Below are positions 1 through 64,000 of a DNA stretch of 64,000 nucleotides, in pieces (within the stretch, counting starts at the first letter, position 1; each line of letters starts with the position of its first letter). The position numbers and the translations under genes are program-made. A model generated the notes under the pieces. That model saw only the letters and a program-made list of their open reading frames with translations, was not told the DNA's origin and searched no databases. The DNA is from Dermacentor variabilis (Eukaryota > Arthropoda > Arachnida > Ixodida > Ixodidae): contig NC_134568.1 of assembly GCF_050947875.1 (NCBI RefSeq), positions 264,576,815 to 264,640,814 on the forward strand, read 5' to 3'.

Positions 1-690
1 TACTACGTCTGCGTCGCGAATTCGAGAGCGACGAGCTTACGAGAGGAGAAAGCGGAACGACAGCCGGAACGATCCAAGGCGGCCAGACAGATGGGCCCAG
101 GAAACAAGTCCGGAAAACTCGCGCGGAACGTGCTTTCCTCACGGCGCGATCAATAAAAGTTTCTTTTTATTTCCTTTCCAAACGACCATTTGCTTTCTCT
201 ATTCCCCTCTGCCGGCTGGTTTGTTGTGCGTTCCTTTAATGGGGGATGCCTGCGTGCCCGGCTTTGTGGCGCTTGGCTCCCGTTGGCGCGGCGGTGGCCT
301 TTGTTTCACAACGGACTCCCCAGCCAGCCGCACGCGTTCGCCGCCTTGGGGGCCTCGGCTGCAGCGAAAATCGCGAAGCCAGGCTGTGCGCCGCTTTTTG
401 ATAGGGCTGGCGCGAGCGGCCCGAGGCAACGCGACACCGCTGCTGCCGCTGGGCCGCGTCCGGCGCGGGCCCCTCGCTTCTTGTTGTGCGGCTCAGCGCG
501 ATATCTCTCGGATTTCGACCGAACGAGGTGAGGGCACAATGCCTGGAAATTCGGTCCCACATGCGAAGGCCTGCTGTTTCCAAGTCCATCTTCTCTTTTG
601 CCGCTGCTGACGCGCTCGTTTCGTGCCCCGCGCCGTCCTGTTTTCCATCATGCCAAAGACGAGTCTCTGTAAGCGTCCGGTGACACTCTA
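1..690. other. GC-rich island, no gene assigned
   Basis: This stretch is much richer in G, C and CpG than the DNA after 700. Frames stay open on both strands, as expected from composition alone, and none resembles a known protein. A pyrimidine-rich acceptor-like site ends at 775-776 and is followed by a short frame of about 24 codons. I do not call it an exon. Confidence 0.4.
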
Positions 691-699
691 ATGTAAGCT

Positions 700-2374
700 G
701 GCGGTGACATCATTCTTTGTGTGTATGTATATATACATACATACACTAACTCTACGGTTTCTGGTTCTCCTTTCAGATGTTATCCTTCAAGCGCTGTGTA
801 CAAAAGCTGCGCCAAAATTCTCTTAAAAAACCGTGCATCTTCGCCACGTAGACAAGTGAAGTGCTATTGGTTCGGTACAAGTTTGCAAATCTGAAATTTG
901 ACCTTGCCCCAAACTGCTCAAGTGGATGGCATGAGCAAGAGCTACAGACCTGTAGAGTCGCTAGTGCTTTCGCAATTCAGAGAAATAATTTTTTGTTTTG
1001 TTTTTTAATTCAAATGTACGCGAAGATAGCCTCCAGAAAGCCAGTAGCATGGCACCTACCCACTTGACCGAGTAGACTCAAGGCACCACTGCCAGACTTC
1101 GAATCATTAACTTTTGTCTGCCGGGTCGTAGCTAGCGTGGTTTGCTGTTGGTATGACCTCGGTGGTTATGCTGGTTAACTTGGTCGTTGTCATTCACTAT
1201 CTAAGGACAACGGTCACCGAAGGTCATGTATGTGACCAAGCCGAAGAAACGGCAGAATGTACAACGCAATCAAGTATCTGCCAGTGTTTGCAGAGTGGGG
1301 TTGTCGATTCGAGAGACAACTATTCAACAACCCGTTTAGCCTTGCGTGCAACATGTATAATTGTGGTTATAGCTTGCATCGGTAATGTGCAGCCAAAGTG
1401 TCCGTGGTAAATGCCCCGTTGAAGTGTGTTTTAGGGGTACGTCACTATTTAAACCATGACACTGCTGCCTTTGATGAACAACAGCCTTTGAGCAAAGCAC
1501 ATATGAACAACGAGAACAATGGAATCCGTCAGTGCAGCGGCACAGAGTTTCATACCGTGGGAAAAAGTACAGTGATGAGGAGACGGCGGCATTGTCGAAA
1601 GACGAAAACCGCGGTAGCTGTCTTAGTCAATAGTGGGTGAACCTTTTGCTAAAAGCTGGGCGAGTTGGTTACTGGCATTATTAAACATGGTTACAGCGCC
1701 ATGAAGACAAACTTTGTCTGCCAATTCTAGTCGGTCGCAGGCCTTAACCATCTTATATTGAAATTGGGCTTGGTAAACAAGCCTCGGCTGCAATATACCG
1801 CAGACAAGAGGTCAGGTTATATAATTTCTAGCACCGCTGGCCTTTTTGAAGAGATGCATCTAACGAGATGCAGCAGCTGGGTTAAGCGACGGCGTGCTTA
1901 TCACCCAAGGCGCAGCCGAACCAGAAGCCGCACCACTCTGGCTTGAAACGCGATCACGCCTGGTCTTAATGACAGGATGCGCAGATATTTAAGCGGTGCA
2001 TCTATACAGCAAATGCCAAGCTGGTTCCATTCAACATCACACAAAATCTTGCAGTCTAAACAAACATCGTCCTTCCGCATCAATCAGGTAATGCGGCACT
2101 ATTTTACAGCTCTCGCCTTGACTGGCGCAGATCGGGGCTCGCAGCCACACATATCCGGCCACTAAAACAGAGTTACATCTAGTAATAGAGTGAACAGAAA
2201 CGCTATCTAATAAGAAACACTCCCCTTTTTTTTGTCTGTCTTGGTGCCGCCCTGGCTTCCCCCAACCCCTTTTTTTCTTTTTTTCTGCTTCTATTTCTTT
2301 TCTTTTCTCCCCGCGTGCCCACTCTCACGCTCTTGTCCCCTCGTCTTGGGAATGAAGCTCACAGACGTCGGATG
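700..2374. other. Intergenic or intronic DNA, nothing recognised
   Basis: Only short frames without recognisable motifs are present. A perfect 18-bp alternating palindrome (GTATGTATA and its complement) lies at 723-740 inside a small GTAT microsatellite. A C/T-rich tract covers 2220-2340. Confidence 0.6.
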
Positions 2375-2580
2375 ACAGCGCTTGTTTCATCTGGTAATCT
2401 CTCTCTTTAAAACCAGCCGCCAGCGACAACACCCGCACGTGACGTCACTGCACTAACCCTTTAAAACTAACACGCAGAGGATGACGAGGCCGCCTTTGAC
2501 GAAGATAGGTCCTCCTATCGAAACGTTGGCCAGCCTTTCTGAGGCACCTTATCCCTATTTACAAACTTTATACCACAGTG
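2375..2580 (+). mobile_element. Penelope-like element terminal fragment
   Basis: The segment from about 2375 to 2580 contains a hammerhead-type core followed by GAAACGTTGGCC, the arrangement found in the terminal repeats of Penelope-like elements of arthropods. No PLE reverse transcriptase or GIY-YIG endonuclease frame can be read nearby, so this is at most an isolated end. The borders are estimates. The family assignment combines the visible core and stem with memory of similar tick and arthropod repeats. An unrelated sequence with a chance core is possible but less likely, because the stem, core and flank occur together. Confidence 0.45.
2496..2524 (+). ncRNA. Hammerhead ribozyme-like core
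   Basis: TTGACGA (2496-2502) is followed by a perfect 6-bp stem, GATAGG (2504-2509) with CCTATC (2514-2519), closed by a 4-nt loop. GAAAC follows at 2520-2524. This matches the order core, helix II, GAAA of a hammerhead, but the first core base is U where the catalytic consensus has C. A partial helix III could form between CTAAC (2467-2471) and GTTGG (2525-2529). I cannot find a clean UH cleavage site, so this copy may be inactive. Confidence 0.42.
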
Positions 2581-4697
2581 TGCTACTCCATCTGTCAGCC
2601 TCTTTCTTGTTTTTGGTATCCCAATAAGAAGCATTTTATGCTTCCATCTACTTCCGCACGCGAAATAGCCAGCAGCCTTTTGTACTGTCTCAGCGGTCTC
2701 TGACATCAACTTCTGCAGAGTCATTGAAGCCATCAAAAAATATGTAACATAAAGCTCGAGGTAGGTTTACTGTTAATGAACGACAGCGTGCGCTAACGTC
2801 TCTGCTTTAAATTGTTTACTTGTACGAACAAGCCGGCTGAAGCCTGCCTCAAACTTTTCTTGATCGAAAAGATAGAGAAGGAATCGACACGAAGGTGATC
2901 GATAATTTACCACGAAAAAAGAAAGGAAGAACAGCCCCATCCAAGTCTGTATCATTCCGATGGAATCACTATTACTGGATTTGTGCGTATGTGCTCTTCC
3001 AGTGCAGCGTATAATAAGCTTGCACAATTTTGAGACAAGAAAGTTCTCCTTCGCCGCGTTTTATTGATGGAGTCAATATAGCCTGGTGCAGCGTTATTTC
3101 TCAAAACACTGTCCCGCTTGCGGTTCCTGATACGCTAGATGCAGGCAACGCGCAAGATAGCACAGACAAAGAAAGGAAAGAGCGCATTAGATTTTGTATT
3201 CGAGGGCATGCCGATAAATTGTGGGCGTATACGATTGCAGGCATTCATAGCAAACTCCATGATCTTTCATATATATTTCGAAAAGCATGACAAAACAAAA
3301 GAAAGAAACGAAAGCGCTGCTGGCGGCTTCTTTTTATCTTCAAAGTTAAGAAAGTGCAACGCTGTAGTTAGCATACAGCTAAAACAAAAAATCACCGCCC
3401 CTTTCAGTCCGGTAAGATGGTCCAGCAACGAAGCAGTGTTATTTACACCGAGTGTTGCACCATGCAAGTCAAACTTCGCAAGCAGTGTATATTGTAAATC
3501 TTTTGTTTCACCATTCTTTCACCTCATTTTAGCTTTTGCGTGCTTCACGTGGTGAGCATGCTTTAGGAGTGCTTTTTTTTCGGTTCTTCCAGTGTTCTTT
3601 TTTTTTTTTTTTGGCACGTGAGGCATGCTTTACGATGACGAGCCTGTTCACGAGCCAACTCTCGCTGACGCTCGGGGTAGGCAGCTTCTTCATCAGGAGT
3701 ACGCACTACTCGTCGTCTTCCCATAGTTGTACCTGGAATAGAATGTGCGGAACCACTAATCCAACGCTCCGTATATTGGGCGCAAGGCTCACCACTGGAG
3801 ATGCGGTCGCTGCAATCGTTTTGACCATTGGTTCGACGATTGACGTCTTTGTGTTTTTTAATGAGCTTACACACACCATGTTCGGTTGCGACAGAGAGAA
3901 CGACATCAGTGACGGTATGCCCGCAGTCCGCCATTGTCGCTTCCGTTCGATGTCTCGAGTTTGCTCGGTGGTGTGGTTAGCAGCATCCGCCCGGCATTGC
4001 CGCTTGCGATTCTTCAAGCTTAAATCTGTCCGTCACGTAACACAATGAATGGCTCATACTTCCCTGAAGCGCTGCCTCCCCATTACGACGACCGAAGTGA
4101 AATTCTACGCTGGAATGACGAGCGGCAACGGAGTCAGCTGTGGAAGAAGACGACGACGCTCGAGCCATTGCTGATGATGATAGTTTTAGCAGGCTCCGAC
4201 AACAATGGTCTGTATGAACAGCTTCGCTCTAAATATTTTGCAAAATTTTTAAAATTTCTTTTGCCATCATCGCCGGTTACGCTGGCTTTCCGCGCGCCAT
4301 GAAGTTTGCAATATATTTAGAGCGCAGCTCTTGGGCGCCCGTTCCTTGGTTGAGCGTCGGCGTGCCTCGGCGTAACCGCGCGAAATGCGCTCGTACCACT
4401 GCTCTCGCGTTCATCGTCGTCTTCTACCACAGCTGGCTCCGATGCCGCTCATCATACCAGTGTTCCCATACTGCCCCTGCCTCTGCAAAGGCGCTGACAG
4501 CACTGGCCCTCTGCCAGTCGGTGCGGTAATTTCGATCAGTCTCAAATTATTTGCCTCAGTATATCGCGAAATGAAAACACGTACCGAGCTGCGCTCAAAT
4601 TTCGCGTTAGGGAGTATCGTAATCGTCGGGCACTTTTTTTAAACTTAAAGTTCAGAACGCCTAATGCCTACACGAGTACATTTTGAAGTTGATGGAT
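2581..4697. other. Intergenic or intronic DNA, nothing recognised
   Basis: Short frames on both strands show no motif I recognise. A T-rich run lies near 3600. The 3650-4160 stretch is open on both strands without recognisable protein features. Confidence 0.55.
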
Positions 4698-4968
<271 letters not shown>

Positions 4969-6848
4969 TACAACTATCTGTTTTGCTTTGTTGAACAATT
5001 TTGTTTTCGCATGCTCTAAAGTCGAAGCACGAAGCCATTTTTGGCAACTCGATCAAAATGGGGCCGCCGCAGCCAAACCTTCGACACTGCGCTTAGCGAC
5101 ACAATGCTACTGTCGAACTGCAGCCGGTTGGGATAGAGTACTAGGCGCGTTGTTCAGCTATTACTGAAGCACAATAATGTTTCACAACAGGTGGGAGCAG
5201 AGCGCAGGCACAGTCAGACGTGCTCCTCCGGCTTGTACAGTAACTCTCCATAACTTAAAGATGAGTGAAAGTTCAGCGGCGAACGGTGGCTCACACTCGG
5301 TTTGGCGCGATACGCATAGCGTGCGTGGGTATCTTTAACCGAGAGTCATTCTGCCGGTTCCAAGAAGTTATCGCTCGCGCGCATATTTCTTTAATTTACC
5401 AAAAAGCAAAGTGCGGCACGGAAAACACCGACAGAAGACATCCGTGAAATCGCCAGAAAGGCAGAACCTCCACGGATCTCTCTGGCCGGTTAAACGGCAG
5501 TGAAAAAAAAAAAAAAAGCGCAGAGTTTCTCGCCGAGATGTTTCTCGCGATGCGGGAACGCTGCGAGCGTCGGTTCGTTGCATTCATTTCTCCTCTTTAT
5601 GCGCGCTGTGCTGAACAATAAAGAGGGACACACAAAGGCGACGAGCCACAGCACGAGCTGAGTGCACGTAGGTTTGCGGCACTGTTAGAATATTTCGTCG
5701 TTACCGCTGGCTGCCGGCTGATTAAAGAACACTGACATCACGGTTCCGGAAATTTCAGAAAACATTGTTCTCTCGGGAACAGCGCGTTCCCTTAACCTCC
5801 GTGCTTGTTAGCTTCTGTCCTTGGGACGTGAATATAATCCAATTGTTCATCTTTCAGGTCTATATGTCCAGCATATCCCCCTTGGTTGGTACGAGCTATA
5901 AAAGAGGACCGCCATCATCATGTGTTCAGCGCATGCTGGCAGCGTGCCAGAAGCTATACCAGTATTCCCATGCCGACTTGGGATAAGGCAGGTGGCTCAA
6001 ACAGCTAGAACACCGCTAGAATTCGCCAAAAAAAGGTAATCGAAGTACTCGCGCCAATGCCTCGGAGGAGGGAAAGAACTTTATTGACGTTCTGCGAACG
6101 CGCCTTTGGCCGGTGGGACTAAACTTTCGGTAATCTGGTTAATAGTCGTTAAAAGAAAACACGAACTTTCTAAATATCAGGCCAGGTATTTTTTATAGCA
6201 CGTCATGCTGCTTGTAGTATGTAGCGCGCGTCACCAAAGTATAACTGTGAAATGCAGTACATGTATATGGAGCATTTGGTGAATTTTGAAGAAAATGATG
6301 ACAAAAGGAGTTTCTGATATGTTAAGTTTAGATTTAAAAAAAAAAACCTGAGAAATACTTAAGAAATAATGGTTCGGTTTCTGCTACGGAGATGACAACA
6401 TGGGCTAAAAAAAAATACATTAGTCATGGTGTTAAGCAAGGAGACTCTAAGTCGAAGGTGCTTCCAATGCTGAAATGGCGATAGATTGTCCCATGCAATT
6501 ATACCTCGAGAACTATAAGAATGATTGCATTTGCCCATAGTGTTTTGGTTGAGGAGCGGAATAAGCAACCAGTCGGAGTCGGTAAGAGCTACGTTTGGCA
6601 TTCTAACTTTGCCCAAGAAAATTATAACAAGAAACCAGATGCGCGTAGAAAAATTTCTCGGGCGTTCTCCAGGTGAGAAATTTATGAAGAAACACCTTAA
6701 TGAATGTTTATTTCAAAGCGTGAAGGGGTGTACACGAAATACGCCTGAGGAATTTTCGCACTATGCGAGAATGTCAGCCACAGGAAGGTTTCCAAGTACG
6801 TGTGAATCGCTGGGAATGCTAAACCGCTAGAAGTGAAGACTACCTTGA
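4969..6848. other. Intergenic or intronic DNA, nothing recognised
   Basis: No coding motif is visible. Homopolymer A runs lie near 5503 and 6336. The 6065-6110 stretch, with CTTTATTGACG, resembles the reverse of a poly(A)-signal-bearing retroelement tail, but it is too short to assign. Confidence 0.5.
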
Positions 6849-7130
6849 TGCATCATCATCATCATCCTGATCATCATCATCATCATATTTTTTATGTCCA
6901 CTGCATGCGATAACCTCTCCCGGCGATCTCCAATTACCATCGTCTTGCGCTAGCTGATTCCAACTTGCGCCTGCAAATTTCCTAATGTCAACACCCCATC
7001 TAATTTTCGGCCGTCCTCGACTGCGCTTCCCTTCCCTTGGTACCCATTTTGTAACTCTTATGGTGAACTGGTTGCCTGCCATACGCATTATGTGGCCTGC
7101 CCATGCCTGGATGTATATAATTTCGTAAAC
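6849..7130 (-). mobile_element. RTE-type LINE 3' end fragment
   Basis: On the minus strand this encodes the characteristic C-terminus of the RTE-type LINEs in this window: a tryptophan-rich stretch with a Gly-His-Ile-Met-Arg core, then Trp-Val-Pro-Arg-Glu-Gly-Lys-Arg-Ser-Arg-Gly-Arg-Pro, then Lys-Phe-Ala-Gly. The complete RTE element at 22656-25904 carries the same block at 25670-25872 on the other strand. It ends in a (GAT)n-like tail at 6848-6887. Only about 280 bp remain, so this is a 5'-truncated dead copy. Frameshifts separate the start of the block from the rest. Cytosine-to-thymine changes are not obvious, so its age cannot be judged from this alone. Confidence 0.75.
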
Positions 7131-8339
7131 TGGACCGCAAAGTTTTCACATAAACCACCCAGTGTATGTTTTCGCATGCGCACATGGTAAGGTGCTCAAA
7201 AATATTGCCCCTATAAATACACGCAATCCCATGAGAACGTTCGTGTCACTTTCCAGCTGCCTCTCCGCGTTAGCGGAAAGGCAGATCGAACCCTTCCCTT
7301 TGTGCGCAGAGTGCGGAGCACCGGGTGCCTCTTCTCGGAGTTGACGATGACATCGCCGCTGTTTTCCTCTCTCCACATGGGAGCGTTTTTCTGTGCCTGC
7401 TTTCTTCCACCCCCCTCACCAAAGAATAAACGAGGCTGTCAGGTGTAAACTTGAACGAGCTTTTCTTCCTTTTTCGTTTCATTTTGGCACTTGTATGAGT
7501 CCGAGAAGTGCTTTTTATTTGAACGCATTGCGAGAAGGCGCATAACTATCGAGGGTGTTTTTCGTTCACGGAAAGAGGCGCATTCATTGATTGCTACTTA
7601 GGTTTATATACAAACAGAAACTAGCAATTACATAAAAGGCTGCTACTATTAGTCCAGATAAAGCAAAGTAGGGAAAGAAAGCCGACTGTTTCGTCTGAGG
7701 GGCACAAAGCGATACCGCTATCACCATAGGGCAAGTTAGCTTAAGTGAATTTCAAGTTAGCTTAGGTGGAGTTCAGGAACAACCGCAAAGCTCCACGCCT
7801 CCAGCAGTTTGCCTAGAATTCTCACACACTGCAACATCTGTTGATGCGTCACTTGATTAGCTGCCGCCATTCTGCGTGCATGGTTTGCTGTTGCCGCTGC
7901 AATATATGTGTTTGGGTTTGCATGAAAAGCAATGCACCAACCATGCTGTACGCTTCATCCCGCTAATAATAAAGCTGAGCGTTTTACTACTGTGGGAGTC
8001 CATAACATATTTTATGCATCTCGTACACATCTGCACGCTTCTGTTTAGAGCGCTCGAGCTGCACTTCAGAGCTAAGAGTATTGCCGTTGTATCTGCGACG
8101 TTCAAGGTACCGGGCTAAATACAGTGTGGTCCATGTGGCTGCCGTTTGTCGCAAGCACTGTCTCCCGACACGAGCAGCAGCACAAAAGTAACTCTTTCTT
8201 TGCGCAGTGCACCTCTCAAGCGCTCCAGGTAGAAACGTAAATGTCTGTATATGACATCCTATGAAACAGCAGATGGCGTTATAGAATGAACCACTTCAAT
8301 GCATGGAACGAGTGAAAGTACACGCCGCGTGCAAAACCG
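7131..8339. other. Intergenic or intronic DNA, nothing recognised
   Basis: No protein or RNA motif is recognised. A short direct repeat (AAGTTAGCTTA type, about 11 bp) occurs twice between 7733 and 7770. Confidence 0.55.
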
Positions 8340-8407
8340 CAAAAAAATAAAAATAAAATAAAAATAAAAAAAGAGAGAGAGAGAGAAAGAAAAGTGTGTG
8401 CGTGTGT

Positions 8408-8441
<34 letters not shown>
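8340..8441. repeat. Compound low-complexity tract (AAAAT)n-(GA)n-(GT)n
   Basis: An A-rich (AAAAT)-like stretch (8340-8372) passes into GA (8373-8386) and then an imperfect GT array (8393-8441). It creates spurious minus-strand frames with alternating Thr-His. Confidence 0.95.
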
Positions 8442-8443
<2 letters not shown>

Positions 8444-9364
8444 GAGGTGTCTTTCCTCTTTCATCCCAGACACAACCGTGTACATCAGTATAACAGTTGG
8501 CCCCACAGCGTCTCGTACGTGGAACAGTTTGAGCCGCGGATACACGTGCGTCGATAGTTAATTGTCCTTGCAAGGCAGACGGCAATCCAGCAGGAAGGAA
8601 ACGAAGACGTATACGTTGTTACCGTTCTCGGTTAGTGTCGTTGACAGAATATTACAACGGGCTGAGTCATTCAGCCTGTGATTCGCTGCTCGATAGTGAT
8701 GAATGTGAAAAAATAAAAACTAATACTAAACAGCACAAAAAAGGAGGTTTTAGAACTATTCGATTTCGGTACCCTCTTAATAAATGCAGAAGCGAGACGT
8801 TGGGGGGCATATGTATTGAATATGCTTATCAACGTGTCACTTCTGCGTTTGTTTATTTGATTACAATGACAATCAATTCCTTTAACAAGCTCTAGCAACG
8901 CAAGAATTAAAATCAGTGTCAAAGCTGACACCAATGCTGTTAAAGAGTCTGTGGGGAAGTCGCTGGAATACAGCCCCAAAGGAGGCTTGTACATAAAAAA
9001 ATAAAACGACAAAAGAAAAAAAAACATAGGGGACATTTAGAGCGACTAACACTATTTTTCTTACCTCATTCGTTGCACCATTCGGTATTGCGTTTGTGTC
9101 TCAGGAAGAGACACATGTCATCGCTCGAGGCGTGATTCGTTTCCATTCCACAGAGGTGCAGAGTCAACTCGATTTGAGCGACTCAAGCCGTGGTCACGTC
9201 AGTCTTGGCTTTTCTTGAGGACACTTTCCTTGAGAAGCAGTGCTTCTGATAATTACATTGAATGTTTCTTGATTTTTTATAATGTCTTCTAATCGGTACC
9301 ATGTGTTGACTAGTAAATCACTCCAAAGGGCAACCCACCTTTACAAAGTGTTGGTAATTCGGTA
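8442..9364. other. Intergenic or intronic DNA, nothing recognised
   Basis: AT-rich single-copy-looking sequence with short frames only. I see no RNA gene or mobile-element end. Confidence 0.55.
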
Positions 9365-9958
9365 GGGTTGGGTTTCGTAAACGTAGATGATCAGAGCTCA
9401 GCCAACTCACAGCGATGTTCCGAGTCAGCCTGCGGAGTCCTGCGTCATGTGCGTGGCCGCAAGGGCCAATTCCGCGCCCCCCGACCGACAAGGGACAGAA
9501 GCACGCCGGACGGAAAGTGGCGCGCGCCGAAGAAAGCGCAAGCGTGCAAGCGCCATCACAGATGCGCACCTACACAAAGCGCAACACAGGACGCCCACTC
9601 CCGGAGCGACGCGATTTATCGCCGATGCTCCTTGTTTGGAAGGCAGGAGACGGCCGCTCGTTCTCGAGTTTGGGATAAGTGGCTTCGCCGCCGGCGCGGC
9701 CGCCGAAATCCCTGACGCTGTTCCTCGCGGCGAGCGCTCGTGTGGCGCTCTCGAGTGGAGACGACTGGACTCGTTTTCAACGGTTCCGACATGCTGCGTG
9801 AGCTGCGCACTTGAGAAGTTGAGTAATGAGTTAATTACCGCGGAGCCATTAGCATCTGAGGCCCGACTAAAAGCGGCCGCCAGCTCCGCGAGAACGAAGT
9901 CGGTTGGCCCAACTGACCTCAGTCGTGCCTTCTGTGCGCCGGTGTTGCGCAGCGCAGG
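9365..9958. other. GC-rich island with homeodomain-like TAAT cores
   Basis: CpG-rich block of about 600 bp, open in several frames on both strands. Near its right side it carries TAATGAG (9824-9830) directly followed by TTAATTA (9831-9837) in otherwise GC-rich DNA. It may be a regulatory island. No protein family is recognised in any frame. Confidence 0.4.
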
Positions 9959-11089
<1,131 letters not shown>

Positions 11090-11574
11090 TGTCCGAACAT
11101 GACAGACGTCACGGTTTCGTGGCCGAGTTCAATCTTTGGAGCTGTACTGAAGGAGCGATACCGATCGATAGGTGAGGTTCTCGACCATATAGAATTACCT
11201 CCGCACACGCGTTCCACGGCGCCTAATAACAGGCCCGAATTGCGGCAGCCGTGTGCAAATCCGTGGCCGGCGCGGACGGACACCGACGCGGCCAACTCAA
11301 CCCGCATCGACTTCTCCCACGCAAGCGCCGTCCCTCGCTGCCCGCTGGCGTGGAACCTTTTCACGGCCCTCGACAATGGCCATGCTCCAATTTGCAGCAT
11401 AAGCCGGTGTTAATTATCGGCCTAATGAGGCTTAAAATAGATTTCCTAACGTGTCGAAGGAGGCAGGACAAAAGGGCGCAGAGGCTAGGAGCTCCTGTGT
11501 GGTCAGACCGGGAAAATGGCGGAAGGAGGGAATCGATTCAGCGACGGCGCGCTGCAGCTCAGAAGAATTCATGA

Positions 11575-11794
11575 TGTGCGAGAAGCCTTCCGGGCTGCTG
11601 TCCCTTGTGTTCTTTTCCCTGTGCTGTATTCTTAATGAACGGCTTCTCCTTCGGAGCCAGAATCTGGTCGACGGTAATCACGAGCGTCTGTACCCCGAGT
11701 GCGCCGTTTGTTATACGAGGCAGGTGCAAGCACCGCGGGCTGGCCTGCCTAGTGTTTGCCGAGGCACCTGGTATGCGGGCGAACGCGCTCGCAA
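11575..11794 (+). CDS. Candidate first exon of a secreted protein (weak)
   Basis: An ATG at 11575 opens a frame that encodes a short polar start, a hydrophobic run of about 14 residues rich in Leu, Val, Phe and Cys, and then a segment with four spaced cysteines (two in a Cys-x2-Cys pair). The frame reaches a good donor site, GTAAGTAT, at 11795 with the codon split after two bases. A signal peptide followed by a Cys-containing region that ends at a consensus donor is what a 5' exon of a tick secreted protein would look like. I recognise no family. The minus strand is also open here, so chance is a real alternative. Its splice phase does not fit the exon at 17796, so the two are not shown to belong together. 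Confidence 0.22.
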
Positions 11795-12084
11795 GTAAGT
11801 ATCCAGTGGGCGTCGCGTATGTTTTGGCGTGGGCGTAACCGTAGCCGACGTCTGTCACCACTCGCCGAGATGCGTTTCATTGGCAGTGATCCAAGGGCCT
11901 GGTGCGTAGTTTCTCCTGGCCACTTCAGGTCCTCCAGAGAGATATAGCGAAATAAACGTTGATGATTGAAAAAAAGGATAATATTAGTAACACGCTCATG
12001 ATGGTGGTAGCGTATTGTCAGTGATTATCAGAATGACTAGGCAGGGAACAAAGTTACGGCATCAGACGAGGCCTTTAAATAATG

Positions 12085-12311
12085 TCAATTAACGCTGTTT
12101 TACGTCCCAAAACTGTGGTTTGGCCACTAGATACGCCGTAGTCGGGGCATTCGGATTAATTTAAACTACCCTGTAGTTGTTTTTCACGTTCACCAAAATT
12201 TAAGCACGCTAGCGTTTGAATTGTCTGCCCCCTTTGGAACACGACCACCTCTGCTGAGAAGGGAACCCGCGACCGCGTGGTCAGTAGCGGAATGCCCTAT
12301 ATAGTTCCTGG
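12085..12311 (-). mobile_element. Diverged tRNA-headed SINE (Ruka-like)
   Basis: Read on the minus strand, this is an old copy of the same SINE found intact at 17383-17621. It has a tRNA-like head with a GGTCGCGGGTTC B-box-like core (rc of about 12252-12275), the middle part with an ACGTGAAAAACAACTACAGG-like stretch, and the shared CACTACGGCGT (here GACTACGGCGT, near 12130-12140) before the 3' part. Many substitutions and small indels separate the two copies. No clean target duplication is visible. Confidence 0.65.
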
Positions 12312-12620
12312 GCGTTCGCGGCACGTTTAAAGCGAAATGGCGCAAATGTGATCGAATGCTTCAAAGCAGACCGTCTTCGCCGTATCCAAAATTATGCGCA
12401 AGCGTGAATTTTACTTATGGTACCATCGAATACATGAGTTCCGATGCTCACCAACGTTATCGCTTTCTGTTTCCAGTGTCTGAGTTGAACGCTTCGCCAT
12501 AATTTGGTCACGATCATCACTGTCTTCTTTCTCCCCACTAATACTGAATTCGAAGCCTTCTTCGGCTCATTCCCGGCAAAGGTCGGTAGGTCTTTCCTCT
12601 CTCGCCACACTGTAATAAAG

Positions 12621-12700
12621 ATGCATGACCAACAGTGTAAACGAACCTCTCTGCCTTCAAGCACAACAGTCCAATGCTCTAACCACTATGCCATGATCGC
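12621..12700 (-). repeat. tRNA-like SINE head (decayed)
   Basis: On the minus strand, TGGCATAGTGGTTAGAGCAT reads as a tRNA D-arm with A-box spacing. A weak B-box-like GAGGTTCGTTTAC follows about 35 nt later. The acceptor stem does not close, so this is not a functional tRNA and is best read as a SINE remnant. Confidence 0.35.
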
Positions 12701-14559
12701 ACACGCTCTCCTCCCGTGCTGAAGCCGATTAGCTCTTTGAGGCGTTTGACGCATGCGTCTCCTGCCACTTTCTCGACTTCTTTCCTCGCGACAGCTCGTC
12801 CTTGGGGCGCTCTGTTAGACTGCACTATCTCCGGGATCGCCCGGCATTCTTCAGTACTTTCCTCGTAGCAGACAAAGCTACGCAGAAACTGTGCGACGTT
12901 GCAACGCTTCATGATAGCCCGGTCGATCCCGTTTTATCATTTCTTCACCGGGATACAAATGCCATTGTCGTTTTAACATATACCACATGGCATAAACATA
13001 GGTACGTAATAGTGGATGTACGTAGTCGAACATCACGTCACAATGCGCGCTTCTCTCGCTAACGCCCGTTCAGTACCTATACAGAACCCAATAGTTGCCA
13101 TGTGGTACAAAGCGCGTCGAGCAGCCGCAGTAGAAATGATGCCGTTGCCGTCATACGATCGTAGTCAATGCGGTCGTCATATTTCGTGGCCATTTTTGCG
13201 TATGTGGACGTGGGAAAGTCTTGGAGCTGTTAGCTACTACCACTCTTGAATACTGCAGAGGATGGGGCGCTCGTGGAATCTAAAAGTTTTGATGCCACAA
13301 GTTGCATAAGAAAGACTTAGAGTTGCACAAGCAGCCGATTGTTTGGCCCCTAAAGTCCACAAACCGCCTGACACGTCCGGTTTAATGGGACGTACCCAAT
13401 CCGCTGCCATGGTCAGAGAATGGTGCTCTTGAAGTTTTTGTTACGTAGACATAAATACCTAAGAAAGTAGAAGTTGGAAGGGCCTCTATGTAGCAGGCCG
13501 TTCAGTTACATTATTATGTAAAGAAGGGCAATATTATTTATTAGTTGAATAAGGCATGGAAATGTCACGGCAACACATTTAAGTCTCCTTGAAGTGACTG
13601 CATAGCATCCGTTGTCGGTATACAGAAGGTTACGTAGCACTATGCAAGACAGCTGTACGGAATCGAAACAGAGAAAATACCGAGATGATGTTTAAATAGA
13701 AGGCTGACGATTTCTGGCAGATTATTCTTTCTACTGACGAATAATCTTTCAGTAGCAAGTACGATAACTGCCCTGTGCCTTCAAAATTTGATTGAGAATA
13801 TAAATGACTAAGGGACAACGTGATTAAGAGTGATGAACTAGATAAGGGGATCATCGAAAAGGTCAAGGTGAGAAATTTGTTATACTCACGATGAAATGCT
13901 TCGAAAAAGAAAGTGTTTTGAATATTTGTTTGTTCTTCACGTCGCATAGGTGCATGCCAATTTGTATAAAATTTCTAGATCTTGCGTGTAAATATTTAAG
14001 GCAAGTCTCGGACGTGCGACCTGAAGACACACACACAAAAAAAAAAACGGCGAAAAAAAGCCACAATGTGTGCCAACAAGAGTTTCTGTGCTCCTCTTCA
14101 CTGTCCCGTTTAATCAACAGTTATGAGACCTACTGTGTATTTTCGACCAGCATCCGGGCTTACAATCTCGTTGAAATTGAAACTTCAGTGTGCGTGTTTA
14201 AGAATTCCCAGAAACGGACGTGAGATTACACAGACGAGGCCAATATTGGTAATCGAATATTCATGTAAAAAAAAGTGAACGTCGCATTGACTAGACCCCA
14301 CAACCGGTAGCGACGCCAACGTCGCGCTATTATACCATTCATCTGCAGCGCGATAGCGCTTATGTCTTCAACAGAGAATATGCCTCGGCCATTCAGCGAT
14401 ACAACGGGTTGGAAAAAGCGCCGCACAGAAGCGTACTGCACCTCTCGGATGCCTCATTTAATGAACAGAGCAATGAAAGGACGCAGACCAAAAGCGCGGC
14501 TGCGTTAAGGCCTCTCCCCATTCCCAGTCATGGCGCACGCATTTCACTTAGCGCTGTCC
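12701..14559. other. Intergenic or intronic DNA, nothing recognised
   Basis: Only short frames lacking motifs. A poly(A) run lies near 14036-14048. Confidence 0.55.
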
Positions 14560-15130
14560 AAATTTACCCGTTCTGATAGGGCGCGCGGCCCGGCTCGACG
14601 CTTATCGAAGCGCAGGCCGCAAATTGATTAACTGTCGAGGTCGATTGGCGACCGCTAATAAGCGCAACCGTCGTGCATGACCCCTTATTGAGCGGGCCGC
14701 CTCTTTCCCCGCCGCCCGCCTCCGTGAAAACTTGTGCGACTGTTTTTCCCGTGCCCGGCGCCGAGCCCTCGCCGTCGGCGAAGAGGATCGCGGGGCCCGA
14801 TGGTTGGCAGGCATTTCGCTCGCGCTTTCGCCCCTCTTCTGTTTCTCTTTCTTTGCTCTCGTTTTTGGCTGCTCGGGAGTGCGCTCCTCGTTTCGCGCCC
14901 GGCGGGAGAAAGTGGAGCGACGGGCGAGCCGATTAAGCTGAAAGTTTTGGGACGCTTCGGCACCCGAGTCGGAGGGTTCGTTCAGGTGCGATTTTTCAGC
15001 GGGAGTTTCAACGCAGCACTCACGTGCCCGGGCATGGGCAGGCTTTTGTGGACCCGCTTTCCGGCCCTTGCATATTTGACGAGGCACTTCCTCAGAAAGG
15101 GTAAGGTGGCGGGAGTGGTTGGGGGGACGT
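14560..15130. other. GC-rich island, no gene assigned
   Basis: CpG-rich block containing AT-rich cores (AAATTGATTA at 14621-14630 and CTAATAAG near 14656). Long frames are open on both strands, including a 234-codon minus-strand frame dominated by Arg, Ala, Ser and Lys. That composition follows from the GC content, and no domain is visible. A promoter or regulatory island is as likely as an exon. Confidence 0.4.
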
Positions 15131-17369
15131 GGGGGCGAACATTGACACGGAGTGCCCGCATATCTAAAGCTGCTAAATGACGTCTGGCTAAACCTATTTG
15201 TATCTCTTTTTATGTTGAAATTCTTCACTGAATGTAACGGAACTTTTCTACTTTGTTGCGCATTATACGAGATTAATGTACGCTGATGCATTTTAGTCCT
15301 GTGCATGTAACTCTTCTCTTTTCTTGTTGGTGGCCATGGACGTCCTGATATAGTGAAAATGAAGGCTGCAAAAATCAGTTTATTTTCTTCTTTCTAAGCT
15401 TTGGCACTTTCTGTAAATACTTGACGGAAGTGCATGCATGCACGGAAAACCAGTTCGTGCATGTTGTCTTTTTCTTTTTTGAGCCTCACATATAATTCTT
15501 ACCATTCACTTCATGTTATGCTGCTGCATTTGTGGCTATGTACAATGCCGGTATAAATGACTGGCGAGAGCATCTTTTCTGAATTTCTTTTCTTATTAAT
15601 CTCACTTGGTTTATTTGGTTTGAGTCAGTGTTTCATTCCTTGAATATTTTTCTCTCGTTTCTTTCACTGGAGAATTTATAGGTGACAAAGTATTACATTT
15701 TGTCTCCTCATTCCTTCTTGTAGGTATCACAAGCCTTCAAGGAACATCTCCGTCAGCTCCGCCGCTGCCTATAGATTGCGCCCGTTGCCTACAACATATC
15801 CACAAATCTTCCTGATCCAATAAGAAATACGTTTCTCCCCGTGCTCTTCACAAAACAATATGCCGTTTTATCGACTTTATGAATTAGCGACTCCTTGGTA
15901 GCCGCTTTCGGCTATTGACGTAAGCTGCTAACTTTACTACCCAATAGAGAGATTTCAGTACAATCTCACGGCAGCAGGAGAGTTGCGCAAAAGTCACCTG
16001 GCACCATTTCCAGCACCTCTAGAGACAATAACACTGTAACACAGCGTTAACGTACATACGTATTTTTATGCGAACTGCGTTAATATCGCGCCTGAGCGTT
16101 AGCATGAATGCGGCGCCTTGAGTACAGTGAGATTAGTATTAGCAATTCAGGGTCTTCATGATGACGGTGACCTGTTTTCTCACATTGAGGCACAGTGCAC
16201 GCGGTCATCAGTGTTATTAGAGAGAGGGAGTTCGACTCATGTTGGAGGAGTGAACTGTCGGTTTGGTGACTATGCAATCATCGTACACTTCTGCGGAGGC
16301 TGAATGGCAGCGAGGTTTCCTGATGCATGCGGGATAGTTGGACCTACAGTCGCAACGCTGAAGAAGGAAGTGAAATTCGAGCACTACAGAGAGCTCGTGG
16401 CACTGGTTCCGCGTATACTGCTTTGGAGGACTACTGCAACTGTGAGACATCCTTTGCAACGCTTGGTGACGTGATTCCTGAAGACTCGCTCGTGCGATCC
16501 CTTCCTGGGGAAAAATCGACGCCGTGATACGGAATGACAATAGCGCACACAGGTCCGACGCATCTGAAAACGATTTCCATTTTGCTCCACGTATTCCTCT
16601 AAGTGCTATTTTCCGCCAAGATTCCGACCACGTGATTCTTTTACAGATCTACGAAACAGAAGGTGACGAGCACAACGGGGATGCCGCTGCGAAATCAAAT
16701 TTGCAATGTCCTGCTTCTCGGGGACATGCGGGAGCTGTTGGGCCATAGTCTCTGTGTATTTTTTTTGCTAGATTGATTAAAGACAGTAGGTAGCGTAAGT
16801 TGCGGCTAATCGTAATTCAAGTATTTCTCTAAGTGCAGCTCATAAAGAAAATAACAGTGAAGCGAACAAAATAATTACAACAATAGCATTGTACAAAACA
16901 AGTCGCATTAAACGAAGGTTTCGTTCCTGTGTATGTGCTTGTTTGAATAGTAGAAAGCCTCATTTTTGTAGCCCGTTTGAACAAGTTGGAGAATAATGCT
17001 TTCAGCCAGGGTACAGAGCACTTGTTTGTCACATCCCTGCATTATCCCCTTCGGAATGTACTCGCAAAATCTCTGAGGTGCCACATAACTGCGGTAGAGC
17101 GAACCATTTTTGCGTGGTAACAATGATAGCTAATTTCTAGTCGTCCGCTCTCGGAAGTACTGCAAGTAAAAACGCCCCATTCCATAACAAAAATAACTGA
17201 TACATTGTTTCGGGGACGGAGAAACAACGTGTTTTACAGCTGTCAGTTTATTGAGTGTATGGCTGAAATGCCCTTCTTAGAGTTTAAATTTTGCTGAAAG
17301 AGGTAGCGAGTAATGATTAAAAAATTTAAAAGCATTTTCCTACATGTGCATGTCCCGTCTTATGCACGC
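15131..17369. other. Intergenic or intronic DNA, nothing firmly recognised
   Basis: The 16100-16750 part has several medium frames on both strands and slightly higher GC than its flanks, but no family can be named. A pyrimidine-rich acceptor-like stretch ends near 15723 without a sustained frame after it. Confidence 0.5.
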
Positions 17370-17382
17370 ACATAGGAAGTCT
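17370..17382. repeat. Left 13-bp target-site duplication of the SINE
   Basis: ACATAGGAAGTCT, identical to 17622-17634. Confidence 0.93.
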
Positions 17383-17621
17383 AAAAAATTAAATTATGGT
17401 GTGTAACATGGAAAAACCACGATCTGATTATGAGGCACGCCGTAGTGGGGGACTTAAGAAATTTTCACCACCTGTGGTTTTTTAACGTACACCTAAATCT
17501 AAGTAAGCGGGTGCTTTCACATTTCGCCTCCATCGAAATGCGGCCGCCCTGGCCCGGATTCGATCCCGCGACCTCGTGCTTAGCGGCCTAACACCATAGC
17601 CACTAAGCAACCGCGGCGGCT
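17383..17621 (-). mobile_element. Full-length tRNA-derived SINE (Ruka-like)
   Basis: This 239-bp SINE lies in minus orientation, flanked by perfect 13-bp duplications. On the minus strand it starts with a tRNA-like head of about 80 nt. The A-box region is TTGCTTAGTGG and the B box is GGATCGAATCC. A CCGCTAAGC anticodon-loop-like stretch points to a serine-type tRNA. A unique body follows, containing GGCGGCCGCATTTCGATGG and CACTACGGCGTGCCTCATAA, and an A/T-rich 3' end. Long duplications imply LINE-machinery integration. The intact boxes and duplications make it the youngest SINE copy in the window. The link to the published ixodid Ruka family is from memory. Confidence 0.88.
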
Positions 17622-17634
17622 ACATAGGAAGTCT
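17622..17634. repeat. Right 13-bp target-site duplication of the SINE
   Basis: ACATAGGAAGTCT, identical to 17370-17382. Confidence 0.93.
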
Positions 17635-17795
17635 GCGAGGCCTGTAGACATCTGAAGTGGTATTATTCCATGCGGAAGAAAATAACCGCGATAATAAGCG
17701 GTCACCTTGTTCTGTAGACGAGTTGCGTGGCCCGTGCACGCATCAGCACCTGGGTCTCCGTTGTGACGCCATATGTTTGCATGTGGCTGGCGCAG

Positions 17796-17934
17796 GTGTC
17801 CCGGGCCGCGCGTTCGTCAAGGACGTGGACAGCAGCGCCCGCTGCTCGCGTTGGGCCAGGAACCTCGCTCGCAACTGGCACGCCGAAACCTCGCCCTCTG
17901 AGCCCGACTTGAGCGGCACCTGGGTCTCGCAACG
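17796..17934 (+). CDS. Putative internal exon, APCDD1-like (partial)
   Basis: This frame encodes about 46 residues ending in Leu-Ser-Gly-Thr-Trp-Val-Ser-Gln-Arg. APCDD1 proteins are membrane glycoproteins that bind Wnt and dampen its signal. Their APCDDC domains begin with a cysteine, a helical stretch of about 22 residues, and then Gly-x-Trp-Val-Ser followed by Cys-Glu-Val-Arg. Here the cysteine lies 23 residues before the Gly-Thr-Trp-Val-Ser motif, as expected. Third codon positions are about 89 percent G or C, far above the flanks. Acceptor ...GGCGCAG ends at 17795; a better pyrimidine-rich acceptor ending at 17717 would lengthen the exon in the same phase. The donor is GTACGC at 17935, so the Arg codon is split and the next exon should supply the Cys-Glu-Val-Arg part. 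No other exon was found, which implies large introns. Confidence 0.5.
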
Positions 17935-17979
17935 GTACGCGAGTGCGCCTCTTTGCTCTCACGGGTCGTAGCGCTGTAG

Positions 17980-19429
17980 TACTCGTAGTTTCGTAGCCAC
18001 CTAGAGTGTAGCAAGCAGTTCCACAGACGGACCGCTTTCTCCCTAATAGTGCTTTCTCCCTGAAAGCAAGATACCGAGCATGATCCAAAGCCATGGTGCG
18101 CCGGATTTGAGTGAGGCTGCCTGCGTACGCTCTTGCTCGCTCTTGCTCGCTCGTGCCAATGCAGTTCAAAGTACGTGTGCTCTCCCGGAATGATTATAGG
18201 ATCCTACATATTCTCCAATCTAGGTTCCGACCAAGCTAACGCCAGCTTCAGAACATGACCGATAAACTGCTGTCTCAATGGTTCAAGAATTTCATTCCGC
18301 GTAGCTTCCGGTTCTATCCACCAGTACCAGAACCTAGGGCATATGTATGCCCGTCACACTCCCATAGCATGTGTCCACGGCACGCGTACCAGCGGGAACG
18401 CGCTTGAGTGACGCCTCCTGGAACGGCACGTCCGCGGCACCGAGTTTCGTGCCAAGGGTCCATCACGTTCGTGGACCGAGCACAATATCCTGTTGACAGC
18501 TCTCGCGCGGTGATCGCGTATTGCGGATGATTCAGCGTCCGTTGTGTACGTGATCGCGTTTATCTGAAGCTGCAAAGACCTGGTACCACGAAACTATTCC
18601 CAGGTAAGAATGGTTGCTTTTTCTCATCTGTCCAACGACACCTTTGCTATCATCTCGTTCGTCACGGGCGGACGCATTGCGCATGAGTGCTGACCATATA
18701 GGAGCCACTGTGTTGCATGACTGTATAGAACAACGCTTTGCTACGGAACTCCCCTGTACGCGACCAGATTAACTATCAGTAAACAATAAATTGCACTCGC
18801 TTCTGCTACTGTTTTACAATAATATAATCAGAAGCATTAATTTCATCAAATATTGTTAATCATTTCATTTCTTGCTGGTATGTGAAACACTTTTGTTGTG
18901 AATTTGAGGAGCAAAAAGAAAAGGTCACACGGCCGAGCTTTGTACCTGATTGGTTTATTTGCGTGCTTTTTTTTTCTTCGAACTCTTATGAACGATATAG
19001 AACAGGCGACCTCTCGGGACTATATCTCGACATGACACAAAAAGCAGGTACGGGCTCCAAATGTTCTTCGCAGAGCTTATTGACAGTGCCTGATGTTTTG
19101 CTTCAGAGGTTTCAAACAAGCGAGAGCCTGGAGTGTGGTTGATCTTGATTTCGACGCTACGTGCCCTCAGCGAAAGAAACATGGGCCAGGATAACAGAAC
19201 GATTTTATTTCAATTATTTTCCTTTTCGCGCATCGCAATTGGTCCGTACGCACTCCGCATATGTTATCACCAATATCGGCAAGTCGTGAGCGGTAGGTTA
19301 TAAGAATGGAATAAAATCAAGCGAACGGAATCGCTACATTATACTGGCCATGATTTATTAAAGTGACATCGTTTGCAATGAATAATGGATTACGTAAATA
19401 CCTAGCCTTGCCCTTTATCTTTTAAACTG
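17980..19429. other. Flanking DNA of the putative exon, nothing recognised
   Basis: A small direct repeat (TTGCTCGCTC type) lies at 18129-18153. No second exon with an APCDD1-like continuation could be read up to 19429 on the plus strand. Confidence 0.5.
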
Positions 19430-19592
19430 CAGTCGAACGCCTTCGTAACGAAGTGCTTGGGTCCTCCGAAATCATTCGTTATACAGGTCACTTCGCGCAT
19501 CGCAGAGATCACAATACAACCATGACATAACTATTCCTTCGTTATACAGATCATTTCGTTCTACATGTGTTCGTTGTAGAGGCGCTCGACTG
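19430..19592. mobile_element. Short Tc1/mariner (pogo-type) MITE
   Basis: The ends are inverted repeats that begin CAGTCGA on both sides. 18 of 23 bases match between 19430-19452 and the complement of the right end at 19592. The interior contains repeated TTCGTTATACAG motifs. TA follows at 19593-19594, while the left side has TG, so the expected TA duplication is only half preserved. A CAGTCGA start with AACGAA is typical of pogo/Tigger-like MITEs. At 163 bp it is non-autonomous. Confidence 0.6.
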
Positions 19593-21198
19593 TATAATGA
19601 AAGCTATTAGTGGCTGCCCAAGAAGACATTCGCAAACAACTGCTTGCACATTATAGTTTCACACGCCGCGCACGGCGAAGCTGGCCCCTGCGTGCCCATA
19701 CGAAGCACCGGAAACTAGAAAATTTTACTGAAAACGTCGTTCCCTCTGACGTCAGTTGACGAAGGCTTGAAAAAAATCACAAACGCAATGCAGAAACTGT
19801 CACCGAAGGGAACTTAAGGCTGATGATGGAGGAGTAAGAGAAACGAATAGGGGACAACATCGCCGTTGGTTGACCGACGCAATACATGCCATAGGTGCCG
19901 CACCGACTGGTCATCATTACAAGCTGGCATTAGCATGCAAGTTGTCTCATACGACCAAGATCCCAGAAATCGACACGCCGTAGCTAACCTCTATGGATAT
20001 ACAACGTTGCCGCACCGCTCCAATCTATATTCCCGCTGCAAATGAAGTCCGCTTCCCGGCGGGGCTATATAACCGCCGACGTCGGCCATGCCCTCGGAGG
20101 GGACCCTGCACTCTCCGTCCAGAGACAGTTCGGTGTTTCTGTCTCATTCGTTTGTTTGCTGCTGGTTTTTTTCTCTGTCCTTAGTGCGTCGGCATGCTCA
20201 CGTCGAACAGCCCCTCCTGACTTCCGAGGAAGAGGAGCAATAAAGCACGAGGAAACAGGAGGTTCACGAAGGAGAGGGAAGCTATGCGACGATATACTCA
20301 GACACAGTTGGATGGTCCATTTGCGCGTCTGAACTCGGCTTAGAGAGAACAAAGAGCTCAGCGAAACAAAGGACACGCCAATCGCCAACAAGATAAAAGA
20401 AGAAAAGAAAGGTGCTGCAGCGCGTTCTGGCATTATTTGAAACAAACTTAGTTTCTTGTTCACTTTCTGCGCCGAAACCTAATTAAATTTGCATTGCCGG
20501 CGCAGTCTCGTTTGTTAAGATGTGCTAATAGTTTGTCGCGGTCCTTCCTTTAACGGTGTCATCGTGTTGTTTGTGTCTGCGCGCGTACACACAGACACAG
20601 TTAAATATCTGTGTATGTATGTGCGATCATGCGTGTTTGTGTGCGTGCGTGTCGCGTGATTGTGGTTGTACTCTGCTGCTGGCTCATTATAATGCAGCTG
20701 CATAGCTCCATTAGTTGTGTTACAGCTAGCGACATATCCACAGTTCACGCAGTTCATTGTAATGTCGGCGGTGGCTTATGCATGCTTAAGTTGTTGTCCT
20801 TCCAAGCTTAGAATGCGTAACTATTTCCCGAATTTAAGCAGTTATGATGAGCAGTTTTCCTGCGTTTCCTTTATACAAGCGTTCTGCAATGGACACATAC
20901 CATGTCCAACGTTTTGCATCGACAGCAGTTAAGCGCTCGAAATTGTGTTTGCCTTGTCCTCCCTGTCCGTCCGTCCATTCCGTTACGCTGAGACGATTGT
21001 TGTCGTTATCGACGACCCATAACGACTTTTGTCGTCGTCAGGCCACTTAGTCATCCCCAGCTTCACCATCGCCAAAGGGTGAAGGAAAGGAAAACTTATC
21101 CACAACCGCCACCACTGGTATTCAGCCAGTGTTCCTGGAGCAGTGTGTATTTGTGAGTCAGGTGCGCTAAACACCGTGCATCGTGCAAACATCGTGCA
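19593..21198. other. Intergenic DNA with a possible core promoter
   Basis: Mostly featureless. A TATA-like core is listed separately at about 20064. A short alternating GT/AC region spans 20595-20660. No gene is recognised. Confidence 0.5.
20064..20071 (+). promoter_or_regulatory. TATA-like core promoter candidate
   Basis: CTATATAA sits in a GC-rich context (CGGGGCTATATAACCGCC) and is followed about 40 bp later by an initiator-like TGCACTC. A frame of moderate length with a strongly hydrophobic stretch (about 20145-20190) lies downstream, but its ATG precedes the TATA. It may be chance. Confidence 0.25.
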
Positions 21199-22655
21199 AC
21201 ATTTTCTTTCTTTATTACACGGGAGGAGAACTTAAACAAAAAACGTGCCACCGAATTTTAAGGTAACTGACAACACGTTCAAAAGTCAGGCAAGCACGTG
21301 CAAGCGCCGGATAAAGACATCCAGTCCGGCGTACGCTCAGCGTACACACTACGAACGTTAGCAGCAGATTATCGAAAAAACGACCGAATGCTTCGCGGTG
21401 GTTCAGCGTGCCTGTCACACATTATACTGCACCAAAGGCTATGTAGGCCAAGTACTATGAACATGTCATATGCTGGGTCACAGGGATCTTTAAAAGGTAG
21501 GAAACGAATCGTGTATGGTGTGATAACTAAACCTTTTTTTAAAGTGTTATTTGGAGAATGTCTCAGAGGAACACCGCATCCCTACGCTCTACAAAACAGT
21601 GATCAATCGTTTGAGCGTGGGCACACAAACGGTAGTTTGTCGACCGCGGCACGAAACGGCCCCTTTACTCCAACCAGGTTTTGACAGGAAGGGTTGCCGA
21701 ATGTAACTTAAAGAAAAAGGTTTTGATCCCTAGACGAATAATCATTCGACGTACACGCTTAAATACATCTAAGTACAAACGGTAAAGCGGGACAGGAAAC
21801 AATGTGTCTATGAGTGCAGCAGAAATTTCTTTGTGGAAGGCAGTGAAAATATATGTCATACTAAAGCAAGCCTTTAGAAAGTAAAAAAAAAAAAACCTTC
21901 AAGAACCTTCTTCAAGAACCCCCAAGTTCGTGCATCTCTGACAGTTGATTACACAACTATTTCTGGAAGGTAAATTAGGTGTCTCATTAAGCAATTTTGT
22001 AAGATATCTCTTAGAAATGAACTGTTTGCATCAGGAAAGAAAAATAACCGGGAGACAAGTTGTCTAACAAAAAGGGAAACAAGGTCAAGACCCCCTCACT
22101 CGAGAGGAAGAAATAGGTTATCACGCCCCATGGCTTCAACACGGGAGTTCCACACATAAGCAGCAAACACACGATGGAAAGCCTGCAACCTAAGCCGCGA
22201 GCAGTGTAACACCTGCAGGACATACATAATTCGAGCTGCTAGGAACACATTGCAGCCTTTAGCTCGGCTAAGTATGGACAACTGCCGCCTCTGCCATTTG
22301 TTAACCTTACGTTGTGCTTCTGCAACTTCCACTGACCAGTGAGAATTACTATTGCGATATTGAGAGATGGTACACCTAAGTACTTGGAAGTCTTGCTTCC
22401 ACTGAATACCTGCGAAGTTAGCATGCTACACCATTGACCGAACTGGGGCCCTGAACTCTTCTCAAGATTAACTGCTGCACCAAAAGCTGAAAACTGCTGC
22501 GCTATGGCAAGGGCAATCTCTACGTTTTTCTTGTCAGCACAGAAGGCGATGTCATCTGCATAGGCAAGGACACGAACCTCATTGGACGACAATGTGAATC
22601 CGTGAACGGTATGCACCTTCAGAATGCGGGCGTAAAGCGGTTCCATGTACAAAGC
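21199..22655 (-). mobile_element. 3' half of an older LINE, interrupted by the RTE insertion
   Basis: Minus-strand coding remnant that continues the LINE at 25905-26760. Just inside the break (22655 downward) it encodes the reverse transcriptase palm, with the Tyr-Ala-Asp-Asp-Ile catalytic motif at about 22560. The thumb follows, then a C-terminal part with a Cys-x2-Cys...His...Cys pattern (about 21560-21650), as in I/R1/Jockey-type LINEs. A final Asp-Arg-His-Ala-Glu-Pro-Pro-Arg block lies near 21390-21420. It ends in an A-rich tail (rc of ATTTTCTTTCTTTATTAC at 21202-21219). Several frameshifts and stops make it a pseudogene. The endonuclease region is missing, so the LINE was 5'-truncated before or after the nested event. 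Confidence 0.8.
22645..22655. repeat. Left target-site duplication of the RTE element
   Basis: ATGTACAAAGC, which matches 25905-25915 (ATGTAGAAAGC) with one mismatch. It lies within the reading frame of the host LINE. Confidence 0.8.
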
Positions 22656-22661
22656 GGGAGT

Positions 22662-22733
22662 GCAGCGGTGGCGTAGAGGTAGAACACCCGCCTCGCGTGC
22701 AAGAGGTCCGTGGTTCGAATCCCGGTGCCGCGC
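22662..22733 (+). promoter_or_regulatory. tRNA-like head with A and B boxes at the RTE 5' end
   Basis: TGGCGTAGAGG (22669-22679) fits an RNA polymerase III A box and GGTTCGAATCC (22712-22722) a consensus B box, with tRNA spacing. The whole block aligns best to a glycine-type tRNA by eye. Acceptor and T stems pair imperfectly, so it is tRNA-derived and not a tRNA gene. It begins 6 bp inside the left target duplication, so it belongs to the mobile unit. Confidence 0.75.
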
Positions 22734-22889
22734 AATTTTCCACCGGATTAAACAAAATCTGCGTGTTGGTAAAATTGCACAAACACTTCTGGAGATTGGC
22801 CTGATCCCGGTGACCAGAACCGGTAACGCACTCCCTCACCAGAGCAGGATTGGCCACCCTGGTGCAGTACTTGGCCACAAACCTCCTAT

Positions 22890-23747
22890 ATGAACACAAC
22901 AATCAAACCCCGGCCCTCAGTCCCCAGCAGCTGCGAAGCAACTGACCACGGCGGCGGTCAGACCTGCGACGCAGCAGAGGGTGCTAAGAATCCCTGGTTC
23001 CGGATAGGCCGCCATTGGAATCTGAACCTGGCAACGTTTAACGCTAGAACGTTGTCTAGTGAGGCGAGTCTAGCAGTGCTATTAGAGGAATTCGAGGGCA
23101 GTAAATGGGATATAATAGGGCTCAGTGAAGTTAGGAAGCCAAAAGAAGCATATACAGTGCTAAAAAGCGGGCACGTCGTGTGCTACCGGGGCTTAGCGGA
23201 GGGACGAGAACTAGGAGTCGGATTCCTGATTAATAAGAATACAGCTAGTAACATACAGGAATTCTATAGCATTAACGAGTGGGTGGCAGGTCTTGTTGTG
23301 AAACTTAATAACAGGTACAAACTGAAGGTTGTACAGGTCTATGCCCCTACATCCAGTCATGATGACCAGGAAGTCGAGAGCTTTTATGAAGACGTGGAAT
23401 CGGCGATGGGTAAAGTCAAAACAAAATACACTATACTGATGGACGACTTCAATGCCGAGGTAGGCAAGAAGCAGGCTGGAGACAAGGCAGTGGGGGAATA
23501 TGGCATAGGCACTACGAATAGCAGGGGAGAATTATTAGTAGAGTTTGCGGAACAGAATAATATGCGGATAATGAATACCTTCTTCCGCAAGCGGGTTAGA
23601 CGAAAGTGGACGTGGAGGAGCCCGAACGGCGAGACTAGGAATGAAATAGACTTCAGAATCTGCGCTAACCCTGGCATCATACAAGATGTGGACGTGCTCA
23701 GCAAGGTGCGCTGCAGTAAGATGGTAAGATGCAGTAAGATGCAGTAA
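22890..23747 (+). pseudogene. RTE ORF part 1: APE-type endonuclease
   Basis: Starts at the ATG at 22890, about 155 bp after the tRNA-like head, and encodes an apurinic-like endonuclease that would nick target DNA for target-primed reverse transcription. Visible motifs in order are Asn-Ala-Arg-Thr (about residue 52), Ser-Glu-Val-Arg (about 79), Gln-Val-Tyr-Ala-Pro-Thr (about 150), Asp-Asp-Phe-Asn-Ala (about 187; the family norm is Gly-Asp-Phe-Asn, so the Gly is replaced) and Asn-Glu-Ile-Asp-Phe (about 255). The terminal Ser-Asp-His block with the catalytic His is gone. At that place a 10-bp unit has expanded and brings the stop at 23745. The downstream reverse transcriptase is in the same frame, so this was once a single ORF. 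Confidence 0.85.
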
Positions 23748-23762
23748 GATGCAGTAAGATGG
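23713..23762 (+). repeat. 10-bp tandem repeat inside the RTE ORF
   Basis: GCAGTAAGAT occurs four times (23713, 23731, 23741, 23751), the first two separated by a GGTAAGAT-like spacer. The expansion removes the endonuclease His region and adds in-frame TAA (23745) and TAG (23763). Confidence 0.9.
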
Positions 23763-23765
23763 TAG

Positions 23766-25872
23766 AATAGGATGGTAAGAACTCGAATTAGCCTAGACCT
23801 GAGGAGGGAACGGAAGAAACTGGTACATAAGAAGCCGATCAATGAGTTAGCGGTAAGAAGGAAAAAAGAGGAATTCCAGATCAAGCTACAGGACAGGTAT
23901 TCAGCTTTAACTCAGGAAGAGGACCTCAGTGTCGAAGCAATGAACGACAATCTTGTGGGCATCATTAAGGAGTGTGCAATAGAAGTCGGTGGTAACTCCG
24001 TTAGACAGGATACGAGTAAGCTATCGCAGGAGACGAAAGATCTGATCAAGAAACGCCAATGTATGAAAGCCTCTAGCCCTACAGCTAGAATAGAACTGGC
24101 AGAACTTTCGAACTTAATCAACAAGCGTAAGACAGCTGACATAAGGAAGTATAATATGAATAGAATTGAACATGCTCTCAGGAACGGAGGAAGCCTAAAA
24201 GCAGTGAAGAAACTAGGAATAGGCAACAATCAGATGTATGCGTTAAGAGACAAAGCCGGCAATATCATTACTAATAGGGGTGAGATAGTTCAAGTGGCTG
24301 AGGAGTTCTATAGAGATTTATACAGTACCAGTGGCACCCACGGCGATAATGGAAGAGAGAATAGTCTAGAGAAATTCGAAATCCCACAGGTAACGCCGGA
24401 AGAAGTAAAGAAAGCCTTGGGAGCTATGCAAAGGGGGAAGGCAGCTGGGGAGGATCAAGTAACAGCAGATTTGTTGAACGATGGTGGGCAGATTGTTCTA
24501 GAGAAACTGGCCATCCTGTATACGCAATGCCTCATGACCTCGAGCGTACTGGAATCTTGGAAGAACGCTAACATAATCCTAATCCATAAGAAAGGGGACG
24601 CCAAAGACTTGACAAATTATAAACCGATAAGCTTACTCTCCGTTGCCTACAAGGTATTTACTAAGGTAATCGCAAATAGAATCAAGAACACCTTAGACTT
24701 CTGTCAAGCAAAGGACCAGGCAGGATTCCGTAAAGGCTACTCAACAATAGACCATATTCACACTATCAATCAGGTGATAGAGAAATGTGCGGAATATAAC
24801 CAACCCTTATATATAGCTTTCATTGATTACGACAAAGCATTTGATTCTGTCGAAACCTCAGCAGTCATGTAGGCATTACGGAATCAGGGTGTAGACGAGC
24901 CGTATGTATATATGCTGAAAGATATCTATAGCGGCTGCACAGCCACCGTAGTCATCCATAAAGAAAACAACAAAATCCCAATAAAGAAAGGCGTCAGGCA
25001 GGGAGATACAATCTCTCCAATGCTATTCACAGCGTGTTTACAGGAGGTATTCAGAGACCTGTATTGGGAAGAATTGGGGACAAAAGTTAACGGGGAATAC
25101 CTTAGTATCTTGCGATTCGCTGATGATATTGCCTTGCTTAGTAACTCAGGGGACCAATTGGAATACATGCGCACTGACCTGGAGAGGCAAAGCAGAAGAG
25201 TGGGTCTAAAAACTAATCTGCAGAAAACTAAAGTAATGTTTAACAGTCTCGGAAGAGAACAGCAATTGACAATAGGTAGCGAGGAACTGGAAGTGGTAAA
25301 GGAACGCATCTACTTAGGGCAGGTAGTGACGGCGGATCGGGATCATGAGACGGAAATAATCAGAAGAATAAGGATGGGTTGGGGTGCGTTTGGCAGGCAT
25401 TCTCAGATCATGAACAGCAGGTTGCCATTATCCCTTAAGAGAAAAGTGTATAATAGCTGTGTCTTACCTGTACTCACCTACGGGGCAGAAACCTGGAGGC
25501 TTACGAAAAGGGTTCTTCTTAAATTGAGGACGACGCAACGAGCTATGGAAAGAAGAATGGTGGGTGTAACGTTAAGGGATAAGAAAAGAGCAGATTGGGT
25601 GAGGGAACAAAGGCGAGTTAATGACATCTTAGTTGAAATCAAGAAAAAGAAATGGGACATGGGCAGGACATGTAATGAGGAGGGAAGTTAACCGATGGTC
25701 ATTAAGGGTTACGGACTGGATTCCAAGAGAAGGGAAGCGTAGCAGGGGGCGGCAGAAAGTTAGGTGGGCGGATGAGATTAAGAAGTTTGCAGGGACGACA
25801 TGGCCACAATTAGTACATGACCGGGGTTGTTGGAGATATATGGGAGAGGCCTTTGCCCTGCAGTGGGCGTAA
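23766..25872 (+). pseudogene. RTE ORF part 2: reverse transcriptase and C-terminus
   Basis: Continues in the frame of the endonuclease. It encodes a linker, then reverse transcriptase fingers and palm: Lys-Ala-Ala-Gly-Glu-Asp (24439-24456), Ile-Leu-Ile-His-Lys-Lys-Gly-Asp (about 24576-24600), Asp-Gln-Ala-Gly-Phe-Arg (24715-24732) and Ile-Asp-Tyr-Asp-Lys-Ala-Phe-Asp-Ser (24822-24848, first catalytic Asp). Then come Gly-Val-Arg-Gln-Gly-Asp (24990-25007) and Phe-Ala-Asp-Asp (25119-25130, remaining catalytic pair). A TAG stop interrupts it at 24870. After 25658 one extra G shifts the frame, and the C-terminal Trp/Arg-rich block (Gly-His-Val-Met-Arg-Arg to the stop at 25870) is read in another frame. 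The same block survives in the fragment at 6849-7130. Confidence 0.88.
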
Positions 25873-25904
25873 CCAGGCTGCTGCTGCTGCTGATGATGAT
25901 GATG

Positions 25905-25915
25905 ATGTAGAAAGC
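25905..25915. repeat. Right target-site duplication of the RTE element
   Basis: ATGTAGAAAGC against ATGTACAAAGC at 22645-22655. The first three bases could also belong to the (GAT)n tail. Confidence 0.75.
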
Positions 25916-26760
25916 GAATAATAGAGGGGAAAATGGACAACCTTGCCTTACCGACGCCAGGAGGTAGGTCGATTCGGATAGAGAACCATCAACTATTAGC
26001 CTTGTTGTGTCATTAGCATAACAGACCACGATGTCTTTAAAAAAATGAGACCCAACGCTTATGTGCTCTAACATACGAAATAAGAAGCAGTGACTAACTT
26101 TATCAAATGCTCTTGCCAAATCAACCTGAACTATTGCGACCTCACCTACACGTTCTGCTACGCACTCTAGCACAGACCGCGCAACATGGACATTTGTCTG
26201 AATTGATCTTCCTTTAATGGCATATGTTTGGTGGTCTCCCACCACTGATCGAATTAGGTCTTGAAGGCGACCAGCTAATCTTCTTGAAAATATTTCACAA
26301 TCCACGTTGCAAAGTGGTATAGGGCGATATCCCTCAACTTTTGCGATTTAGTTGCACCACTGCTTTTTTGGTTAAGTACTGTGTGCCCTTGATAGAGCGT
26401 GGCGGGCAGGTATCCAATTCTGTGATCTTCATACGCGTTAAGCAGAAAGGGAGCCAATATAGAGCAAAAACACTGATAAAGTTCTGCACTCAAGCCGTCA
26501 GGCTGAGGAGTTTTTCCTTTAGCTAGCGAATCAATGGTTGCTGCAACTTCTGCGATACATATGTCTCTATCAACATCATCATATTCTTCTTGACTGAGCT
26601 GTGGCAGCAATGAAACAAACTTTTCAGTTGCAGCTCTATTATTAATTACTTTATGATATACTTTATAATAGTCAGCGAACGCTTTCATTATTCTAGCCTC
26701 GTTCCGCCCCTGCATACACTGTCTCAAGCACTATCCGCCGCGCTATCGTGCAACAGCGCT
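25905..26760 (-). mobile_element. 5' part of the interrupted LINE (reverse transcriptase)
   Basis: The minus strand from about 26727 down encodes the N-terminal half of a LINE reverse transcriptase: a Lys-Gly-Lys-Thr-Pro-x-Pro-Asp-Gly-Leu block (about 26500), a Gln-Gly-His-Thr-Val-Leu stretch, then, after a frameshift near 26290, Gln-Val-Asp-Leu-Ala-Arg-Ala-Phe-Asp-Lys (about 26100-26130, catalytic Asp) and Arg-Gln-Gly-Cys-Pro-Phe-Ser-Pro (about 25935-25960). The frame runs straight into the break at 25905 and continues at 22655, so the two pieces are one element split by the RTE insertion. Frameshifts make it non-functional. The clade (I, R1 or Jockey group) is not settled. Confidence 0.82.
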
Positions 26761-28254
26761 GGGCAATTAATGTAAGGTTTTTCGCTCCACACAGAGTCCG
26801 AGAGCAGTGCGTATGTATTTGGGAGGCCGAACAAGCAATACTATAGTGGACGAGGAGTAAATTATGCGCATCGCATAGAAATTGTCCTCGACAAGATGGC
26901 GGCGTGTTGAGGTGAAATTCTTTGTTGTCGTACTCGGGAAAACAGCTGCGGCGGTACAAGGGAGGCGTACGCGACAATGATGATGATCAGCCTCAAACAT
27001 AGCACATACCCACAATAGAGTACGCACCAAAAATCAGGGAGTTGGTGGAAAACAACGAAGAAACCCTCAACGACGTCAATCCTAACAAGGACGTCGCAGC
27101 GATGACACCACAATAGCAGCTCACAGAATTCGCAGCCGCCAAATGCGCAGCTCGGAAAATGTACAGAAAAAAAAAACGCTGAAATATTGTAGGTGGCAAT
27201 GCTCCATTTGGCTCACGAGATCAGTTGTAGCAGAAGTTTTGGCCTCAGAGTTGATTAGTTTTCCGGCGAGTTCTTTAAAACGACTATTGGAGCCAAAAAA
27301 GCAAGAAGCCATTGACAAATCAACTTCTTAAACATCGATTTACGCAAACCATTTAAGAAAGGGTGTAAGGAAATGTAATATACAAAAGGCCATCTCAAAT
27401 GCCACGCTGCCGGAACGTCAGACAGGTAGGTGCTTGGAGGTTGTCCTACTTATTGATGGAAACAGAAAATATGAGTTTTTTTACGCAAAGTTTCGAACCT
27501 AATGCCCCCACCATAATAACACACGAAAGAAACGAAAATAAACATGATGAAGCAAGATTGTCTGAGGGAAGTACGTATATTTGTATAGTAAAATGTTGAA
27601 CAGCCTTTAAAAAAATAAAAAAATAAGAAATTAGCATAACCCTTTGGCCAAACAGCTGCGAAAAGAAGGTTCCATAAAGCTATAGCTTTTACTTAAGCAA
27701 ATCTAGCCTACTTGGATATGGGCAGTCTGAGAGTGCTAAAGTCTGTCCTTGTACATATTTCGAACTCCGCAACATGCACTACTATGTCCTAGACAGCAAG
27801 TTGCGTATGCCGCAAAGATGAAGTGACAATTCATTGATGTAATCAACAGTTTTCTTTTTGTAATATCATTAAATTTGTAGTTATCGTTTAAATATTAAAT
27901 ATCATGTACATTCTTTTTCAAACTCTTACTTTATTTAATACATCTTTATGCGACCACACTCCTCTCCTCAGCCAAAATCCCCATAACCACTGACTTTTTG
28001 TCCAGTTCCCCGTAGTGGGCGAGTGGAATTAAAGGAGAAGAAAGCTAGGAAACAAAAATAAGATGGCGGTCTACATAGTACTGCCGTTGTACTGTATAAG
28101 TTCGGAACCGAATGAATCGCTGAAGTCTGCTGTCCGTTTCGTAATGGCGGAAAGAAAACAACCAATTTTTAAAGGACGATAGAAAAGTGCCGAAGATGAG
28201 CGCACACTTTTCACATAGCGCTTATTTTTCACATGACAAAATAACAGGAGTAGA
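26761..28254. other. Intergenic DNA, nothing firmly recognised
   Basis: The 26975-27330 stretch is partly open on the plus strand with stops and may be a decayed element, but no motif supports that. The rest is AT-rich. Confidence 0.5.
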
Positions 28255-28335
28255 GAGAGATGCTCTTTAATGAAAACTGGAGAGGCTGGCCTGGCGGCAC
28301 GCCTGTGGCATGCTACTCCAGATGGATAGGAAGAA
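28255..28335 (-). repeat. Interspersed repeat end, copy A
   Basis: CTTTAATG, then a variable stretch, CCTGGC, CGCCT and CATGCTACTCC match the left part of the repeat at 47785-48560 in the same order. CTTTAAT reads as the 3' end of a minus-strand retroelement. Confidence 0.5.
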
Positions 28336-28803
28336 AAATGAAATGATGCACACAGTACATACGACACTTAACGCACACGTAACACCACATACAATAATGC
28401 ATTTCCACAAATGTTACAATACATTTGCCATTCACCTTGCAGTATATTTACCATGCACGAGGGTGGATATTAGACGGAGTACACTAGACTTTTGCTTAAC
28501 GTCGTTTTTTCTATAAGCATTAATGTGAGTCCGCGCTAGTCGTCATCTCTTTCCTTTCGATGTTGTGAGATGTTTTTATGCTGTTTCAAACCAGAAAAGT
28601 GACCAAAGTCTCTGTGCTTCCACTTCTCCCTGCAGTTGGATAATGACAGTCACGCATGAAGGTTAAAAGGAGAGCACAACTCTGAAAGCGGGCACTCAGA
28701 GGAAGAAAAGAGACAAGCTGAGGCGGGACCACACTCCAGCTTGCGTGAACCAAAGTCCGAAAGCTCAAATACCAATGCAGCCGCAGCTCGGCTTCAACGT
28801 TCA

Positions 28804-28804
<1 letters not shown>

Positions 28805-28884
<80 letters not shown>
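28805..28884. repeat. (TA)40 microsatellite
   Basis: 80 bp of pure TA. It gives spurious Ile-Tyr frames on both strands. Confidence 0.98.
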
Positions 28885-28888
<4 letters not shown>

Positions 28889-30679
28889 TTAGAGAGGGCA
28901 ATATGACCTGGCCTTTGCCTGTGCGGAGCAAAACGCCGAAAACGTTACTGCGTCGTTTTTCAGCGGTGAAATTCGCGCGCTGTTTTTTTACATTTACATC
29001 CAATCGACGCAGACACAACTCAATAGCTAAGCAGGGTGAGTTAACTGACAGAAAGAAAATAAATAATGCCGCCTACGAACAGCTGGCTATGAAGCACACA
29101 ACGGTATAGCGCGCAATTATGCGCATATTTTTACCTGGCGACGTTTTCAACCGCTCTTATTGGTTTTCACCACCTGAAGTTCACGGGCTGCTGACGCATT
29201 ATACACGGTGAATTAGGCGCAAGTCAGTGCGCGTACAGTGGTACTGCGGTCGCGACCGTATTCCGACAGAAGCAAAGGAAAAGTATGTAAGCACGCATAC
29301 AGGCACATGTACACATACACACATGCACAGACACACACACGTGCAGACACGCACATACATACAGACACGCATGCACGTACGCACACCGAGAAGCAGCGAT
29401 ATGCAGCCACTAAGTATACGCCTTTCTTGACGGGCTGATATTGCATGCACGCCCAGGGTTCGCCGGTATTGATCTTGGGCTCTGAACGAGTTTGAATCGC
29501 GCTACCGTACACCCCTTGACGATGTATTACCAACAAGCCCCCATTGCAACCCTCGTGGACATATTCAGAGACTGCTCTGCAAGCAACCGCTCAGTTGAAA
29601 ACCGATAAGTTGTGTCGAAGTTGCACCTAGCTAATGTATACTTTTATAATTGAAAGAAACGAAAGAAAAATTGTAAAAAAAAAGAAAGGCGCCCAGAAAT
29701 AATTTTTCCTCCATACTTTAGGTCTCTACAGGCAGTTTTATAATTGCATGTGGGTTTTGCAAATCTTAGCGCAGTTCTGGAAAACTTCGAGCAGCATGCG
29801 CGTGAAACTGTACTGTAGTGGAGCTTTATTTACGCGATTCCCATTGTGGGAGCCGTTCACTAGCGTGGGCTTTGAAAGCGGAACTCCACAACGTGCACAC
29901 TAATTTTCGATGTTGCCGATAGGGCTTCGGAGACATCTGACTGAAGTACGAAACCAGGCTCCATGTTAGCTTGTCGTGAGAGAGCTTAAGTGGAAACGGT
30001 GCAATTGATGAATGCCCCGTATGCACTGGAAGAGTCGTTTTTCTTAGACTTTCTTAGGTTCTCATGTGGCACATGAGGGTACTTAAATGAAACGTGCAAG
30101 CCCCCGCGTGTTAATGTGGTACAGTGGCTTACCAAACCTATCATCTTTAAGCCAACCCGTATAACCCTGTTTCATCAGTCATAGTACGGCATCTCTGAGT
30201 ATCTTGTTTCGTGTCGGTCTCGCTCCATAGCCCCGATAGGTGGTGAACATCTGTTGAAAGGCTGGATCAGGACACTTTGGAACGTTCACGGGTACTTCCG
30301 GAGTGAGAGCCAAAGCCCATGGGGGTGGAAGTCTTATTTACTTATATGCATCAGGCTTAATTTAAGGCCCATCCCGGCCTGAAGTCTCTGGACAGAGACT
30401 TTCTCTGAGGATAGGAATAGACACATGAAGCGAATACGGTGCGCCTACCCGATGGATAAGTGGTCTGTGGGCTGGAAAAATAGGGTGTGGGCCTGAAGAG
30501 AGGGAAGCATATATATGGTTTCTGGTACGGAAACAGAGTGAATCCTGTTTTTGTCCTCTAAATCATTGTGTTGATCACAACCATACCCTTGTACGTATTG
30601 GACAATAACACAAAGGGGAAAGCCGTGAAATCTTGAGGGACAGCCGTCTCTGGTAGTCTAGGTGGTTGATCACGTCGTC
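28885..30679. other. Intergenic DNA, nothing firmly recognised
   Basis: An imperfect CA-rich stretch lies at 29295-29390. The 30230-30680 part may be the decayed extension of the LINE that follows, but frames are too broken to say. Confidence 0.5.
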
Positions 30680-31585
30680 AAAGCTTCGTTTATTAGCGGT
30701 AAGAGAAGTGCAGCACCATGGGGGCGGATATCACCCGATGTCACAGTCAAGGTATGGGGTATATTTGGAAAGTATTGTGAGCTGTCTTCCCATTTGGCTT
30801 AGTTGTTCATGATTATAGACAGGCGCCGTGATGGTATTAAGCTGGACGTGCTCTTGTAGTGCAGGAAAAGGGGCGAGTCGAGGTAGCGCCGCCGTGACCC
30901 TCATGACGTTCTTGTTTACACCTACGAGTCACGCCCGCTGCTGTGCTGTCAACCAGTGAAACTGCGCTGCTTGGTAGATAACGCGTGGTGGAGGGACTGA
31001 GCACAGAAGTTGGCGAGTCACCTCAGTGGTTTAGCAGCTCGGCAACCATTATTGTTTGGTACAAAGTTTAAATCGACGTTTTGCGGACATCTTGAAGGCA
31101 TCCGTCACCGGAGCCGGAGCGATGGATTTCGAGCCCCAGGTCTCACAATCGCTCAGTTTCAGGTGTATGTGATCGGCCGATCCTAAGTGTAAGGTCCGTC
31201 TTCCTTCCGAAATTGTTCGCCGCGTGTATGTAGCAGAGCTTTTGACTTGGTATCTCGATTCCAGTGTTCTGTGCGTACGCGTGAAAGGCATCACGAGCTT
31301 CTTGTATCCGCTGACACTGTGTATCGAGGTCTCTGTGTGTTGACCAGAGTGTAACCTTGTCACAACAAGTTAGAAACTTAGGACCGCGTTCACGAAGCTT
31401 CTCTAAACTGAGTGCGTTTCCCCATAGGCCGGCGTTAAAACCCGCCACTCACGATATCAATAGACGCGATGTCTATTCGCGACGGCACGTACGATAGATT
31501 TCCCAATATCGGCGGTGTCCTGATGCTCTGAATGTCTTACAGTTTCCATGCAAGTGGCACAGCGGCAATATTAAAGAGCAGGGGC
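30680..31585 (-). mobile_element. Decayed R1/Jockey-like LINE, reverse transcriptase 3' part
   Basis: On the minus strand, from 31585 down, a Pro-Leu-Leu-Phe-Asn-Ile stretch (palm, about 31550) is followed by the catalytic region. There Cys-Asp-Lys-Val-Thr-Leu-Trp (about 31340-31360) stands where an intact element has Tyr-Ala-Asp-Asp before Thr-Leu-Trp. Next come a Thr-Gly-Ile-Glu-Ile block, a Leu-Arg-Ile-Gly strand and a thumb-like Arg-Val-Ile-Tyr-Gln stretch (about 30930). Frameshifts and stops are scattered throughout. Loss of the catalytic Asp pair and the broken frame mark a dead copy, clearly older than the RTE at 22.7 kb. The clade call is from the motif spacing only. Confidence 0.62.
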
Positions 31586-34500
31586 ACAAGCGCGCAATCT
31601 TTTGAGGCTCCGAGATTTGTCGTGAATGATCCCTAGCGTGTGTTTTTCACACAAAAACATACGGACCATAGGGAAGGAATTGACGAGACAAGCGCAAACT
31701 CACAACTGTATCTTTCATTTTTTTATAGAAGGAACGTTAACTTATACATCTCTTAAAAGCACCATCTTCAGTGAAATCAACGCCACAACAAACAAGAAGT
31801 TACCTAAATAATGCAAACATATACTGGCTGGCATTTACCATCAGTCTATCCCACGACATGTGCTGCACAGATACGCGATTCTTTTTCAAACATCATTAAT
31901 GGATGGCTGATTACACAATCGTCTCCCTTCTTTTAATTTAGAACGCCACGCCTCTATGACTTCTCTATTAATTTAGCGCCTGTCTCCAGATAAAGTGCGG
32001 GCACCCGTGAACATCGGTGCACATGTGCAACCACAACGAAGGCAGTTCTCTATCAATTCGGAGCACACCGAGTTGTTTGTCGTAGCGTTGATTTAACGAC
32101 CAGGTGGCGCTTTTAAGAGTTGTATAAATTAACGTTTATTCAATAAAAAAAACAGTTGATAGTTTGCGCTGATGTCGTCCATTTCTTCGATATCATCCTC
32201 ATCCGTGTGTTTTGTGCGCAACCAACAGTGTCAGTTGATAACGACTCGCCCAGCTTTCAGTCAATCTGCTGAACGATCCAGCTTGATGACCATCCACATT
32301 AGGATATGTCCTGGAGCTCTAGAATGAGTGCACAAATTTTGTTAGGTGAAGCGGCAGGCCAAAATTTTGCATGTTTTGAAGCATTCTCTCATGTTGTACA
32401 TTACCATACGCCGGCCACCACCAGGCACACCAGCTGGCTACGAGGTGAGAGAGATAGAAAGCGAGGAGAGGAAACAAAGGAAAACCCACCAGACGAGGGT
32501 TTTGTTGGCTACCCTACACTGGGGTTAAGGAAAACGGGGAACGGAAAGAGGAAAGGAGGGAGAGAGTGAACAAGGTGAGTACACGCGGCATTGCGTGCAG
32601 CGAACTGACACCACGGTGTAGTCCAAGCAGCCACTATATATCGTGCCCCACCGATACGTTGGACGGCCGTCACTCAAAGAGCACGTATCGTATTCAGTGG
32701 CAGAGGAGGCAAGATTCCTGCCTCTGGAGTGCTCCTCCGTAGCTGTTGATGCGCGTTAAAGTCACCTGGGATTACCCAGGGGTCAGTGGTCGTTAGATGT
32801 ATGTCGCAGTATGTCGCAGTATGACGCAGTATGTCGTTAGCAGTAAATCGCGGCCTTCCTGACTTCAGTGTGGAAAGAAGACTGTGGGTGAGCGACGTGG
32901 CTTACTCGATACTTGGAAGCACTGAGTTAAGAGTATCCAGTACTTGAACTGCACTTCGTGATGACGAAGTGTGCAGCCTTCTCAAGAGTGTGCCAAGGGT
33001 ATTCACGAGAGTCCGAATTATCACAGCCCTCCACTCGACGGTCTTCTTCGGGCCATTTGTCAAGAGTCGGCGCTGAGATGGATGTCTGCCAAGACAGGCA
33101 GGCCATTCTGCGCGTATAGATAAGGTGTGAATACGTTCTGGACCGGCCGCTAATTTTCATTTCGTGCGAACCCACGAGAAAGTCGACTTACTAACATTCG
33201 TTCGCAAAATTTACTAATTGTCAGTGTGAGAAAAGGGGAACGGAGGAGCCGAGAGCAGGTTGGTGGCTTGCTCGGTTTCGGGATGGGCATCAATACCTAA
33301 CGTTTCCATTCACGTAGAAAGGCTTCATCGGTCCACACTATTGTTGACATGCAGCCCAGCGTGAATGGCATTTCTTTTCAAGTTCTTAAAGGTGTAGACG
33401 GGACAAGGCACTTTTGTATCGTTTTATTTCTTTATTGGGTAGCTTTCCATCCAGTAATTACGCTATAGACCCTCAATTCGTAGCAAGAAATAATTAATTA
33501 TGTTGCCTTTCAATGCGATCAGTTCAAGACGCGCGCCAAGTGCAACATCTAGGATTGGACTTGAAAAAAGAGACCACGTCAGTGAAATCTAATGTGGTGG
33601 TCTCATGGTACCAGACCACTGACACGTTACACACACAGTATGACCGTGGTGCTGAAAGTCGAATCCATTCAACAGTAGACGGGACAAGAGGGGAGAGCGG
33701 GTGCCGTTTTGGCAGCTTTAGGCGACACTGTCATTGTAAGGCTTTTAATCACTGCGCCAGGATGACTGGGACGTCGTTGAGTTGTTTGTGATACCATGTG
33801 ACCCCCATTTGCACTTTAGGAGATGTACTACACTTGGCCCGCGCTTTGAACGGGTCGCATAAAAGGTGCTGTAATTATTTGTCGTTCTCTCTCAGAAATC
33901 CAGGCTTCCTGCCGTAATTATATGGAGCCGAGAGCTACCTAAAAAAATGCAGGACAGGAAATTTTTATTGTCAGTACTGCTTTTAAAAACTCGTAGGGGG
34001 TGTTGGGATGCTCAATGCGAAGTATGCGTTTTTTTTTTCTTTTTTCAGTTCTGTCAATGGCAGCAATTAGCTCAGTCACAGTTGTTCGGAAGGAGCTTAA
34101 CGTAAACCGCTTGTTTTGCATGCTTTTCCACGGTTTGCTCGAAGACAACGAAATAAATGGAATACGCAGACACAAAGTGGCATGGATATCTGTGTGCGTT
34201 TCGGTAGGTACATATATCGTCCTCTATACTCACGCATATTGGCGTTTTGAGAGTATTAGCTACATATACAAGCGGCGGCGCATATATTTTGGTAAATGTC
34301 TTTATTTGCTTCGGTACTAATGAAGTCTTTATTGTCCTTTATGGCTTGTAAGTGAAATAGAAAAGAGAAGTGAGAAGATAAGGGAAAAGAGTGAGTGAAA
34401 AGTGAAAAGCGAAGTCGCAATTAAACGCTTACGCCGAGAAGAACATGAACAAATTCATTTTTCCAGATCATGCTAGTTCTTTTGCCCGCTAACTTCGCTG

Positions 34501-34846
34501 CGCCTTTACAAAAAACTCGATGCCCTGCGTAAACTCGCTGAAAATAGACTGTGACGTTTCTTCCAATATTATTGGAGGCCACTAATCTCTGTGCTGCGAA
34601 GAAAATAGGCCGGTTCAACTGGCATAGCGACATTCTCAGCGGACAGTGACACTGAAGAGCAACAACAACAAAGAAAGAGAGAGAGAGAGAAGCAGATTCG
34701 CTCCTTATGCACACATTGCTCAACCGACAAACTACAGACAAGCGCTCAATTACTCGGTGAATTTACATACTCCTCCCCTCTGCTGGACAAATTGCCCTTG
34801 TCAATACACTTTGTTGACAACCTTTGCGGGCACAAACCTGATGGCA
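31586..34846. other. Intergenic DNA, mostly featureless
   Basis: The 32440-32560 part (purine-rich, with GTTGGCTACCCTACACTGGGG) resembles a repeat tail I associate with tick LINEs. The 33640-33775 part has a weak tRNA-like A box on the minus strand. Neither is firm. Confidence 0.45.
32801..32840. repeat. 10-bp tandem repeat, four units
   Basis: ATGTCGCAGT repeated, with one change in unit three (ATGACGCAGT) and a decayed unit four (ATGTCGTTAG). Confidence 0.9.
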
Positions 34847-35238
34847 TTTTGATGCGAAAGCATCAAATGGCCCATGAGCGAAATAGTTGGCGTCTGTAGT
34901 AACGAAACGGCACCTAAATTCCCATTGGCTGCGACGTCACGTCACAAGCGCGCCTCGACGGAGCACAGCGGGCGAAGCGGAACACAGAAAGTGTCGTCTC
35001 GCAGAAAGTCGGTGGCAAGCGGCGTCCTTCATTTCTCAGCAATATTGTTCAAATCATTTCGGCCTACTGCCACCACGCTAACGTAGAGACTACAAATAAA
35101 GAAGCAGAACCCACACCAATTTAATCGCAAAACTCGAAAACATACCACGCTGCAAAACTCGAAAACATTACTCGCAGCGCAAAACTCTAAGGACGCTCAG
35201 CGGCGTTCAATTAGGCATCAATGCTTTCGCATTCAGAA
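34847..35238. mobile_element. MITE-like element with GCGAAAGC-type inverted ends
   Basis: The left end TTTTGATGCGAAAGCATC and the complement of the right end TTCTGAATGCGAAAGCATT match over most positions. Each end itself contains the small palindrome ATGCGAAAGCAT. A GCAAAACTCGAAAACAT unit is repeated inside (35126-35175). About 392 bp with no coding capacity. No clear target duplication is visible, so the superfamily is open. Confidence 0.5.
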
Positions 35239-36592
35239 CTGATAAGTGCTTAGGTATCCTCGTTTTTTTTTTTTTGCTTTCATGCTTGCTGGCGGCTTCG
35301 CTTAATTAAAAGACTCCTTTCTTTAGGAGCGTGTAGTTTACAAGAATACGACGTTGCAGATGTAAGCGAAGGCGCATTAGATTTATTAAGTTAGACAGAT
35401 TCAGGGGCGCGCGCACACTTTTACGAGTGCGGACTCTGGGAGCAAGCCATTTCGGACAAATGAAGTTGAGCCGCTGTAATGCATGGCCCAGCAGTAACAA
35501 GATTATCTTGCCGGTACAAATTGCGCAGCCGAGCAGTGGTAATAAAAGAAAAGCGGATCAATTTTAAAATTGTTTCTAGCTGCGCATGTTTTTTTTTCTT
35601 TGCGAGAAGAAAGGTAATGCAAGTAAATGTCACTATGAGTGACATTTATTGTTAACACTGAGGGGTTTACGTAATCAAACGGTAGGGAGAACTTAAGTCT
35701 TGAGAGCTTAGCAAAAGCGGTGTCGTCACCTTTGACTGCCGTATCGCAGCAGGCTGCGAACTAGAAACAGCAGGAGTGAGTACTTGCGTGTGCTGTATGG
35801 CGCGACTCTTTACTTTAGCACGGCGACAACATTTTAGGGTGGCGGAGAGAAGGAAAGCGTGTGACTTCTCGTGTAGGTGGCCATGCATAATATATCTCCT
35901 GCGGTAAAAACGTACGCAAAGCATCATTTAGATGCAAGGACATCTGGTGACAGTCTTCAGGTGGTAATCCATTTTTTTACTAAACCGACGCCTTGATCGT
36001 TTGTAGTGACCGTTACGATTTTATGCAAGGTATATTTATGCGAGCTATAAAGGCAAAATTTGTTCAGTTTATTGCTACCATGCTTTCTTTTCGTTCCCGT
36101 CGCCTTGTAAAGGCGTCGAATGCATGCCTCCTCTGGACTTCGTAATTGAAATATACGGAAACCAGATTATCTTGGCCGGGCACTTCAATTCGCATTAAGC
36201 GTCGTGGGATTAAGGACTGATCAGTGCTGTAAGCGAATTCGGACTTCGTTCAAAAATAATAGATATTCTTGCTCTTTGTTAGGCTTTACTCTTTTTTGGT
36301 CTGATCGTACCGTTGTGGTCTACTGTTAATTGCGCTACCAAATAGGGGCCACTTTCCATTTACTTTCGAGATCGGATACTCACTGGCTTCAAATAATTTC
36401 GCGCGTGCTTTTGCCAATTTCGAGGCTGTTTGCGGACTGCTCTTGCATCGTTGGCCCGCCAGAGTCATGAGAGAAAGCACGGAAGCGTTTTTAAAGTGAA
36501 ACATTCTTTGCTTTACCTCGCGTGATTGGCCTGAATGCTGTTTTTTTTTCTCCTGCTTGCTCGGCTGGTATTTCGGCGGATATATTTGCCGA
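35239..36592. other. Intergenic DNA, nothing recognised
   Basis: Short frames and a T run near 35262 only. Confidence 0.55.
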
Positions 36593-36593
36593 T

Positions 36594-36648
<55 letters not shown>

Positions 36649-36652
36649 TTTT
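36593..36652. repeat. (TTTA)15 array, tail of the CR1-like LINE
   Basis: 60 bp of TTTA. On the minus strand it follows the LINE at 36653-37140 and is probably its microsatellite tail. Confidence 0.9.
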
Positions 36653-37140
36653 ACCCTGTGGGCGAATTGGCATTACAGAGGGGAGTGGGTTGTTATACAA
36701 AAAATAGTTGAATAATAAAGCAGTCAGTACAGTTCGTACAAATAAAGCTCGCAGTTATGCAATGTTAGCTAATGCATCACGTAACATGTGATCATCATTA
36801 ATAGTAACAATGTCAACGGGAAGTTTGTTGCACTCCTTTGGCGTACGAGGCAAAAATGAGTTCAATAAGGTCTTTGTGTTGACTAATGGAATACCTACTT
36901 TGTGGTGATGGTCGATGTGGCGGGATATGTACTGTGGGCGAAAGAGTAGTTGGTCATGTAGGAAAGAATGGTGATACAACTTGTACAATAGTGATACATA
37001 TACGAATGTTATATGTGCGCGAAACGCAAGTACCACAAATACGGTTTGTAGTATAACGAATATATGTTGTCAGTAAGCGATCCTCTGTTCTGCGCAATAA
37101 TATTTGTTTTTTTTTTAGTCCCACATAAAACTTGAACATA
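36653..37140 (-). mobile_element. CR1-like LINE 3' fragment
   Basis: The minus strand encodes a LINE C-terminus: a Leu-Tyr-Lys-Leu-Tyr-His-His stretch, then Arg-Pro-Gln-Tyr-Ile-Ser-Arg, Asp-His-His-His-Lys-Val-Gly-Ile-Pro, Asn-Ser-Phe-Leu-Pro-Arg-Thr and a closing Leu-Pro-Val-Asp-Ile-Val (36760-37036). This is the post-thumb region of CR1/Jockey-group elements, in which Asn-x-Leu-Pro precedes the stop. The upstream reverse transcriptase is missing, so the copy is 5'-truncated. The short, open final frame suggests moderate age. The (TTTA)n tail abuts it. Confidence 0.7.
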
Positions 37141-38101
37141 TATTGTCGGATAGGTGTCTTTAATGCATGCGGACCTCTTAATCAAACAGCGCATTGTATT
37201 TAACGTATTTTTTATTTACTTGTCTTTCTATGATTTAGTCATTCGGTATGTGCCATTCGATGTCTGCCCAAGTCTTGGCCAATCCTCCAGAATGAGCAAA
37301 CCGTTTGTTGATGCCCTTGTAAAATCGGTATTTGGCCCTGAATATCTCTATCGTAGGCTCATGGTCATCTTGACAGTCGGAATGACCTTGCTCCACACTG
37401 CAGTAAATACTCTGCTTTAGTAACCATAGAGGAGAAGGAGTAGATTTTAGTGAAGAGAAAAGAGGAGAGGTCAGCCCGGAGAGCGTGTCTCTAGCCTTCT
37501 ACTCCTCACTGGGGAAAGAGGAAGTGGGAAATAGTAATCATAGAGATTTCTAAAGCATATGACAGTGTGGAGTACAAATCTTGCTGAAGAACAACGAGAC
37601 TAAAAATACAAATATAACACGCTTCGTCATGAGGTAACTTCGTTGTTGTCCATTCAAAAATTTTCCGTCTCAAATGCCAGTGTTTATACTGGTCTAGTTA
37701 TTAGTTTCAAGTGTGGTTTTGTTTCGGGGGACGGTAAATACGAACTTTATAATGTGCAGCTATTGCATAATAATTTGCGCATCTTGTTTCATCCTCTGCA
37801 CTTGCAGCTTCTACGACGAAACTTGTCACCCTTTTGCATGACGCATAATTTACACCTCAATCTAAAATAGAAGCCTTCTAAACAACTTATGTTTTGTTAT
37901 AATGTCCCTCCAGAATAGGTGAGGCACCTGTTTTACTTCTCTTGTGGATTTAAAAAAATCCTCTTCCACAACAAATTATGGAATGAACGCAGAACTGTAT
38001 AACATGTCCAGCATAACGCCTGTCACTGAAGTTAAGCGTATTTTGCCTCTCGATAGCTTAATAACATTGATGATACTTTCCTGGGTGTCGAACTGAAACA
38101 T
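37141..38101. other. Intergenic DNA, nothing recognised
   Basis: The G/A-rich 37430-37515 stretch may be another repeat tail. There is no coding signal. Confidence 0.5.
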
Positions 38102-38214
38102 TTATTGGTTTGGTTCAAGTTACGGTTCAAACGTTTTGGTTCAGTTCAAGGATAGCTATAGAACGAAAAAAATAGCGGTTCGAACCGGCTTAAGCTGGTT
38201 TATTCGTTCTATAG
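38102..38214. repeat. Cluster of GGTTCAA direct repeats and nested palindromes
   Basis: GGTTCAA-type heptamers recur at about 38111, 38124 and 38139. A 12-bp perfect inverted pair follows (CTATAGAACGAA at 38156-38167, complement at 38203-38214). It encloses the palindromes CGGTTCGAACCG and a near-palindrome around CTTAAG. No protein is encoded. Confidence 0.75.
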
Positions 38215-38408
38215 TGGTTAAGTAAAAAATATATTTTAACTTTTTTAAGCCGCACGGCAATGATAAATTAAAAAGAAAAACTGTTGCACGTCTGCGCAGA
38301 ATGATAACGTTAATTCGCTAGAAATATCAGTTTATGTCCTTCTCTCTCTCTTTATTAAGCGCTTGTGCATGAAGCGCCTTTCCCTTTTTGATTTTGATTG
38401 GCACACAA

Positions 38409-39019
38409 TAGACAGTTCTAGAATAGCGTATGCCACCTTACGTACGTTAAACGTAAGCACCTTGCGGGACGTTACGGTGCATGTCTTTTCAAGTCTTTTA
38501 GTTTACCCCACGGAGGCATAAACGTAAAGAAAACGCTATAATACAGGGCGCCGTCTGGTGCCTCGTGCCAAACGTATCCAAACCAAGATGATCCATTAGC
38601 AACCATCCTGCTGTTGCTATGTGGTCGCGTCTCGTTAGGCGTACGGGCGCCAGAATCGCCGAATGATCTCAGAAAATGGACGCGCTATGCGCTTATAACT
38701 AACCTTTCAGGTGAGTTTAGAGAAAGCGAAAGCTCATTACAATAATTGCTGGCGATCAACACGAGTGAGAGCGTAGCCATCACGAGAATTCACGCTGAAG
38801 CGGGAGCCATGGGTGCTGCCCCCCATGTTCGACAACGCTATTTCTTAGCGTTCGTAAACATTACGGATGTTAAACTCGTCAAATAACGGACGTTATCATA
38901 GCATACGTAAACCGCAGAAACCCAATAACGTTCCGAGCATGCGCAGTGACGACGACGCTATTTGTTTACGTACTTGATGCTTTTGCGTTCGGTTGCAAAT
39001 ACTAAACTAAAACTGTCTA
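38409..39019. mobile_element. MITE-like element with TA borders
   Basis: Inside TA at 38409-38410 and TA at 39018-39019 the ends begin GACAGTT on both strands and match at 21 of 27 bases. The 611-bp interior is rich in ACGTA-type motifs and has no transposase. TA duplication and size fit a Tc1/mariner-type MITE; the family is not identified. Confidence 0.5.
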
Positions 39020-39464
39020 ATTTTTAATCGCCTGTCAGAGCCATACCGATTCTTCACATTTAGTTCAGTCACATAAACACGGAGAAAACATTTGCAGGAA
39101 ATTTCAGTTATCAAATAACTCAGACACGGAATTGCACTAATTTACATTTCAGCTACTGTATGCAACTTAAGCGACTCCAAGTCGGTCATTCTGCAAAGTT
39201 ATTCGGTTTTGCAAAACATTATTGGCGTCGTGTTCCCACACTGAAGAGGCCGGCGCTGTCGCCGTCATGATGTTCTTGATAATATCACGTGACAACGCCT
39301 CGCCCCATCATCAGCTACGGGAACAAGCTGCAAGCAAATTCGAAAAGCTGCACTATCACTGTCTCATTAGTTCTGAATGTCGTTGATTACGTCGATTGCT
39401 CTGTGTATACGATCGTATACGATTACGTTAGCATTATGTCGTTTTACTGAGTCTACGTAAGATA

Positions 39465-39735
39465 TCCCCTGCAGCACAAAGGCTTCTCCCAGCAATTTTC
39501 AATTACCCCTGTCTTGTGCCCATTCGACTATAATCTTACATCTGTGAAATCCCTAATCACCTAATTCACTGCCGTCATTGACGGTGTTTCCCTTTCCTTA
39601 TCACCCCCATTCTGTTACGCTAATCGATCGCAGGTTAATTGCCCAACACATTAAGCCCGCCCAATTACACTTCGTTTTAATCTCAATTAGAATATGTGCT
39701 ATACTGCAGCGTTTCGTTTTCATCCAGCAGCCCAT
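39465..39735 (-). mobile_element. RTE-type LINE 3' fragment, diverged
   Basis: It aligns base by base with the RTE fragment at 6900-7130: shared CAATTACC, GTCTTG, CCTAAT, GCCGTC and TTCCCTT blocks in order, same strand. It represents the same C-terminal region but is more diverged, with many substitutions and no open frame. It stops just before the CT array. Confidence 0.65.
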
Positions 39736-39744
39736 GAAACCACA

Positions 39745-39748
<4 letters not shown>

Positions 39749-39819
<71 letters not shown>
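39749..39819. repeat. (CT)n microsatellite
   Basis: About 71 bp of CT. It gives spurious Leu-Ser and Arg-Glu frames. Confidence 0.98.
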
Positions 39820-39821
<2 letters not shown>

Positions 39822-41481
39822 CTGCTTTCAGCTCGACTTTCAGCTCTCCTGCGCCTTCCGGTAACTGCGTTCGACTCGCCACGATTTCTCCTTGATGCTT
39901 CCATTGCCGCAGAAATCCCACGCTCTTGATCCTTGATCCTCCCATTACTGTTAGCAATTCTTTATCTTTCATCCGCCTATTCTTTCTTGCCCACATGTTT
40001 TGCTGCGACGCAAATAAAATGTAATGCTGCGCAGCGATGCCAGCAATAATGAAAGTAGCAAGAAAGGGTTGCATTTTGAGGTCTATTTTGATAGCCGGCG
40101 AACAATAAACGCTGGTTCCTCCTCCATCATGACGAAACCTAAGTGCTTTTTTTCTCAGACACCCATAGCGTGACGTCCAGTGTAGTGTTTATTCGGCGTC
40201 GTCACGTAGTGTTCTTTTTAAACGATAGTTTGAAACTTTCTTCGGTTTCTAGATGTCATTTCTAAGTTTGCAAGAGAGGGACAAAGCTTGGAGTACGCGA
40301 AAGAACATTGGTCTCTTTGAAAAAGGTGTGAGCAAGGAGTAGGAGAGGTAGGAAGGGCGATATCTATCGCTAAAAGAGCGCAGGAGCTGGTAAAACCTCT
40401 ATATGCCACTGTAAACACTCAGAGACGTTGTCCACTCATTTTGCTTTGGTTTTCACCGCTGCTGTCGTCGCTCCTTCATCGGAGAGGCATTCGAGTGGTG
40501 CTATTCAGGCGTTCTTGCCAGTGATTTCGCCTGCTCTGCTTCCTCAGACATCTACCCGCTGCGGTTTTCATGTTCTCCTCTTTCCATTATGTTCCCGAGA
40601 AATAATCTTTCCCCGCTACTTCTTCGAAATGGAATCGCTTTTCGTATGTTTGTATTTCAGACGGGTTCTTGTTTGTAGGAAGAGCTAGAACCATTAAAGC
40701 ATTACCGAGCCAGTTTCTTTACAAAGAACTGTCATTTTTTGCGCGAGAAAGGTCGACAGCGTTGTCTGGAGATAAAAACGTTGGTGTTCCTGAGCCTGTG
40801 CATGAGCTCGGCTCTGCTTCATGTTGTCAACAAAAGCTTTTTTTTTTTCTAGTTATGAAAATTAAAGTAGGTCATGCGACGATCTTCGTTACGGTCGGCT
40901 AACAACTCGCATCATCATACGTCTCAAAAAGTATCCCTCATGCTTTATTGCTGCAAAATTACTTTCTTAAGATAAGATGCCTATTCAAATAGGACACCGG
41001 CGCACGGTTCTTACTTAAGCTTACTCAACACTAACTGGGTTAGCTAACAGTCCTCCACGTGATGCCTGCGGCTGCGAGGAAAACACTGACCGCCTATGTT
41101 CCCCTGCCCTCAAGTCGTCATACAAAATCAATCAATGTTTAATGGATTGAAGAAACTAGATGATCGTCCACTGAGCATAGAGACACTACTGGAACACCGT
41201 CCCCACCGATAATCGGTCCAGAAGGCAATGAAGGCAAGTTTGTGCTTTTTGAAAACGGGTGGCTTGTGCGAGCGCCTTTAACAGCGCGGTGCTGTGCGCG
41301 CACACGCACTCCTTCAGCGCATTCCTCTCTCTCTCTCTATCTCTTCCTTCTTTATATTCCCCTTTTCCCTTCCCTCTGCGTAGAGCAGCCAACCACGCGC
41401 TTTTCTGGTTTGCATTCCTGCCTTCTCTCTCTCTCTCTCTCCAAACTTCCGTGGATGTAGAGCTGCAAAAGTGGAAAGTGG
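39820..41481. other. Intergenic DNA, nothing recognised
   Basis: Short CT tracts lie at 41323-41345 and 41426-41442. No gene is recognised. Confidence 0.55.
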
Positions 41482-41509
41482 AAATCACTCAGCACACGCT
41501 GAGTGATTT
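41482..41509. other. Perfect 12-bp hairpin
   Basis: AAATCACTCAGC (41482-41493), 4-nt loop ACAC, then the exact complement (41498-41509). Function unknown. Confidence 0.9.
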
Positions 41510-41579
41510 GGATAACAAGAGGTCAAGCGCGCATCATGTGCATTTTAAAGTGTAACGAGGGAAGGGACGACCACGTTAC

Positions 41580-41930
41580 GAGGGCATGCTCAGGGAGACT
41601 CGAACGAGGGCGGGGGCAAAGTCCCGGAGTTGCCGGTCTCAGCGAGTCCAGCTTTTCGGGGCGGCGTTTTACTGCTCGACAGAAACCCGGCGGCCAGGAC
41701 TGGGACGGGGGCGATACGATGCCGTCTCTGGGCGGACGGATTTGCTCGGCGCGCCTTGGTTCGTTTGACGGCCTCTTCGCACGACGCTCGAGGCGCACGG
41801 CGCGCTATTACTCACGGGAGGACCAGGCAACGCCGATAAGCCCTCGACCGACTGTAAATATATATTCCCCTGTTACCGCTTCAAGACAATTTCGCGCTGC
41901 GCTTGGCACTTAGCACACTTCCTTCCCACA
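41580..41930. other. GC-rich island, no gene assigned
   Basis: CpG-rich with several overlapping open frames on both strands and no recognisable domain. Confidence 0.4.
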
Positions 41931-43379
41931 CGACGCCGGGAAAGCTTTTCGGTGTTGGCCCGCGCACCACTGCCCCGCTAGCTGCAGTGCCACTTGACTC
42001 TGCTTGCCGCAGCGAACGGTAAGCTATAAAAACGCAAAACGTGGTCTCCGACTGTGGGTAAAGGATAGAAGAAACAGGGCGTCAAGAAGTTGAGCACCGA
42101 TAGGGCTCCAAGGGGCAAGGCCATTCTCAGTATTTTGTTGGTGTTACTTGGCAAGGCACATATCGCTGTTCTATACACTCGCAGAGCCAACAACGAAGAA
42201 GCGAGCAACCAGAAACGGGTTGAGGCACGGAAAGTCGCAATAACCACACGCGATGACGGTTCATCTCATGTCAAGACGAAACAGCGCGAGCCTGTGAGAT
42301 TTATTGTCTAGTATAGCTTTTTATTAATACACGCTGACCCGAGTTAGCGAGTTATTCGGCTAGGGAGTTAGTTGTAGCGGGCCATCCGTTTCATTCGGTG
42401 CGTGTAAAGTTTAGACAACTGTGCAAGGCCGGGGTGACCACATTATAGTGTGGTTGGAGTGTGCAATGACGCTGGTTTAGTTAGATTCAAGTGCATGCTA
42501 AAGAGCACACGCGCACGCACATTCATACGCAGGCACGCACGTTCCAACTTAGGTTACATACGAAGTGCATGCCCAAGCACATAACGGAATCAATATAACT
42601 AACGTCACTACAGTGACGCATAAGGCATTTAAACGCGTCTGCAAAGACAAGCGCATTGAGACTGAACGAAATCAGATGGCTTCTGAAGCTGACTAGTTTG
42701 GTTTTAGGATTGTTTATAGGAATTAAGCTATACTGAAACTATAGATCAATACGGCTGCGGATATCATGCTGGAGGGCGTTTACGCATGCCCAATAACTAG
42801 TGTGAAGAGAAATATGAAAGGTGACATCGGCGTGCCGATAAAGCATAAAAGAGGTTACGAAATAGCTCAACTAACTTACACAGCTGTTCAATAACAAAGC
42901 CGGAAGAGTGAACCGTTTGTGGAACTCTTCTTTTTAGGGGCCGCTACAGATGTGAAAATTTTGCCCAATTGAATTAACCCGCGAGCAGACAAGTACCTTC
43001 TCAAAAATGTCAGAAATAACCATGGAAGCGCTAAAGATGCAGTATTTAGAGCAATATTTCGTCATTCACAGAGCCAGTTGCTCGAGATGCATGTATAAGT
43101 AGGCTACAGTTACAGATGATCGGGAGCATATTCTCGGGCAGCAACTTTCGAAAATGCTTTCACGCTGTCACAGCATGCTTGGTACTGTTCACCAAGAATT
43201 CGGTCGCCCACAAATACCGATGCGTCTGGCGCTATAGTCATGCGAAATCTCGCGAAAGTGAAAGTATCCCCGAAAGCAATCCTCCGGCAGTACAATACCT
43301 GTTTATTTTTATTTTTTGCCCAAAATTTAGGACATACAAGAAATCCCCTGGCAGGCTTTGAGTGGCATTTTTTTCGAAT
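41931..43379. other. Intergenic DNA, nothing recognised
   Basis: No motif-bearing frame. The part from 43110 may extend the LINE remnant that follows, but it is unreadable. Confidence 0.5.
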
Positions 43380-43535
43380 AAGTCCATACTGATGATCAAA
43401 CAAGATGTCATGGCGGTTTACAAAGGGACTGATAACATCAAATATATGTTTTCCCGACATTAGGGACAAACACGGCACAGTAAATTCTATGCGATAGATC
43501 GGAATGCTTAACTCACCATCAACTTCACGCATCTT
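43380..43535 (-). mobile_element. LINE reverse transcriptase fragment (CR1-like)
   Basis: The minus strand carries a decayed fingers/palm stretch: an Arg-x-Ile...Val-Pro-Cys-Leu-Ser block (the usual Tyr-Arg-Pro-Ile-Ser...Leu-Ser region), then Phe-Val-Asn-Arg-His-Asp-Ile-Leu and His-Gln-Tyr-Gly, followed by Lys-Lys-Cys. In intact elements His-Gln-Tyr-Gly-Phe-Arg precedes the catalytic Asp block, which is absent here. About 50 codons survive. Confidence 0.5.
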
Positions 43536-43840
43536 GCGGCCTTCATTGCCTTAAGGCGTTTCGATAACATTGTTAAGTATATGTGAAGAAGAAAAATTTG
43601 CGGACAAGTTAGATTACTGCTGATATCGTCTGCACATTGATAATCTATACCGGTTACTCCTTCTTACAGCGGAGCTGCCTTAGGCTAGTTTTCAACGTTT
43701 CATGACGTACGTATGCAAAAATGATGGCGGCATCTATAGAGCTAGAGTAGCTTAAGCAAAAGGCGAAATCGCATCAGCGTATCTGTCCTAGCTGCGTTTG
43801 AGGCCAGATGTGTTAAAACCGGTGATGGATGATGGTTTGA

Positions 43841-44302
43841 TTCGTTGCGATCTACGCTAACAACGGCAGCGCGGCCATTGCGCCCTATGCCTTACTGACG
43901 ACAGGCGCGAGCCTTGCCGTAGAATGTGCCGAAGCGCGCGCCGTACAGACCGGGGGCGGAATCGTGGTCGCCACCGTGTGCGCTCATCCCAGAACGTCAA
44001 AGCGGGACCTTGAAGACTTTACGATCGACACATTTGGGTGGATCCTCCCAGTGGACCCCAATCGCATCGTCATCGTGGGTGACTTTAACGTCGATGTGTC
44101 TCGTCCCGACGGAAAGTGGTTCTTGGCGTTTCTCTCGGAAAGGTTCGGCCTTCAAGGTTACACCAAGATAAATGTCTCCAGGACGCGCCATCGGTCGTAC
44201 ATAGACCTAATGTTCGCTAAGAACATCTCCAGTGTCGTCACAGAGCCCATGGCCGTCTATCATAGCGACCATAAAGTCATAATTACTGTGGTCACGAGAT
44301 AA
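43841..44302 (+). pseudogene. APE-type endonuclease fragment of a mobile element
   Basis: An open frame of about 153 codons (stop at 44300) encodes the C-terminal two thirds of an apurinic-like endonuclease: Val-Val-Ala-Thr-Val, then Ile-Val-Ile-Val-Gly-Asp-Phe-Asn-Val-Asp (44066-44095), Ser-Tyr-Ile-Asp-Leu (44195-44210) and the terminal Tyr-His-Ser-Asp-His-Lys (44255-44275). These hold the catalytic Asp-Asn, Asp and Asp-His residues, so the remaining half is intact. The N-terminal Glu motif is missing and a stop (43838) precedes the frame. It ends without a reverse transcriptase, and AATAAA follows at about 44313. A stand-alone C-terminal endonuclease fits Helentron-type elements, where it is fused behind a helicase. 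A truncated LINE is the alternative. Confidence 0.6.
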
Positions 44303-45284
44303 ACGTATATACGAATAAACATAACAACGTGCATATTTGTGTTTTGTTGTTTTATTTTATTTCCTTTGTAGTTATATACAGCTCCGCTGGTCATCCACTT
44401 TCACAAAGTGGAATGGCTCTGATTTTTTTTTTTTTTTTGAGTCCAATCTCTGTAGTATGTCCTCAGAGGTGATGTGTAGTAAGAAGACTCCCACATTTAC
44501 TGCAGATTCTGGTGAAGCAGGGTTAAACCTAGCCATATCGACAGCATCCTGATTTTGGTTATGGGCGGACGAGAAGATGAACTTGCGTGCCAGTTCCTTG
44601 TTCGCACTACCAAGATAATGTTTAAGCAAGGTTTGGGTGCGGGCTAGTTTTGTGACGATCATTATCAAGTGACGATTATCAAATGACGATTGATAATGGT
44701 TAAGAGTGGCCAAACATTGTAGCTGTTTAAAGTCCGAATACTTCCGTTAATGCTTTGCGGCTTCGTGCAACTGCCTCTGATGCAGATCCCTTTTCTCTTG
44801 CCAAGCTCCTTGAGTTCCTTGCAATTCCAAAGGTTTCCTCACAAAGCAGTGCTGTTGGTATACGTTCTTTTTCTCTCGTAAATTGGCGCTAGTACACTAT
44901 GAATCAGTCACTTTAGCTCTAGGTTGTGCGTTTTGAGTTTAATGGCTTTCTTCGCCGAGTTCATACGATTACGAAATGATAAGAATGATTCAAAGATTCA
45001 ATATCCACTTGAAGTGGCCCGAAGTAGGTTTTAGTTAAAGCTGGTTACTGATCTGTCGAATTCAATGCGGTCGATGACTTCGATATACTACTATGGCTCT
45101 CTTTCATTGATTTCTACAGAAGGGACGACAACAAAAAAAAGAACGTAAGAAGCAATGATACGGAAGGCAATTAACAGTTAAACTGAAAACTTGAGAGTCA
45201 CCAGCCGCATGTGTGTCCGCATAATCTAATGACGATGCTTTTATCTGATGACTCATTCACGTGTCGCTGAATTGATCGTCGATC
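44303..45284. other. Intergenic DNA with small repeats
   Basis: A 113-codon minus-strand frame (44372-44713) has no recognisable domain. An inverted pair CATTATCAA/TTGATAATG (44660-44698) overlaps TGACGATTATCAA-type direct repeats. Confidence 0.5.
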
Positions 45285-45370
45285 CTAAGCCGTGGTCTGA
45301 CAAACGGTTGAGACATTCAGCAGTGGCAGAACTGCTAAGTGTCTAAACTATTTGTCAGACCGCGGCCTAG
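45285..45370. ncRNA. 86-nt near-perfect hairpin: miRNA precursor or fold-back MITE
   Basis: Arms 45285-45324 and 45331-45370 (40 nt each) pair across a 6-nt loop (GGCAGA). By eye 33 positions are Watson-Crick, three are G-U and four are mismatched. Size, loop and pairing suit a pre-miRNA. TA dinucleotides near both ends (45286-45287 and 45368-45369) also suit a mariner-type fold-back. I cannot match the arms to a known miRNA. The strand is undecided. Confidence 0.5.
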
Positions 45371-45559
45371 AGCTATATGCGTTGGAAGTGTCGATTTTCA
45401 TATGCCATACCAAGCACGCACTTCCGTCAGAACGAACTCATTAATTTTCTTCTTTATAAGCGAAACAGCGTGACTCGCTGCAGCATTTACATAAGAAACG
45501 TTGTTGTTGTTCAACATTTTAACGTTCCATAGTTGCACTGCGGAATAAATATTCATTTA

Positions 45560-46220
45560 TTTATTTTTATGTACACTACCTCAAAGTCCCCAGTAAAGGC
45601 GTTTTACATGAGTGTTGGGACACAGATGTGTTAAATATTATACAATTTTTCGATCGTAGTCCTGAAGTCGGTGCTACTGGAATGGAGCACAACGTCAGCG
45701 GGAAGGTCATTCCAATCCTGCGATGTTTTGATAAAGAAATGAAGGAAGGTGCGCAGTGGTTCGAGCAGATGGCGGGTATACAGCTTTTTTCGTGATTGGG
45801 GCAATCTGAATGACGATGGGCTGGCTTGATGGCAGGAGTGCAGGGTGACGTGTGATAAAACTTGAAGTATAGGCACAGACGTGCTATTTTGTGGCTTAAT
45901 GAAAGACTTCCATGGTTTGCACGAGATTTTAGTTCGGGGACACTTGTATGATACGAGTATTCTGGGAAAATGAATCGGGCCGCACGGTTCTGTACAGATT
46001 CTAGCATTTTTATTACGGTTACTTTGTTGAGCATCCCAAACAGCGCATGAGCATTCATGTTTCGGCCTGATGAATGTCTGATAGGCATTGACGAAGCGAT
46101 GACTGCCATTAGGGTGCTGCAGAATAATGCTACGTTCAAACGGCTTTTATGAATACGAACGCACGTGAACACCTGATACCTTGGTAGGCTCCATGATATT
46201 ATCAGCATTCCGTGGGGCAA
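45560..46220 (-). mobile_element. CR1/Jockey-like LINE 3' fragment
   Basis: On the minus strand the frame reads Leu-Glu-Ser-Val-Gln-Asn-Arg-Ala-Ala-Arg-Phe-Ile-Phe, the conserved post-thumb motif of many LINEs, then a Leu-Lys-Ser-Arg-Ala-Asn stretch and an Ala-Arg-Leu-Cys-Leu stretch. The end, Ser-Gln-Asp-Trp-Asn-Asp-Leu-Pro-Ala-Asp-Val-Val, lies in a second frame (45631-45876), so at least one frameshift separates them. The minus-strand 3' side passes into an (AAAT)-like tail at 45546-45570. It lacks reverse transcriptase and endonuclease. Confidence 0.72.
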
Positions 46221-46242
46221 AGGCGTGGCATTTTACTGCGAC

Positions 46243-46272
46243 TTCATTCATTCATTCATTCATTCATTCATT
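46243..46272. repeat. (ATTC)n microsatellite
   Basis: About seven ATTC units. It could be the tail of the minus-strand LINE remnant to its right. Confidence 0.9.
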
Positions 46273-47099
46273 TAGACATACTGCAAATCCCTATTTGAAT
46301 TGTTCCAGAAAGGAACAAAAAAAAACCGAAATACAAATACAGGTTACAGGATAAATCGAACAAGCAGACTAACTTCTTTTCGAAACGATGTAAATATATA
46401 CAATTTGATTAAGGTACATAAAAATGCCACGAATGCAGTTACAAAACAAACAAGATGCAGAAATCGGCATCACTACACATTATCCACAAAAACTGCTCAA
46501 AAATGCGAGTCAGGCAAGTTCATCAAATTAGAAGCATGGTACAAAATGCTAATATAGGAACATATAAACAATAAACAGCACCCTTATACAAGGTAAGCCA
46601 ACACTTGGTGAAACAAAAGTTAAACACTGTGAAGCACGTATGTGTGTCATATGACTGCAAAAATTATTGTAATGATAGACTGTGAAAAAAATATGTGGAG
46701 TAATTCATTCGATTCTCTAATTGCTAGCGGAAAAAATGAATTACCTTTGGCAGATACTGCAATTTAAACATTCTAGTCGGGAGTTCGCAAGGCAGAACCA
46801 CTTGGAACGAATTCTCAGGATGACTCCAGTTTCTAGACATTAATTCCAGAACTTTGCGTAGAACTGCATTGGCATTCGAGTTAGGTTTGTGCTTCAATGC
46901 ATAAAACAACGGTTTATTAGGAAAGTAAATGGAACGACAGCGCATTTTTACCCCAAGTTTAACGGCACATATCTCGGAAATGGTGTCATCCACACTATTC
47001 TTTACAAGCGAATATGCCTTGCAATCTCACCCGCTAGAATTTGTAAATTGCAATATGTGCTATAAGGTAATTAGTTTAAAACTTAATTAGTGAATTGTT
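46273..47099. other. Probable untranslated remnant, nothing recognised
   Basis: AT-rich, between two minus-strand LINE pieces. Frames carry no motif. Confidence 0.4.
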
Positions 47100-47525
47100 G
47101 GTAATTAGTCGATTTCGCATTTTAATATTGTTATGCAAGTAATATCCGCCTCTTCGAGTAGACTAGCTCGCCGACTCGAATTGTGCTGCCTACCACAGAC
47201 AATATTAAAAATATTTTGAAAGTGTTCGTTTAAACACCCTATATAGCGGGAGGTTTCGATATTCAACATGTTATGGTAAATCAATGTCTGGCGCGCTAAT
47301 TTGGTGCGATATTGTAAGCTTAGTATTCTGGCGGTCTTCATTAGTTGTGATGGTGAGCTAGTTGATACTTAATGTAGATAAACCTTAACGATTTACTCTG
47401 AACTCCCTGTATCTTGGTTAATAGGTTCTCTTTCTTTCTTTTTTCTTTCTTTTAATGGCAACCGCGAGACACTGGCGTATTCAAGAATGGGTCGAACGAA
47501 TGAGGTGTAAGCGAGGTATTTTGAT
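47100..47525 (-). mobile_element. LINE 3' coding fragment
   Basis: From 47525 down, the minus strand reads Tyr-Thr-Ser-Phe-Val-Arg-Pro-Ile-Leu-Glu-Tyr-Ala-Ser-Val. This is the near-universal thumb motif of CR1/Jockey-group LINEs. A T/C-rich interruption follows (47425-47455), then a Gln-Gly-Val-Gln-Ser-Lys stretch and a Thr-Lys-Leu-Ala-Arg-Gln frame (47105-47341). The two halves lie in different frames. It is a second, separate copy from the one at 45560-46220, because both contain the same end of the protein. Confidence 0.6.
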
Positions 47526-47748
47526 CTCTTGTGTAGCCTGTCGGAGGCGCCTTCGAAAAAAAAAATTATTACAGAGGTTGAAATTGGGTTTGCTCCACCT
47601 GTCTGTTCCTTATGTCATTGCGTTCGTCGTCGTACCGTCGCTGTCGTCGTGTTGTTGTAGAAGTAATGCATTATTTATCGCAAATTGTATAAATACATTC
47701 TAGAAGACTTCGTAGCTCAAGTACATATATATCGCTGCCTAGTTAAGC

Positions 47749-47753
<5 letters not shown>

Positions 47754-47779
<26 letters not shown>
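47754..47779. repeat. (GA)n microsatellite
   Basis: 26 bp of GA, directly beside the repeat that follows. Confidence 0.95.
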
Positions 47780-47784
47780 TGATG

Positions 47785-48555
47785 CGCGATCTTTAATGGA
47801 TGGTGGAGATATTTACCTGGCCATACGCCTATCATGCCACTCCGGATAACGGGCGCGGCATATGAAACGACTCATTCGTACATCGCACACACGCGCACAA
47901 CAAACACAAGCACACACAGTAACGAGTAACTAAAGTGTTTTGGCGAAACCAGTGTCTCTGAGAAAGACTTACCAGTAAGGCACTAACAGCACGGCTTCAA
48001 GGTCCAAGTACCAAGTACAAGGAGCTGCCATGTATATTTAAGACAGATTTTAGGAGAGCTCTTGAGGCCGCATAGCACGCCAAGACGCTATAAAACATAA
48101 GTCATCACACACATTGCACTCTGGTGAATGCATCAATTGCAGTTAGTACAAGGAGAAGAGGGCGTGGCAAGCGGCACCCCTGAGGAGCATTACGTGGCCG
48201 GGAGACATTCCGGCAGTATGGCGCAGGAGCGCTGAGTTAACCATGCTCACGCTTTTCATGATACAATTGCGCGGAGTTGAGGGCGTTTACGCAAGATCGA
48301 AAAAAGTTTTGTACAATGATGGGTGGGCGCGTTAGTATAGGAGGAAGGGCTGTCGCAGTACATTATTTGGGGGCCTAAAAAATCTCTGCTGCATTTTTAA
48401 AGCTAGAGTGCTCTTGTGCACCAACGTTCAGCAGTAGATTAGTTGTTTCGTTATCGTTTGATATGCGACATCCGAGAAAGGAAGCCACCTGCTTTATGGC
48501 GCAGTCTTTGAATGATTGAGTGCGGCGAACATGTGTTTACCCACGTTGAGGGGAA
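47785..48555 (-). repeat. Interspersed repeat, longer copy B
   Basis: Its left end shares CTTTAATGG, CCTGGC, CGCCT and CATGC.ACTCC with 28255-28335. The rest has the look of a decayed retroelement 3' region on the minus strand, but no protein motif can be read. The right border is a guess. Confidence 0.4.
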
Positions 48556-49405
48556 TCCGCTGCCAGGGCCGCATGTTGCGACGAGAGCCCGCTAATGCGC
48601 CGGGAGACACGGATCTCGGCTGACAAAGCGCTGCGGCTGCTTTCTGCATGCAGGCCATCTTTTATGAAGCCAGAGAGTCACGAAGGTGGAAGATCGCGGC
48701 GCTGGTTCGGTGCCGTGGAGAGAGTCGTCCTACAAAGGACGACGCGAGGACGTCGGCAACGTCGAAAACACGATCTGCGGCGACGGTGGCGGCGTCGGGG
48801 CGGGCGAGACGAAAGCGCTCCTTGAAAAAGGCATGAGTCGCGCGGGCGAATGCAAAGAAGAGTGCGTCTGCCGCCACTGCATTCCCCGCGTGGTGCGCCG
48901 GCCAAGTCGGTTCCAGCACACTTTCCTATTGGGGCGATAGCTGCGGGCCGTGATTGATGACGCCGGTGCCGGGAGGGACTCCATTTTATGGCCGCCCCGC
49001 GATGTACACAGGCGCGCCGGGGCGGCCGCCCTCGCGAGTCGCATTGTGATCGAGTGCAGCCGCCGCCAAGTGCGATGGTGCGCCCATCGGCCTCTCCTCG
49101 GCGGCCTCCCTAATGAGCCGAATAAGACTCGCCGCCGCTGACGGACGGGCGCGCGCGGGCGTGTTGCCCGTGGCGGGGGCCGTCGAACTGAGCAACAATA
49201 GCGGCCCGTTTATTGCCCCCATGTCGCCGCTGCTCTCCATGCTCGCGTTCTCTCGGCCGCGGCTGCCCACGACGCGGTTGCAGCCGCAGCAAGTTCGCCT
49301 CGAAGCGCACTGGGCGAACGATTGTCGGCAGGCACGTTGAGCGATACTGGGTCGAAGGAAAGCCTGGCATCCACCTGAAAGTAGCCCACAGTTACGAAGG
49401 ATAGA
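48556..49405. other. GC-rich island with TAATGAG core
   Basis: The longest CpG-rich block of the window (about 850 bp), with TAATGAG at 49111-49117 and CAATAATAG near 49195. Many frames are open on both strands. None has a recognisable domain, and I do not call a gene. Confidence 0.42.
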
Positions 49406-51000
49406 CCCCGAAGTGTGCCTTATAAAGCAAAATTCTAAATTAAGATGTCCGTCGCGGGCCGGGTTTCGAAGCCGGCATCACCGCATTTCCGGGCCCTTAG
49501 CTTTCCTCTGTAGCTTCGTGCTACTTGCAGGTGTATATACACTTTTTTGAAACAAATATAGTACCCCCCCCCCCTTTGCGAATTTCCACGAGAATTAGTT
49601 GAAGCAGACCTTGCATTGCATCTGCTCTGCTGGCAGCTTTGCATGTGACGAACAATTCTCAATACTGGCATGCTAGCCGTATAATCACCGTGGCAAAAGG
49701 CGAAACTGCAGACTCTGCTCTCCTCGGTTGGTCGCGCACTTACTCGCTGTCTAAGTCACCCACTTTCAAGCTTGCCTGAACTGTACCATCCGGGCCTATT
49801 GCTGTGACGACGCAGGCGCACTGTCACGATTTAACTGCGAAGTTGAAACCAAGCAATAATAAAGTCATATCCGTTTACCAGAAATCTAAGGCTTGCGCCA
49901 TTTCCGAGATACCCGTCCTAGAATTCTGCTGAAAGATGCACTGGCCTTCCTAGTAAGATTGACCTTAAATGCTAAAAGAACGTTTTCAGGAAACTGGTAA
50001 ATGGAACACTAATGTATTTAACATTTTTGCTAAGCAGACATACATTTAGTGCTATGTGCGGCTTGAATTTCGCTATGTCAGCCTCTATCCAAAAGTCAGT
50101 AATTAAAAGGGTAATAGGTGAATCTTCTTAATTAGTTACCCACATATATTACAGGCATTGGTATTTCTCATACAGATAAGTTCCCTCCCCTCCCCCCCCC
50201 CCCCCCCCCCTTGTTCAAGCAATCCACCTGAAAAGGAAGAACAGCGTTATCTGTCCCAGGCGATGATTTTGAAAAAAATCCGTTCGAATTAAAGAAAAAG
50301 AGAGCAGGTAGCATATTTTTCCGCCAGTCTCCACGCCTCTCGGACGCTGGCACGCCAGTGTGTAGCTAGAGATTAGCAAACGCAAGTCACCGGGCCTGAG
50401 CGGCTGCTTCGACCTGCACCACCTGGGACTGCTACCATCAGCACCATGACTGACCGGCAGTGATAACCGTTGCCACCGCGGCTCCCGCTGCCATCCGCCT
50501 CCACAGCATAACAACTGCATGGAAAAGTGATGCAAGGAATGGGGGGAAGTGAGGCCAGCGCTTGCATACAAGTGCACTTCGCAGCTAAAAAAAAAATGAA
50601 AGAAAAGGTCAAACAAATAAAAGAAAAGAAATGACTCGCTATCCCGGCCCTGCGAAAATGGATGTCCAACGAAGCTGTCGAAAACTACCATTACTACTGC
50701 TAAGTGGGCTACGTAAGGCTTTATTGAGTTAAAGTAATGGTAGCAATCGTAATTTATAGTAATGGGAGTAATGGTAATTTTGGCAGCACGCCGGCGCTAG
50801 TCGTATTGCCGTTTCTTTTCCCCTTGCCGCTCCTCGTATTCACGCTGCTCCTCTGGAGTCCTAAATAAGCGTTGCCTGCCCATAGCGGTGCTGCAACAGA
50901 AAGTGAGAGAGGCATAAAGGAGAGATGCCTCGACCTGCACCACTAATGTGTCGCAGGTAATTTTTTTAAATGAACGTCTAGTGACGACACTTGCCCATGA
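49406..51000. other. Intergenic DNA, nothing recognised
   Basis: Poly-C runs at about 49565-49574 and 50190-50210 are likely assembly-sensitive. An inverted pair TACCATTACT/AGTAATGGTA spans 50688-50743. No gene is recognised. Confidence 0.55.
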
Positions 51001-51030
51001 CGCAAGCTGCCGTTGCCGCGGCAGCTTGCG
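51001..51030. other. Perfect 12-bp hairpin
   Basis: CGCAAGCTGCCG (51001-51012), 6-nt spacer, exact complement (51019-51030). Function unknown. Confidence 0.9.
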
Positions 51031-53039
51031 CCTCAGTAATCTTTACCGGGAAACATATATACGCGAGGAGCGCTAGGTGCTTCGCATTGTTATCGGGAGC
51101 GCCTTATCACCATGATGTGGTTTGGATGCTTGTTTCGTGCTTCTACTTTATTGAAACGAATGGTGCGCTGTATGTCGTGTGCGTGATACTAAAGAGTGTA
51201 TGCACATTTCGCTTCAATCGCTGGAGGTGTCTGTTTAATCGCTGACGGGTTTTTTTTGTGTGTGTGTTTGAGGACGTGCCGCAATATATACCGACGAACT
51301 GCCTAACAGCTTCGCTGTAAAAATTAACAACACACATATCTTCAGTAACAGTCGTGGTAGGCGACGACATATAGAGCCGCCGCATGCAAAATCTAGCAGA
51401 GATTTATTTCTTTATTTATTTGAATTTAATAAAAACGCAGCGAAAGATTAACCAAATATGCTATACGATATCAGAGAAAAAAAGAATGTCTCACCCCTGA
51501 GTATATATGTAATGCATTGGTTTCGTTAGTTTAGGGATAGCGTAGCAAGATTCAGTACTCAGCGCAATGTGGTTCAGTGTGTACTTTTTTTTTCTGTATA
51601 TTGCCCCTTGCCCTGTCTCATACAAGAAGGAACAAAGGCGTTTCCGTGATGTCGTCTCGAGAGAAATTGCGCCTCTGCATAATGAACACGCGATTCGTGT
51701 CCGTTCCTCTCTTTTCTTTGATTGTATCGTTATGTCCTTTCAATCTAATTTAAATAAATTATCAAGATAAGCGTCCGCTCAATTTTTCAGCGTATATTAC
51801 AGCCTTCTGTTTGCAGCAATGAGCGTATATGTATTTGCGAGGACGATGTCAAACTAAGGAAAGAAATTAAAAAGCCGTCTCCAAAAATGTTAAACGTTAA
51901 ACAGAGAATTTGGGCGTGTAGCAATTGCATGCATACACCGGTTTTGTTTGCTATAGCCTTCTGTTGAGTAACCATATTTGTTGATTTTCTGTAGTCTAGG
52001 TGCTTGAGATTCCCGGTGAGCCTCGTATATTGAACCGCCTCAGTCCATGGTGCTGCCTTCTTTCCGTTTTTCGATAATGCTTCCGTAATTAAGGCACGCT
52101 TGTTCACACCCGTTCAATATGCCCGCGCTGCAACACCTTTAAAATATAAGCAACAATGATATTAGCAACATTCAGCCGAGCTCAGCAAATATCTAATTAA
52201 AATCGCGGTGTTCAACTTTCGCATGCTTTACTTTTAAAGAGACAAAAAAAAAAAAGCGGGAGATAAAAAAGAACAAGCACGAAAAAAGGGACCACCTGAG
52301 CACGTGGTGTAACAATACTTGTGAAATTTCGCGCCAAGACTCTGATGGTCAAATCTTCAATGCGATTATGCGTAGGCAACAATTTATTTACCACATTTAT
52401 TTTATTTTCTCTTAGTTTTTCTCCTAGTGCATCAAGGAATTATTCATGAGAACATAAGTGAACAATGCGGCCTGAATCACTGCGGCCGCGTGAAGGGGGC
52501 TTATTTAGCCGTCACTTTTTAACTCTTTTTTTCCCGCTTATTTTTAGTACATTATGTTTCCTGAAACCGTTATCGAGACATTCTAGCTCTATAGCGACTG
52601 CTCCTCGATTATGCTAGCTAAGCCCAACACGCGTACAGCGCAACAAAGTTCATTAACTGTGAACAAGGACTGGTGCTATACGTACGCGCCCCATCATCCC
52701 CGTACTGCCAAAGAATAGAAAAAAAAATATAGACAGAGAGAGCACATCCCGCGAGTTTTCTCGAATAACGAAGACTTTTGTGGTTTGAACTCCTAGACGT
52801 CCTAACCTTCGCCCAACTCATATGCCTAGAGCTCGTCGGGAGGCCCACAATTTACCGCGCCCAGCCGTCTCCGTTCCGGGAAGGAAAAGAAGAAAAGAAA
52901 AAAAAAAAGAGGCAGCAAGAAAAAAAAAAAGATTCCGCCTACGTGCTTGTTACGCATATTGCGTCCCTGTTATGATCAGGCCAGCGGAAGAACAAGCGAT
53001 CACGCGAGGCGCGAGCTCAGACAATGATTATCGTGGTCA
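51031..53039. other. Intergenic DNA, nothing recognised
   Basis: A 106-codon minus-strand frame (51787-52107) has a balanced amino acid composition but no motif I know. A-rich tracts lie near 52244 and 52888-52930. Confidence 0.5.
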
Positions 53040-53560
53040 TTAGTGTTCCGTTTAATAACGTGCGTCCTTTTATTTCTCTCCCGCTCGCGGCGCCACTCCT
53101 CTCTCGGTTCGACGTCGAGGGCGGCGATGAAAAATGCCGGGCGAAAAGAAAGCTTCGCGTACCATTCTGCGAAGCGTGAGTAATGAGGGCGAATCAGTCC
53201 AGCGGCGCAGCTCGGTAAGCAGATTTTAATTGTTCGCCGATGAGAGTAATTAAAGAAAAACCAATTTTTCCTTCCCGCGTTGTGTGCCTTCGCGAAAGCG
53301 CGAATGCAGAGACACATACAAGCGCACGTCCGCTTCCAATACGGCCCGGGCGTTGTGTGGAAAATATTGCGGCTGTAAGTCCCCCATGGTGCGGCTTCCT
53401 ACGGGCCCCGCTCTTGATTATCGGCGAATAGAGGTCACTAATTAAGGCGCGCTTTCTTCTATTCGTGCTTCGGATTAAAGGAACGAGGCCCCCTTTTGTC
53501 CCGACCGTCTTTGCCTGCTTCTGTTTCACTCCATTATTCAAGACGAAGGGCATTGAAACA
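53040..53560. other. GC-rich island with repeated TAAT cores
   Basis: TAATGAG (53181-53187), TAATTAA (53248-53254) and TAATTAA (53439-53445) stand out in CpG-rich DNA. Several frames are open by composition. Candidate regulatory island. Confidence 0.42.
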
Positions 53561-53581
53561 AACTGGGATCGGCCAACATAT

Positions 53582-54009
53582 TGTCACGTTGTAGTGACGT
53601 TCAAGAACACATTAGCAAAACTGTGACTGACGAAACTAACTTTTTATTGGGCGAACCTGTGCCCACAAAACAGACTACATGCAAAGCACAACGATAGCGG
53701 CGAACACAGTCGGCGATCGTCGAAATCTGCTCAGCGGATCAAGCGCGTCGGCTTTTATACTTGAGTGGTCGAAGGTTCCGGAGTAATCGCTGGTGCCCGC
53801 GTGTCTTCCAGAAAGTACTGCGCAATTCGCGTCGCGCGTGCATTAAGATTACACAAGGTCCCGTGACAACAGACGACGGACAGAATTATCGATAACACTC
53901 GAGAAACTTCCGACACGTACAGGCGCGTGCTGCACTGAGCGATAACGTTTAACATTTGTTAGCCGGTGAAAAGCTGTCATCCGAGAAAGATAAACAAGTA
54001 CACGTGTCA
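53582..54009 (-). mobile_element. Solo LTR of a gypsy-type retrotransposon
   Basis: This 428-bp unit starts TGTCACG and ends CGTGTCA (plus strand), so it has TG...CA ends with short inverted termini. It is flanked by ATAT (53578-53581 and 54010-54013), a 4-bp duplication. On the minus strand it carries TATAAAA (rc of 53753-53759) and, about 110 bp further, AATAAA (rc of 53643-53648), the normal order of an LTR promoter and poly(A) signal. That fixes the orientation. No internal coding region is present, so this is the product of LTR-LTR recombination. It is unrelated in sequence to the LTRs of the element 114 bp to the right. Confidence 0.82.
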
Positions 54010-54119
54010 ATATTTCGCCAGTCAGCCCCACTGCTTTGCTTACGCACTAGAGTAATGACGCTTGAATGAATGCTGAGAGAGTGAGAGAGAGAGAGAGAGA
54101 GAAACGGGGTGGGAAATGC

Positions 54120-54123
54120 AGGG
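54120..54123. repeat. Left 4-bp target duplication of the Gmr1-like element
   Basis: AGGG, repeated at 60970-60973. Confidence 0.85.
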
Positions 54124-54261
54124 TGTTGCGTTTCGCCTGCGACACGTGGTTTTGCCGGCGCGACTGCGGCGGGGCGGCAGACATTTTGGCCCGATCGTCG
54201 TCGCCGCAACACTCATCGGCAGGTGTTTCCAGGCGCGACTGCGGCGATGCGACCGCAAAGG

Positions 54262-54464
54262 ATCACCCTCTCATTCCAGTCATTGTGCCCGAAACAGGCG
54301 ATGCCAAAGCAGGGATCATCCTCTCATTCCAGTCATTGTGCCCGAAACAGGCGATGCCAAAGCAGGGATCATCCTCTCATTCCAGTCATTGTGCCCGAAA
54401 CAGGCGATGCCAAAGCAGGGATCATCCCCTCATTACAGTCATTGTGCCCGACCGGCATCGCTAC
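54262..54464 (+). repeat. 53-bp tandem repeats in U3
   Basis: Units start with ATCAYCCTCTCATTCCAG at 54262, 54315, 54368 and (partial, changed) 54421, giving about 3.8 copies. The same array lies at 60341-60543 in the 3' LTR. Arrays upstream of an LTR TATA often act as enhancers; that role is inferred. Confidence 0.95.
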
Positions 54465-54595
54465 AACAGGGTGCTACGAGATCGTGCTCGACATGGTGCT
54501 ACGGCAGCGCTACGACAGCGTGCGTCACCATTAGCCCATTGTACATTCACGTGCTCGTCTTTTGAGGGGTTCCTTCTTGCCCTCAACTGCGAGAG

Positions 54596-54603
54596 TATAA
54601 AAA
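54596..54603 (+). promoter_or_regulatory. LTR TATA box
   Basis: TATAAAAA in U3, about 115 bp before the poly(A) signal. Copy at 60675-60682. Confidence 0.8.
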
Positions 54604-54712
54604 CAGCTGCCCCGGACGCCAAAAGGAGGGCTCCGATTTCTTCTGTTGAGTGAAGTGCTCTCCCGTCTCTCTACTTCGGTCAAACCTGACCGCCAACTCT
54701 TTGCGATGTTAA

Positions 54713-54718
54713 AATAAA
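54713..54718 (+). terminator. LTR poly(A) signal
   Basis: AATAAA in the R region. The working copy is at 60792-60797 in the 3' LTR. Confidence 0.75.
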
Positions 54719-54892
54719 CAAGTTGTTTCGTTGTTACCAGTCGACTCATGCTTTGCCGGGACCTTCGGATGCTTCCAGTTGTACCCCAGGCCGCCAGGCC
54801 AACGCTACCCTTGGGGCTTGCGACCCAGGTACAACCACGGGCGTCAGCGCCGAGTTCCCAACAGATCGTACCAGCGGTCGGATCCAAACATC

Positions 54893-54912
54893 TGGTTGGC
54901 AGCGGTGAGATC
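54893..54912 (+). other. Putative primer-binding site (tRNA-Leu type)
   Basis: Two bases after the 5' LTR the sequence reads TGGTTGGCAGCGGTGAGATC. The complement of a eukaryotic tRNA-Leu (AAG/UAG) 3' end, as I remember it, gives TGG, then TGGCAGCGGTGGGAT. The match is good with one extra T and one mismatch. The tRNA assignment needs the tick tRNA sequence. Confidence 0.4.
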
Positions 54913-55244
54913 GCCTACGACTTCAAACAACTGTCTGCCAGCGGTGAGATCGCGACAACGGAGGCCAGCAGCGAAGAGATGCAGTTGACTGTATGCTGAG
55001 CAGCTCAGCGACGATCCGGGAGCAGTGCAACGAGCCCTGTGTGACGACTGGTTGCCTGCAGCGGAACGACTGCGCGGAATTCCTGCCTGCGAGGTTTGGT
55101 GAGTGCGGGACTTTCTTCTTCTGAGCTTTGCCAGGCTTTTGTTAGTGTCAGAAACAGAGCTGGTAGTTGTGGTTGTCGTTGCTGCCGGGTTAGTTTGCGG
55201 CAAGACAATAATAGGCAGTAGAGAAAGCAGCATTCAGAGCAGCC
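54913..55244 (+). other. Leader between primer-binding site and gag
   Basis: Contains a second copy of CAGCGGTGAGATCGC (about 54940), repeating part of the primer-binding region. No sustained frame. Confidence 0.6.
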
Positions 55245-56282
55245 ATGGATTTGAAGTCGTTGCGCAAACCGAAATTGTTGGAGCTTGCAAGAGAGATGGG
55301 TCTGGATGTCTCAGACAAACTAAGAAAACCTGAACTGCTAAAGGCTATTCTTGAGTTAGAGGCTGAGGATGACGAGCTGTCGGAATGCCTTGAGACTATT
55401 GAAGAGAGAGAGACTGCAAAAAGACAGGAGCGCGAACTTAAAGAACAGAAAGAAAAAGAAGAGCGTGAACGTAAAGAACAGAAAGAGCGAGAGCAACAAG
55501 AGCGTGACCGTCAACACGCTTTGGAAATGAAGCGTCTTGAGGTAGAGATGGAACGCGCTCGTAATGGAAGTCAGGCACACGGTGCAGGAGAACGCGTATT
55601 GTTCAAAATGACTGACCTGATGCGGCCGTTTAAGCTTGGAGAGGACATTGGTTTGTTCCTGGTTAACTTTGAGCGAACGTGCGAGAAGCAGGGGTTCTCT
55701 CGGGAAACGTGGCCACAGCGCTTGCTCACTTTGTTACCCGGCGAGGCGGCCGACGTAGTCGCTCGCTTGGATAGAGAGGAGGCAGAGGATTTCGACAAAG
55801 TAAAATCGAGTCTGCTAAAAAAGTACCGGCTGTCTGCGGAGGCGTTCCGTCGGAAGTTTCGGGAAAATGAGAAAGGCAGAAGTGAGTCATATACAGAGTT
55901 TGCGTATAGGCTTATGTCGAACATGCAGGAGTGGCTCAAAGAAGAGAAAGCGTTTGGTGACCACGATAAAGTTCTGCAGTGCTTCGGGCTAGAACAGTTT
56001 TATAGTCGGTTACCGGAGAACGTTCGATACTGGGTCTTGGATAGGCCAGACGTTTGTACGGTGGCTAAAGCCGCTGAGCTAGCCGAGGAGTTTGTGACGC
56101 GTCGAGCTCGCGGAGCTAAGGACGGTCAAAAGGGTGAATTTGGCTCGAAGTTTGAGAGGCCGAAGTTCACACCCATGAGAGCAAAGGGGGACACGCGTAG
56201 TGCGGATGCGAGTGAAAGCAGTCCGACCAGACGTAAAGAGACGGCGGCAGCCAAACGCAGAAAGCGGTTCGAGATGAGGTGA
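55245..56282 (+). CDS. gag: Gag: SAP-like start, coiled coil, SCAN-like capsid
   Basis: Starts at an ATG in good context (GCCATGG), 354 bp after the LTR. It encodes 345 residues before a TGA. Residues 2-40 form a Leu-rich SAP/Rho-N-like helix pair. Residues 50-105 are a highly charged Lys/Glu/Arg coiled coil. Residues 118-195 are capsid-like. Residues 195-285 read like a SCAN domain: a helix with Gln-Glu-Trp-Leu (228-231), then Leu-Glu-Gln-Phe (249-252), Leu-Pro-Glu (256-258) and Trp-Val (263-264). The basic tail runs into the stop. The CCHC zinc knuckle (Cys-x2-Cys-x4-His-x4-Cys, codons 56292-56333) lies just after the TGA in the same frame. The product of this copy should therefore lack its nucleic-acid-binding knuckle unless the stop is read through. 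CGA to TGA by CpG decay is the simplest origin. Confidence 0.9.
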   Translation: MDLKSLRKPKLLELAREMGLDVSDKLRKPELLKAILELEAEDDELSECLETIEERETAKRQERELKEQKEKEERERKEQKEREQQERDRQHALEMKRLEVEMERARNGSQAHGAGERVLFKMTDLMRPFKLGEDIGLFLVNFERTCEKQGFSRETWPQRLLTLLPGEAADVVARLDREEAEDFDKVKSSLLKKYRLSAEAFRRKFRENEKGRSESYTEFAYRLMSNMQEWLKEEKAFGDHDKVLQCFGLEQFYSRLPENVRYWVLDRPDVCTVAKAAELAEEFVTRRARGAKDGQKGEFGSKFERPKFTPMRAKGDTRSADASESSPTRRKETAAAKRRKRFEMR

Positions 56283-58478
56283 GCGGGCGTTTGTTATACG
56301 TGCCAGAAGCCGGGTCACTTTTCGGCGCAGTGTCCGGAAACAACACCAAAAGTTGTGTTTTTTTCAATAGGCAGCACTGACGAGAACATGAAGCTTCTCG
56401 AGCCTTACATGCGAGACCTCCTCGTGAACGGGAAAGAGTGCCGAGTGCTTCGCGATTCCGCAGCTACGATGGATGTAGTTCACCCGTCTTATGTAGAACC
56501 CCATATGTTCACGGGCGAGTGCGCATGGATCAAGCAAGCCGTGGAAGCTCATAGCGTGTGTCTGCCGGTAGCAAAAGTGCTTATTGAAGGACCTTTCGGA
56601 GCGCTTGAGACGGAGGCGGCAGTGTCATCTATGCTGCCCCCCCAGTACCCGTACCTATTTTCAAACAGGTCCGATCACCTCCTGCGCGAGAAGGGGCTTT
56701 TGTTTGGTGAAGCTAGTGTTCAGGCCTTAACCAGATCGAAGGTTCGGGAGCTCGCTGCAAAGGCGGTAGTTGCGGGGCCGACATTATCAAACAACGAAAA
56801 AGGGTCAGAGGCGCAGCAAGCTGATATTCCGAGCACGCCCGAACTGAATAAACTTGAGTCTGTAACGTTAAAGGCGCCAGATACTGGAGAGGAAACGCCC
56901 GACACGGGAAAGTTAGAAGAGCTATCTACTGATTTGCTCATCGCGCCTACGTCAGACGGACTTGATAGGTTGCTAAAAGTCAGCCGGTCGGCTTTGATAG
57001 CCGAGCAAAAGAAGGATGGTAGCCTAGAAAACATACGCTGCAATGTCAAAGAAGGTATCGCCAGGAAAAATGCGCGTTTTGTGGAAAGAGGTGGAGTCCT
57101 GTACCGGAAGTATCTAGACCGACGAGGAGTGGAGTTCGATCAGCTGATCGTGCCTCAATGCTATCGTCAGGATCTGTTGCGCTTGTCACACGGGGGTTCG
57201 TGGTCCGGACACCTAGGAGTTAAGAAAACTAAGGACCGTCTCTTGCAAGAGTACTATTGGCCAGGGTGTTTTCGGGACGCAGACCATTTCGTAAGGTCAT
57301 GTGACACCTGTCAGCGGGTGGGCAAACCAGGGGACAAATCGAGGGCGCCGTTGAAATTGGTACCTATCATTACGGAGCCTTTTAGACGGCTCGTTATTGA
57401 TACTGTGGGACCTCTGCCGGTAACAGCCACGGGGTACAGACACATTTTGACTGTGATCTGCCCAGCGACAAAGTTCCCTGAAGCAGTGCCGCTTAAAGAA
57501 CTCAGCTCAGTTGAGATAGTTAATGCACTACTGTCCATATTTGCGCGAGTTGGTTTCCCTGCGGAAATCCAATCAGACCAGGGCACAGTGTTTACTAGCG
57601 CTTTGACGACAACTTTTCTCGAAAGGTGTGGGGTAAAGCTGCTACACAGCTCAGTGTACCACCCACAGTCGAATTCCGTTGAGAAGCTCCACTCCGTCAT
57701 GAAGCGCGTGTTGAGAGCGTTGTGTTTTGAACATCGAACTGACTGGGAGCTGTGTCTGCCTGGGGTGATGTTTGCTTTAAGGACCGCGCCGCATGCGGCT
57801 ACGGGGTTTTCGCCAGCTGAACTGGTGTACGGTCGCTCGCTTCGGTCTCCGCTTCGCATGCTTCGAGAATCATGGGAAGGTAGGGGCGACGACCCAGTCG
57901 TGGTGGAGTACGTGCTTAAGCTCCTCGAACGCTTAAGAAGGGCACAGGAGTTGTCAGGTGAAGCAATGACAAAGGCCCAGCAGAGGGCCAAGGTTTATTA
58001 TGATCGGACAGCCAGGGCCCGTCGTTTTGAGGTTGGCGATGAGGTCATGATATTGCGCACATCGCTAAACAACAAACTAGACGTGCAGTGGGAGGGCCCA
58101 GCACGAATTGTTCAGAAACTGTCGGACGTTAACTACGTGGTAAGTCTGCCAGGAAAGCGGAAAGCACAGCAAGTTTACCACTGTAATCTGCTCAAACCTT
58201 ATAGACAAAGGGAAGCAGTGGTGTGCATGATGGTAAACGTTCCTGAAGAGCTTCCGATCGAGCTTCCGGGACTAGGCTCAGTGACGAACAGGGAAGACAC
58301 CGGTCAAGTCATTAGTGACCTTATCAGTAGAGCACCGCTGTCGCCCGAGCAGAAAACCGAACTACACCGGCTATTACAAGAGTTTCAAGGTCTGTTCTCT
58401 GAGAGGCCTGGTAGGACTTCTGTACTTACTCATGATATAGAACTTACCTCCCCAGAGCCAGTACGATCCAAGGCGTAA
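56283..58478 (+). pseudogene. pol: Pol part 1: zinc knuckle, protease, integrase
   Basis: Same frame as gag, from the TGA to a TAA at 58476. Order: zinc knuckle (56292-56333); retropepsin-like protease with Asp-Ser-Ala at 56454-56462, where retropepsins normally have Asp-Ser/Thr-Gly; a linker of about 120 residues; integrase with zinc-binding His, His, Cys, Cys (residues 279, 286, 316, 319 counted from the codon at 56355) and catalytic Asp349, Asp408, Glu443. The last pair is separated by 34 residues, one fewer than the usual 35. A GPY/F-like C-terminal region (562-600) follows. About 90 residues then lead into reverse transcriptase. Integrase inserts the cDNA in the nucleus; protease matures the polyprotein. 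The TAA stands in a region that connects to reverse transcriptase and cuts off everything after it. Confidence 0.9.
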
Positions 58479-59717
58479 CGGGTGTCACCCCGCCAGAGCG
58501 ATATTATGGAGGCTGAGGTAAAGAAAATGCTACAGCTCGGTGTTATTGAGGCAGGTGAGAGTGATTATACCTCCCCTTTGATTTTAGTTGAGGTACCGGG
58601 CAAGGAACCTCGTCCTTGCGTCGACTACCGCAGGCTTAATTCCATCACTAAGGATCAAATTTATCCGATCCCTAACATCGAGGAGCGCCTTGAGAAAGTT
58701 AGTAGCGCTCAGTTTATTTCCACCCTAGATCTTGTCAGGGGTTATTGGCAGGTTCCACTTACAGAAGAGGCTAGTAGGTATGCGGCGTTCATTTCACCAA
58801 TGGGAACATTCCGTCCTAAAGTGTTGAGTTTTGGTTTGAAGAACGCGCCATACTGTTTTTCAAGTCTCATGGATAAAGTGTTGCGGGGACAGCAAGAATT
58901 CGCTTTACCGTATCTAGACGACGTAGCGATATTCTCCGCATCCTGGTCTGAGCATATGGCACACTTGCGGGCAGTGCTAACCCGCCTGCGCGAAGCGGGC
59001 TTGACAGTCAAGGCTCCTAAGTGCCAGTTAGCACAGGCCGAGGTTGTCTACCTCGGTCACGTGATTGGTCAGGGTCGTCGCCGCCCCTCTGAAATAAAAG
59101 TGGCCGCTGTGCGAGACTTTCCGCAACCGCGCACCAAGACCGATATTCGGTCGTTCTTGGGTGTCGCCGGCTACTATCAGAGGTACATCCCTAGGTACTC
59201 TGATATCGCGGCTCCCCTGACGGATGCTCTAAGAAAGACAGAGCCTCAAACAGTCGTCTGGGACGAGACCAAGGAAAGAGCTTTTAGCGCCCTAAAGAGT
59301 GCCCTAACAAGCCAGCCTGTGCTACGATCGCCAGACTATACAAAAGGGTTCATTGTTCAGTGCGATGCTAGTGAGCGAGGCATGGGCGTTGTACTGTGCC
59401 AACGGGAAAAGGGAGAAGTAGAACACCCCGTCCTGTATGCTAGTCGTAAGCTGACCAGTCGTGAGCAGGCGTATAGCGCCACCGAGAAAGAGTGTGCGTG
59501 TCTCGTGTGGGCCGTTCAGAAATTGTCATGCTATCTAGCCGGCTCGAGGTTTATCATTGAGACGGATCACTGCCCTCTCCAATGGCTGCAGACCATCTCT
59601 CCCAAAAATGGCCGCCTCCTGCGCTGGAGCCTCGCTTTACAACAATATTCCTTTGAGGTGCGTTACAAAAAGGGGAGTCTCAACGGTAACGCCGATGGCT
59701 TAAGTCGAAGCCCCTAA
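58479..59717 (+). pseudogene. pol: Pol part 2: reverse transcriptase and RNase H
   Basis: Continues the frame after the TAA at 58476 with no good start of its own. Residues are counted from the codon at 58482. Reverse transcriptase shows Pro-Cys-Val-Asp-Tyr-Arg (45-50), Thr-Leu-Asp-Leu (81-84, catalytic Asp83), Phe-Gly-Leu-Lys-Asn-Ala-Pro (117-123) and Tyr-Leu-Asp-Asp (144-147). The connection domain has Leu-Gly-His-Val-Ile (191-195) and Phe-Leu-Gly-Val-Ala-Gly-Tyr-Tyr-Gln-Arg-Tyr (225-235). RNase H keeps its acidic set Asp295, Glu337, Asp362 and Asp405. It ends with Ala-Asp-Gly-Leu-Ser-Arg. All catalytic residues are intact, so the only visible defect is the upstream stop. Position after integrase marks the Gmr1-like order. 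Confidence 0.92.
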
Positions 59718-60202
59718 CGTAGGAATCAGCCTCAAAATTGTTTGTTACTGATGTTTTCCTTCCTGAGGCAGGATTTGTTTTAACATATTGCTTTTGTTTA
59801 GTGTTTCAAAGTGATGATATGCTTTCTAGTGCAATTTTTCAATTTGTGGACGCGTTCTGAGTGATGCTAGACTACTGTAAGGAACTAGGCAGTGGTATAA
59901 AAAGGGGAAAGAGCCTGGCAGGGCTTAGTGAGGGTTGTGCCGTGCTTGCTGACTGAGCGGTTGAGTTTCAGCGTAGTTCTAACGCTTGCCGGGAACGAGA
60001 ACAAAAATGTGAACTCTCCCGAAGTCACTTTGCAGTGTCCCGTGCGAACCTGAACGAGAGAACGAGGCCTTCTCTGTGCGCTGCGCTCAAGAAACGTCGA
60101 GGGACGCCCGACTTCGGTTATGTGCATCATCGAGCGACATCCCTCCGGACAGCGGATGCAGTCCCCTGTCCATCGGGATCTCCTTCCCCCGGCGGGGCGG
60201 TC
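59718..60202 (+). other. 3' untranslated part before the 3' LTR
   Basis: 485 bp without coding capacity. A TATA-like TATAAAAA lies at 59896-59903. The bases right before the LTR (GGCGGGGCGGTC) form only a poor polypurine tract. Confidence 0.7.
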
Positions 60203-60969
60203 TGTTGCGTTTCGCCTGCGACACGTGGTTTTGCCGGCGCGACTGCGGCGGGGCGGCAGACATTTTGGCCCGATCGTCGTCGCCGCAACACTCATCGGCA
60301 GGTGTTTCCAGGCGCGACTGCGGCGATGCGACCGCAAAGGATCACCCTCTCATTCCAGTCATTGTGCCCGAAATAGGCGATGCCAAAGCAGGGATCATCC
60401 TCTCATTCCAGTCATTGTGCCCGAAACAGGCGATGCCAAAGCAGGGATCATCCTCTCATTCCAGTCATTGTGCCCGAAACAGGCGATGCCAAAGCAGGGA
60501 TCATCCCCTCATTACAGTCATTGTGCCCGACCGGCATCGCTACAACAGGGTGCTACGAGATCGTGCTCGACATGGTGCTACGGCAGCGCTACGACAGCGT
60601 GCGTCACCATTAGCCCATTGTACATTCACGTGCTCGTCTTTTGAGGGGTTCCTTCTTGCCCTCAACTGCGAGAGTATAAAAACAGCTGCCCCGGACGCCA
60701 AAAGGAGGGCTCCGATTTCTTCTGTTGAGTGAAGTGCTCTCCCGTCTCTCTACTTCGGTCAAACCTGACCGCCAACTCTTTGCGATGTTAAAATAAACAA
60801 GTTGTTTCGTTGTTACCAGTCGACTCATGCTTTGCCGGGACCTTCGGATGCTTCCAGTTGTACCCCAGGCCGCCAGGCCAACGCTACCCTTGGGGCTTGC
60901 GACCCAGGTACAACCACGGGCGTCAGCGCCGAGTTCCCAACAGATCGTACCAGCGGTCGGATCCAAACA
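60203..60969 (+). repeat. 3' LTR (767 bp)
   Basis: Colinear with 54124-54890 at an offset of 6,079 bp, without indels. The single difference is T at 60374 for C at 54295. Confidence 0.96.
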
Positions 60970-60973
60970 AGGG
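60970..60973. repeat. Right 4-bp target duplication of the Gmr1-like element
   Basis: AGGG, matching 54120-54123. Confidence 0.85.
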
Positions 60974-62194
60974 AGGCTAACCCGAAAAGATTCTGGTTTG
61001 CTACCCTGCAGTGTGGGAAATGAACGACGGCGCTGAGAATGAACAGGCGAGTAATGAATACTCCCTAGAGTATTGACAGTTGCCTGCGGCGCTGAGACGG
61101 CAGCAAAGGAATCTTCAAAGAAAAGACAAAAATTCTGTTGTTATGGCCCCTTGCCGGAGCTTTCTCATACACGTGCTTCGAAGCTACGCGTGTTTGTCTG
61201 CAGGAATGCAGGCGCCGATTACCAACTACGCTCGTTTGTCCATTATAATGGCGGCTATTCATTGGAGGGACAGGAGCACGGAGAACTGCTCTGAAGCTGC
61301 AACCACGTGCAACGCATTTGCGAGTTATTTTCGGCGTGGTGCCGGCCGGCGTTGGCGCGTCAATTTCACACCGCGCGATAACCCAGTCTCTCGTTACTTC
61401 CCGAAGACACACCGTACGCTATCATCGGTGTTAATCGGCATAACCATGTCCAGCCATATTCGGTCGGAAACTCAGCGCGGAGTTTGGGCCGCGCGAAATG
61501 AATGTGTCGATACTGGCCGATGCAGTGCCGAAGAAGCCTTCCCGCGGGTGCTCGGGCGCCAGCAGCGAGTTCTGTCCAAAGAACTTTTATGCAGAGCAGT
61601 TTTTAGCGCTGATATTGGCAGTTTATTGATGGCGTTTAACGTCCCAAAGCAATTGCTTCGTAAGCTAACCACTCTGATTACGAAATTTCTTGGGCCCATG
61701 GCCGTCAGAAATATTGCAACTCATCTCTGCAGGCACAACAGCGTACAATTTCTGAAGGAATCAAGAAAATCAAGAAGCTACTAAATCTGATTAGGATACA
61801 TTTCAAGATCTTCTCTCATCCTTTTATTCCTGTTCTTGTTGAACTGCACACGTATGCATTTTAGCTTATTTACATCTGTCTTCGTGTTTCGGTAGCTCTT
61901 GCGTCCGTGTTCACGATTGTTATGCTTGGAATCTAGCACTGGAGAGGGAGTTCATTTGCGCCTACTCGAGAACATTTATATGTAAGATGTAGGAAAACTT
62001 TAGAAATGATGTAACTGTAGTGTTTTCTAATCAATGCTGCTGTTATAACCATCGTTCTGGACTCAACCGTAATGTTCACGAAGAGAAGTATCTGGTAAGC
62101 ACCAGCCTCTCCTTGAATGCAGTAAATGCAGAAAAAGAAAAGAAGCACGCGGCCATTGGAGATGATGCAGCTGAGGTTTACAGATTGTTAGCAG
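60974..62194. other. Intergenic DNA, nothing firmly recognised
   Basis: A 235-codon plus-strand frame (61080-61784) has mixed composition and no domain. A short piece (TGGCGTTTAACGTCCCAAA, near 61629) resembles the end of a SINE-like repeat. I do not call a gene. Confidence 0.45.
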
Positions 62195-62335
62195 CTACTG
62201 GGGTTCTTTCACATGCACCCAATTCACGGTGCTCGAGAGTTTTTGCATACCACCCTCATGGGAACACGGACGCTGTATACTCGGGAGTTGAACCCGCGAC
62301 TTCATACTCAGAATGAGTGTCATGCATAGTCACTA
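62195..62335 (-). mobile_element. Decayed SINE remnant (Ruka-like)
   Basis: GGGGTTCTTTCACATGCACCC-like and AGTTGAACCCGCGACTTC blocks occur in the order of the SINE at 17383-17621, same strand. They mark its body and B-box region (GAAGTCGCGGGTTCAA on the minus strand). The 3' part is missing, and divergence is high. Confidence 0.55.
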
Positions 62336-62721
62336 CATTATGTTTATTTCTGAATTTAGAGCATAATCGTGCGGAAAAGTTGAAGGATATCATTTTCCAT
62401 AGTCAAATGTTATTGCAATAATTCTTGTAATACTATTGTGTGCTCTGACGTCCACAATTTAAAACGCCACTCTATGCATATATATTTATTCATTACATTC
62501 TTGCTATTCAATAGACAAACAACATCGCCTTTAAGTCCACCAAGAAAGCGCTCTCGCCAGCGCCCGCGGGCCAGCCTTCGTCGTGTAGCTGAGACCATTG
62601 ACAGCCTTCTGGAGAGAACTTTTAATAGAGCAAGCCTATAAGACCTCTCCTGTTAGCCTACCGCAAAGCGCCGATAAACGAAGCCACCCGCCGCGGCTAT
62701 CCAGTGGCGATGGCGTTCTGC

Positions 62722-62724
62722 TAA
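62722..62724. repeat. TAA target duplication (left)
   Basis: TAA, matched at 63309-63311. Confidence 0.75.
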
Positions 62725-63308
62725 AGGCGGATCCACACGACGGACCAAATTGCTCTTTTGGACCGCGGTCCGCGCATCACGTGATAGGACGTCACCAGTT
62801 CGTGCGTACCGCCGTTGGCCCGCGCAAGACCGCGGCCCTCGCGGTCCAACAAATCGCCGAGGCTTTTCCCGCTTCAGTTTTGGCGGCGGACCGCATGCGA
62901 ACCGCAGCGATTTTGGCGCAGCCAATGAATGTTGTCCGGCAACAGAGTGTCTTCAGCCAAATCCAATCTAGTTTTCGGCTCAGCAAAAGCCAGTCGTTTC
63001 ATGTCCGCCGTTCCGCCTACACGTGCGTGCAGCATATATATTTTTGAAACACCGTGTCCTCTTGGAGTGACGAGGAGGTTTTTTATTTTGTATCCCTCGT
63101 TGAGCAGTTCCCGGCTTTGTGGAACTCGAGCCGGAATGATAACAATGATAACACTGGCTGAGTGTGTAGCTGGTTGGTCTGCTCTGCCGTCTGCTATGGC
63201 GGTCCGCCGTGTGGATGTGCTCTGCGCCGGACCGGACCGCGGCGGGCCATGACGTCGCATCACGTGACCGAGCGGCCCGCGGACTTGGTTCGTCGTGTGG
63301 ATCAGCCT
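62725..63308. mobile_element. PIF/Harbinger-type MITE, 584 bp
   Basis: Left end AGGCGGATCCACACGACGG and the complement of the right end AGGCTGATCCACACGACGA match at 20 of the first 22 bases. Subterminal TCACGTGAT plus GACGTC (62777-62793 and 63251-63267) are also mirrored. TAA flanks both sides; three-base TWA duplications are the hallmark of PIF/Harbinger. The interior holds many CGGTCCGC-like motifs, including the palindrome GGACCGCGGTCC (62760-62771), and no transposase. Short frames inside are not genes. Confidence 0.8.
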
Positions 63309-64000
63309 TAACGAGCACGAGTTCGCGGGTATGATTCACTGGCACGGAGTCCGCATTCCAACCCCAGTGGGATACAAATACATTCGCAGACCGAGTATCG
63401 GGTACAAGTTAGAGAAAGAAGCCACCCCCACCCCCCGCCCTCTCTAGTGGTCACAATAAATCCAAAGCCCTTCAGTACGCTCAGTCAAGTACAGCCTGTT
63501 CGCCTACTGTAAAGAGCTACACAGGCTGTTGGAATGTGACAGCAGTTTTTACACGTTAGTTTGTCGACAAAACGCATAAAAATTAACGAGCCAGTTGCTA
63601 CCGTTATCTCCAGCGAAAAGTCATTGTCCATATATATTCACAACAAAAACCTTCTCCGCAATTGCAACGATCAAAACCTTCTGAGACGCCTTCAATACAT
63701 TAATTTGTTCTAAGAATTCTCGAAGACATGACAGTATCTGTGCAGAAACATAGGTGTGTCGCAATACGTTCCTCGACCAATATGAGGGCAATATTAAACA
63801 GACTCGAGATGCTTGAACGCTACAGTAACTCAACCGTGCATTGCAGAGAATAGCGTGCCGAGTGTATAGCCGGCGGCCCTTCCGTTGTCTTCGTTCACAT
63901 CGTTATTGCAGCGGTTGTAGCAAATCTACAGCATGACGACTCCGGCTGTGTACTTGGCGATTCTTCTTCATGTGCCTGGGGCCACCCTCCACATCTCCAC
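63309..64000. other. Intergenic DNA, nothing recognised
   Basis: The first three bases are the right TAA duplication. A small C-rich run lies near 63425. No gene or element is recognised. Confidence 0.6.

Follow-up and report, generated by a model that had tools for sequence, protein, structure and literature searches.

The window analyzed here, a 64,000-nucleotide stretch of the genome of the hard tick Dermacentor variabilis, very probably (probability about 0.9) holds an inserted LTR retrotransposon that is young, present in many copies, and part of the Gmr1-like branch of Ty3/gypsy. We file the element with the Gmr1-like Ty3/gypsy elements because it combines a SCAN-type Gag with integrase encoded upstream of reverse transcriptase (RT). 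Along a single plus-strand frame, the order is Gag (SCAN), CCHC zinc knuckle, protease motif, integrase, RT, and RNase H. The features are as follows (window positions):

54120..54123, no strand, 5' target-site duplication AGGG
54124-60969, plus strand, complete LTR element (LTR, target-duplication, and domain evidence)
54124..54890, plus strand, 5' LTR with TG..CA ends
54260-54451, plus strand, 53-nt tandem units in the 5' LTR
near 54596, plus strand, TATAAAA-like box in the 5' LTR, read by eye
near 54713, plus strand, AATAAA in the 5' LTR, read by eye
54893..54911, plus strand, likely primer-binding site, starting with TGG 2 nt past the 5' LTR (sequence reading)
55245..56279, plus strand, gag with a SCAN domain at residues 199-287 (Pfam PF02023, 3.9e-14)
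56283..58475, plus strand, zinc knuckle, protease motif, integrase, and linker, closed by an in-frame TAA
56292..56333, plus strand, CCHC zinc knuckle (Pfam, 7e-6)
56454..56468, plus strand, putative protease active-site motif D-S-A (motif alone)
57150..58205, plus strand, integrase with H2C2 zinc domain, rve core, and p58/GPY-F-like C-terminal domain (Pfam, 4.3e-18, 5e-10, and 1.5e-10)
58479..59714, plus strand, RT (Pfam, 9.5e-30) and RNase H (Pfam, 1.1e-36)
60203..60969, plus strand, 3' LTR, 767 bp, partner of the 5' LTR
60970..60973, no strand, 3' target-site duplication AGGG

Structure of the copy in the window

A first-pass annotation, made from the sequence alone, had reported matching LTRs around the coding region. 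The two LTRs, at 54124-54890 and 60203-60969, are each 767 bp long with TG..CA termini, are identical at 766/767 sites, and are flanked by AGGG, in full agreement with that report. The same annotation had placed the element at 56283..59717, which is the middle of the element but omits the LTRs and gag. Its description of one reading frame was correct in that all domains lie in one plus frame; however, this frame is not open, as a TGA at 56280-56282 splits Gag from the zinc knuckle and a TAA at 58476-58478 splits integrase from RT. Because of these two in-frame stops, the window copy is predicted to be unable to make full Pol.

Motifs and Pfam agree on the annotated domains and on integrase preceding RT and RNase H: the integrase contains the zinc motif H-X6-H-X29-C-X2-C and the catalytic motif D-X58-D-X34-E, and the RT motif YLDD is located at 58911. 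For the annotated protease, a D-S-A motif was found at 56454 as its single sign, while Pfam gave no protease match in the window element. For RT and RNase H, the Pfam families matched were RVT_1 and RT_RNaseH, with no copia RT family listed. Among solved structures, the best match of the window RT-RNase H was that of Ty3 (4ol8; 3e-69), and the nearest structures to the window integrase were the foamy virus and Ty3 integrases (Ty3, 1.1e-25); Gag matched no solved structure at 0.001.

The putative primer-binding site at 54893..54911 may be similar to the 3' terminus of animal tRNA-Leu. No sign of env was seen downstream of RNase H, where two long frames that run into the 3' LTR had no Pfam match. 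Rfam gave nothing at the gathering threshold over 54000-61100, ARAGORN found no tRNA genes in the window, and no relatives of the element were found in a viral contig collection. Each window LTR contains 3.6 copies of the 53-nt unit (54260-54451 and 60339-60530), and the aligned LTR length varies from 661 to 840 nt among the measured copies. Elsewhere in the window, the region 22827-25691 (plus strand) has RT matches (2.7e-12 and 3.7e-17) in frames broken by stops and a weak endonuclease match below the cut-off (Exo_endo_phos, 1.8e-4), and is probably an old LINE copy.

Copies of the family and their domain order

We fetched 30 loci around the best integrase matches in the genome, the window copy being one of them, and analyzed a 4,056-nt stretch of each. 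In all 30, integrase precedes RT, which precedes RNase H, at the same positions of the fetched stretch (integrase zinc motif at residue 513, YLDD at 1087, and RNase H motif at 1303). Stops were absent from the stretch in 24 of the 30 loci; the window copy has 2, and five others have 8 to 24, nearly all of them upstream of integrase. Because 24 of 30 loci are stop-free and the window copy has two stops, the lineage looks alive, while the window copy does not. More broadly, all 115 scored integrase matches (of 57,112 first-look candidates) were 99-100% identical to the query, and 87 of these sit in open frames of at least 1,470 aa, which is long enough for gag-pol. In one subfamily (L067; G000 C1:18924700-18929300), integrase, RT, and RNase H are 99% identical to the window copy and Gag just 91%, a hint that Gag changes faster or has recombined.

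The genome also contains a second family, seen when a Dermacentor albipictus Gag-type protein gave 83 scored matches at 77-90% identity, many with stops; the one copy that was read (L068) is integrase-first, and its integrase, RT, and RNase H are 69%, 70%, and 73% identical, respectively, to those of the window element. Among 239 proteins examined, all 81 relatives that match the window integrase together with RT or RNase H are integrase-first, a count from proteins chosen by likeness to the window element and including many with a partial integrase. Ty3/gypsy elements usually have RT first, as the first-pass annotation had stated. In the Ty3 polyprotein, RT-RNase H (614-1009) precedes integrase (1098-1443), and of 16 other RT loci examined in the same tick genome, 9 match both domains and are all RT-first, and 7 match neither. 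In the first RT family search, seven of eight loci (L001-L006 and L008) matched neither the window RT nor its integrase and were left unused.

Phylogeny and alternative explanations

The RT tree had 77 rows, with 66 of 97 candidate proteins kept, and a single branch (100/95) splits 29 integrase-first from 10 RT-first rows; 38 rows of unseen domain order lie outside this count. Similarly, in the integrase tree (72 rows; 61 of 81 candidate proteins kept; 38 rows outside the count), a single branch (100/97) splits 24 integrase-first from 10 RT-first rows. The RNase H tree, built by a quick method from 122 rows and few columns, splits 32 integrase-first from 9 RT-first rows at 84, with 81 rows outside the count; all nine RT-first rows fall within its smallest starred set around the window element, which has 61 rows. 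Thus, the RT and integrase trees agree, and RNase H resolves little. The conventional outgroups in these comparisons are few, consisting of Ty3 and nine tick loci that fall into about four close groups, and long-branch warnings apply to Ty3 and P0225 in the RT tree and to Ty3, L064, and P0093 in the integrase tree.

In both the RT and integrase trees, the group that includes the window element consists of tick and unnamed rows (named members: Amblyomma in the RT tree; Ornithodoros, Ixodes, and Rhipicephalus in the integrase tree), the named members of the adjoining group are spiders, and sea-turtle rows lie further out. No sequence of Gmr1, which itself comes from cod, is among the tree rows, and the link to deuterostomes is made by the sea-turtle proteins, among which the order was seen in P0120 alone.

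These data bear on three other explanations of the integrase-first order. A local rearrangement that moved integrase ahead of RT in the window copy alone has nothing beyond the unusual order to recommend it, and we give it practically no chance: 29 further loci keep both order and spacing, and the second-family copy L068 and the 81 two-domain relatives are integrase-first as well. We therefore rejected it, since the order is common to other copies in the genome. Scarcely more credible is a chimera in which a copia-like or other integrase was joined to a gypsy RT; the domain order is indeed that of copia, but the integrase, with its p58/GPY-F-like domain, is nearest to the foamy virus and Ty3 structures, and the integrase and RT trees both place the window element in the tick group adjoining the spider group. 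A copia chimera was rejected on the trees and the structure search, and the three trees lack the conflict between RT and integrase, placed in unrelated clades, that the first-pass annotation had named as grounds for abandoning its reading. Likewise, RT-first copies, which it had named as the mark of a local rearrangement, did not appear among the 30 sampled loci, window included.

It is improbable, though less so, that arachnid elements gained the integrase-first order independently and are not kin of Gmr1. The arachnid sequences do form their own clade, in trees without a Gmr1 reference; however, in the integrase tree the window side of the 100/97 branch includes the sea-turtle protein P0120, which is integrase-first, along with unnamed integrase-first rows, and in the RT tree the window side of the 100/95 branch includes sea-turtle rows of unseen order and integrase-first rows from outside the arachnid clade. 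Moreover, Gag carries the SCAN domain reported for Gmr1-like elements in two studies (PMC4131045, PMC3424704). The Gmr1-like assignment proposed in the first-pass annotation is thus supported by domain order and SCAN-type Gag. The lineage could already have a name, as one of the Ty3/gypsy clades Squirrel and Toxo of Ixodes scapularis, which we regard as possible but on the doubtful side. These two clades were described as new and likely Chelicerata-specific; a CCHC motif in gag, a GPY/F domain in integrase, LTRs with TG..CA ends, and 4-bp duplications are among their reported features (PMC4748124), and Ixodes holds close Gag and integrase relatives of the window element. Against this, the accessible part of that report makes no mention of an integrase-first order and describes two ORFs (PMC4748124), in contrast to the long single frames of the family studied here.

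Comparison with known elements

The Gmr1-like group is made up of those Ty3/gypsy elements that encode integrase ahead of RT (PMC3587641, PMC6238403, PMC8220671, PMC2774666). We found this order in the window copy and in 29 further loci. Pfam, the Ty3 structure match, and the trees assign the RT, RNase H, and integrase to Ty3/gypsy. The Gag is SCAN-type, and PF02023 was present in 78 of 106 Gag relatives among the matches listed. In frogs, SCAN is reported in over half of the Gmr elements and in no other elements (PMC4131045). Because only over half of the frog Gmr elements carry it, a SCAN Gag, which the tick element shares with them, is a common mark of Gmr1-like elements and not a strict definition. 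The tick element has the integrase-first order and Ty3/gypsy RT-RNase H in common with Gmr1, frog and other deuterostome elements, crustacean GyRex4 and GyLiva4, and annelid LGF3; it differs from them in its chelicerate host, with named tick and named spider rows in two neighboring groups. It may also differ in its single long frame, in which 87 of 115 scored matches from the tick lie.

The RT-RNase H and integrase of yeast Ty3 match those of the window element, but the Ty3 order is reversed, and a conventional RT-before-integrase arrangement is thus not that of the window element. Ty1/copia elements have the same order, protease-integrase-RT-RNase H (PMC3587641), but the window RT, RNase H, and integrase are of Ty3/gypsy and not copia type by Pfam, structure search (best match, Ty3), and trees. 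Squirrel and Toxo, likened here by description only, are chelicerate Ty3/gypsy elements with the same CCHC, GPY/F, TG..CA, and 4-bp duplication features, but are described with two ORFs (PMC4748124), while the element studied here mostly has one long frame.

The first-pass annotation had inferred a Gmr1-like lineage in chelicerates, from a group first described in deuterostomes. The tick lineage stands, but it is less new than implied: crustacean Gmr1-like elements, reported as the first in protostomes (PMC3587641), and those of an annelid (PMC8220671) precede it. In the literature searched, which mostly leaves subscription journals outside its coverage, we found no report of Gmr1-like elements in chelicerates. 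The tick element is therefore an extension of a known family with a newly recognized host range and not a new family.

Fish, frogs, shrimps, and a marine worm were already known to carry integrase-first elements. The present data show that a tick genome has many, recently active elements of this Ty3/gypsy plan, whose first description was in deuterostomes, that sequence records from other ticks and from spiders (Trichonephila, Araneus, and Oedothorax) contain it too, and that RT and integrase have been inherited together. Chelicerate elements are also shown to have the SCAN-type Gag from which the vertebrate SCAN domain is reported to derive (PMC3424704, PMC4592553), which suggests that this capsid type either predates vertebrates or has moved between phyla.

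Age, selection, and proposed replication cycle

To date insertions, we looked at 11 copies. Copy A, whose fetched stretches did not hold both LTRs, was unscored. The LTR pairs of the window copy and nine further copies had 11 mismatches in 7,331 aligned sites, or 0 to 4 per pair, gaps not counted; for copies B and C, the LTR alignment ended short of the LTR end. If substitution rates are assumed to lie between 2e-9 and 1e-8 per site per year, this divergence would correspond to about 0.1-0.4 million years. Six of the 11 copies (window, D, E, F, H, and J) have a 4-bp duplication; in copy G the flanks agree at 3 of 4 bases, copy I has no duplication, and the flanks of A, B, and C were unreadable. 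In copy I, internal sequence precedes the 5' LTR, as in a head-to-tail array. The claim of an active or recently active element therefore holds for the family, as judged from the ten LTR pairs, but not for the window copy, which is disabled by its two stops.

Substitutions were counted in 28 copies against the window copy, leaving out L027 (74 differences). In RT-RNase H, whose protein sequence is conserved among the sampled copies, changes common to at least two copies were 18 silent and 8 replacement, against a random expectation of 0.29 silent to 0.67 replacement, which suggests that the protein downstream of integrase is under selection while the family spreads; with singletons counted, there were 41 silent and 41 replacement changes. 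In integrase, 34 changes were silent and 5 replacement, a silent excess partly made by picking copies on integrase score.

From the sequence features, we propose that the transcript would start in the 5' LTR and that copies with an unbroken frame would be translated into a single Gag-Pol polyprotein, about 1,500 residues long, to be cut by the protease. Gag would build particles via its SCAN-like capsid part, RT would copy the element RNA from a tRNA primer, and integrase, freed from between protease and RT, would insert the DNA and thereby duplicate 4 bp of the target. Where integrase lies within the polyprotein would alter its release and not its chemistry, and the many young, long-frame copies would allow a comparative study of integrase position and polyprotein processing. 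The window copy may have been mobilized by proteins of sister copies or may have broken at or after insertion.

Relatives in other ticks

The tick host named in the first-pass annotation was supported by three protein searches, in each of which the best-scoring named relative was from a tick (Ornithodoros, Amblyomma, and Dermacentor). The window Gag is 89% identical to D. albipictus P0240, 50% identical to Dermacentor silvarum P0258, and 40-45% identical to three other D. albipictus proteins, which belong to other families; the D. albipictus Gag-type protein P0278 has matches of up to 90% in the window's genome, in the second family. Across genera, the window RT-RNase H (58479-59438) is 98.4% identical over 320 aa to Amblyomma americanum P0123. 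This value is far above those of three other Amblyomma queries against the window's genome, namely an A. americanum Gag-type query (best, 49%), an A. americanum RT query (best, 72%), and an Amblyomma maculatum query (52% over the main match, and as much as 60% in short fragments), in a small and uneven comparison of one Dermacentor and three Amblyomma queries. By this comparison the host looks closer to Dermacentor than to Amblyomma, which makes the P0123 match odd. Based on this difference, we considered a recent crossing of the arachnid Gmr1-like superfamily between tick genera, which we judge unlikely but worth noting as a lead from one protein; the P0123 match may reflect horizontal transfer, a contaminated contig, or slow RT change.

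Several database records contain Gag-like sequences in unusual contexts. P0270 and P0294 (an Anaplasma phagocytophilum "SCAN domain protein" and a protein from an Anaplasma MAG) resemble the tick-type SCAN Gag, and these records probably hold tick DNA. In P0323 of Dermacentor andersoni, the N-terminal part of Gag (82% identity over 116 aligned residues, without SCAN) is fused to C2H2 zinc fingers, possibly as a gene-model artifact or as a parallel to the vertebrate SCAN-zinc-finger fusions. Finally, in gene models of Ixodes persulcatus (P0290, P0296, P0298, P0326, and P0327), SCAN Gag is joined to EF-hand, trypsin, OATP, enoyl-CoA hydratase, and bile-acid symporter domains, and these fusions are probably the product of annotation across insertions.
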